DNA from: Neelides folsomi
Taxonomy: Eukaryota > Arthropoda > Collembola > Neelipleona > Neelidae
Direction: 5' to 3'
Assembly: GCA_034687125.1 (NCBI GenBank)
Contig: JAQGBZ010000100.1
Span: forward strand, 124,001-188,000
Length of the DNA stretch: 64,000 nucleotides
Shown here: piece after piece, positions 1-64,000 of the stretch
How the letters are laid out: each line of letters opens with the position of its first letter
Position numbering within the stretch: the first letter of the stretch is position 1
Position numbers and translations under genes: made by a program
The notes under the pieces: model-generated
Told to the model about the DNA's origin: nothing
What the model saw: only the letters and a program-made list of their open reading frames with translations
Databases searched by the model: none

Positions 1-3000
1 CGTTGATGATGAGTCTCAGTTCGTCGGTTGTGTTTGTTTCTTCGTTGCTCTCTTCGTTGGGGTCTCCATTAGGACTTAAGCTGCTCAACTCCTCATCGGC
101 TTCATTTCCAATGTCCAAATTGGGAACCAAATGTTTCTCAATGTTTTGTAGACGTCTAGAAAATTTAATAAAAATGATTAATAAAGCATATAAGTTTTAA
201 GAATAAAAGTTTTCAATGATTTTAATTAACTTTAACTTGATAAAGCTGACCTATTTAATAAGCTCGAACGCTTCGGACGAACATTAAATGATTTTTGTTT
301 TGAACTGTTGCCATTTATGTCATAACGCTGCTTACGGTTTTCTTTAACCTTTAAATGTTAAATTAAGTAACAATGTTATCAATTATAACAACATTGACGT
401 TAATTCTAAAAATCATGAAATTCATTGTACAATTTAATTGGGCTAATTACCTTTTCTCGGTTTGCGTCATCCTTTTCCGCAGGTGAAATCATCATCTTTT
501 GAACTCTTTGTGGAGTAAATGAAGTTTTTCTGGTCCGTTTTCCATTCACTACACTCGATCTTCTTCTTTGGCGTTTAATTCTTTTAATCAAGGATTTTTC
601 CACTTTTTCGCCCTATGAATTTCATAATAGAAGTATTAGTCTATCTTGATGAATTGTTTAAGTGTATTTAATGCATGTACATTCATTAGTAAACGATCAA
701 TTACTTCTTCTTTGGTTGTAGGAATAGGAGAACATTCTTTGGAAACATTGGTCTCCAATTCCTCTTCTTTGTCTTCTTTTTCTTTGGTACTGGTTTCAAT
801 TTCTTCCAGTTTTTCCACATTATTAATTTCGTCATCAGATTCAACGATTTCTAAAAGAATGTCGCTGTTGTTGGTATTATTGAATGAATCGCCATTAGAG
901 AAACGAGAAAAGCTGCTTTCAAAATCAAAATCTTCATCCTCTTTTGTTTGCTTATCCACAGAAAGAAAACTCATTTGGTCGAGAAGAATGTCATGCTTCA
1001 GTTGGAGAGTTCTATAGATTACAGAATTATGTAAATAGACTGTCATTATCTTAGCAAAACTAAAGGATCTGGCGTGTATTTTCTATTCAGATAAAAATAA
1101 CGGTTCTCCATTATAATTGTTACCTATTTTCTTTCTGTAAAGAGTCAATTTTATCATAGATCTGCTCAGACTCTTCCAATTTCTTTTTCATTCGCGTAAC
1201 TTCCACTTCGAGTCTTGATGCTTTTTCGTGACCTTCTCGAAGAGCGTCAAGTTCATCCCGAGCTTTTTTCCACGATCTCAATTGTTGTAAGTTCTCGTTG
1301 AGCTGAAAAATTATAAGGTTAATTAGAATCTAACAATAGTTAAATATTTAAATGACTAAATTTGAATGTTTAATGTAGTGGAAAAGTTAGGTAATTGGTC
1401 AATTACTTCAATTTCTAATTCTTGAACTCTTGTTTTAGACGTTTCGAGTTCTTCACGGCACTCGGCAAGAAGTTCCGTCTTTTCAATTCTGAAATTAAAT
1501 AGTGTCATAATTAGTCATATTAAAAATGAAATTATCATTTACATATTAAATCACGAATAAATTCTTACAGTTCCTCTTTTAACATTCTTATATTCAAAAT
1601 ATTTCTGCTTTCATCTGAAAACTTGTCGTATTCCGATTCAGGGCCATATCCTTTTCCTTCGTAAACTTTCTTTTGACTGCAATTCATATACCCGGCCAAA
1701 TAATCCGCAACGAGTTGATTCTAAAATCATTTACAAATTGTACTTTTGTAAAAATCCATGAACCATATAAAAGACAAGAACTAGGGAGTAATGAGTAAAT
1801 TGTTATAAGAATTACCTGAATTGATTCATTCCTTTCAGCAAGCAAGCGACGAATAAGAGTTAAGTTGGCTTCATAAATTAATTGTTTCTCATTTTCCTCC
1901 AAATTAGCAAACTCTAACCATGATTTAATATGAACAAGTTCGGGGTTGTCTGCAATCTATTACAACAATGTGATGATGTTATATATGATTATACATTAGG
2001 TACGCTTAAAAATTAAAATTGATTTAATAAATGAAAAATCTTACCAATTTGATAGATTCGATAAGTGCGTCCTGAATTTCTGAAGGAAATCTTTTAATTT
2101 TCCTAATTGTATCTTGCTTCCTTCCTCCCTGAATGGATGCACCAAGGAGAAGGAAAAGGATTTTTTCAAACTCCTTGACGGAACATTGTTGACAAGAAGA
2201 AGCAATGTGGACAGTATTCGGAGGCCGAATTGCCACGAGTTGACTAAAATGATCCTCAAAATGTGACTTGAGTTCTAGAAATACTCTGTTTAAACTTTGA
2301 ATCCTGCTTTTCGTCTCTGACTCGTAGTGAGTCGGAAATCGATTCCTTGACTGTTGATGATTTTCCTCATCAAAGATTGCCGAGAGGTGAAGGGATGATT
2401 GTTCATTTTCATTTGCAATTCCACTGAAAACATTTGATTTACTCTATGTTAAAATATTCAATGAAAGTATAAAATAAAAATAGGTTGAAAAAACAATTTC
2501 TTTTGCAAACCACAAAATTAAAAACTTACACATATTCCAATGCATTATTCAACACATTGCTCGAAATGAAATTAGAAAAGTTTTCCTCTGCTTCATATTT
2601 CTTATCAGCAAAAAATTTCACCTACAAAGCAAATTCGAGGATTAAATTACATCCAAACATTAAGGTCATCATAAGCATTATAAAATTACCACAGTTCTCA
2701 AATTACATAATAAAAATACAATGTACTCCTTCATTGATTGAGAGTGAGTGCAAAACATTAGCACTCAATATTTGCTTAACATTTATCGCTAATTGCCCAT
2801 AATCAATCAATGTTCCATTTGCTGGAGTGCAATTGGCAATTATGCACCACAAACATAATTCCTTATATATCAATAAATAATAAACAATGGAAAATAAAAA
2901 CTTACCCAATAATATAAAGGCTTCTTATGGAAAGGAGTTTCTTCATGTCCAATTCTACAATTATGAGGTTCTTTGAATAACCCCGAATCGCACTCGTCAG

Positions 3001-3007
3001 TGTCCAT
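1..3007 (-). CDS. Girdin/CCDC88-like HOOK-domain coiled-coil protein, 3' end outside window
   Basis: Proposed exons on the minus strand: 3007-2906, 2621-2530, 2423-2045, 1956-1816, 1720-1569, 1488-1407, 1302-1124, 1011-681, 612-451 (or 431) and 155-1. About 590 residues are coded before the edge. The family links actin, microtubules and G-protein signalling through an N-terminal HOOK domain and a long coiled coil. The match is seen in LLLGASIQ followed by a helical segment, LIRRLLAERNES, EKTELLAECREELE and the family-typical RDELDALRE, in Girdin order. ATG at 3007 begins MDTDECDSG. From about residue 375 the protein leaves the usual coiled coil for an acidic serine-rich segment (exon 1011-681) and a basic RQRRRSS stretch. 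The last junction is uncertain. Splicing 451 to 155 gives an early stop, while a weaker donor after 431 keeps a 50-codon acidic frame open to the edge. A true Hook protein is less likely because the RDELDALRE region fits Girdin better. Confidence 0.62.
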
Positions 3008-3928
3008 TATTTTTCAAATCTGTAAAAAATAAAATAAATGAATTCCTATTCTCTCACCATTTCCTTTGTCCGATCGAGAAATCGAGATCGATACAAGTGC
3101 CCAATACAAGTTTATTATAAGAACATGGGATGTAAATTAGCTTTGGATGAATATTCGAAAGTTAGTAAAAAGTGATATTGCGGAAAATAAACTTTCTGGG
3201 CTGTTTGCTCTCAAATTGTTTACACAAATTCGCAACGAGTCGATGTTGACTGAGGTATGAAGTAAAAGTAGCAAGTGTGAAAATTACCATTGGAGTAAAA
3301 TTAAAAAGAGGTGAAATTCACTTTTGAGGAGAGTCGTTGTATAATGTTTGGGTTTAAAAGAGAGACGGGATCTTCATGTTTACTAAGGGTCACAACTCTT
3401 AAGCTCAACAAAGACTTGGACGTGGGAGAGGAGGGGAAGGAAGAGGAACTGGGGAATAAATAAATGGTTCGAGGAGTACAAAGAGAGAGAACAAAAGGAG
3501 GGTTGAGTTGGGTTGACTGCTTCCCATTCACCTGTCATGTTGCGTAGAGGGTGGAGAAGATACCGTTTTTGGCAATCGAAGAAACCCCTCTTGAAACTCC
3601 CTTGGAGCAATCAGCTCACCTGTATTCTCTCTCACCCCTTTCACAAACTGCACCTACACAAACCAGGCTCAACAAAAGCCAAGCCTGAATACACTTTTTT
3701 ACAGCTACCAACCGACTACATCCTGCGACACTTTGACTTCTTATTCAACAACTTCTATTTTATAAAATAACTAAAAAATACCATTACCAATTTTTAATTA
3801 ATTCCTTTATAAGAGCATTTTACTAATTATTCTAAAACAGATCAATTAAACAGCGCCTTTTATGATAGTAAATAAAATAGTAATAGTACCTTGTTGAATC
3901 ATAGGTGAGAATTAGCGTGAGTATTAAA
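3008..3928. promoter_or_regulatory. Divergent intergenic region between the Girdin-like and RNF113 genes
   Basis: The two start codons face away from each other across about 920 bp. The central part, roughly 3380-3720, is visibly less AT-rich than its flanks and has short overlapping ORFs on both strands without family resemblance. It is most simply read as a shared or paired promoter region with untranslated leader sequence. No TATA box or initiator was identified with confidence. Confidence 0.35.
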
Positions 3929-5481
<1,553 letters not shown>

Positions 5482-5513
5482 AGTATTTTTTAATTTAAAT
5501 TTTATGTTGTAAA

Positions 5514-5519
5514 AATAAA
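5514..5519 (+). terminator. Polyadenylation signal AATAAA of RNF113
   Basis: A canonical AATAAA lies 33 bases after the RNF113 stop codon and is the first such hexamer downstream. It gives a very short 3' untranslated region. Confidence 0.6.
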
Positions 5520-5585
5520 TATTCTGTAAATGTATTATAAATTTCAAATTGGTGAATTGTAGAATATTTAATTTACATATATATA

Positions 5586-6139
5586 CAAGGTGGGTCAGAC
5601 TGGTTATTTATTTAAATAAATAATAACTTTTACATGACTAATGATTAAAATCTTTTGAAGTGGGGAATCGATTGAGATTACTATTTAACAAACTATAAGC
5701 TGAATTGCTTAAACCATTAATAAACGACAGACACTTTCTTAAGAGTATTATTTCTTTTCTCGTTTCTCGGGGAAGAGGCCGAAGGGAGGGGTAAGGCGGG
5801 AGGCTGGCCACTGTCGTGTTTTGCATAAAACAAAAGCTACATACCTCATTGTGGCAATGTTCTTTCCTCATAAATCTATAAACTTTTATTCTTTAACGAG
5901 GCGGCGGTGATTTGCCATATAAAATGTAAATAATGAAAACGAGAGGAAAAGAAACGAAGGAAATATGATCTTGAGAAAGTGTCTGTCGTTAATTAATGGT
6001 TTAAGCAATTCAGCTTATAGTTTGTTAAATAGTAATGTCTTATAATCTCAATCGATCACCCACTTCAAAAGATTTTAACCATTAGTCATAATAAAATTAT
6101 TGATTTAAATAAATAACCAGTTAAGTCTGACCCACCTTG
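5586..6139. mobile_element. Tc1/mariner-like MITE with long terminal inverted repeats
   Basis: The ends read CAAGGTGGGTCAGAC on the left and its complement GTCTGACCCACCTTG on the right, each next to TA, the duplicated target of the Tc1/mariner group. The inverted arms are long. Similarity runs about 190-200 bp inward (5586-5775 against 5938-6139) with scattered substitutions and small indels, leaving a middle of roughly 160 bp. No transposase frame is present, so it is non-autonomous and would fold back almost completely. It lies between the convergent 3' ends of RNF113 and DLGAP. Confidence 0.8.
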
Positions 6140-7853
6140 TATATGTAATTCTCACTACTCATTTTGTAAAACAAACTTAGGTACATTTAGCTGGATTTCG
6201 ATATAATTTTTATAACTATTGAGCAATTATGAATGTAATAATCTATATGAGATGTATTATGTACTGTTGTATAGTTTTATAAATAAATACTCATTTTACT
6301 TTTTTGAAAATGATTTATTTTAGATTGGATGAAACTTTTATAATTGTGATTACACTAATTATTGTAGACATCTTACAAATACATTGATTTCAATGCTATT
6401 TATTAAAAATTAATTTATTAAAAATTAGCTTAAATTTTTTTAAAATAGCCCTTAAAAGATTTCATATTTTGTATCATTGGTTGATGACGGGTTTTTTTAT
6501 TTCGTTCTATTATTTCATCTTGTCGTAAACAAGATACGATTTTAAAAACTTTTTTGTTTTAGTTTCATTGTTTTTAATTAACTATGTATTTAGTGCGAGT
6601 AGAAGTTTGAAATTTACAATTTACTTATTTCACATTTTATCAGTAACCTTGTTACCTTTTGATTAGAAAATGAATTTGACGAAGTGGTGAAAAAGTATTT
6701 ATTTAAAATTACAATTAAAAAATTACAAATTACTGCATTGATTGACTTCGATAAAAAATACATAATACTTTTTTTTCAATTTCATGGTACATTCAGACAA
6801 AGCAATAGTTTTAATTCATTGAACCTTGTATAACAAATTCAAAAACCAATTAAAATTAAAGTTGGATTGATTTGTCACAATATTTCGTATATTTGCATAA
6901 AACATTTCGAGTCAAATTAGGTTAAAAATGATTTGGACGAAGTTTTATATCGTTGAGATACCAAATTTTGTCTCTTTCATTAAAAATTAGTTTTTAAGTA
7001 GGATAAGTAGGAAAAGTATCATATTTAGGTTATACTTATTGAGCAAAAGCACCGATTATTTCCGTCAAATTATTTAAAAATAATTTTGTACCGAAATGGT
7101 AACAAAACCCGTTGATTTATCTCAATTTTACTAGCAAGTTAGTTAAAATCATTAATCTTGTTTTAAAACATTATTTGAAGATCATCTTCTTAAAACATTT
7201 AGCTAACCAGAAACACTTATTTTTCTGCAATTTACACAAATAGCTTCATATCATTTTCATTAACGATTAAAAAATAAATTGAAATTTTTGACATTTTTGG
7301 TTTTCGCTTTCAACATTGGCGATGTTATACTCGTAGATCTATATTTTTTATATTTTAAAATCCTTACATTAAAGGGCTTATATTCGAAAAACATTTCCTA
7401 AAATTATAATCTCAATAAAAATATAATTTCATACAATAAATTAAAGGGCAATTAATTTTGAATTATAAATAAAAATGCAAAAAAGGAATTTATTCCTTAT
7501 CCTTTCTTGCTGAACCTTTAATCTATATGAAATTGAACCTCATAAAGAATTTTTTGTAAAAAGAAGTTCGTTCTCGCTATTTGTTTAAAAATGATAGTCA
7601 AAATTTTAATTCAATACAATTTACGTTGAACTTTTAAAAGTGGGGGGAGGATAATTAATATAAAGTTAATTTTTTAGTATAAATATTTGAGTCAAGATGC
7701 AATAAACGATTGGAATAGTTTAATGAAAATAGAAAAATAGTCTACATGTGTATTATTATAATATAAGAGTCTAAGAATTGAATTGAGATTACATTTCTGA
7801 GATGGTAGTTTGAAATTGGATTTGAAAAAGTTTAAAATGGATTTGTTCAATAT
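6140..7853. other. AT-rich intergenic spacer
   Basis: The spacer separates convergent genes. No coding exon, RNA gene or clear repeat was recognised. A TTTATT (AATAAA on the minus strand) at 7489-7494 could be the distal polyadenylation signal of the DLGAP gene, but it lies about 360 bases past the stop. Confidence 0.4.
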
Positions 7854-10800
7854 TCAGTCATCATTTGTTTCAGGGGTGAAGATTTGAATTTCTTCCGCAT
7901 CCTTGCATTTACCTTCTATTTGATTCTTCATTGCTTTCCTTTTTTCGGCAAGAAGTCTCTTCCTTGACTCATCCCTATTAATTCACATTAGCATAAAAAT
8001 TAAATCAAATTTCATTTGTACAAACTACTGCATTATAATATTAAATAATATTAGTTGAATGTTAAATCACATTAATTGGATTGGACAATTACCTTGCGCT
8101 ATTTGAGGGCCCTGGTTTTGGTGTCGATTTTCCAGCAGTATTTCCAGGCTTATTTGGACCTCGTCCGATGGTTTTCAGAGGATTTGCTTTTCTCGATTGT
8201 TGGCTTTCCCGTTTTGGGTCATGATCTGAAATAGTAGCTTGCACAGTCTGTAAAAATACAATAAAACGCTATGATTGAATATTCATTTGTCATCTTTAAT
8301 CAAAATTCAAATTCCCAATTTTAAAATATCATTTTATCTCATTGATGAATTTTACCTTATTTTGCCCCTTTTGCAATTCGTGAAACATGGAATGAATTTG
8401 GTCGACTTGTATGAGAACCATATCCCAAAATCCAGCCAAATCTTCATTTTTTGTTATAAACGGTTGGTCTACAACACCCTGTTCCTCCTGAAATTAATAT
8501 TTATCTCATATAATTTATATAGATAATGAATAGTCTGTGTGTTTAAACAATTGATCAACTTTTTAACCAAGTAGGAGTATAACTCAGGATGGTCTAAATC
8601 GTTTTAAGATAACGGATAATTAATAAAATTTCTAAAAATATTAAAACGTCATCATACCAGATTTTTGTAGCATAGCTCTTCAAACTGCTTGAATTTCTTC
8701 ACAATGAGAAGATTTGCTTTTCCAATAGCAGCCCTCAATTTTCCAGCTTCTTCACCATTCGGGTCGAGGATTTCAAGTTCTTCTGAGGCTTTTGTCGACA
8801 ACTCAATGATTTCCTCTTTTGTTCTCCCCATCTCTTTAAGAAAATATTCCCCGTTGAGCTCAACATCTTCATTTTCCTTGTTCATGCTCGCGTGCGGGTA
8901 ATGGGACGAGACCGAGGTGTCTTCTTCAGAAATTTTCATCGTTTGAATTTCGGTCATTTCCGGTTTGCAAAGGATGTTTTTCTTAAGGAGTCTCCGAACT
9001 TCTTCCACGTCTTCGTCCTCCCTCTCAACTTGTCTTGAAGGACAGGACCCTGTTATCTCAATAGTTGAATGAGTCGACTCTCCTCCTCCACCTTCTTCCA
9101 ATTTCTCAAACAGGCAGAGGCCGGCACTTGAAGCCTCTTCCATCCCATGGCTGCTCCCAATGTCGTAGAGATCTTTAAAGTTCTTATTTACATGAAGAAT
9201 TTTTATCTCCCTCCCATTCTCCTTCTTTGTCCCGTCCCCATTCGCAGCCCCGTTGGTCGCCACTGGAGTACATGGAGCTTTGTTGATTGGAAACGAATGA
9301 ACTCCAGGAGTTGTTGTGAGACTCTCGTTTTCGTACACTGGTTTTCGGCTAGGTTTCCAATTCGATTTTGCCTCCACTTCAATGGGAATAATTCGTTCAA
9401 CAGATTCACTGTTTCCGTTTGTTTCCCCTCGCCCGGTTCTTCTCCAAAAGAAACCAGAAGCTATAGCTTCAGTCCCATATAGACGCTCGATCTTTTGCAT
9501 GATGAATGACTTGTCTGTTGAAGGAGCTTTGGAGTCGACAGCGTCGTTCCCGCATGGTTCTTCATAAGAGGGCAAAATGGGCCGAACACGATTTTCTCCA
9601 TCTTTTCGTTTACCGGTTCTTTGGACGAAGTCTGATTTAAGATTGGCGATAGGATTTTGAGGAGGTTTTGGCCCACCCCCGCCACCGGAACTCTTGTTGT
9701 AGGAAAGACATGTGTAGCCACAGACGGATCGAGACACGTTCAGATACGAAGGAGCTTGGCGTTCATCCTTATTTCCAACCTGAATATTAAAAACATTTAT
9801 TTTTTGATATTTTAATTTTAATTAATACAATTCAAATATATAATAATTTAATTTATATTGGGCCATTCATAAATTATATTAATCAAAATAAATTTTAAAC
9901 TTTAAAGGTCCCAATAGAGCACATTTCACATTGGTCAAAAACTAGTAGGTATATTTTAGATTTTTTAAACTGCATTTCTTATGACAGTTGAAGATTTTAT
10001 TTATTACCTCAGGTAAAGAGTCTTGAATCATTGTGATATGAATTTACAATAAATTATTTGATTCTATCAACACAATTTGTTATTTAGTTAAAACTTTTAG
10101 CAAACAAATGGCACAGGAGAAAATGTCTGGTTCCAAATGGTGTTTTCTTTCCAAATGTCAGTATGTAATGAGGAGGATTGAACAATTTGTTGAACAAGCA
10201 AAGGGCTTATTAGTTACTATTTGTGAAAATGATATGTTGACTATCTCTCTCATAATTGTAATAAAGGACTGGATCATGATAGAAGAAGAATATTGAGAAA
10301 CATAGGAGAGGAGATATGGATAAATTATGAAAGTGGGATCGTGACAGTTCTAGTGATAATAAAAGCAAATGTTGATCAAAGACCTTGGATAATCCATCCC
10401 TGTGAATTGGGTTACTCACTCTCTTTAATACTTTATGGGCGTATTTGCCATTGTAGTTCCATCATCATCAATGCATACTCACATCACAGTTGATTAATAC
10501 GATGACTCACCAGAGGAGGATAACCAAAGGAAATCATGTGTCTTATTGTTTGATATGCTAATACCATATTTATAAATATTAATAAGTTACCAATTATCAT
10601 ATCCTCAATTATTTAAACACGGACCTCGATTATTAGATTATTCCTATTATTAGAAATCACCCCATCTTATCTTCATTTCACTTATTGTTCAGAGTCAAAG
10701 AATGTTTAAAAGCTCTCTGTATTTATGAATGTGTTATTGGTATAGGAAGTGCATGTGACAAATGTCACTCAACATTCTTTGGATGAAGAAGAGGAATTTA

Positions 10801-13800
10801 AAAGAAATGCACTTCACTTATCTGCAAATGATAATAGCTTTAATGGCCTTTAAGAGCACAATGAGAATTTCTCAACAAAAGATTTATTCAACGTATTGTG
10901 AAAAAAGGTTCATTTTATTGCTGACATTATCCTACATGATCGTTCGAAATATTGATTTTCCAAATAATAACCATTCTATTAACCTACCTAATAAATTATT
11001 TGGATGTTGGATTGAAAGAAAGGTAAAGGGTAGTGCAATGACAAAATGTCTTGTTAGCAATAATTTAGAAACATGGATAATAAAAATTAAACTAATTAAT
11101 TATGTTTGTAATTTAATTATTATTAAAGAAATTTATTAATTAAAAGAGTGGATTTACCTGGTTTGGATATTTTGAGTTGAAATAATTGGCCGTTCGCTTC
11201 ACATACTGAGGACTTTGTAGATCACCCATACCAGTATCGGAAATCCTTGAATTTTCGGTATTATTCGGATTATTCAAATTATTTCCAGTGGGATCTGATT
11301 CAAAATCCAATTAAAATCCATTTCTTTAATGTTAAATATGATTTTTAATAAAATTAATCTTCACCTGTAGAAATATTTCTAGAAGGGAATGCGAGAAAGT
11401 TGTCGAAATTATTTTGTTTCTCCTTTCTGAAATTAAAAATCAAAATCTTGTTAAAACAATCCATTTTATTATCACAATATCACAAGAAAATAGAAAATAA
11501 AATTTAAATAATTAACCTAATAAAATAAAATAAAGTTAATTGCGAATCAACCAAATACTATCAAGATTTAGTTTTATACTTTCAAGTCATCTGATCTCCA
11601 CAATTAAGGTCATTTATCGTCGTTGTAAATAGTGAAAGTAAAGCGACTCATATTTAATTAAAACTTACCAGTAATGTTAATTAAATGACCGAGTAAAAAT
11701 ATCTCATTAAAATATTTCTCCCATCGGCTAAAAAATCCTCCAAGTGTAATCAATTACTCCAAAGACGTAGAATTCACAAATAATTTTGCCTCACAAAACC
11801 GTCGGATTAAATGAATTAAATCTTGAATTGGATTGGATTGTTGGGAAGTTAAAGTTTTTTAAATGTTCAATTAAAATTACAAAAAATAAATAAAATCAAC
11901 TGAACAAAACTTGAATCGTATGCGTGGACGGGGGAGAGTTGTGAATGAGTCAAAGGCGGGTTTCCAGGCGACAGGAGTTGAGTCAAAGGGAGTGGGCCGG
12001 AAGGGTGCAACGTGGAGGGCGTGGGCAGGGGAAGAGATGGGGCGAGATTCAAGGGGTCCGAAATCGGGGATCCCTGGGATCCTCCCGGGTAATACCCGTA
12101 AAACTAGGAGTCTTTGGCCAACTCCACGACCTCCACCCTCTCTTTCCGGTATTAAAAGGGGCAATGCTCTGAGTTACCTCCCTCCGGCCACCACACACCT
12201 TCTATCTCCAACCCTCAACACCCTCATTCATTCAGCACACCCTCACTGGTCCAAAATACCTGTGTGTACAAAATACCTGTGTGGAGAATACCTGTGTGCA
12301 CAAAATACCTGTATTTCCTCTATGTCAAATCCGCTCCCTCCCTCTTTATCTCATTCAATTTTGTATCTCTTCTACTTCTTTATTTCTCATTCAATTCTTC
12401 ATCCCTTGTATCCGATACAGGACTATTGGCAACGAAGCCAAGAACGAAGTTAGGGGATTTAGAGGCGGGTTCCATTGTTGTAATTTGGGAGATTAACAAA
12501 AGTACCCAAACATCTTTTAAAACACATCCATCCACATTTCTGCTTTAACCTCACACTTTCTGCTTCTTTAACTCGTGGTTGGCAATTTAAAATGTGTTTA
12601 CAGCTTTACGACGAGTCTGAAATCAATTTAGCTCCTATAAAACTCATTTACCAACTTTAACAAACATAAAATAAAATTTAATGAATAAGGAGGTCGATAA
12701 TAAACTTTTATAGTTTTTATCTTATAGAGACCTTAAAATACAAAAACAAAGATGTAATATTCTTCCGATTGTTATTTGTTAATAACAATGAAACAATGAA
12801 TATTTTGAAGTTATCTATCTAATTGTAAATGAATAAAAATGTTAAATAATTAGGTAATTCTTGTTATACACGTTACCTTTTAAGTATACCGTCTAATATC
12901 GCGCATGTTGAAACTATGATATTTAAACATCTCGAGTGTTTAAAATATAAATATAAATAAATGCACTCTTCGATGTTAATCTTGAAATATTCCGTTTGAG
13001 CTAACGAACTTCACAAAAACTTTTCACAGTTTCAAAAGAAACGTCAATGAATTTGGCTCTCGATCAATTCAATTTGTATTTTGGTGTTCACTTCAGAGTT
13101 TCACAGTTATTGAAAATGATATTCGAATACAAAGCTGAAGAAGGGTGAAACCGTATGAAGTCTGTCTGTCTATCTACCTATATATTTAACTTCAAACACT
13201 CAATGGAATTATCTCTCGCATTGTGGAGAGTCTCGTCTGGTAAAGGTGTGTAAAGTGATGTCAATCTCTCAATGCCAAACCAATCATTTCTTTCCAATGA
13301 GTGAGAATGTATTGAAGGATTTTCAATATCTCCACCCTGTCCTTCCCAACCAATTTTCAACTACCTGACTTTTAAGAAAATGCTAAATTGCTTTATTGCC
13401 ATTTACGCTAATTAGCTTTTTTCTCATTAGACTTTAGCGTTATTGCACACCTACTTAATAAATGAAAATGAAATGTTTTAATTTCGTAAACCAGGTGGGC
13501 CCATCCTTCATATGTGCTTGTGCTCCTGCACCCTAATCAGTTCAATTTTGTTATGTAACACACATAAAGTTTACAATTATGCTTCAACATGAAAGTGAAA
13601 TTATTTTACATCTTGCACAAAGACTTGAAATTGAAATAATGTTAAAAATTCTGTTCATGAATATTTTTATGAAAAAAATTCCAAAATGCTTCCTTATTTA
13701 AGAATTTAAGATTAAGAGAACAAATGACTTAACTGATAATAAAATCCCTAGCTGTTTAAATTTTTTTATTCTTTTGAATTTAAACTGTCGGCTTTAATAC

Positions 13801-16800
13801 CAATACGATTTGTTTAAAATTCAAAAAGGAAAGATGAAATGAGATTTTCTTTATATGTAATTTTTCCTAATTCCTCTACATTAGAAATGTGCATGAATTA
13901 AAAAGGTTATTTGTTGATTAATGTGAAAGAGGATGAAGCGATGACATAATGAAAAAGCATTAAGGAGTCAAAGCCTCTCCCGAAGGATCTCTCCATCATA
14001 TCTCATTTCTCGTGAGTGTGGAAAGACTCCTAATGAAGATTCCGCCTCAGTATCCTCCAATTAGGATTTGCATAAGGATTTGGGTTAGCGACTCTCCCAC
14101 AGTGCAACAATGCAATTGCAATGGAAATGCAGGAGCAGATTTCTATTATCAGACGCCGGTTGTTCATTCTCATGCGAACCTCCGCTCCTTACCAGAACAC
14201 TCATCCACCAGTGTTTTTCATCATTCCTTCCTTTTTATGCGCATATATAATTAATTTCCCTTTCCTTCTTCGTTCAATTGGCTTACTTGTGCATGGCACG
14301 TCAAAGATACCAAGCTGGTTTTTTGGACCATTTTGACATGTGCGGCTGAGAGGAAATCCATCCGAAACCTCCAACCCATTGAATGTGTCTAAACGCCTCT
14401 CAACCGAGACTTCGCCCAAAAAAGGTAACAACTCTCGTTGTGGAGAAGGAGAGAAGAATGTCAGAAGATTGGAAGCATGATTTTCAGGATTCAAATTTCC
14501 CTTGTTTTATGCAATGGGTTTGATGGTGGTTGCTTATGCAGGAATTAAATTCCTAGAAGGCAAATTGTAAGATTAAAATAATATAATTTAAATAAATCTG
14601 ATTACAATGACACGAGACCAAGAAAAGCTCTTTTACTTGACTGGCATCTGTTGAAGATTTTCCTGATTTTCACCATTTTTTTAAGATTTTTACCTTGGAG
14701 ACTTAAAAGCCTTAAAAGAAAAGACACGCAGATGTTCTCAAATGAAAGAAACTCCAATGAATGAAATTCTTAATGAACAGACTTTGGGTGTTCAAATCCC
14801 CAAAGGAATGATGAGCTGGATATGGGGCGTCTTTGGTCTCATGGATTATTCGGTCTATTGGCCCTTGTTCAATGCAATTTCACAATCCTCAATTTCCTCA
14901 ATGTTTTTGGGCACATGCACCATGTGGACATTTTCATTTCCACCTGAGAAGCCTGAGATTGAACGAGGCGGTGAATGAAAGTGTGGAAGAAGTTGACCCC
15001 GGGGGAGTCGAACTCCTTCAAAATATCTCTCCTAAGCTCAATTGCCTTCACTCACACAATGAGATCCACTTTAGTTGATTGCAGACCAAAGATGTTTCCC
15101 CTTTCTGGCCAGATGGTGGGCCAAGTGGGGAAAATGAGCTCAATTACAAAGCCCTTCCGAATCTTCCTCTCATAAAGATGGAAATAGTAAATAATGAACT
15201 TTTGTTCCTAATCGAACATTAAATCTCATACTTTTCCTTATATGATGAGACCGAATCCGATTTCATTTTCTTTATTATATGCTTTCTCTTTCTTTATGAG
15301 CTGTACTTAGGAAGTGTATCATGAGCTCATATCTAAAGAGATATTTATGTTATCTGGGTGTACCATATCATAATGTTATGACTGAAATATGATGAGTGTG
15401 ACATGCACGCAGGTATGTATTATATTTTTACAATATTTATTACTCTAGATTTACATGCGATTATTATCTTATTGCATATGAGAGGGTTTTAAGAAATATT
15501 TCTTTGTGTTTGTTGAACTCATCTATTTTTCAAACCCGGCACGAGGTTTTTTCTTTGAAAACACGAGTCAACGTCAAATTATTCTTAAACTGTAGTTGAT
15601 ATTTCGACATTTTTAGAAGAAGAAATTGCCTTTTTTTCAATTATTATAAAGTGAAATTGTGATTAGATTTAAACTTATAGTTTTCTGAATATTCTTGGAC
15701 AATATACCATTTTATATTATTTTACTATGGGATAAATACCCTGTTAAATGAACATGAAAATGTCAATATTTCAATTTTTGCAATTAAGAGTAAACGGTTC
15801 ATTACTTATTGACATGAAACGGAAACCTATTGAAACACTTTTTATTCAATGTGCATTCAACGGCTATTTAAAAAGATAATCCAACTTTTTAGTGCAATAA
15901 ATGAGTATTTTACATTCTACATTTCAAGATATTTAATACATGCTCTGATACTTCTGTCCGATTTCTTTACTTTCCATATTTGGTCAAGGGGTAAAAAGTC
16001 CTTTAAAGGAATTTGTGAATTTCAAGCTTTGATACTTTTGCGGTTCTGATCTTAATCCAACCCCCAATCTTACAACCGTTGATTTGATCATTAATCATCT
16101 CCCATTTATACACAATAATAACAAAAGTAATCGATTTGCCCTATAAAGTTTCATAAGAATGAGAAGGACAATTGAGGAATGAGTGGATTTAAGGTGAAAT
16201 ATTTGAAAGTCATCTCACCTGGAGTTCATGTTGGAATTCAAGTTCTCCAACCGTGCATTGTTTCCCGGAATAAGCGGAATGAGATCCGGACCAACCCTGT
16301 TTTTGTTCCTTTTGAAAGCTTCCACCTGAACCAAATTCTTTGATTCATCCTTTGAGAAATCAACCCGGAATGGTGAAGATGGTCTTTGGATATATGCCAC
16401 ATTTGCCACTACCAATTTGGCCTCCATGTCTTTTGTCATCTTTCCCACAGTGGAATCACTTTGACTGGAAGGAAGTCTCCTTAATGGTTTCTTCTCCAGT
16501 GGTTCTTTTTGAGGTGAGGGAGAGACAGATCGGAGATTTGGAACGTGGAGAGTGACAACAGTCAATTCGTCTTCGACCTTCGATTGAGAACAAATGATCT
16601 GATGGAGACAATTGTCAGATTTGGTGCAGCCGTAGCGAGAGAGTCGCTTTGGCTGGATGAGACCTGGAACTTGGAGGAAGGCTGAAGAAGGAGGATTTTG
16701 CCACTCTGAACTGTACGCTGGAGAATGGGAAATGGAATTCTTGGAGATTGAAGAGTTGCTCTGACTTTGACTTCGACTCCGACCGTTTTCACCTTTCCGC

Positions 16801-18332
16801 CCACGACCCAAAATGTCGTCGAGCGACTTGGCGTTGAAGATCCGGCCGAGACTCACTTTGGGGAAATGCCAACAGAAGCTCGATGGAGGGTCGGAGGAGT
16901 CGCCTTCACCTTCACAGTCGGACGCACTCGCCTTCGCCTTCTGAAAAAGTCAAGGATCAACCTTTGCGGCTAATACCATACTCTTATCTAAGTTATCTAA
17001 TTCCCAATTACTTCTAATAAGATACCGAATGATATATCTTATAAACTTTTTATAGGAAAGATTCCTATCTAGGAAAACTACAAACTTCATATCAATTACT
17101 TAATTATTTATACTTATTAGGAATAGAAAAGGTATTTTATAGGAAAGCAGAAGAGTTATATACCATTGAACGTAATAAAGGATTAATTTGATTAACTTTT
17201 CTCTTCCTTCCTCCTCAGGAACAGACGATGGTCTGTGCATTTTCACTTGCTATCTTTCTGCTTAACATTTAGTAGATTTGCGCATTCAAAATCTTATAAC
17301 ACTTTTATAAGTGTTATAACAAATAAGATACGGAAACTTTTAAGTATAGAAGACTTTGTAAAATATGTTTCTGTTTCATCTCACCTACATTTATGAAGTA
17401 ATGCAATATTGCAAATATAAGGGATATATCCCCGATATATCTCCCATGCATTTGTTACGAGTCATTTGCATAATCTCATAGTATACTTGTAGTGCAAACT
17501 TCATGCCAAGTTTTATTTTTAAAATTGCAATTCCTTCCGTTCATTAACCAAAATGTAGAGATGAATTCTTATTAGAGCTAAAATGTTTAAACATTTTTTT
17601 ACATCATTGCCCTTTACGAGAGGACTTCCAAAATAATTTAGACTCATTAATAATTAAACAAGTAATCAATCGATATAATGTAGTCCAAAGGGAAATGGCT
17701 CATAAAACAAAATATGTAATTTATACAATAATGTGCAGTCTTTTAACAACACTTTAATAGTCCATTAAAGAATAATTTGTTTGCAATGAACATATCAATA
17801 TTTATATATCATTGACATAAATCCTCATTTAAACATGAAAATAAGCTTTAGGAGAAAATTGTATAAGAATTTTATGTCTATTAACTATCTAAAGTATTTC
17901 TGTGTGTACATGATAGATTGTACATGTGTAGTGTGTACAATCGAGAGCATGCTCAGGTATGCACAGGTAAATGTAAAATAAAGTATAATGTAAATAAAAG
18001 CGTAATTTGGTATAGGAAGACACAGGTATGTAGTTGGAATTAAAAATTAATTATAAGAGGTTTCATTAATGTTGAGTAATGGCAAATAAAAAGTTTACCT
18101 TTGACGATTTCCGACTAGGGATTTTGACGGTTGTAGCTTTGAGCAGAGAAGCGTAGTTATTTGAACGATAGTGTTGAAAGTCCGCCTTGAACTGAATGCC
18201 TTCAATCCATGAGGAAGTTGAAGTGATTTCCTCCTGGGACTCTCCAGGTCGGTAAATGGTGGTCGTGTGGACCCGGATCCTTCCAGCGTCTTCGTCCCGG
18301 GATCCCAGAGACCTCAGAGACGTGTCGCTCAT
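7854..18332 (-). CDS. DLGAP: DLGAP/GKAP family synaptic scaffold (vulcan-type)
   Basis: Eight exons join in frame to about 894 residues: 18332-18099, 16940-16219, 11426-11365, 11294-11158, 9779-8658, 8487-8356, 8247-8093 and 7974-7854. DLGAP proteins bridge PSD-95 and Shank scaffolds beneath the synaptic membrane. The GKAP domain is clear: GKANLLIVKKFKQFEELC ending near residue 757, then DLAGFWDMVLIQVDQIHSMF and HELQKG in the next exon, and RKRLLAEKRKAM with EEIQIFTPE at the C-terminus. Each block matches DLGAP1-4 in order. The N-terminal half is serine-rich and low in complexity (SRSQSQSNSSISK). It contains RIFNAKSLDDILGRG, which resembles the 'FTKSRSLEG' block of vertebrate members. The C-terminus is TPETNDD instead of the TRL-type PDZ ligand that binds Shank. 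ATG at 18332 follows an upstream in-frame TGA. Introns total about 7.8 kb. The HURP/DLGAP5 branch is less likely. Confidence 0.88.
9780..11157. other. DLGAP intron 4 (between exons 11158 and 9779)
   Basis: Bounded by a good CAG/GTAAAT donor and a TTCAG acceptor on the minus strand. It holds a 125-codon plus-strand frame (10762-11139) with biased I/L/N/K composition and no motif, which looks like chance. No other element was seen. Confidence 0.5.
11427..16218. other. DLGAP intron 2, with less AT-rich islands
   Basis: This 4.8-kb intron has blocks less AT-rich than the surroundings at about 11900-12250 and 13970-15180. The first block contains short overlapping frames rich in Pro/Arg/Gly without family resemblance, and a short tandem repeat at 12248-12312. 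They could be enhancers or an alternative promoter and first exon. Nothing in the sequence decides this. Confidence 0.4.
12248..12312 (+). repeat. Short tandem repeat, unit about 16 bp
   Basis: Four imperfect copies of (A)AAATACCTGTGTG stand in a row, the copies differing in spacer bases and the last ending in CTGTATTT. It lies inside DLGAP intron 2 beside the less AT-rich block. It codes for nothing recognisable. Confidence 0.75.
16941..18098. other. DLGAP intron 1
   Basis: AT-rich intron between the exon ending KIPSRKSSK and the exon starting KAKASASDCE. It contains an 11-bp inverted repeat, TTATAACACTT and its complement with a 4-base spacer, at 17294-17319. No gene was seen. Confidence 0.45.
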
Positions 18333-21300
18333 TTTCCCTCCCACGTCCCCATCCTCAGTTGGTCACCAGTTGAAGGAATCCTGGAGCTCCCGGCAGGTAT
18401 CGATCGAACCCACCCACACAGACTCATCGCATCACCATCTCCAGTATCACACACACCACGCACCTATCTCCACGACTTGTTTAACAACAAAACTATTCCC
18501 ATAAATCCCCATGAATAATGTATTCTCGTTCCGCAACAATCTTATAAACTATGAATCCAAAAAACAAAGTTCAACTCCCAAACTCCCAATGATGATAAAT
18601 GAAATTCATTAATTATCATCATTTGAAATATTTCTTAATATTTCTTTAATTTTATAAATTATTGATTAATTGCATATTGATGTTAAAATAATGTACTCTC
18701 ATAATAAGCTCTTTTGTAGCTTGTATTTCACAAGTGAAGAGTGTGCATATAATTTTTGCAATTTTGCTTGGGATTTTAGCAAAAACGATGCGATGGGGCG
18801 TAATGAAACAGAATTAGTGAAGTTTATGTAAGAATACATTGAACACCATCTCTTAGAAAATTTTTGAACAGAATTGTTCCCGGCTCTGCTCGCTCTTCAT
18901 TGATTTCATTGCATGCATGGACTTTGCATTTTGGCCCACAACTCCACAAGCAAAGTTGCGAATTTTCCTCTTCAAGAGAGCGTGTGACTCTCTGCTTTGT
19001 CAATTTTCATCAGATTGGCGATACGGTAAGTGGCAGACTAGACGAAAGTAAAAAAGTTGTGTGCATTGGATTTAATATCTTTTACTCTCTCAGGAGGTGC
19101 TTCAGCGGTGGGATCGCCATACCTCGTGCTCTTCCCTTCCGATGAAGAGCCTTCCACTATCCTTTTTCGTAAGTTCATTTACATTTAACAAAAATTTCAA
19201 CACTTATAATTTATTAAACTATATTTACTAGATAAATTAATGTATTCTATAAGTAAGTTAAAATAATGAGTAATTTTGTACGTAGAAATCTAAACATTTA
19301 CTGTATTTTAAGAATCGACTGAATCAAGGATTCAAAATTATTCTTCATGATTTTTGGGAATAAGATTAAAATTGATATATTTTAAAGTGTAATTTATGAT
19401 AAATCAAACTTATTCTTTTATTTAAGTAACTTTGAAGCCTTCTGAAATGTTAAAAACCTCTAAAAGTTTAAATTAGGAATACCCTGATGAAACTTAAAAA
19501 TCATTTTCTTCAATATCTCCAAACATAAGCCATCAGTTCCATTTCTTTATCTTTTTATTTACTATAATAATATGTATATCATATTTTATCTCGATATAAG
19601 CACATAATATTTATAAACAAAGAAGATCAAAGAAGTCTTTGTCTTTAGTCTTAATGTTAGTACTTCTTATATGGATATGCTTATCTATCTATGAAGAGGA
19701 AGTGGGAATAAGGAAATGGAATGGTCAGTGCAAGGCCGCCGTTTACCATGTTTAACAGTGCTAGACTCATATTCATATTAGGATATTATCCTATTAAAAC
19801 TGTAATTAAAGACAAGCCTAAATTTTTAACTAATCATCTGCTCCAAATGCAAATAAACGATTTTTATGATTTGAGCAATGAGAAGATGCCTTGAGTTTGA
19901 GTGAGCCTTGTACTAGATAACAAACTAATACCTCTGCCTATACCAATGAATGTTTTATTTGATATTCATTTGTTTAATTAGGTTAACTTCATATCAAACC
20001 ATATTTAACGTACAATTCCAACTAGGAGAAAGTTGGATTTAATCAATTACCGAGTGCATACAATCCTTAGCACTAATAGAATCTATTTATTATAGTACTT
20101 TGGGCATTGTATAATAACTCTTCTAATAATTAATTATGTATATTAATTATGGTATGCAACAATTTATATTTTATTAAGACGTAGTTAAGAATGTTGATGA
20201 TGCGAATTATATTCAAATTAATAAATATTGGGTTCAAGAACCTTTGAAAAAATGTGAATAACTTTATCTGCGCAATTTGACATAGTTTCTTATCTCACAA
20301 AAATAGGCTCAATGAAATGGAAAAAAATTCAACTTGATCGTTCCGGATCCTTCAAAAGAAGCCCCGTGAATGTTTTGCCTTTCAGTCCTTGGCACTCCAC
20401 TCCTAACCTTCTTATATTAATTCAATTTACCCTAATTTAACTTCTAAGGTTTACGCGGAGTATTTTTACTTTTTCTTGGCATTCAACATATGGATTGTTG
20501 TCGCCTCCCCACATTGAGCTTTATATAATTGCAAACAAACGTCATTTTGTATTTATATCTGCGCCTTAATTTGGTGTTTATCTTACGAGTTCCAAGAGGA
20601 ATGGCGTAAAATAAATATTTTGAATCTCTCGTGATTCATAAAAAACAGTTCTGGAAAATTTCGACTTTCCTCGTCTAGAGCCTTGAAAAGGTATAAAAGA
20701 AAGAAAATTATCATGTTTGATTAAGAGATCTTATTTGCACTTCTTTTTATCTTCTACATGTGCACATTTTTCTACCAGGGAATACTTCCAATATATCTAA
20801 AATAGTTCATTGCAGTGAACCATGTTAATCAATTCTGTATATGGTATAAGGAAAGAAGGAGAAACATATTTAACGTGTGGATTATAACTTTTAAGAGAGT
20901 CTAACTATTTAAATAGGATTCTCTGAATGGAATAATTATTTATTGGTTTACTGGGTTTACATTTCAGTATATTTGGGTCTGGGTTTATAGGTTCAATGTT
21001 TAAGTTTAAGCCAAATGATTTGTGATTAGTCTCAAATTGCTAGACGTAAGCACTTTACATATTGTATTATAAATATATGACTGACTGATTTTTAAAGTAC
21101 TTGCAATGTTTTAAATACAAGATTGGATATATTAGTTAATTCTTATACAATTCATAATCATAATCTTGGACTTGTTGAACCAAGTTAAGCAAACAGTATC
21201 TTATGTTATTTAAGTACAAATACACTCGAGATATTATTACTACAGACGAACAGTATCAAAAGTAAATCTTGGTTCATGAAATTGAGAATTTGGTGATAAT

Positions 21301-21633
21301 AACTACAGAACCAATCCCAAGTAAAATTTTCCATAGATTATTAACACCCTTCATTTTTCTTCTCGTTTACTATAAAAGGTTCTTGTATTGACAACGAGGT
21401 CGTCACACCGTTTCTTATTAGAAATCATTGCATTGAACTTAAAGGGTTGTAGGCCGATTTTATTAAATTAAATTTCTTCAATTTTAAATATTTCGTATTG
21501 GAATTAATTGGTCAGTTCGGTGGTTAATTATTATGCTATATTCAATTAAGAATAAAAGGCAGAATGACTTTTTTTAATTTTTTTCTAATTTCAGAAATTT
21601 TAATTGACCTTCCCCATCGTGTGCGTGTTCAAA
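18333..21633. other. Intergenic region upstream of DLGAP and of the small mitochondrial-type gene
   Basis: Divergent spacer of 3.3 kb. The first 150 bp next to DLGAP are less AT-rich and probably leader or promoter. A 93-codon plus-strand frame at 18864-19145 shows no family motif and no supporting splice sites were found. The remainder is AT-rich with nothing recognised. Confidence 0.35.
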
Positions 21634-21923
21634 ATGCTACTAGGACGGGCTGCTTGCAGCCATTTTAGACTCTCTTTCTCGGGGCTTCAGGTAATATAAC
21701 CAGTACTAATTTTCCTGATTTAATTTGATTCTAAATGTTCTTATTTGATTTTTATTTGTGAATGATTTAGAATGAAGTTGCGCGAGGGAATCGGTGGGAC
21801 AATTTTGTTTTCAACTCCGCAGCGATCTTCGCCATTTGCGGAATCAGCATCTCCACATTCTCGCTCTCGAAACTTGCGGCCGACTATGGGTATTATCGTA
21901 CCGCACCAGCCCACAAAGAATGA
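21634..21923 (+). CDS. Small putative mitochondrial membrane protein, 69 residues
   Basis: Exons 21634-21690 and 21771-21923 join in phase 0. ATG at 21634 starts MLLGRAACSHFRLSFSGLQ, an arginine-containing amphipathic leader without acidic residues that looks like a mitochondrial presequence. Then come NRWDNFVFN, a hydrophobic span of about 20 residues (SAAIFAICGISISTFSL), and a short polar tail with YGYYRT ending AHKE. The splice sites are CAG/GTAATA and TTTAG. This layout is shared by many small subunits of respiratory complexes and their assembly factors, but I cannot assign it to one. The signal is composition and layout, not a recognised motif. It stands alone between DLGAP and SMAD2/3. 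Confidence 0.6.
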
Positions 21924-22126
21924 GTGCTACAAACCCAAACTATAATGAAAATAATGATGAATTTCTAGTATCCAAACCTCGTCGTTTTAAAAGTAATTTT
22001 AATTAAGTCACCTAAACGTAGAATCCTCTACTCAAAAAATATACAAGTTCGATCGATAAAATATGTAAATAAGAGTTTTTAACCCAAAGTCAGCGGCATA
22101 GGAAAAGGGACAGTTAATAAGTTTAG

Positions 22127-22132
22127 AATAAA
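22127..22132 (+). terminator. Candidate polyadenylation signal AATAAA of the small mitochondrial-type gene
   Basis: AATAAA lies about 205 bases after the stop at 21923. Assignment rests on position only. Confidence 0.35.
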
Positions 22133-22346
22133 TAGGATGTTCGATATAAGAAAAAAGAAAAGTTAAAGATTTCTATACCTCTGCTACACAGAGAAATGAT
22201 AGTCTGAAACAGGCGGGTTTTCTCAACGGAATCCCCGTCACTTTAATAATGAGCAATCTTCATCTTTTCTCGATTATTATATTCATTATGTTCAATTTTT
22301 ATAGATTTACGAAAGTTCCTTATAATATTATTTAATATAATAAATA

Positions 22347-22445
22347 CCGTAAAGTTCCGATATCTGTCCAGGGTTCAATATGTGTCCGGGGGTCATATGC
22401 ATAATTTTAAAAGGTGTCCGGGGGACAGATATCGGAACAATACGG
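22347..22445. mobile_element. Very short TA-flanked inverted-repeat element (99 bp)
   Basis: The two ends, read inward and including the flanking TA, share TACCGTAnnGTTCCGATATC and then TGTCC, with only two mismatches in 25 positions. The middle carries two direct copies of GTGTCCGGGGG. Size, TA flanks and lack of coding make it a miniature DNA element, probably Tc1/mariner- or pogo-related. Its G-runs stand out from the surrounding AT-rich DNA. Confidence 0.6.
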
Positions 22446-22839
22446 TACATATATATCATGTTAAGATAAATGACATAAGTATTATAATTATGTTAAACCC
22501 AAAACAATCCAATGGAAAATGAATATGAATAAAAAGATTTATTGCAATATAAATTCCTTGTTTTAAAAAATCTTTTTCAAGTTTCATTATTTCATGAAAT
22601 GAGGATGGAAATAAATGAAGAATTTCATTTATTAAACTTGGCTCCACTTTATTTAAGCATTGCTACATGTAAATAGTTTAGCAATTTTTTATATTGTTAC
22701 ACGAATGGTAAGAGATCTGTTTAATAATTACAAATATACACATGCATCATATAACATCTTAAGTATTTTAAACAACCTTATACAAAGATTAAAACTTTAT
22801 AGAAGTTTACTTAAAAATGTTTTAAATCTCTCAATGCGA

Positions 22840-22915
22840 TTTTTTGCATTCGTTCAAGATGCACTGAATAGGCATTTAACGAATGCAAAAAATGCCTATT
22901 CAGTGCATCTTGAAC
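22840..22915. repeat. Interleaved perfect inverted repeats, order A-B-A'-B'
   Basis: Arm A is 22840-22854 and its exact complement A' is 22878-22892 (15 bp). Arm B is 22852-22877 and its exact complement B' is 22890-22915 (26 bp). The arms alternate instead of nesting, so the A and B hairpins cannot both form as a simple stem, although a pseudoknot could. Perfect arms in AT-rich neutral-looking DNA suggest a recent origin. Confidence 0.85.
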
Positions 22916-25900
22916 AAAACTACTTAAATTACTATTCATTGGTTGTAATTAAACTAACCAAACATTCATATTCCCCAAATCATACATTTAAGAAAATGTC
23001 TTGAACTTAAGATTAATTAAATTAAGTTGTTGTGCTTTTCACATCAACACCGGTAATGTAAATAACCGGTTTAGATTTTAACATTTACTTTTTAGATTTA
23101 ATTTTAATTAGTTCACACAAAAAGTTACACTTTTACTCGTCCTTATAAACTAAAATCATGATAATTGTGTAATTACGTGCTATTTAATCTTCACTTTAAG
23201 TAAGTACCAAAAGAATTAAGCTATGCAATATCAGAGCTAACAAAAAATCTCTAAAGTTTTGAACAAAATGGATCTTACTTTATCAAAAAAACTAACTAAA
23301 ATTAAACATTTGAATATTATATTATTTGAATAAATATTGAGTTTAACAATTTACCTCTCGATCTTTAATTTCGAGCCCTAGTTTATAATATAAATTGTCA
23401 TTTTTGAGGTACCTTCAATTGTTTTGAGTGAGGGAATAGTTTTCAAGATATCTTTTTGTAAGTATAAATATCTTATTCGTTAGCCAATTAATGAGCTATT
23501 ATTAGGTAATATACCTTTGTTCATATATAATTTACAAGTTTGTCTAATGTTCATACTAGTTCTTTAATTTATTATATATGAAAAGTATTGAGAGCTTCTT
23601 TCGCCTGCCTCTATTGTCGACTATACTTTGTTGACGCTGATTCCCATTACTCATAAACTACCCCTTTTCGTACTTTTTCATTTTTGTGTAATATTAAAAC
23701 TAGGGTTTATATTACAATTACACGTAATTACCGTTCTGAAGTCTTCCCAAGGGACAAACTTTTCCAGAAATATCAATTAATTAATTTTGCAATTAGGGAG
23801 AAAATATTGTACATATTATGTAGAAGTGAAATATTTATAATATATATAATTTTATCTTTTATACCATTTTCTCTTCAAATATACTTTCTTTGCTAATTTT
23901 GCAAATACACATTCAGGTAAAGGTACACTCTATATTCAATAATTAAGCTTGCAAGTTCATAATATTCATATTATTTATCACTTTCATATATTCTAGGTAT
24001 TTTTAAAAGTATTTTTACACGATTCAACTGACGGGAACAATAAATTGACTTTTAATTATTTACTTTTTTTACTTTTTAAGGTACCGAAATTACAAATATT
24101 TTAAAATACAAAACGAAATCCTTCAAAATCTTACTTTTTAATAAAAACGTATTCTTTCAATGCATTTAAGTACTTTTCTCTTACCCATGGCCCAAGGTAC
24201 CTGATTTCAATAGTCTTGAGTTATTAAATAAAAATTATTTTTTCCACAATCCAATTCGTTTTTAAAACATTTTCAAGTATGAATTCTTTGCATAAAATTT
24301 TCCTTAATTAATAAATCGTTGATTTTCATTCAAATAACATCATCATCTAATGTCATATTATAACTTTTAAACCAAGAGACCAAGTCCAATTACATGATAA
24401 ATGATCAAACATAAATTTTTAACGTTATTTTATAATAATGATCATTCGGGCACTCCGAGAAAGTAAGCCTCATCAAATTAATCATTTAAATTATTAGTTA
24501 GAATAAAAATCATTTAATTACATAGTAATTTTCTAAATATTATACAACACGTGTGTACTTAGATTGACCAATCTTGTTACTACTTATAATTATAACATAA
24601 CTATACATTTTTGTTTGTCCATGGCTTTTGCAACTAAAGGTAAGCTTTAATTTTCAAGGTACTTACTTTGACTTTTATTAAGAAACGTCAACCAATTCAG
24701 TTTGTGCAATGATTTTAAATTTCCATAATTTCAATTTTAGGAAATAATTTTGAATTGGCCATAATAAATATTTTCTTTCCGTTATTTTTACATCAAGCTA
24801 AGATTTGGTTTTAGAAAACGATTCTGAATTTTACAATTGCATTACAGATTTTATAAGTAACTAATTAATAAAAATTATAAGTAGAAATGCGCTATGCTAT
24901 GAACATATAATTAAAATTAGAATAACGGTTGATATTCTTCTTGTTAGTAGGTATCTATTTAATTATATTTAATTTTTACACTTTACATTACCTACGTATA
25001 CTTATATATTTTAGTCTGTAGTATTTACTCTTCAACAACTCTTTTTTGACAAATTGTGTATCATGTCGATAGATTCTAAATATTTTTTAAAGCGAAGGTT
25101 AGCAATACTTGGTACAATTCTCTCCAACCATTTTCGCGAAAGTATTTATTTCATCCGAGGTACTCGTTGATTTCTAATAAGTATTTAGATAAATTCCTAT
25201 TTTAAATATACGATACTTTGTATACAGTTAATATTTAGATAGTTGTAGTTTATAAGCGTTCTTTATATTTAACACAATTCTCATTTTCAAAGTGTTAAAA
25301 TTGATCAAAAATTCGAAATTATATGCCAATCGAACAACGCTTATTGACATAATATTTACATTTGTCAATCTATTAGAAAACTGAAATAAATATAATTTGT
25401 TTCATATTGTTTTCTTTATCCATTTTGTTTTAATATTTTTAAAGGGGAAAGGCATTGTTCGGATATCTTTTTTAACACTTTCAAAATAATGAATTTTATT
25501 TATTAAATTGTTATATTCGTATAAAATCCCTGCCAGGAGCGAAATATTCCGAATTTGCACTCAAATATGTTTAATGTTGTACTTGTTCACTTTTAATTCA
25601 TTGTTCTAAGCGGTTATTTTAGAGCTTGAAATCCTCCTGAGACATTTGCTTACTTGTGAGGTCCCTCACGTTTAATTTCTACTGGATAACTAAATATCTG
25701 TATTTTACATGTAGTTTAAATGTATTAATTAATGAACAAACTGTCTTATTTGAACTTCCTGATGAAACTTTGGACATTGAAAATCTGCTGCTTATGCAAT
25801 ATAGTTTAATCATAGTTATATTACATGTTTCATAAATGCTAAATTCAGAGCTGCTTCAGTAAATGTGCTTTAAAGATATTTAATGCCAGTTTAACATTGA

Positions 25901-26262
25901 CAAAAACACATTCAAATTAAATGAAATCTTTGAAAATGCTTCCACTCCTCTTCCCCCCTTAACTCTATTTATTATACTATATGTGTGGAATATATTTATT
26001 AGATAATTGCCTTATAAGTATAAATATCATTAACAATTACAACTATTGCATAATTATATCAATAATTATGTACTAATTGTGTACTGAATGTCAAACTCAT
26101 TTGAATCTCATTGTTTAAACTAATAAATTCGCCTAACCACTTTCAAGGAGCCTGGCGTAAAAATAATTGAGAAAGTCTGATCTTGTCAACTCCTCGAACC
26201 AGAAAGAATCCACAACTTTTTTACAAAATTACCAGAGAGTCATCGGATGACTTTTATGAGAT
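22916..26262. other. AT-rich intergenic region downstream of SMAD2/3
   Basis: Convergent spacer between the small mitochondrial-type gene and SMAD2/3. No coding exon, RNA gene or repeat was recognised. Confidence 0.4.
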
Positions 26263-31301
<5,039 letters not shown>

Positions 31302-34300
31302 GTTAATAAATCGGCGGGCCGATGTCCCGCCGCTCGAAATAATCTCTCGATCTCCGTCTCCGATGTGGAGCGAATTTTTTCAAAACATTTGCGAGGCCCT
31401 CTCGAAGCTCATCATGCGCTCCGCTCGTGTGGAGAATACGCAGAGACGCAGGGATTGAAGGAAACTTCCTCCTCCTTTTCCCTAAATTCCTGATCTGCAC
31501 CAATTCCGGGTCCAAAAACAATTTTTAATATCGGTTGACTCAGTCACGTTGGACCGCCCTTGGGCCCTTGATCGGGAAGTTTGAACTCCGAGTGGGGATT
31601 TGCCAAATTGCCAAAATTGATGATTTGAATGAAGGAGCTGTAGAGTGGTAAAGGCTAAAGGTATTTTGCAGCTCCTTGGGTCTCTCACTCCCTTCCAGCG
31701 ACCACAACGCCAAATGGCCAACAGATCCAGTCAGCAGTTATTCGCAATTCCTCGCTCTCGGCTCACTCCCTTGTAGAATTGGTGCGAAAATACATACAAG
31801 CGCATGAGTTACGAATTTACTTCGGCCGGGCCGTTTTACGCCTTCCACTATCCAATATATAATATTATATCCACTAACACATGTATTTTACTTTAACACG
31901 TCTATATGGCCGTATATTATTTTATTATAAAGGCAAAATATACATTCTGCATAATACTTCTCCGCTTATGATACATACACATTACATTTGTACAAAGAGT
32001 TGATAATCTCCCCTTGTAATCGCAATTACTCCCTCATGCACACATTTATTTATACCATTCTGGATTTGCACAAAAAGGCATTCTTCGCCTTCCCCATCTT
32101 CCCTATGAAGTACAATGAATTGGTGGAATAATCTTCCAATAGATGTAAAAACCTGCGTAGCCAATTGCCAACTCTTTTTGCAACCCTCCATGTGCTCCTG
32201 TACATTTAACCATCCTTTTTAGGCTTTATATTCTGTTTTTGCGTGGTGATTGTGAGTGCATGGGTATCCTCCCATATATCTCCTCTTTTTAATATACAAA
32301 GGGGAGGAACATTCAACTTATTTGCACTTCTATGCACTGTCTTTCCTCCTCTCTTAGCCAAAGTTTCACGTGGAGATGTTTGCTAAGTCAATTTATTCTA
32401 TTTATGTGCAAATAATTGACAACACTATCATTACGAAGAGAATTAAAAACTTATCCTCTTATGTGACCATGATGAAGAGATGGCTTCAATTCTATGCTCA
32501 ACTATTGTACATAATATGGTAATGAATATTAACGATGATCTACAATTACAATTTACAATGCTTTACATATATTCCAATATTCCATAAGCCTTTACATCTA
32601 TAAACACTATAAGTACTTATTCTACAAGATGCTCCGATTGGCTATTATTTTATCATGTAAATATGTATAGGGCCTATTAAGGCTTTACATAGATAGTTTT
32701 ATTTATTATTTAGAATATTAATAATATTCATTAGAGAATTAATACTTAATAGTGAATTATTGTAGTAAAATATTGATGAAAATGTAAACTCATTGCTGTA
32801 TTTAATGGGATGATTGAATTTACCCACATTTTTATGTATAAATACGAAATAAATAATATTTAGAAATAATTCTTATTTGATATATTTGAATATTTTATGA
32901 ACGTGTTCAAATTACTGAACGTTCAATAACATAATGGTCTATAACTGTATAGAGCGGCATGTAAAGAATACATTGTCTCTCTCAATATTGTAAATTGTAG
33001 TGCAATTAAAGAAGAGATGAAAAAGACAAACTGAATCTGCCAAGCATTCTTTGTGCGAAAGAATGTAAATATTAATATTATGAAAGAACCAAGATAGATT
33101 CTAATAATAGTAAAGAAGATTTTTTTGCAATGAAGGCGTCATTGGAATCATTTAGCGAATCTAAAGAAAATTGCGAGAGTTATATATCCCATGTATGTAC
33201 TCCATTACTCCTATTTTGTTGTGGTTGAAGAAATTGGGAAATGAACATTCTCACATTTTTTCCACTGTGTTTCTTTGGTGAGACGAGACGCGAATAAAGA
33301 TAATGTTGTAAGAATGTATAAATACATAAATACTTTTGAATAAGTTGAATAGTTTATGCGAAATAAAATCATTTTATAACTCATCCTTATAAAAGAAAAG
33401 TATAATTTGTCGTTACTTTGTTTCTCCTTTTTATTATAAAGATTTGAAGAGATTTGTGATATGTTGAGTTAGCCATCATTAAGAGCAATCATATCATAAA
33501 ATAAAATAAAAGGGAAAACTTGGAGGCGGGTGTAATTAAACCTTATAAAAAATACCATTTATAGACTCATAAATATTCAAGATAACTGAGATAAGTCATA
33601 AAGAATAGTAAAAAAAAAATAAATTAAGGAAGAAAGAGAATGGGTAGATTAAGGAGTCTTAAAGAGTCTTAAAGCGATCTCGAGATCACTCGTAGGAAAG
33701 TGTTCATGTTCAGAATAAAAGAGGCTTTTTCACCCACTCAAAAGATCAGTGGGAAGATCATTCCAATTTCCTAATTCGGCTCCGAATCCTCAAATCCCCA
33801 ACTCTGGCATTTACGATTTCCCCTCAATAAAAAACAGGGGAATGACCTAGTCTTTTGACTCCTACCATTTTTAATCTTCCTCTTCACTGATTTTATTTAT
33901 TGCTTATCAAGAGCCTTTCAAGAGATAGGGAAATTAATTAATCACAAGATTCACATTTATGATGCATGTTAGAAACAAATATTATGAATATGAAATCTGA
34001 ATACAATTTATTATCTTCGGTATTTTCAAATATTCACAAGCGACTCTAGCAAGATATTTACAAGATTATGTTGCAAACATTTAATTGCAAACACAAGAAG
34101 TACGTCAATTGATGATTTAAATTAATATTACCTAATATGATATACAGAGCTTCTTTAATAGTTGCGTTTGTGTAGAGACTGAAGATTTTTAGCTGTAATT
34201 ATATTTAACATTTTATTGGGGACTTGGGAGTTATTATAAATACCGCTAAAGGCGAAAAAAGTTAATCAATTATCAAATGCAGCGATATTAATTTTAATTG

Positions 34301-34901
34301 TGCTCATTATCGTTTATAAAAGAAATGAAATACCATATATACCTAGTATGTAGAGTATAGTATACGAAAAAGAAATTGCGACAATTGACATTTTTACCTG
34401 TTTATCTTTTTCACGATAATTTATTTGTCATTAATGATAAAAGATATAATATGATAAGAAAAACATTAACTTCACATACTGATACTAAGTTTAACCAAAG
34501 ATAGATAATAAAAACATAATTAACTTATTCATTCGCAATCAATTGTGAAAAATGAATTTTTATGAGTTCATAGTTTGTGATACAGACCAAACCTAACGCG
34601 ATTGGTTCATGGTACATTTTTTCAAAGTTTGAACAATTTAATTTAAAAAAGTGAAAATCAATCTCAAATAATTTTACAAGATTTCATGTGAGGCATTATT
34701 TTCTCTTTGTATCGCTGTTTATATTTCAAAAATTGATAGCGTTATTTCCTAAATCTTTGTCGTTAATTAACCGAAACTTTCATTGCATGGTCAGTTTCCT
34801 TAATAAAGCAAAGTGCCATATCTCAGGCTATATGAAATAAAGAAAACATCGCCATATAAAATAATACATAAAGTGGAAGAAGAAAGCGAGTTGTATGAAA
34901 A
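31302..34901. other. Upstream region of SMAD2/3 and of the Tg1-repeat gene
   Basis: Divergent 3.6-kb spacer. The 31300-31860 part is clearly less AT-rich and probably contains the SMAD2/3 leader and promoter. The rest is AT-rich with no gene recognised. A small palindrome GATCTCGAGATC occurs near 33675. Confidence 0.4.
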
Positions 34902-36845
34902 ATGGAATTGTTTCTTGAACGGAAGTCAATATTAATTATTATCGTAATAATCGTAATAGGCTTTGGGAATGAAAGTTTTGGACAAGGAAGTAATAGCGAT
35001 TTCTTTTGCTCTGACGACTTTTGCATAATCTACGCTTCCGAACTCCCGGAGTGCAGCCGGGAATATACCGCCTGTGCCCCGACAACAGGCTTCAGGACTT
35101 TTCTCGATCCTCAGAAATGTAACTGCTGCCCTGTAAGTTCAATCTCTCTTGCAATCTTTTTGTCAGACCAATAAAAAGTTTTATTACTGACGTCACTTTG
35201 TTCCCAACTTCCAGTATTGCTTTAATTACCTCAAAGAAAACGCGTCTTGTACTCCATCCACTTTGTACAAACCGCTGGAGATGTGCGGGCCTTATTTGAA
35301 ATGTCCTTCGGATGGAGCAAGTAATCCGAAATGCAGACAAAGTATTTTTCATGCAATTTTTCATACATACAATCACAACAATTTTAACTCTACTTGTATG
35401 TAAAAATTCAGAAAGAAACTCAATATAATTAATGAAAAATGACTTTTAGAATTTAATAAATATAATATTAAATATATTAGTTGACACCCCCGGTACTTGT
35501 CTAAAAAGAAGATTTGATTATTTTGTGGATAAAGAAAACGGAAGTTTGCGAATTGCTCAATTTTTACCCGATTGTGATGCAGTTGGAGAATATGCTCCAA
35601 GACAATGTCTGCCCGGTTCTTTGTAAGCTTTTATCTAACTTTATCATTTTATATCTTTACACATTTTTCTCATTCAATGATATTCTCACTTTGATTCTCA
35701 AGATGCTTTTGCGTGAATAAAGATGGAAAACGAATATTTGGAGATGGGTTAATTGATGAGCTTATGGATTGTGGTAATATTGTATTCTAACTAAGTATAT
35801 ATTACTTATATATATATAAATGTTATTAAATATAGCTACTTTAATTATATATTATACATTTTATTATTTTATAAAAGCCCTTAAGAATCTTTAATGTGAA
35901 TTTCGAAAACGTGACATTTAATGTAAATGTAATGTTTATGCAAATATATATTATTTAATTTCAAATGATAAAGCTTGTGCTCGAGATTTGGATTCATTGG
36001 AACTAATGGGATTCACTGGTAGAACTCCGCATTGTCTCATGACAGGAAATTACGATGAATTGCAATGCATTGGATCTAATTGCTTCTGCCGATACGATTC
36101 CACCAATAGTTTGCCAATACAGAATATCACTTTACTTCCATGTTGTAAGGACAATAATTTTAAAGTTTAATAAAGGTTAATAAAATTGGGCGATAGCCGA
36201 TAAAATAAAATTTTAAATAAGATGAGGCTAATATTCATAACAAAAACTATACCCGACCCTGCGAGATTGAAAAGGGAGTCCATGAATATGAAATTCGGAG
36301 TGGAGAATTGAACAATCGGACCGTTCTCGCTTCAGAAACCGCTCAATGCACTCCGGATGGTTATTACGCGAGAAAACAAAAAAAGAACACCAAATGGGTT
36401 TGTGTTGATCCATTTGGAGTTGATTTGGGTTATGAAACGGATCATCCTTTGGTAGCAGATCAAATGAATTGCAGTAAATAAAAAATTTATTTTAATACTA
36501 ATTATTATAAATTTATAATAATAGCAATATAAAACAAATACTTAAAGCAAAACCACAGATCTGTTGAAAATGAACTTTTATTTTAATTTATTGAAAATAT
36601 ACATTTAATTTAAATGGTTTTCAGTGTGTGCAAGAAGCAATTATGTTCTAACAAACCGAGGAAGCTCGAGTGGGCAAATGAAATGCTGCAGCGACGGAAA
36701 TTACAGAAAGTATCAATGCATCATGTCAACTTGTTTTTGTGTAGACTCTGATGGAAAGCAACTCAATGACATTCCGGAAGTTCATTTAGATGACATTGAC
36801 ACGCTGAGCTGTTACGATGAACCTTGTTTTGATCCATTGTCATAA
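34902..36845 (+). CDS. Secreted cysteine-rich protein with four thyroglobulin type-1-like repeats
   Basis: Exons 34902-35132, 35215-35341, 35481-35622, 35703-35773, 35974-36144, 36222-36473 and 36625-36845 join to 404 residues. An N-terminal signal peptide (SILIIIVIIVIGFG) is followed by a cysteine-rich module with CNCCP/YCFNYL. Four repeats follow at about 121-190, 191-247, 248-331 and 332-397. Each has the spacing of Tg1 domains, including the Q/L-C and C-x-C-V core: PRQC then CFCV, LQC then CFCR, AQC then WVCVD, and YQC then CFCVD. Tg1 domains often inhibit cysteine proteases or occur in extracellular matrix and IGF-binding proteins. In three repeats the usual CWCV tryptophan is phenylalanine, and the third repeat reads WVCV. 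Most introns after exon 2 fall near repeat boundaries, with phase-1 junctions at 120, 191, 248 and 332. Function is inferred only at family level. Confidence 0.82.
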
Positions 36846-37669
36846 TAGTAATTGTAATTAAATATGTTTAATGTTAGATGTATCTGATTTGTTAAATAAA
36901 TGAAATTGTACAAAAATTAATTCAGTAGATAACAATCCTTTAATAACGTCAATATTTGTCTAATTTCATATACTGAAAAGATTTAAACCCAAATCAAAAC
37001 TTAAATTATTTGACCTAATTAACATGATTGAATCTCTTTTTTGGCTCTTCAATGCATAAAATAAATAATGTGTAATATTTATCTTAATTAACAATACTAA
37101 AAATTTAACCTCATTAATATACAATTCTCCAATATACTATAAGTTTAATAAATTGTATTTTAATAAATTTTTATTTGTATAAATACTTTCAATACAAATT
37201 ATTTATTTTTTAGAATTGTGGTAAATACAATTTTAATACATTGATTCATTCCGATTAACTGAATTCAAAAACATTAACCCTTTTAAACTTATGAGATAGC
37301 CATATAAATACTTACAGTTAAGTACCTTAAGTTAAATTACTTTAGAACATTGACATTTGTATTGAAAATGAATGTTTAGAAGCACAACATTTTTGGAATT
37401 TTTTGTATCATGTGGTATTTGAAGCCTACCCATTTAATTCCTACCCATAAATTCACAATAGGTAATGTAATTGCACTTTTAAGGTATTTAAACAACTATC
37501 TAATTTAAATATTTAATTACATAAAATAAATGCTAATTAACCTTATAGATTTGAATTAACCATTTAAATTGCATTGAACCATGAGGAAAGAAAAATAAAT
37601 AAATGACAATGTCTGTGATTATAAGGATTGTATCATTTTTGATTGAGTTTAGTATGAATGGGAAGATTT
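36846..37669. other. Convergent spacer between the Tg1-repeat gene and the small membrane-protein gene
   Basis: Very AT-rich, 0.8 kb. Apart from the polyadenylation signal at its start nothing was recognised. Confidence 0.4.
36895..36900 (+). terminator. Polyadenylation signal AATAAA of the Tg1-repeat gene
   Basis: AATAAA lies 50 bases beyond the stop codon at 36845, the expected position for a short 3' untranslated region. Confidence 0.55.
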
Positions 37670-39678
37670 TCATTTCTTCTTTTTTAATTCCTTCAACCTT
37701 CGTTTCTCCTCTTTCTTCCTCTCCTTTTCTTTAAGACTTTGAATTAATTTGTAGCTGAAGAACCCTGAAATTAAAAAAAATCAAATAATAACATCGTTTA
37801 TTCATAATACATTTTTCAATATTATAAAAAATCTACAGATAAAATATATAAATCCAACCATTTCATTTAATTGTACTCAAATATGGAATTACTATTATCG
37901 TTAGATTAACAGGATTAATAGAAAATGTATTATGTAATAACCAAGGACTGAAAAGACAAAGAGAAACGCAAAGACGTAAATTGACCAATGAAGCAACAAA
38001 AATCCAGAAGGGTCTTGCTTTTTGTAATTCTTCAACATTTCAGTAAAAGCATTTTCATCGTCGGCGTCCATGGGACGAATTTCGCCAGATTCTTCGCTAC
38101 TATAATCAAGATCTTCGACCCCCGCATCGGAAATCGCTTGTTCCTTCAGTCGATTCATGATGTCTCTTGTAACACTCTCCATTTTCACTTTTTAACTTCA
38201 ATTTATAAAATAACCCGACAAAGCTTCCTTTTTTATCGACAATATTGAATGAAAATTAAATGACAAAACGAGAGACGATATGTGGAGCAAGAGCCAAGGA
38301 AATATTGACTGAGAATCCTAATTATTAACCGTATCGATTCACTGCCACGTTGACCCTCGTCTAAAGTTGAATTTACAAAAAAACTAATTTTGCTTCGCTC
38401 ATCAAATCATTCATACAGAGTTATCTCTAAAATAATAAATATACCTACAGTTATACGGCATTTGACTAAAAGTGATGATCGTGCTTATATGTTACATTTT
38501 AACACGAGCACATAAAATTACTAATTTTTAAATATTAAATTAAGGTTAGTGTAATAGAAAAATTAATAACCGATAAGTGAAAAAACAAAGAGGAAGGCGA
38601 AGACGTAAATGGACCAGTGGAGAAACAATCCAGGAGTTCCTTGTCTCGTGTAGTTCTTCAACAGTTGTTTAATTGTTTCTTCGTCCATGGTAGGAATTTG
38701 ATCAGATTGTTCGCTGGTAAAATCAAGATCGTCGGGGCTTGCAGCAGCAGCCACCTTTGCCTTTATTTTTTCAAGAATCTCGTCGGTGTCGAATCCGCTC
38801 TCCATTTTGGCTTATTTGACTCAAATCAGAAAGTTGAACTGAATAGTTCTCCTATGTAGGAGTCAACATGTGAAGTATAAAGGTTGATAATGGAGAATCT
38901 TCCTTAATGGATGATTTGATTGCCACGTTGGCTCTCGTCTACAGTATATTATTATTTTATCCAATACAAAACACTGATTATACTTAAACTTAGCTCATCA
39001 TATCAGGGCGCTTATCTCTTATTTATATAAATACTCTAGCTCTATAATACACTTTGGCCTAAATATTAATATATAGTTAGTCGTAACAAAATAATATACT
39101 ACCTAAATATAGATTTGTCCTAATGGGACAATAATTAACATTGCTACAATCTTACAATAATTTATTTTAACTAGATACTTAAGAGTTGATAAACACATTA
39201 AATCGTTATAATTGTGCTAAATGCAAAATGATAGATAACAGTATTAATCCCATTAATATTTATACCATGGTATGGTATATCTAAAACTAAAAACTTAATT
39301 TTAGTTAATGTATAGACATACCTATTCCATATTAGATACACAATTTTAACCAACTTTATCTCCTTCAGACTTGCATCAAAAATTATATATTTTGGCCTGT
39401 TACATTTTTTTAAAAATGTTAATTTAAAATAATCTTAGCTAATTTTAATGATAGTATGTAGATAGATATAATGCCCTTGATTTTAAAACACTTGATTATA
39501 TTTAACATAAACCACGGTGGATTTGATTTGGCAAATATTGATAGAATAAAAATAATAATTTTAAAGATATTTAAAAATAATACTCACCAACAAGTGATAA
39601 GACAAATATTCCAGCAAAGATGAAGACTGTATTGTTGAATCCATGTTCATATGGTCCAGAGCCACCCAGTTCGACCAT
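37670..39678 (-). CDS. Small single-pass membrane protein with three alternative first exons (SMIM15-like tail)
   Basis: A common last exon, 37764-37670, codes for GFFSYKLIQSLKEKERKKEE and a basic end finishing KKKK. Three upstream exons end in phase 1 at a Gly codon next to GT and can all join the same acceptor: 39678-39588 (61-residue product), 38805-38571 (109) and 38182-37942 (111). Each supplies its own ATG and most of a transmembrane segment, and the two longer ones add an acidic N-terminus. One membrane span followed by a Lys/Glu-rich tail resembles vertebrate SMIM15 (also a DPxGFL block before its membrane span), but the match is short and could be convergent. The final KKKK fits the KKxx ER-retrieval signal if the tail is cytosolic. 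No catalytic motif is present. Exon sums are multiples of three for all three isoforms. Confidence 0.7.
37942..38182 (-). CDS. Alternative first exon c (paralogous to exon b)
   Basis: ATG at 38182 starts MESVTRDIMNRLKEQ. Then come an acidic stretch (EDLDYSSEESGEIRPMDADD), MLKNYKKQDPSGF and LHWSIYVFAFLFVFSVLG. LHWSIYVFAFLFVFS is identical to exon b, while the N-terminal half has drifted. The donor is G/GTTATT and the intron to the common exon is 177 bp. Confidence 0.68.
38343..38352 (-). promoter_or_regulatory. Conserved element TGCCACGTTG upstream of exon c
   Basis: It lies 161 bases before the exon c start codon. It sits in a longer block, with ...CTCGTCTA.AG nearby, also found upstream of exon b. 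The GCCACGT core matches the binding core of the ER-stress factor XBP1. That reading is inference. Confidence 0.4.
38571..38805 (-). CDS. Alternative first exon b (paralogous to exon c)
   Basis: ATG at 38805 starts MESGFDTDEILEKIKAK. An acidic stretch (DDLDFTSEQSDQIPTMDEE) is followed by LLKNYTRQ and LHWSIYVFAFLFVFSLIG. The donor is G/GTTATT, identical to that of exon c. An in-frame TAA follows at once, so without splicing the frame ends here. Confidence 0.68.
38921..38930 (-). promoter_or_regulatory. Conserved element TGCCACGTTG upstream of exon b
   Basis: It lies 116 bases before the exon b start codon, in the same sequence context as its copy upstream of exon c (GAGAATC before, CTCGTCTA.AG after). 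It has been retained while neighbouring bases diverged. Confidence 0.4.
39588..39678 (-). CDS. Alternative first exon a of the small membrane-protein gene
   Basis: ATG at 39678 starts MVELGGSGPYEHGFNNT followed by VFIFAGIFVLSLVG. The donor G/GTGAGTA is the best of the three. It lacks the acidic N-terminus of exons b and c and gives a 61-residue protein. The upstream sequence shares no obvious element with the other two. Confidence 0.65.
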
Positions 39679-40972
39679 GATTAAAATTTAAATGTCTTCA
39701 ATCCTTGTATGTATCAAAAATGTAAATTAAGGGTTGGCTCGGTCAAGTAATTTTCAATTTAAATCGAAGATTCAAAGGAGATTCCAATAACAGCTGCTAG
39801 AAAATATAGAAATGAGCATGGTTGAATAAATAGCTGAAGGCAAACGCAATTAAGAGAATGCTTCGTTAACTGTAAACGTGTCAACAATTCGCAAAATTCC
39901 ATATGTGGTTAAATAAGTAATTATAGATGATAGAAATAATTGAAGGATAAAATTATAAGGTTGTTAATACCCAAACGGACTAAAGGAGTAAAGAGCTGAT
40001 CTGTGGAGCGGTGGATTATTGTCAATTTAATTGAATTAGCAGATTGATTCGATTTACAGCGTCAATGAGTTGACAGACAGGTGAGATGTGAGGTGAGTTG
40101 GCGGAAAGTGCTGTGTGTCTAAACTCCCTCCACCAACTTCAATGGATTAATAAATGGATTTTACTTACATAAAACCACTTGTCTGATGTATGAATTAACT
40201 CTCTGAATCTAATAAATTGCCCTTTTCACATCAATCCCTCTCACATTTATTTATCAATGAGAAATTAAATACGTTTGCGGTGGAGTTAAATTAAATATCT
40301 AAAAAGGAAAGAGTTGAAAGCTTCCAGCAGCTCGCAGGATGTTGGCAGATAAAACAAAGGTTTTATGCATTTGATTTCCATTTGGGGCAGATCTTGACAA
40401 GAACTGCTAATGACGCCGTGCAATGTTCTTTTTCCTTTCTTTACCTTACTATTAATATATTTATTATGATTCAAAAGATCCGTTCATGCATTCGTGCCGT
40501 ATTTCATTAGCATGATCCTAATATTTTGCTAAAATGATATTTATTTACGATAATTTAATTTAAAATCGACATGCAAAATTTCGTTAACTTTAACAATAGT
40601 CTTGATAAAATGTGGGATGCATAATTGAGTAGAGAGAGCTATGTAAAGTTCACAAGGGTTTCATAAATTCATTATACTTTTATAATACAATGTACAGACA
40701 CTTAAAAATGATTTTTCTAAGAATTTGAATATTGTTAAGAAAAGGAGTATTGTTGAAACAGTAGAATAAATTGTTTTCAGTTAATATCAAACGTATGAAA
40801 TATTTCCATATAAAGCTATTTATAAGAGATTCAAATAGGAATTTATAATTTTAAGTTACATTTGTAATTTAATTAATAGAGGAGTTTCAATCTCATAAAG
40901 TAGTTAAAAATGAACAGGACATTATTTTACGAAGCCCAATGGTAAGAGAATTGAAGAATTGACAATGTTCAA
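39679..40972. other. Spacer between the small membrane-protein gene and MARCH
   Basis: 1.3 kb between two minus-strand genes. It would hold the promoter for first exon a and the 3' end of MARCH. A 62-codon frame at 40286-40474 has no motif. Nothing else was recognised. Confidence 0.4.
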
Positions 40973-43196
40973 TTATCGACTTCGCGATCTATGTTTCTTT
41001 TTACTGATTTGAGTTTCCGAATGGTCCGGTTCGAAAATATTGGTTGACTGATTTTCTGACACACTATTGGGCCTAGTTGTCAAAATCTGTCCCGACGGCA
41101 TCGGTTTCCTCACGCCCCTCTCGACAAACTCGCTGCCTTGGTTGTTATTATTGATTGAGGGCTCATTTTGCGGGCTGGCTTCATCACTCGAGTTCACCTC
41201 GGTATTCTTGAGATGATAATGATGGATCTTCATGCTCCCTTTATCATATGCCTCCAGGCTTCGAGCGATGGCGGATAAACGACTCGTTTCATCTCTAATT
41301 TCTCTCTGGGCCTCGAGCACGGATGGGTCGACTGGAATGACTGTCACAATGAAATTCCGCTGCTGCCAATCTCGCCAAACTGATATATGATACCTGTGAG
41401 CACAGTCACGCCTGATTTAATTTCAACTCATTTCAACACCCTTTGACATTACTACCAAAATATATTATTGGGCAGAAATTTGAAACTGTAAGCCTGAGGG
41501 AGTATTTAAAACTAATATAAGAAATATTTTATTGGAACTATTTACTTATTTAATATTCACTAATACAATATAATAATATTATACAAAGTATAAGGTGTAT
41601 ATTAAATTAAGGTTAAAATACCGAATTGCGACAAAGAGCCAAACGTAATAAGCAGCGAGAAGCGTTCCAGTCAAGGTTAACAAACCGATCGCCGTCCAAG
41701 TGGAATTTGCATCTTCGATTGAGGCCGAACCACGACCATGATAAAATCCTTTAGCAGAATGATGATGATGATTTTGTTGCTTTACATTCCCAATATATGA
41801 ACTCAGCCAATCTCCTTCCTGAACATCATTAACCTTTAGAATTAAGAATATATTTAAAGTCGGGCATTGTAAAAATTTTAAATTGTTTCACAGAAAAGAG
41901 AAAAAAGAGAAAGAAAAGAGAAAGTGAAAAGAAAGGAAGAAAATGAAATTTTTTGTTCAAATTCCTTTCCAGGTCGTGCACGGAATATTTTTAATATATT
42001 TGATGGTATTTGCTCAGCATTAGCTAGTATGGTTAAAATTATCATACCGGGTCGGGTCCAGCTCCAGAGCCAACAATACAAAGCCAGGCGCTCAAGAAAG
42101 CCAAAGGAGTTAAGATCAAAAAGCAAGCGAGGTCAAAAAACAGATTGCGAGTGTCTGCAGGATTTTGAGGGTGTCTGAGCCAACCACAAAAGCTTCTCCA
42201 TCCTGTGAACTTTAAAATTATTTTAATAATTTTATCATATTTCACATTTTTATAATACTAACAATAAGAAAGTTGAGAAAAGTCATTTATCTACTTTGTC
42301 ATTTTAATTGTGAATGAATTTATAATTGAATACTTGAAATAAACTTTACTCGGGGTTTTCGAATAGTTGTGAATTCAAAGCCACAGATTTCGCAGTTGGT
42401 TTTTGCAGCTTCCCCGAGCCAACGTTCCAAACAGCTCCGATGTACAAGTCCCATTGATCCTTATAATTTATTTAATAAACATTTATTTAACCATCAATTC
42501 GCAAAATTTTAAAGTGGGATCATTGTCAGAATAATAATTAATTATTGCATCTAGCATTTAAATTGGCATGAACAATGTATGGAATATTTTTGTCATTTTT
42601 GGAAAATAAATTTTACTTTTGGGAAAATATTTTTTGGGAAATTTTATAAGATTGTTTTACAATATTTTTTTATCAATCAATAACCTTTGCAGAGACAAGG
42701 AGAGATCAACGATTGTTTGCTTGGATTATCATGACAAATCCTACAAACTTCCTCCATGCTTTCCCTGCTTCCTCCATCCTGAGCAGGAAGAGCCGTCTGG
42801 GGACATTCAAGGTTCAAACTCAGAATTTCCTCTTCTGTCGCAGGAGCGACTTTGGCCGATGAAAGTGATGGCTTCTTTGAAACTTTGCCCTCATTGTTGT
42901 TGGAAATTGAAAACTCGTTCGGAGCGAGGTTGATTCCAATTGACGTTTGACTGTTTCTTTTTATTTCTACTTGGTTTTCTCCCGTGGCCTCTCCATTTTC
43001 CACGAGGGTCGTAGCGGAAGTTTCCTCATTAATTTTGTTCATCCCTTTTGTAGAGTCAGGCATTGGGTCCGGACCTAAGTTTTCATTCTCAATTCTACTT
43101 AAATCATCAAAACATACCCTAAAGGTCAAGATCATACCGGAAACTAGTGATGCTTCCCTCCGAGGTCGTTGGGCTTATTCTTTTCCTATCGGACAT
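40973..43196 (-). CDS. MARCH2/3-like membrane-bound RING-CH ubiquitin ligase
   Basis: Exons 43196-43138, 43097-42685, 42459-42350, 42209-42048, 41818-41622 and 41393-40973 join to 453 residues. MARCH ligases ubiquitinate membrane proteins in the endosomal and secretory system. The RING-CH (C4HC3) ligands are C138, C141, C154, C156, H164, C167, C180 and C183 (VCRICHDN, SPCLCKG, VHRSCLERW, NCEICGFEF). Two membrane spans follow, LFFDLACFLILTPLAFLSAWLCIV and the one in WTAIGLLTLTGTLLAAYYVW, then YHISVWRDW, matching MARCH2/3. A His-rich loop (HHHHS) between the spans and a 120-residue polar C-terminus ending HRSRSR are extra. The first intron would be only 40 bp. The alternative is no intron there and a start at 43135 (MILTFRV), which is also in frame. 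Confidence 0.85.
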
Positions 43197-46100
43197 TCCT
43201 TGCTTACAATTACAATGGGGTTTGAGCGGGAGAAGGCATTTAATTGAACACTTTATTAATTTCGAATACTTATATATGAAACTCCCCAACCCTCGAGTTT
43301 CTTTTTCTCTTTCAGATTAGTACGTTACTGAAGATTGAATTGTCATAGAGAAAGAATCCAGAAGATTCGAGGAATAAAAAATGCCGTTGATCCTTTTTCA
43401 ATTTTATTCAAAATCTTTTTATGGAACCATCTTTAACATTATTTTATACACAAAATGAACATATTATGTAGTATGAGTTTCATTTATGTAACTAGTTTAA
43501 GATTATATCAATATATCATATATATTTGGGTATATTATATTTAAGATAGACATATGAAACAATCAACAACATTTCAACGAGATTCAAATTCTTTGAAGTT
43601 ATAAAATAGTTTTGATTAATTTAGTATTGTATATAGGTAAGTTTTTACTAGGTTTGCATAATTCACAGAAGTGGTAAAAGAAAGGATAGTTTTGAATCAG
43701 CTTTGAGTGATTTTATGTACTTTAAGTAAATAAATATTAGTAGGCTTGTTATATTGAGAAGCATAATATTATATTTACTTACAATTAGTACAAATTAATA
43801 GCATGATATTTATGTATATAACGAGTTTTTTTTATTGTTAATACAGGCTAGTCGTATGGTATATGATAATTAGCACAATCACATTCATCATTTCAATAGT
43901 ATAATTAACAAAATACTTTGTATGAGGATCGACATACATACAAACATTACACAAGTATTTATTATTTAGAATAGCACATAAATATTGATATTATGCATAT
44001 GCATAATGTGTAATACACGCAACATCAAAGATGTCAATATATTATATTTAGTATATTTGTATAAAATTGCACCAGAATTTATGTTAATACATAAATAAAA
44101 TTGATAATGGATTACGATATTAATTAAATTAATCTTCCTTTTTAGAAACAATTTTATCTTTAACACGAAATCAATAATATTATATAAGTATATTATACTT
44201 AAGTTTACAATCAAACCACTTACAAGTACTATTAGTCAACATTGTGTTAATTGTATTATAAATATTATCCTCTCTCAACTATCGTATTTGCAATTTATAT
44301 ATTACATACATAGTTATATTTATAATGCCTGTAATAGATTTTGTGGGGTAAATATAATATATTTATTAAAGACGTTTTACATGTGCATATTATGTAATAT
44401 GTAGTTATACGAATATAAATCTCTTTAGAATGAAAATCGTATAATTTAATATTTTACTTTTATGTATATTTCAATCCCCGTAGAATAGAAAGTACGATGA
44501 ATTTAGGTCCTTCGTTTTTGTAATTTCAAGTTGCAGTTAAAATTTTAATTTGCGTATTGGAATTCCTCACACACACTCGTATCAATTCAATGGACTTCAA
44601 ACATTTAAATTTTAGTTGGCTGCAATAACTTAAAAGGATCCTTCAATATTTCAATTGTAAATTCAAATAGAAGATCATGCCTAAAAAGATTCTGATATAC
44701 TAAATAAGCCATAAATCTTTTTTTTCACGAAGCATCTTTATGTTTAAAAAACCCTAAAAGATTTTTATGAGAAAAAGCAAAGTAAATTCATGCTCCTTTT
44801 AATGGGATGTAAAAAAGATATTAACTATTGGTATATTATATTTAAAAACAACGAGCGTATTTCATTATTAATTTTAAGTACACACGCGACAATTTGTTCT
44901 CCATATGCAGGTAGGTATACCATATTTCTGTATGCTTACCTAATGTATAGAATATACTAAATAACATACTATACATACGCATTAATTAACGATAGGAACT
45001 TTAAGAAGCTTAAAAGCTTAAGAGCCAAAATTCTAAAACTCTCAATGGTTTTATAAAATGCTCGTAATTTTTAATTATAAGAGAAAATTCAACCTCGAAC
45101 ACCTTTAAAATATGAATGACAAAATTTGCAAAAAAATGATGATAAAACAATTATGATAAAACAAGACGTGATTTCTCGGAAATGAGATCTTGTCCTTGTC
45201 GTAATTTTTATATGTTAATATGTATACACTTTTAATACACTTTTAAAGTAAGTTGTATTCATGTTCTTAAGTATAAACGGGATAGAGTGTTATCATAGAG
45301 CACATTTACTTATAGTAATGTAATTACTAAATACATTAGTTCCGTGGTTTATATAACTAGGTATATTATTTTGAAAGAATCTACTTTTATAATATTAATC
45401 GTGTTTTAATTATGTGGTAAAGACAGTATTAAATGCTACTCGCTACTGTTTTAGGCCGTTTGTGGCAATCCTTCTAAAGAGCTTCTTTCACTCTTTTTAC
45501 ATTTAATACCCTAGTACAACTTTCACCATTATCTTAGATTATAACTAAAAACACGAGTTAATTACACATTATGTACTGACATTTAATTTCATTAACTTCC
45601 ACTTCCAAGCTGTCATACACACAAATGTTCATTACAACTTATATCACCTATTAAATATAATGAATTAATGAAAACTTTTCGTGGAAAAAATCTTTACATG
45701 CTATACATACTTATTGAGTCAGACTGCTTACGCCTATCGAATAAAATTTCAAATAATTCACATTAATAAATATGATTTAACCTTTAAAAATATTTCAACG
45801 AGGAAATTTGAACGAGAAAATTGCTTGTCTGCATAATGCTTACAAATGTACTGAACCAGATGTACATAAAGATATTTCCCTAGCCATGTGTTCCTAGTTT
45901 ACATTTATAAATTTCCTGATTAGTAAAATGGAAAAGGTCTGCAATGCGACATGAAGTTGAATTGGAAATTAAAAATAAAAATCTATAAACTAATTACATT
46001 CGACAATTGTGCACGTTTTGGAATGAGAAGAGCGTTTGACCCGCTCGGTCGGTAAATATGTAAAGCCTTTAATGCCAGCAAATTGAGCTATTGGGGAATG

Positions 46101-49100
46101 TGAGGGAGTTTGAGTTAATATTCACATTTGGAGTCTTTCTCGTTCTTCATAGGCATATCTTTCCATGTTGTTGACATTTATATGAGCTGAAAGGAGAGAA
46201 CCTCCGCTGTTTAACCTTTCCATCCTGAATAATTTATTTATTACTTCATGAGGGCTCCCAGTTCCAGAGATCATCTCAATCCACTATTGAATTAATGGGG
46301 AAATTGGAACACCGGAGGGAGATCTTCCTCCCACACAACCCTCACTTTGGATCAGCCCCTTCCGCCCGCAGACCTCCCGAGTCAAAATGATCACCGAGAT
46401 ATTCATCTCATTAAATGCCATTCACATTCCGGCGGATCGAAAGTTTTTATCTGCTTCTCTCTTGTGGACTTAAAGGTCCCAGTGTGAGCTAAAGGTCCAG
46501 ACTTAACTTTTCGCACACGAGCTTAAATACACACAGAATTTCCTTATCTCGGAGGAAAGTTACAGATTATAATTAGAATGCAAGGGGTTTACAGGCCCAA
46601 GTTTGGTAATCATAATAAAATCATAATCCTGAATATTCATACTTGAGGAAAGTAGTGGAAAGTATATATTTAATTTGGAGGTATTTGGGCTAACAGGGGA
46701 CGAATACGTGTGACTCGTTACAAGTGTTGTATAAGAAAAGAGTCAAAATCATTTGACAAGAATTTTGAAGTTTCCGACAGCTCCGGCAAAAGTGAAATAA
46801 CGCACACTTCTTTTCCTACTGTATTCTTCATTTGCTTTTACTTTCCAGAAAATTTAAAATGCAAATCCCTTACAGTGTTAAGTGCAAAGCATCTGTATTA
46901 AGTAAATGAGGACTTTTCTTAAAATGAGAGTACTTGTTAATGCTGTACTGGATTTGTAAAATACAATGTTGTATCAGATGTTAAGTATACGCATTGTAAT
47001 GATTGTAAAAATGAAGTGAGAAAAAGCCAAATTGGTCGAACATGGGGAAATTATAAGAGGAAATTGCACGTGTTATTATTGATTTTATGAGGAGCGAAGC
47101 CATTTTACTAACGCCTACTAACATAGATATTGAGTCTAAACTACGAACTAACATGGACTCAAATGGTTAATTTTTACATTCATTGAATATCTAATGGTGC
47201 ATGGGTTTTTATTAATTTTACCTTCAAGTACACACGCCACGGTTTTTAAACTTTCTGTCCATTAAAAATGTAGATGAGCAATAAGATCATTCATAAATAT
47301 GGAGTGAGTGTAAACATACAAAAGCGGCATGTTTTCAGCATCATCAATTCATCATGCATTTATTTTATTAGCTCAAAGTAAACCAACGTCTGTTTATTTT
47401 CCCATTAGAGTTCAAAATCCAAAAGGGCTATTAAAGAATTTTAAACACACAGGCTTTTTATTTATGGTGGCGTTTAGATTTCAAGACGCGTTTAATGTTT
47501 TCGATTTAATATTCAGAACCAAAATTCAATCAATATTCAATTCATATATATTTGCCTTCCTTTAATTAATTTATAAAATATAAAATTAATGAGCAATGAA
47601 ATTTCCCATTATGTCCAAGTACCTCGTTGAGTATAAAATATTTTTGTGGTTCTGTAGTTAACTGACTTTATAACATTTATACAAGACATGTGCTCCTTTC
47701 CCAATTGTCTGTCTGGCTATTCGGGGGAGAGAAACATCGTTTAAAAAACATGTAGTACAATTGGTAAGGGAAATTAACGGTGGGTAAAGGAATTGTGGGC
47801 TCGCAGTAAAAAGGGGATTTATGAACCCATGAAACTTCATGTATTTTATGTCCCCTATCATCTTCCCCATCCGACCCTTCTTAATGCCTCCCTGCCTGGT
47901 TAAATTTTTAAACCGACTTTCACTTCAACCCCATCAATTCTAAATGTGTTGTGTGGAAGTGGAAATTGACAGTTTGTGTAAAAATGTAATGAAATGTGAA
48001 CAATAAAAACGTTTAATTCCGAGGGAAAATTCCCAGCCTTTAATTTACTTTGAGGATTAATAACTTTAGGATGATGAATAAATAAGTTTTCTTACATTCA
48101 AATGGATCACATGCGTTTAATTTGTAAGATTAAAAGGTACGAGGCTTCTATGCAAACTTTCATAAAAGAAGAAATTTTCAATGCTTTTTTGGTCTTTAGA
48201 TTTAACAAATATTGTCCAGTCGGTCCTTCATTTCCATTACAGATAAAATGCCAAATGATTTCTTTATGAAAACACATTGTCTCCACTATACTAATAGATA
48301 GAATAGCCACACTTTATCTAATAAAATAAAGTTCAAAGTTAAAATTAAATAATAGTTAAATAAGTAATTCTTAGGCGTCGCATGTTAGAAATTAAATGAG
48401 AAAGAAATGATACAATTGATTAGATTTTGGATATATTTAATAATACATATTTGCTTGCTTCACACATTAATTTACAAACCAATTTACTTTAGAATTTATA
48501 TTTTACGTAGTTACATGTATTCGAGCATTTGTTTCTTTGAAGTAAATGAGCAACTTAAATCACAGATTGAGCAAGCGAACATTATAATTGAATTGTTTAT
48601 AAAACCTTTTTGATTAGATTCATTTAATTTTTGGTATTTCCATCATCATTATCATTCATATAGACATTAAAATGAAGTTAACTATGTATTCGAATACTAA
48701 TACTCACATTTTAAATAAATAATGTAAAACTAATTGCAGTGGCGGTTAGTACTCAATAATTCATAAGATTTAAAAGATCATTAGAACTTTTCAATTATTC
48801 ATAAAATTCGACATGTTGAGAGAAATGACAATTTTATAAAAAGCAAAAGTTAAACTTTCGTATGTGAGTCTAGGTATATGGTACTAATATATAACATTTG
48901 ATAAGTATGTACTTCTAATGTATAATTTATAAATTAATGTTTTAAATTGCTTTTAGCAATTTGCTATAATCTAAATGTTAGGCTATATAATAATTAATTA
49001 ATCTAAAGACATCTTATGTATTTCTTGATGGGTCTGATTAATGATAATTCAACTATACCTGTATGATAATGCTTAAATACAAATCTAATTTATTTTAGTA

Positions 49101-51290
49101 ACTTATGTCTTCATATACTTACTTATGTAATACTTAATTTATATCATGTTTAAACAATAGAATATCACGCAATAAATTCCTTGTGGAATTTTTATGTAAC
49201 CATTCATTAATATATTAATCATATCTTCCTATGATATATTTTATAAGTAAAATAATTCGTAATAAAGCCATGTGAGTATTCAATATGTAATATCTCAATG
49301 CTTGAATATTTATTGAATTTTAAATTATTTAAATTTATATTGTAATAATAAGTATATTTTATTCTAAAGAGTTCTGAATATATTATTATCTTTTATAATG
49401 TTTCGATTATTATGTAGAACAGTTTGCATAATATCGTATGCTTTCAATATCATCATTTTTTAATATTCTCAATTCTCATGTTTACTTTCGTTGTAAAGTT
49501 AACGATTGCTTTTTAAGTCTAATGCACGCATGTTCTAAATCTGTAATACCAATAATATTATAAATATTTAATAATTATTACAATCTGTAAACTCAATTTT
49601 TAAAGTACTAGATTTATGGATTTAACAGAATTTCATTTAGAGTTAAAAATTATTATGATAATTCCTATATTAGGTAATTGTTTAATCGCTGAATGATATG
49701 CTTTTTCTCAAAAACATCTTATTTAGTAAAATAACTACAATTTATTATGGAGTAAAATGAATTTCGAACTCAACATTATCATATAAGTATGTGTATGGTA
49801 TATTTATATACATTAAAAGAAAACTAATTAGTGTAATTAAGCGGTCTAAAATTCTATGCCAAAGGCATTCAAATTCCATTGCTATTATCCCAAGATTTTT
49901 TAGACTTATTCAGATTTATCTGTAGGTATATGTAGTTTATACTTAAATGTAGTTTTCGCCTTGGGACCCAAACCAATGAATTTTTGGAATGGAGGGAATC
50001 CAATAAAATGGAGCATAGTGAAAGAAAGCATACCTAGTTAATTTCAAATTACGTCGGACGCTTGTTCTCCTCCGAGAAAGAGGATGTTTTCAAAGGAAAT
50101 CAAGAGCAATAAATTGAAGGCGAGGGAGAGGAAGAAGGGAATTTGAAGAGATAGAATTTCCCTCCGCTCTCTTCTTATTCAATGGGTGAAATTTGAAAAT
50201 TTGGATTTCTTTATTGGCTTGTGGTGAAGATAACTTGGGAAATGAGATAATGGAGAAAGGAGCTGGTAATACCTACAGTGTTGGAGAATGAAAAGAATGT
50301 TCCTTTAAACCCCTTCAAACCTCGTCTTGTATGTAAAACCCATGCTCATTTGATGGAGAACCAAGTGGAGGGAGATAAGTTGAGGAGCCATGTAGGAGAA
50401 GTTTATTTTAAATCCCTACTCTTTTTCTTCCGACCATTTTACATGGAACTTCCTCTTCCTCTTGCGAATCCTCCGCCTGCGAATCCTCCCTTTATAACTA
50501 TACTACATCTTCTGGTATAGAGCTCAATGAATTCCGGCATATCTCCACATGTTGGAGAAATCCAGTCCTTTTAAAATAATCCTCTTTCTTTTAGGACAAT
50601 CGCAGATCATGCGACATAAGACAATACACAAGAATAATCTGATAATTGAAGTTGTGAAAGAGACAGACTGTAAAATATGTAATATTTCATACACACAGAC
50701 TTTCCAGAGATGCTTTTTTTGTTCACACAAGTAGAGTTACAATAAGAAAATATGGCATGATTTAAATCTTAAGATATTCTTTTGTAGCAATTTAATCGTA
50801 AATATCCTTATTATAGATATAATCTTATAATTATAAATTACCATTATTGAAATTTCATTATTATATTTTAAAGTAATGTGGATTTATACATAAAAATTTG
50901 AAACACGCAGACACATGTAATAGAGTATAAGAATTTGAATGCAAACCGTGCTGCATGTATAATACAAGGAAATTTTCTACTTACATTTACATTAGGTATA
51001 ATTTTTATAATATTATAATATAAGTAATTATATTGATAATTGCATTTTAATTTACTATGTACTATATTATTTAAGTATGCACTGTATAACATAAATGAAC
51101 TAATAATTAAATATTTTATTAATTTGTGTTTTATGACCTCAATAGATATTTATTTTATGAAATCCTGAAATTCTTGTCTTCCGTTTGAAGTGGCTTTATG
51201 TAATATAAGTACAAACCTAATGAGAAAATTAAAGTTTGATATAAAGATGAGGGGATTTCTTTCCTTGTAAATGTTCCTTGTCGAGGGTCA
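43197..51290. other. 8-kb gene-free stretch
   Basis: Mostly very AT-rich with no frame longer than about 82 codons and no family motif. A less AT-rich patch at about 46020-46560 contains a direct repeat of TAAAGGTCC (two copies 20 bases apart near 46471 and 46491). Another patch lies at about 49960-50520, with two copies of GCGAATCCTCC near 50464 and 50479. These could be distal regulatory DNA. Nothing identifies a gene. Confidence 0.4.
51149..51154 (-). terminator. Candidate polyadenylation signal of NTAQ1
   Basis: TTTATT on the plus strand, AATAAA on the minus strand, lies 137 bases past the NTAQ1 stop. Confidence 0.45.
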
Positions 51291-54092
51291 TCAAGAGAGC
51301 TGGCGAGGTTTGTAGAATCTCCGGACGAGTTCCATGAGGTTAAATAGCTCCCCAAACTCATTCTTCGGCGTCGTCATATCCAAAAATTGCTCCATGTTGC
51401 TCACTGGAAGATCCACATGAGAAGATTAGAAAAACAATTAGATTAAGCTTCCATGAGAAAGACCGACTAATTAGATTCCAAGATTCCCGTCTTAATTAAT
51501 CCTCTTTCCTATTTTATTTTAAACCTCAGATCTCATTGGATTCCAGCCCTACTGGGCTTATCTCGCACTCAAATCATTTGCCTTATAAAAAATTACATTT
51601 GCACTAGCGCCGCTCATAATTAGAAAAGAACATTTAATTCGAATGCGTTAACATGTTGAAAAGTATTAAAGTTAAATGTTATTGCCTTATTGCCAAACAG
51701 AAAGCTACATAGACACGCCAATTAATTAAATTTTAATAAATTATACAAAATTTTTCATACCGAATTTTAAATTTAGTTTACCATGAGTACCCCTCGTCCT
51801 TTAAAATGTTTAGAAAAGCCTTGTGCCTATACAATATTTGCACATTATGATTTAATTTAAATTAATATTACCATTTTAGTATAAAAGCGATTTATTAAAT
51901 ACCAACGTGGTTGGAAATAAAAAATATCATCAATAAAATGCATACAAAAAAGAAATACTTTTTACTTTATCGGAATCGTAATCTTGTGACAGTGAGAATT
52001 TTTGCAATACATAAAAATCTGATAAAACCCATAAATGTACAAATGCAGACTTTATTCAGGATTGTTGGGAATTGGAGAAAAGTAATGTTTTGTATCTGAG
52101 ATCTGATGTTCGCACTCTTGAGATAGAGATCTTGGACCGCGGAATGGTTGATAATAAATATGCATGGGATTGGAGAATAAAAGTGGAACGAAATGGGAGA
52201 CGTGGAAATGAAAGGAACGAACCTCCATCGCGGTATATTGGCGGGTAGTTGGGCGGCGGCTTGATCCATGTTCCATCGTTTCCCTTCATGTGGCTCCTGT
52301 CCGACGAAAAGAGCGAGAGGAACTTTGAGGCCGGGAGGATGCGGAAGAATCTATGGTATTCCGGTTGCAGAATGTTCTCAGTCCGGAAGGTCTCTGGAGA
52401 TATTATAATTTTTTTGAAAAAAGCAGAAAACACCGAGATCCACTAACCTGTCACGTACTTATGGAAGTGTGTGGGGAACGGAAGGTCTGAGTCCATGTCA
52501 TAAATCACACATCTCTCATCCGGATTGTAGAACAGGATCACGTGGTAGTCCTGTAATGAAAAATGTTCCTCAACTTCGTCCTCGTCGGGGAGTTAAATTG
52601 GATCGATTAAACGGTTAATTTAAACTTAATTTATTGTCTCATCTCCACTCTTGAAATTGGAGAGCGACGGGGACGAGTCAGGAGGCGAAAGAATACAAAG
52701 GTTCATATTTAAGGATCACGTAGCTATAATAAATACGTTTAGGGACCGATGCCTATTCGATGTAGTTATATTATATTATATACATAATAACTCAACCTAT
52801 AGAGACTTGATCACATCGTACAATATTGTGCCTCTGGGAAAAGAAATTCAATTATTTGGGCTTTTTCTTCATCCGACAGAGTCAGATTTTTTATTACATT
52901 CTATAAGTTTTGAGAGTTCTTTGGGTTCTTTCCTCAAGAGTTTCCTCAAGAAGTTGGAGGCTATTTAATAGGAATTAGGTAAAAACACATAATAAATTCA
53001 ATACGAGTCCCGCTAAAATAATAAAAATTAAAATTATATGCCATTATGCCATAAGTTTACTTTGGCCTTTTGCGAAATTCGCCAAATGGGATTTGTTCTT
53101 AATGAGATCTGAAATATGGCTGGAATAAATATTTATGAAGGTGGGTTTTATTTGTGGACCTCTTGGGCCAAGACGCTCGCGGTTAAACGAAGCAAAATCC
53201 TCCATCGGTATCTCTTAATTACAGGCGAGGAAATGATAAAAATGGGACGAATGTGGGTTTGGGATTCATCGAATGGAGTAATTATTGCGGGAAAAATGTA
53301 AATTCGGGTTCGGAGCGGACTTTTTATGGAAATGGGTCTTACCCAAAGAGCGAGCTTTTCATCCCCCTTCCCGACCTTCTGACTCCACAAGGGGATCATT
53401 CTTTTCGGATTCGAGATGAAAGAAACGTGGCAAAAGTCGAGCTCTCCCGGGAACTCATTCCGGATATTATCACAGAGCTTCCAAATATTCTCCTCGCTAG
53501 AAAGAACAAAGACACATCATTTGAAAAGTGCGTAAAAAGAGTAAGGAAGACGATTAGTCTCCAACAGTATATTTAGATACAAGTCTGGCATTTAAATTAA
53601 CTCATCTATACTTCCAAATATCATTCTTCTTACTCAACATAAAAACATATAGGAATTGATATCTCTTACAAAAACGACAATACAAACCGTTTTATATGAA
53701 AACATAGTCCACTATACAAAACTTGGATCTGAATCTAAATAGATTGAATACATATGTACATACGAGACATACTCTACTCGTATAAAAGACAATCATGTGT
53801 AGTAAGTATATCTGACTGAGTGAGTATACCAATACTAGCTTATTCTGTCGGTGTATTTTTTAAGAGACTTTTTTAAGAGTAGCGGAAATGTAGTGCAAAT
53901 GGTATTTTTTTACCAGTAGCAGGGAGTGTAGGTGCATTGCGTAGCATGCGGCAGAATCAGTTTCATTTTCTGTTGGAGTTCAGCGGCCGGAGTCTCCGAC
54001 TTCACTGCCTGGTGTTGTTGATGTGTGGACGCTGAGGGAGCTCCGCTATTATTATCCCCAGCCAGTGTCTTCTCACAAGGGAGGTCGGACAT
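51291..54092 (-). CDS. NTAQ1: Protein N-terminal glutamine amidohydrolase (WDYHV1)
   Basis: Exons 54092-53914, 53496-53343, 52550-52448, 52393-52223 and 51403-51291 give 239 residues in frame (human 205). The enzyme deamidates N-terminal Gln to Glu, feeding proteins into the Arg/N-degron pathway in cytosol and nucleus. The catalytic triad is present: Cys60 in TPCYCEENIWKLCDNI, His114 in WDYHV, and Asp129 in VIYDMDSDLPFP. These match human Cys28, His81 and Asp97. FSSDRSHMKG, GTWIKPPPNYPPI and the C-terminal helix FGELFNLMELVRRF also match the family. ATG at 54092 (MSDLPCEK) is chosen as the first in-frame ATG after an upstream stop. It gives an N-terminal extension rich in Ala/Gln/Ser of about 30 residues compared with human. 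The codon for the catalytic Cys is split by intron 1 and WDYHV by intron 2. Confidence 0.95.
51404..52222. other. NTAQ1 last intron
   Basis: An 0.8-kb AT-rich intron between the exon ending PPIYRDG and the last exon. No element was recognised. Confidence 0.5.
52551..53342. other. NTAQ1 intron 2
   Basis: An 0.8-kb intron lying exactly between Trp and Asp of the WDYHV motif. A 105-codon plus-strand frame at 52651-52968 has no motif and is probably chance. Confidence 0.5.
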
Positions 54093-54956
54093 CGGAGAAG
54101 TGCCACGGGCCAAAAGCCCGAATTCATCCACTCACCTCACCCACCTCTCACCCAACCACTTGATGAATCCCCGCACAAACACACTCCACTATATTTATTA
54201 TCACATACTCACCACATTACGGCCCAATAATTCCCGATTTGGTCTTTGTAATTTGCCAATGGAACTATTTAGTTCCTAAATAGTTGGATTCGTAACTTTC
54301 CCCGAACTTGGTCCAAAAGTCACAAATGAGGAAATGAAATGATGAAAGGAGACTTTTCGGATTTTTTATACTTCTTTCAATCTCGGCTCGGAATCTATTC
54401 TTGATTGATGAGGGCGGACTGATTCTTCGTTGGGTCCCTCGATTTCAAAGGAACACTTCCAAAGCAAATAAAACCTTAATAAATAAATAAATAATCTTCG
54501 GAATCCTCCGTCGGCTGCGTTTGACTCGTTCTCAACCCCAAGCAGAACTAACTGACTTGACAACTTTGCCTTTTCTTCCTCTCGAGTGTCGACGGCTCAA
54601 ACCTTAAACAATCCACGTTCAATAAATTGTCTATATTTTTATGAACACACACTGTGCTCTGAATAAAACACAGTCTGTACTTCAATTCAAATATTCACTC
54701 TATTTTTAAGAATATCAAATATCCATATTAAGTCACACACTGTAGGTTTATTTTCTATTCAAACTATCGGTATTCTAATATTCAATGTTCGCACTCTATT
54801 ATATGAATGATATCAAATTAACATGTAAACACATGAGAGATATCTAAATTCCTACGTTCTTGATATTTCCTTGCAAAACTCTGAACTCAGAGTTTTCCAG
54901 GTTGTTTTATCTCAGTTCTCAGTATTATTACTCACAGTGTAATAATGAGCTTCTTC

Positions 54957-55248
54957 ACCTGTCTAAGGCCGGAGCAGTTTTACCCTTGAATGAATCCTCA
55001 GACATGATGGGAGTCGTAATGAGGACCCAGCTGAGTGAGAAGGAGCCGAGGGGAACATCCACCCACCACGCGTCCAACCACTCCAGAACACAGGAGAAGA
55101 CTACGAGCACAACGAGGAAACTCCAACAGCTCAAAAGGTGCCAGGTACAGGAGACATAACCGACAAGACGCGTGATTGAATCCCAATACTGCGCTTCCTC
55201 ATTAAATCCTCTCCCGAACTCATTCCTATCTCCTATCATTATGAGCAT
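54957..55248 (-). CDS. Candidate exon for an unrecognised membrane protein
   Basis: A 97-codon frame from ATG at 55248 codes for MLIMIGDRNEFGRGFNEEAQ, then two hydrophobic stretches (HLLSCWSFLVVLVVFSCVLE and PLGSFSLSWVLITTP), ending APALDR. A possible donor AG/GTGAAG follows the last residue. The composition looks more protein-like than other frames nearby and the block is less AT-rich. No partner exon with matching phase was identified and the family is not recognised, so it may be chance. Confidence 0.22.
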
Positions 55249-58200
55249 TATCCTTCCCCATTATCATTTATACAGCACACATTTCCATTTATAATACATT
55301 ACACATTATCATTGCAATTTACAATACTTAACTACATTGGCTCCTATATTGTATTCTATACTAACTTGTTAAAACCATTACCCATTACCCATTAACTGAA
55401 GTCTATAGCATTAAATACTCTCCTGTACTTAAATGGCGCATCCATTTTCTAAACGAACTAACCACTGACTTAAGTGAGAGTATTACTAAAAATGTAAACA
55501 GAACTACGAAGTAAATTCAAGTACGAATATTGATTATTTTGTTCCATTTTGCTCATGATGGAGAATATTTTTTATTCTTGGAATTTATTTATTTTCCATG
55601 CAGGCAGGATAAGTAGGGAGCCAACAACAGGATATCAAATTACTGCGAGAGAGATTTTGACGACTCTTTTACTACATTATCAATGCAAGAGCCGAGGTTG
55701 GTTGTTTATTAAGAGGAGGAATGGAGCGTAATAAAAAGGGAAAATGGATTGAGCTCAGATTTCTAGTGCGAAAGAAGGAGAAGAGGAATTTTCACTTTTC
55801 CATGTTTACTTAAAATAAGATGGGAAAGTAATCACTGAAGTTGTTTACAGAGAAAAGGTGTTTACACTCTGAAAGGAAATGTTCTGATGGGAAACCGGGA
55901 CTCTTCCCAACCTCAGTTCTTCAAACCCACTTCTTCTCTCAGCTCCTGTACAATAGGCGTAGTTAAGAGAAAGGGAAACTCTCTTCCCCAACTTCTGAAT
56001 GTCAAAGTCAAAGGCTGTAATACTTCTACGTCCTAATAAGAGAAACTTTATCCAACGGGACAAAGGCGGGAAGTAAAGAAAGTCTGGTTTCGGAGTGAAA
56101 CGAAGGGTTTGGAACTCCCCGACTCCCGAACTAATTCTACAGATATTCAACAGCTTCGGATTGATAAATCCATCTCGTGTCGCTTATCATCTTATCAAAT
56201 TACATGGGAAATTCGAGAGATTTGTTCTCCTAATTTCCTCATCCCAATCATCCCACTGGTGAGACTTTGAGTTTCTCTCTCAACTTCCAACCTCAACACT
56301 CAACCTCAAACGAGGAAGAGCTGAAAATCGACTAATTTAATTTACGCGTTCCGCAAATTATAGTTTCCGCTAGAAAATAAATATGATGATCTGATTAACC
56401 CAATATCAAAAACGGCTAATAAACACTTAACACGTAGTTTGTATTAATTTGAAAATTTCAAATGTTGTAAACTACCTAAAAAGAGAATCTTAACATATTC
56501 AAAAAAATACTAACTTTAAGATATGTCAATATGTTTAACGATAAAGCTGTAACACGTACTGATAATACCACTTGGTATATTTCTATCAAATTTAGTTTAG
56601 TTGGAGTATTGCGAGAAGAGAAAAAAGGGAAAGAGTATTGTGGAAAGTGAAATACCTTTAAAATTGTATAGTGAACAAATTCCGTGCAGATTTAAACGGC
56701 CAAATAATGAAGAGCGAGTGATTGAGTTGAGAGCTCCGGGTTTTGCTGTGGGTCGGAGGAAGGATGGGAGTCGGAGTGAAGGAGGCGGAAGGAGCAACAA
56801 GAGCCGAGACGTTGAGGATCGACCAACGCACGCAACCGACGAGGGCCCTATGGACGATAATGCTCAATCCCTCCCTCCCTTGAATGCGGTAGACGACTCC
56901 CTCCATTCATCCCTTCCTTGACATTGAAAAGTTTAGATGACATTCTTTCATCATATTCTCCCAGACAAGTTCTAGTACCAATACATGCTTACAAACCATA
57001 CAGATAAGTATTTATCTGTACAATGATTTATTTAATACATTTATTATTTATGCATTCGTATGTCCAGTTCTCCATTTAAGGGAATTGGGCAAAGGCGGCG
57101 GTGGAACAGGGTTGGATTCCTTAAGTACTTTCACTTCCTTTAAGGAATAAAAGGAACCAACTGATCCGAACTCTTAATGTCTTCTTCTCTTTGAATGCCG
57201 AAAGCAGCTCAGTTTTTATAAACGGACCATCTATAATACCTACTGTATAATTCTTACTTGGTTCTTGAGCCCGTGTGGGCAAATGTGCTCCTATTTAGCA
57301 CAGATGGAGAGATATAAAAGGGAAATATATAGGATCTCTTTGTGCTGATGATAAATGCACATTACTCCTTATAGGAGGGAAGATGTTCTCATAAATGGAT
57401 ATGAGATTGGTGGGCATAGGGAATATTGGGTATGGGTAAGTGGAAGACGAAGAAGGAAGTAGTTGAACCCTTTTATAGGATCTTTTAAAGAGGGCGAGGA
57501 GAGATTTGGTGAATATCGGTATTGAAAGTGGCTCACTGCACCATTCTTTTCCTTTCTCCCGTCCATCCGAGGTTTTGAATCTCTGGGAAGTTTCTCGGTG
57601 GCAATTAGCCCGATCCGCCCTCATTCTCCTCCTTCCGCTCTAAACCATCATCAGAGATCGAGATTAACTCTTCAATTAAATTGCCTCAAAGCGCCTCCTC
57701 ACAAACACTTCTTTTATCCTTCTTTCATTTCCCGCCCTTTCACATTTATTCCCTCAACTAGCGCCTTAAGTTTTTAAGTAAATTGTACAGTGTAGTATAT
57801 AAATAAATTATCTTCCTTATTTCTATTATGGATATTTAATTAATTAAAATGACTATGGTATACTAAAAATACTCGAAATTAAATAATTTTATACTACCAA
57901 ATGGGAAAAATTCCACATTGCGCATTAAATTAGAAATAACATTTTATTTTATTATAATGTGGAAATGTAAGTCTTCTTACATTTAGTTTACTTCCTGTAT
58001 TTCCAGAAGATTGAGAATGGACTTAAGAAAGTTTACTTTGAATTTATCTTAAGGGTCTCAAAGGATGGAGAAATACGTGAAATTATTGCATATATCTTTC
58101 CTCTTAATTGGTCGTAATGAAATGAGTTTTCTAATTGGATCAATTTGGAGTGGAGGAGAAACGAGGATGAGTATTTTCCCAAGTCCTCCTCGTCATCCCA

Positions 58201-59253
58201 AATGATGGCAATGAGGAAGATGGGAGGAATCGTAGTAAGTAAAAGAACCGCAGTTCGTTCTTTTCTCCATCATTGCTTAAATGGTGTCGCCGAAGGAATG
58301 TCAATTGGTCCTACACTTACTCCTTCTCTTAACCTCCTTCCTCCTCCTTTCCCCATTCCTATCTTCCACTAATTCTTCCTAATAATTGTCGAACCATTAC
58401 TTGACTGACTGGGTGAGTGGCGTGGATGAGTTTCATATCCGCCCTTTTAACTCCCTCCTGAGGTGTGGATGAAAGCGGCTTAAACCCCAAAGCAGCTTAA
58501 CCCAAGACCAGCTAAATTTTATTATGAAGGTAAACACAGGGAGGATTCCTCTTCACTTACTAAACAACAAAGGCTCCAATTGTGATACAAAACACATAAA
58601 CAAATTTATTTCCCAACTTCATACAGTTGTTAAATCTCTGAGTAGATTGAAACTATTAAGGTCTTTTTTTCATCAACATTTGGAAAGAGCCATAAAGGTC
58701 TGTATTAGAGAAAATTATATCGAAACTTTCTTACTTCTAATAATACTTTCTATGTACAGATGTTAATGTAGATACTTGTACATGAGATATTTATGATACA
58801 TCTCTTCAACTTACTTACATATGTAGTACATACCTACTCATAATATATGTAGTAAATATCCTACATAATCTTTATATCTATCGTATAATCGTATCTTTCC
58901 CTATCATTTATAATGTGTATGAAATATGTAGATTTTCATATTTGTATAAAAAATATACAAATATGAGGAAAAAAGTAGAAAAATTGGAGAAATGTAAATA
59001 TACAGATTGGTACTTTAGGAGTTTGAAATTGTGAATTAAGAAGAACCTTGTTGGATGTAATCAACTCACTGCGTATATTTAGTTGAATACTTCATTCACT
59101 TTTTATTCCCACTTTGAAGAAATCTTCGACTCTCCGACTCAATTCTTCAGCTCCACATTTCCCACTTAAAATCTACACCATTGTAGATTCTATGAATCCT
59201 ATGCTTCAAAGGTGGTTCAAGTATCGGTTTAATGCGTCTTCTTACTAAGTATA

Positions 59254-59991
59254 TTAGTTCTCACTCTTATAGAAAGTATAGGAAAGATATAGAGAGTAGC
59301 TAGAAAGAATAATTTGTAGAGAAAGGGTTTTCTTGGTCCAAATGGGACGAGAAGGTGAAAAGGTTGGGATTCTCCGCCTCCTGAATAATTTCATTAGGTT
59401 CAATGTGATGGGCGAAGACATGAAGTGAGAATTTTTGACTATTCTTCCTCTCCGCATAATTCTCCATTTACATCTCACTCCGACTCTGGAAGAGAGTGGA
59501 AGAAGAGAAGTGTGGAGGAAATAGATCTTTCTTTCTCTCCCAACTTCTCTCTGTTTCAATCCAAGTGATTCTCTGGATAGTTGCTCAATTTCGAGTTTCC
59601 ATAAGAGAGATGTTCTCTTTGCTCCATCCTGACTGCTCGGATTGTTCTGTACTGCATCGAATCTCCAATCGCGATGGTGACTAGGGAGAAGGAACATTGC
59701 ATTCGGGACCAAGGGACTCTTCGTCGGATTGGAGAGAGGCGGAATGAGAATGAGAAAGATACGGCCGATATATGGACCGTGTAATATTGCTTTCCCTTCG
59801 TATGTACTAGTAGTGATGTAACTACTACTGTAGTACTTATAAGGGCCTATAACATCATCTCGGCCACTCGCCTGCCAAAATGAAGCTCCGAATACGCGGC
59901 CACCATAATCCTCATACAAAGTCAACCACTCCCTGCCACATCTCTGGATCCATATGCTCAATAAGAATGAGGAACTTTCCATTCGCCGCAT
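59254..59991 (-). CDS. Long unassigned ORF, 245 codons from ATG
   Basis: The longest uninterrupted frame in the 54-63 kb stretch. It runs from ATG at 59991 (MRRMESSSFLLSIW) to a stop at 59254. It lies in a block richer in G and C than the surroundings. Content is Arg/Ser/Leu-rich with no domain, signal peptide or membrane pattern that I recognise, and plus-strand frames of 60-137 codons overlap or adjoin it. It may be a lineage-specific gene, part of a non-coding transcript, or chance. Confidence 0.18.
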   Translation of the reverse strand: MRRMESSSFLLSIWIQRCGREWLTLYEDYGGRVFGASFWQASGRDDVIGPYKYYSSSYITTSTYEGKAILHGPYIGRIFLILIPPLSNPTKSPLVPNAMFLLPSHHRDWRFDAVQNNPSSQDGAKRTSLLWKLEIEQLSRESLGLKQREVGRERKIYFLHTSLLPLSSRVGVRCKWRIMRRGRIVKNSHFMSSPITLNLMKLFRRRRIPTFSPSRPIWTKKTLSLQIILSSYSLYLSYTFYKSEN

Positions 59992-62900
59992 CTTCCGAGC
60001 CTTTGCCAAATTCCTTCATCTCAGACTTTGAATGGTGAATGGAATTCTTTCCTGGCTGAGACTGAGAGTCTTAGGGCAAATTCCCATATTATTTATAATA
60101 TGGAAAATATAGAGGAGGGTTTAAAGAGATGTAAAGCATATGATTCAACCCGCCGTCTCTCACTCAGGGAAGATCCTGGTGCAGTTCGCTCGTCCTTTCC
60201 ACTATTTATTTTTCGCCTTCCGCTCTTTTGCCAACTGATACTTCTCCGAACCGCCGAAATATTCCCACTGTACTCAGTCGGCATAGGGAGCTTAATATTT
60301 GGGGAAAGAGGCATAGGATGGAATTTATTGAGCCGCGGAGGAACTTCATGTTGTTTTGGGATACATATTTCGACGTGGGAATTAAGAGATGGATCTCGAA
60401 GGAGGGCCGAGGGAATAAGAATGAGGGGATTTGGAAACTAGGCCTCCGCATCAAAACCTCTTCGGCATCATTATCATATCATTTTCATGTGGAGTTGGGA
60501 AGACCGAAGGCGGTCACTTGCTCCCACAACCAAATCCAATCTCACTCCCTTTGAATGTCAAAGGGAAGCTGGGAATTATCAACACGTTACGGCTTCTCTT
60601 TGCACATCTCATTCCACAAAGCAACTTTCTTTTTGCCTCGTTTTTAATCCATTGATAAATTTTATTCATGGAATTGAAAATAAATAATACGAATTGGATC
60701 AATAGGTTGAATAAACAATTTTTCAATTCTGATTTCGATTATTGATTAAATGATCAAACGTATGGACGCGCCTTATCATTATCAATTGTCAATTCAATTA
60801 TCATTCTATCGTTAATCAATCACAGACAACAGTAAATATTATAAAATTGCCAATATTTTATAGCAATATAGCATTATCAAATTATTAATTTCATGATGGG
60901 ATATTCAGAGAATTTCATTTAATGAACTTGATAAACAATCGAAATCAATTAAAACAAAAGTTAATGTCAAAACTATTGTGTTTGTTCAGCGTGTGGAAAT
61001 ATCATTTGTAAATTCTTATTGGAGGAATGTTTACTCGTTTCAAATATTAAATTCCTGTGTTCGATAAATTGAGATGAAGGGAAATTGGTTGCTAATATTT
61101 ATTCTAAATGAGACTGATGACTGATCCGATGAACCATATGCAAAATCCACCACCTAACTACAAATCTTATACGTTTTAATTTCAAATAATTGATTTAATA
61201 TTAAAATTAATTTCGGATGTTAAACATTCATTAATATAAATTTTATCTTCAAGAGCTGAACTTGCTCTCGAGTGCATCAAATAAAGAGAATACTATTCAG
61301 TTTATTCATATCATTGTAAAATTAAGTTAATTTAAATACAGTATAGTAGTTATAAGTTTTTGTTCATACTTGTACCATCTGCTTGGTCATGTTGATAAGT
61401 TGCAATTTCTCAAGTTTAAATATTTCCATTACATATAACAAGGTTAATATTAATGGAAAGGGATATTGGATTTGAAGCTTATCTCTGAATGTCCTCGAGC
61501 GGAGAAAAAGATAGTAAATAAAATACAGTTTGTCACATCATTCCGGCCACAATATTTATGCCTCTAAAATCATCCACGCTCCAGTTGTGGAACAATCTCC
61601 GAAAGGCATATTGGTAAAATCGGAAGCCATTGAAGTCTTTTTCTTCGTATAATAAACAATAACTCATCCTTTGAAGGTTTGAAGTCTGGGTAGGAAGAGA
61701 GTGACAACCACGAGGTGAGAACACAAAAGAACCCATATTTTAGCCCATTAAAGAAGTTCTCTCAGTGGGAGAGAAGTTGGTGAAAAGGGTTGGGTAAATG
61801 AGTGTGGAGAGATGAGGGGTATCGGCGATGCCCGGGTTTATTATCGGGTCTTGGGGAGGGGAGTTTTACGGGCATTATCGAGCAGACTTTTCTCCCCACC
61901 ACATGATTTTGAGTGAAAGTAAATGCTGCGCCGCGAGTCCCCTTGGCGTGGCTGGTTGCAATTTTGTGCGAGACTTTCTCCCTTGTACTTGTTCTCCTTG
62001 TAACTACTCTGCAATTTCCCCTTTAAAAATATCTGTGTTATTACGGGCCGTATAATCGGGGAAGTGGGGGCAGTGCACGAATCGGGGAGATAATAGAGAC
62101 CCGAACTACCTTATCCAGTCAGCCCATCATCTCTCCACATCACCTACATTACGGCGGTCATTGGGCAGAGAGGTAGCTGCCAATTGCAAATTGCTCTCCT
62201 TCACTTTAAACCCCCATGTGGTGAGTTAGCAGTTATTTGGGTCTTGTGTACAAGATGCTCCGATACCCTGAGACAAAACGGTGCCCGCCTCTCGGCTAAC
62301 GACCTTCCACTCCTACCCCAATCAACTCTTCCCCCTTTATTATGCCTTCATCATGTCAGATTCGATGCAACATTATAACCCTTAATACCATAAATGTACC
62401 ATTATTTAACTATTTTACCAAATATTTATATTGTCCATATACTGTAAAGACATCTTATATAAATTACATCTATACAAAATAATACCTTTAGTTTAATCTC
62501 TATATTGAACTTTCTGAATATTATACGAGTACCAAATATCTTATTATTTCACGTACAAAATTTTATCTTACACAGTTATAACTATTTATTAAGCTAGTAC
62601 ATAACTTTTATTGCTCTTACAGTATTTGCACATGATAGTTATATCATAAGTAGAACATGAGGTATTGGATAATAGTTATATGGAGGGAATAATCTAACAA
62701 GTTGATATTTGTAAAGTCACATACCTCACATGCTTCCATGCATTAAGAATGAATTCCGTCATTTGGGAAAACGATTGGAATCTATTTATTGGCTTAATAC
62801 TCCATGCAGGAATGTGGGCATTTAGGAGCTCAATCGTTTGCATTTATCTCACCATTCCATCTCCATCACTTTCCCGCAACCCATCTGAATAAAGAAAGAA

Positions 62901-63054
62901 AGTTAAAGTGCGAGAAATCCGAGATCCGCATAGAAGGTTTGCCGGGCGTTACCTTTTGTCCAATTCCCCATTTACGACATCCACTCGTCCCTTGAGAGAA
63001 CTGGAGAGACCTGGAGTGATTTTAATGTTTCCTCTCTCTCCACAGATTTAGACA

Positions 63055-63186
63055 ATGGCTCCGCTCCTCAAGGACCTTGGACTTTTGAACCCCAGCCGAA
63101 CAGCTTTCTTCATGTGCGACATCCAGGAGAAATTTCGTCCTGTCATGCCGCATTTCGATGAAATTGTGACCGTAGCGAGCAAAATG
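63055..63186 (+). CDS. First coding exon of an isochorismatase-domain protein (ISOC1/2-like), partial
   Basis: A pyrimidine-rich acceptor (CTCTCTCTCCACAG) ends at 63045. ATG at 63055 starts MAPLLKDLGLLNPSRTAFFM, followed by CDIQEKFRPVMPHFDEIVTV and ASKM, then a GT donor after 63186 in phase 0. This matches the N-terminus of ISOC1/ISOC2, with the first catalytic Asp (D22) in the CDxQEKFR motif. The proteins are cysteine-hydrolase-fold enzymes of uncertain substrate. No second exon was found in the remaining 0.8 kb, so the gene continues beyond the window. The acceptor before ATG implies a non-coding or longer upstream exon. Confidence 0.8.
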
Positions 63187-64000
63187 GTTCGATTCTTTTT
63201 ACTTTCATAAAATGCCTTTTATAAAATACACTTAATGTAATAAGTAATACAATAAGATCATAACTTGGTCGTAACCGTCGTCGTACAGAGTTCATAATGA
63301 ATTTATTCTGTCCAATAATATACTCTATCATTCATAAACAACTTCCTATATTACACGTTATGTATAATAAATATATAGGACTTGATAAATATAATAGTAG
63401 ATACTTAAATGCCTACAGACTCATGCAATAAAATATTTATTTCATCGTGCATTGTATCAATTTATCAATACAATCATCGTTTATTGAAGAAAACATCAAT
63501 GTGAATAAAAGTAATATTTACCTATTTTACAAGAAAAATATTGAACAGTTGTCAAAATTGTTTTCCTTTAGAAATGCTGAATGTTGGTCAAAGAGCCAAA
63601 AGAACGAGATAAATATTTTGTGCGTTGGTAATTAAAATTCTTATGCGGTTATCTTTACTGGTCAATATTAAACATAACAGTGGAATGATCAAAGGTATAA
63701 TGTTGTAAGGAAATGTGTACATTACACCAACACGTTAATGTTCTTTCTTGATAAGTTAAAGAAAATCAAAAGAACCCAAGCTATGTGAAGATTGTACAAG
63801 GAATGTATATTAATTTTAACTAGATTTCATGAACACGGGCAGCATGGAAAAAAGATTAGGTTCAGAGCGATAAGGGTCGCGGATATGACTAATTAGCTTG
63901 TATATGAGGTGATATAATATTATATATGGAAATTGTTTAATTATTCACGTTTTTGCGGCCTTTCACTCCCTGATCCAATGTAGAGGGAATTGAGATAAAA
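63187..64000. other. Start of ISOC-like intron 1
   Basis: AT-rich, with no exon resembling the next ISOC block. The donor GTTCGA is non-ideal. The intron runs to the window end. Confidence 0.45.

Follow-up and report, generated by a model that had tools for sequence, protein, structure and literature searches.

Genes in which tandem first exons are joined to common constant exons form a named class, the multiple-variable-first-exon clusters, to which UGT1, GCNT2 and the alpha and gamma clusters of PCDH belong (PMC1885805). As outlined in that source, the constant exons number four in UGT1, three in PCDH and two in GCNT2, mammalian GCNT2 has three variable exons, UGT1 and GCNT2 are described as having distinct promoters, and the variable exons of UGT1 are preceded by a conserved motif. 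Arthropod genes of similar design are described as well. In Drosophila Gr39a, alternative large exons (four known earlier and a fifth described in PMC2204066) are spliced to three small common exons, and in chelicerate sDscam tandem 5′ cassettes, each preceded by a promoter, are spliced to a constant exon (PMC4835542).

In this study, we analysed a locus with comparable features in the springtail Neelides folsomi, using a 64,000-nucleotide stretch of one contig, hereafter the window. We read the locus, with a confidence clearly above even, as a single small gene in which three promoters serve three alternative first coding exons, each joined in phase 1 to the same constant last exon. The predicted features, with a slash marking each splice junction, are as follows.

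39588..39678, minus strand: exon a; ATG, minimal N-terminus and membrane span, donor G/GTGAGT
38571..38805, minus strand: exon b; ATG, acidic N-terminus (net −7) and membrane span, donor G/GTTATT
37942..38182, minus strand: exon c; ATG, acidic N-terminus (net −9) and membrane span, donor G/GTTATTACAT
37763..37780, minus strand: tail acceptor TTTTTTTTAATTTCAG/GG, splice-site score 13.82
37670..37764, minus strand: common tail exon, stop codon (TGA) included

The first exons follow one another on the minus strand in the order a, b, c. Each has A at −3 and G at +4 of its ATG, encodes one membrane span, and stops after the first base of a Gly codon, immediately before GT. When they are spliced to the acceptor at 37764 the frames stay open and yield proteins of 61 (a), 109 (b) and 111 (c) residues, and shifting the donor by one base in either direction breaks the tail frame in all three. 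The tail exon, translated as FFSYKLIQSLKEKERKKEEKRRLKELKKKK, supplies the remainder of the junction Gly, FFSYKLIQ, a lysine-rich stretch and the C-terminal KKKK followed by TGA; a 131-base query spanning it has a single match in the 75.1 Mb genome. Net charge is +9 for the constant C-terminus and −1, −7 and −9 for the N-termini of a, b and c, and the peak hydropathy of the membrane span lies between 2.14 and 2.22 across the three isoforms. The coordinates, phases and protein lengths that an earlier note on this DNA had given for the three ATG-bearing hydrophobic exons and their common KKKK tail could all be reproduced.

By its architecture, the predicted gene is another case of the established class: its first exons are tandem, related, equipped with their own start codons and of one phase that fits one constant exon, the relatedness of exon a to b and c being confined to the membrane span. 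The earlier note knew of no described animal gene with this arrangement, and here it was mistaken; its three-first-exon model is the best supported reading of the locus. Compared with UGT1, PCDH and GCNT2 as outlined in PMC1885805, the present gene shares the tandem first exons and the common constant part, but it has one constant exon and products of 61 to 111 residues, and one of its first exons (a) resembles the others only in the membrane span. The proteins themselves are unrelated as far as a Pfam comparison goes. Gr39a encodes a gustatory receptor and has three common exons where the present gene has one (PMC2204066), and the sDscam cassettes encode Ig domains and hold two or four exons apiece, unlike the single first exons seen here (PMC4835542). 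If our model is right, the variable-first-exon design of UGT1 and the protocadherins extends to a microprotein gene of about 60 to 110 residues, in which almost everything exposed on one side is exchanged while the anchor end and the basic tail stay constant. One narrow query of the open literature returned no microprotein with alternative first exons.

Probable kinship of the first exons

A search of the genome with exon b retrieved exon c with an E value of 6.7e-16, the next match, among the best candidates that were scored, being a weak one on contig C54 (E 0.37). The two exons share 39 of 76 aligned residues, and their divergence is that of coding sequence: over 76 codons dN is 0.31 and dS 1.05, the differences fall 22, 16 and 34 times at codon positions 1, 2 and 3, and changes affect 26 of 46 synonymous sites versus 46 of 182 nonsynonymous sites (Fisher P = 1.4e-4, on rounded counts). 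Conservation is highest in the membrane part (pN 0.13, as against 0.31 in the N-terminal part). Without gaps, 46 of the last 60 exon bases before the donor are identical and 31 of the 60 after it, with 8 matches among the first 12 bases just 3′ of the donor and 13 among the first 30. Judged by these comparisons, b and c are paralogues that have diverged like coding exons, with a purifying pattern over the pair, which bears out their earlier description as diverged tandem copies.

A two-sequence test of this kind is blind to which branch is constrained. A single live first exon among b and c, with its partner reduced to a relic, is conceivable, as is the use of both as rare cryptic starts only; the birth and death of variable exons in the UGT1 clusters, with pseudogenes and relics, as described in PMC1885805, would provide a precedent. 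Both frames are open, however, each ATG has a favourable context and the purifying pattern holds for the two exons taken together, so that we consider this reading improbable.

Exon a has no full-length relative; a search with it returned exon a itself, the tail and a weak place on contig C657 (E 1.5). The earlier note had called this exon unrelated to the others outside the membrane span, which agrees with our results, but the span itself aligns with those of b and c up to the junction. Over the last 15 residues, compared without gaps, a and b score 46 with seven identities, a value reached by none of 20,000 shuffles of the span, and a and c score 41 with six identities, equalled by 0.02% of 20,000 shuffles. 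When 20 residues were used, 0.01% (a/b) and 0.1% (a/c) of shuffles did as well, in a test whose shuffling also put polar residues into the span. We further compared 39 hydrophobic 15-mers that end in Gly, collected from elsewhere in the six frames of the window; none came close (best scores, 20 and 18), and a search of the window and 13.7 kb of flank with a pattern of the junction and span found no places beyond the three exons. Because the alignment of the spans runs up to the junction, a, b and c probably descend from one exon, convergence of membrane spans being the possible alternative. Their history might then be that an ancestral first exon was duplicated, and that the ancestor of b and c gained or kept a longer acidic N-terminus before it was duplicated again together with its promoter.

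AT-rich DNA can yield short hydrophobic open frames by chance, and the whole gene model would then be an artefact. Given the strength of the b/c match, the coding pattern of their divergence, the similarity of the a span to both and a tail acceptor that ranks first in the window (see below), we find this scarcely credible.

Candidate splice sites and transcript ends

Judged by textbook rules, a GTTATT donor is poor, and we therefore took the introns of conserved genes mapped in the same genome as a yardstick. Introns were mapped by spliced alignment with Escherichia coli proteins, requiring only GT and AG at their ends; 11 alignments with DnaK, enolase and two ATP synthase subunits gave 59 introns. 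Seven of these (45, 51, 51, 184, 287, 385 and 1,503 nt) were discarded by eye because their acceptors were rich in purines, their length was odd or they aligned poorly, which left 52 from 10 alignments. Two alignments (L077 and L081) stopped early, so that introns 5′ of those points are missing from the set. In a joined query of five E. coli proteins, five of eight matches were to enolase and three were weak ones to the GroL region; a search of the genome with GcvP gave no match. Most of the kept introns are firmly placed, forbidding the donor costing at least 4 score units in 49 of the 52. At position +3, 43 of the kept donors have A, 5 have G and 4 have T; at +5 the counts are 18 for T, 17 for G, 15 for A and 2 for C. 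As an observation on this intron-rich 75 Mb genome in general, donor use is loose, a G at +5 being in the minority (17 of 52).

Scored against this set with each donor left out in turn, donor a reaches 6.37 (15 of 52 mapped donors are lower), donor b 4.17 and donor c 4.34 (10 of 52 lower in either case). The donors of b and c thus lie within the mapped range, in its bottom fifth. The share of GTs in the window that score as high is 4.3% for a, 13.0% for b and 11.9% for c. An intron of the ATP synthase alpha gene (C256:37500-42500) begins with GTTATTACAT, the same ten bases that follow exon c, and this donor is firmly placed: the alignment loses 47 score units when it is forbidden. The acceptor at 37764 outscores all 52 kept mapped acceptors and ranks first among the 6,507 AGs on both strands of the window. 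Competing sites exist, namely an acceptor at 38426 (score 12.04) and GTs at 38215 and 38445 that outscore all three donors. The model of three first exons survives its odd GTTATT donors because these are judged against introns of the same genome; if donors of this type are usable here, annotation by textbook rules could split off or miss exons b and c.

By coordinates, the intron between exon a and the tail would be 1,823 nt long, that of b 806 nt and that of c 177 nt. The kept mapped introns span 63 to 340 nt, a range narrowed by the discarding of the 385- and 1,503-nt introns as doubtful and drawn from conserved housekeeping genes, whose intron length may not be typical; by that yardstick only the c intron is of ordinary size.

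These features bear on a different account of the locus, in which only a is spliced to the tail, and b and c are tandem single-exon genes inside the a-to-tail intron, encoding proteins of 80 and 93 residues anchored by a C-terminal span. Read-through past either donor is indeed short, and the span stays at the C-terminus: unspliced b reaches a stop at 38565-38563, one residue (Y) beyond the junction Gly, and unspliced c adds 12 residues (YYIIHFLLILLI) before its stop at 37903-37901. The donors of b and c are also on the weak side, and the c intron holds AATAAA at 37802 and ATTAAA at 37871, before the tail acceptor, so that c could in principle end before the tail. Against this, both exons reach G/GT in phase 1 as a does, with spans that align with that of a up to this point, the similarity between b and c drops after the donor and their read-through ends differ, and the c donor decamer is used elsewhere in the genome. 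In addition, the stretch from the b read-through stop to the c ATG contains none of the poly(A) hexamers AATAAA, ATTAAA and AGTAAA, an absence shared by 53 of 525 overlapping window stretches of similar length and GC content. We consider separate b and c genes unlikely, although this account deserves to be kept in mind, and prefer the model of alternative first exons. As none of the three hexamers occurs between the b stop and the c ATG, b probably depends on a 3′ end farther downstream; 3′ of the tail exon there are AATAAA at 37207 and 37175 and five ATTAAA.

Upstream regions, protein relatives and possible function

Upstream of b and c, two regions of the minus strand share short blocks.

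38921..39033, minus strand: upstream block of exon b; TATATAAAT (at 39029), GATGAGC, ACGAGAGCCAACGTGGCA
38343..38441, minus strand: upstream block of exon c; AGAGATAA, GATGAGC, ACGAGGGTCAACGTGGCA

Common to both are GATGAGC, ACGAG.G.CAACGTGGCA and their neighbours. The local alignment of the two upstream regions scores 36, whereas 500 simple shuffles averaged 24.3 and reached 35 at most. Aligned with these regions of b and c, the one upstream of a scores 21 and 23, which is no better than the average shuffle. The alignment scores fit a joint duplication of first exon and promoter in the case of b and c, with exon a using a promoter of its own, all these promoters being putative. With up to three mismatches allowed, a pattern built from the two blocks has 15 occurrences (one for a reversed-pattern control), of which only b and c themselves have two mismatches or fewer.

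An additional observation is that ACGTGGACAATCCAAT occurs at C3:492960-492975 on the minus strand, some 460 bases 5′ of the point where the alignment of a KDEL-ending HSP70 gene begins. The regions upstream of b and of this BiP-like gene have ACGTGG(A)CAATC.AAT in common, and this type of pattern, drawn post hoc from these same two sites, has only these two in 75 Mb; the region upstream of c is without the CAATC part.

The constant exon would contribute the last part of the membrane helix and, after it, a strongly basic C-terminus that finishes in KKKK. According to the positive-inside rule, the basic flank of a membrane span faces the cytosol, and a cytosolic C-terminus with lysines at −3 and −4 (KKXX) carries a retrieval signal for the endoplasmic reticulum (ER). 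The tail is thus predicted to be cytosolic, and the lysines at −3 and −4 of its KKKK, which fits KKXX by sequence, could serve as such a signal. Promoter choice would then swap the outer part of the protein between about ten residues (a) and about sixty acidic residues (b, c). One may speculate further that the gene encodes a tiny ER membrane protein whose minimal form (a) is made constitutively, the b and c forms with their acidic luminal domain being induced by stress, an idea to which we give very little credence.

The best Pfam family for all three spliced isoforms is SMIM15/UPF0542 (PF15086), an assignment that we rejected at 18.6, 15.9 and 17.0 bits against a cut-off of 27; an approximate sequence of human SMIM15 scores 119.7 bits. 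The same profile gave four matches in the genome, none above the cut-off, the best being the tail exon itself (19.0 bits, E 0.09). A 61-residue part of c scores 18.0 bits unshuffled, and none of ten segment shuffles (five of this part, five of a 55-residue part of a) matched PF15086; the same shuffles reached 22.4 bits in the unrelated family LapA_dom. An isoform given an artificial N-terminus still scores 16.2 bits, so the first exon adds little to the PF15086 score. The resemblance consists of a single span followed by a basic tail, as in SMIM15, and we treat kinship with SMIM15 as a lead only. Among the literature matches listed for SMIM15, none was by its title a study of protein function. 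A match to the solved structure TMH4C4 (E 0.012), which we take to be a designed protein, was set aside as an effect of composition.

Several other open frames lie in the window. The frame at 42677-43174 (minus strand) has a partial RING-variant (RINGv) match at its C-terminal end (20.9 bits; cut-off, 21.6) and looks to us like a MARCH-type ubiquitin ligase; that at 40973-41416 (minus strand) has no Pfam match, and it is our guess that the two belong to the same gene. Minus-strand frames also carry an MH1 domain (27403-27927; E 1.4e-27), presumably of a Smad- or NFI-like gene, a GKAP match (8655-9821; 31.0 bits) and a HOOK_N match (2027-2443; 27.0 bits), and a plus-strand zf-CCCH match at 4342-4842 falls just below its cut-off (19.8 versus 20.5 bits). 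Elsewhere in the assembly, frames resembling ND2, COX1, COX2 and ATP6 follow one another in this order on the same strand of a single contig, an arrangement suggestive of an arthropod; the names ND2, COX2 and ATP6, though not COX1, are tentative.
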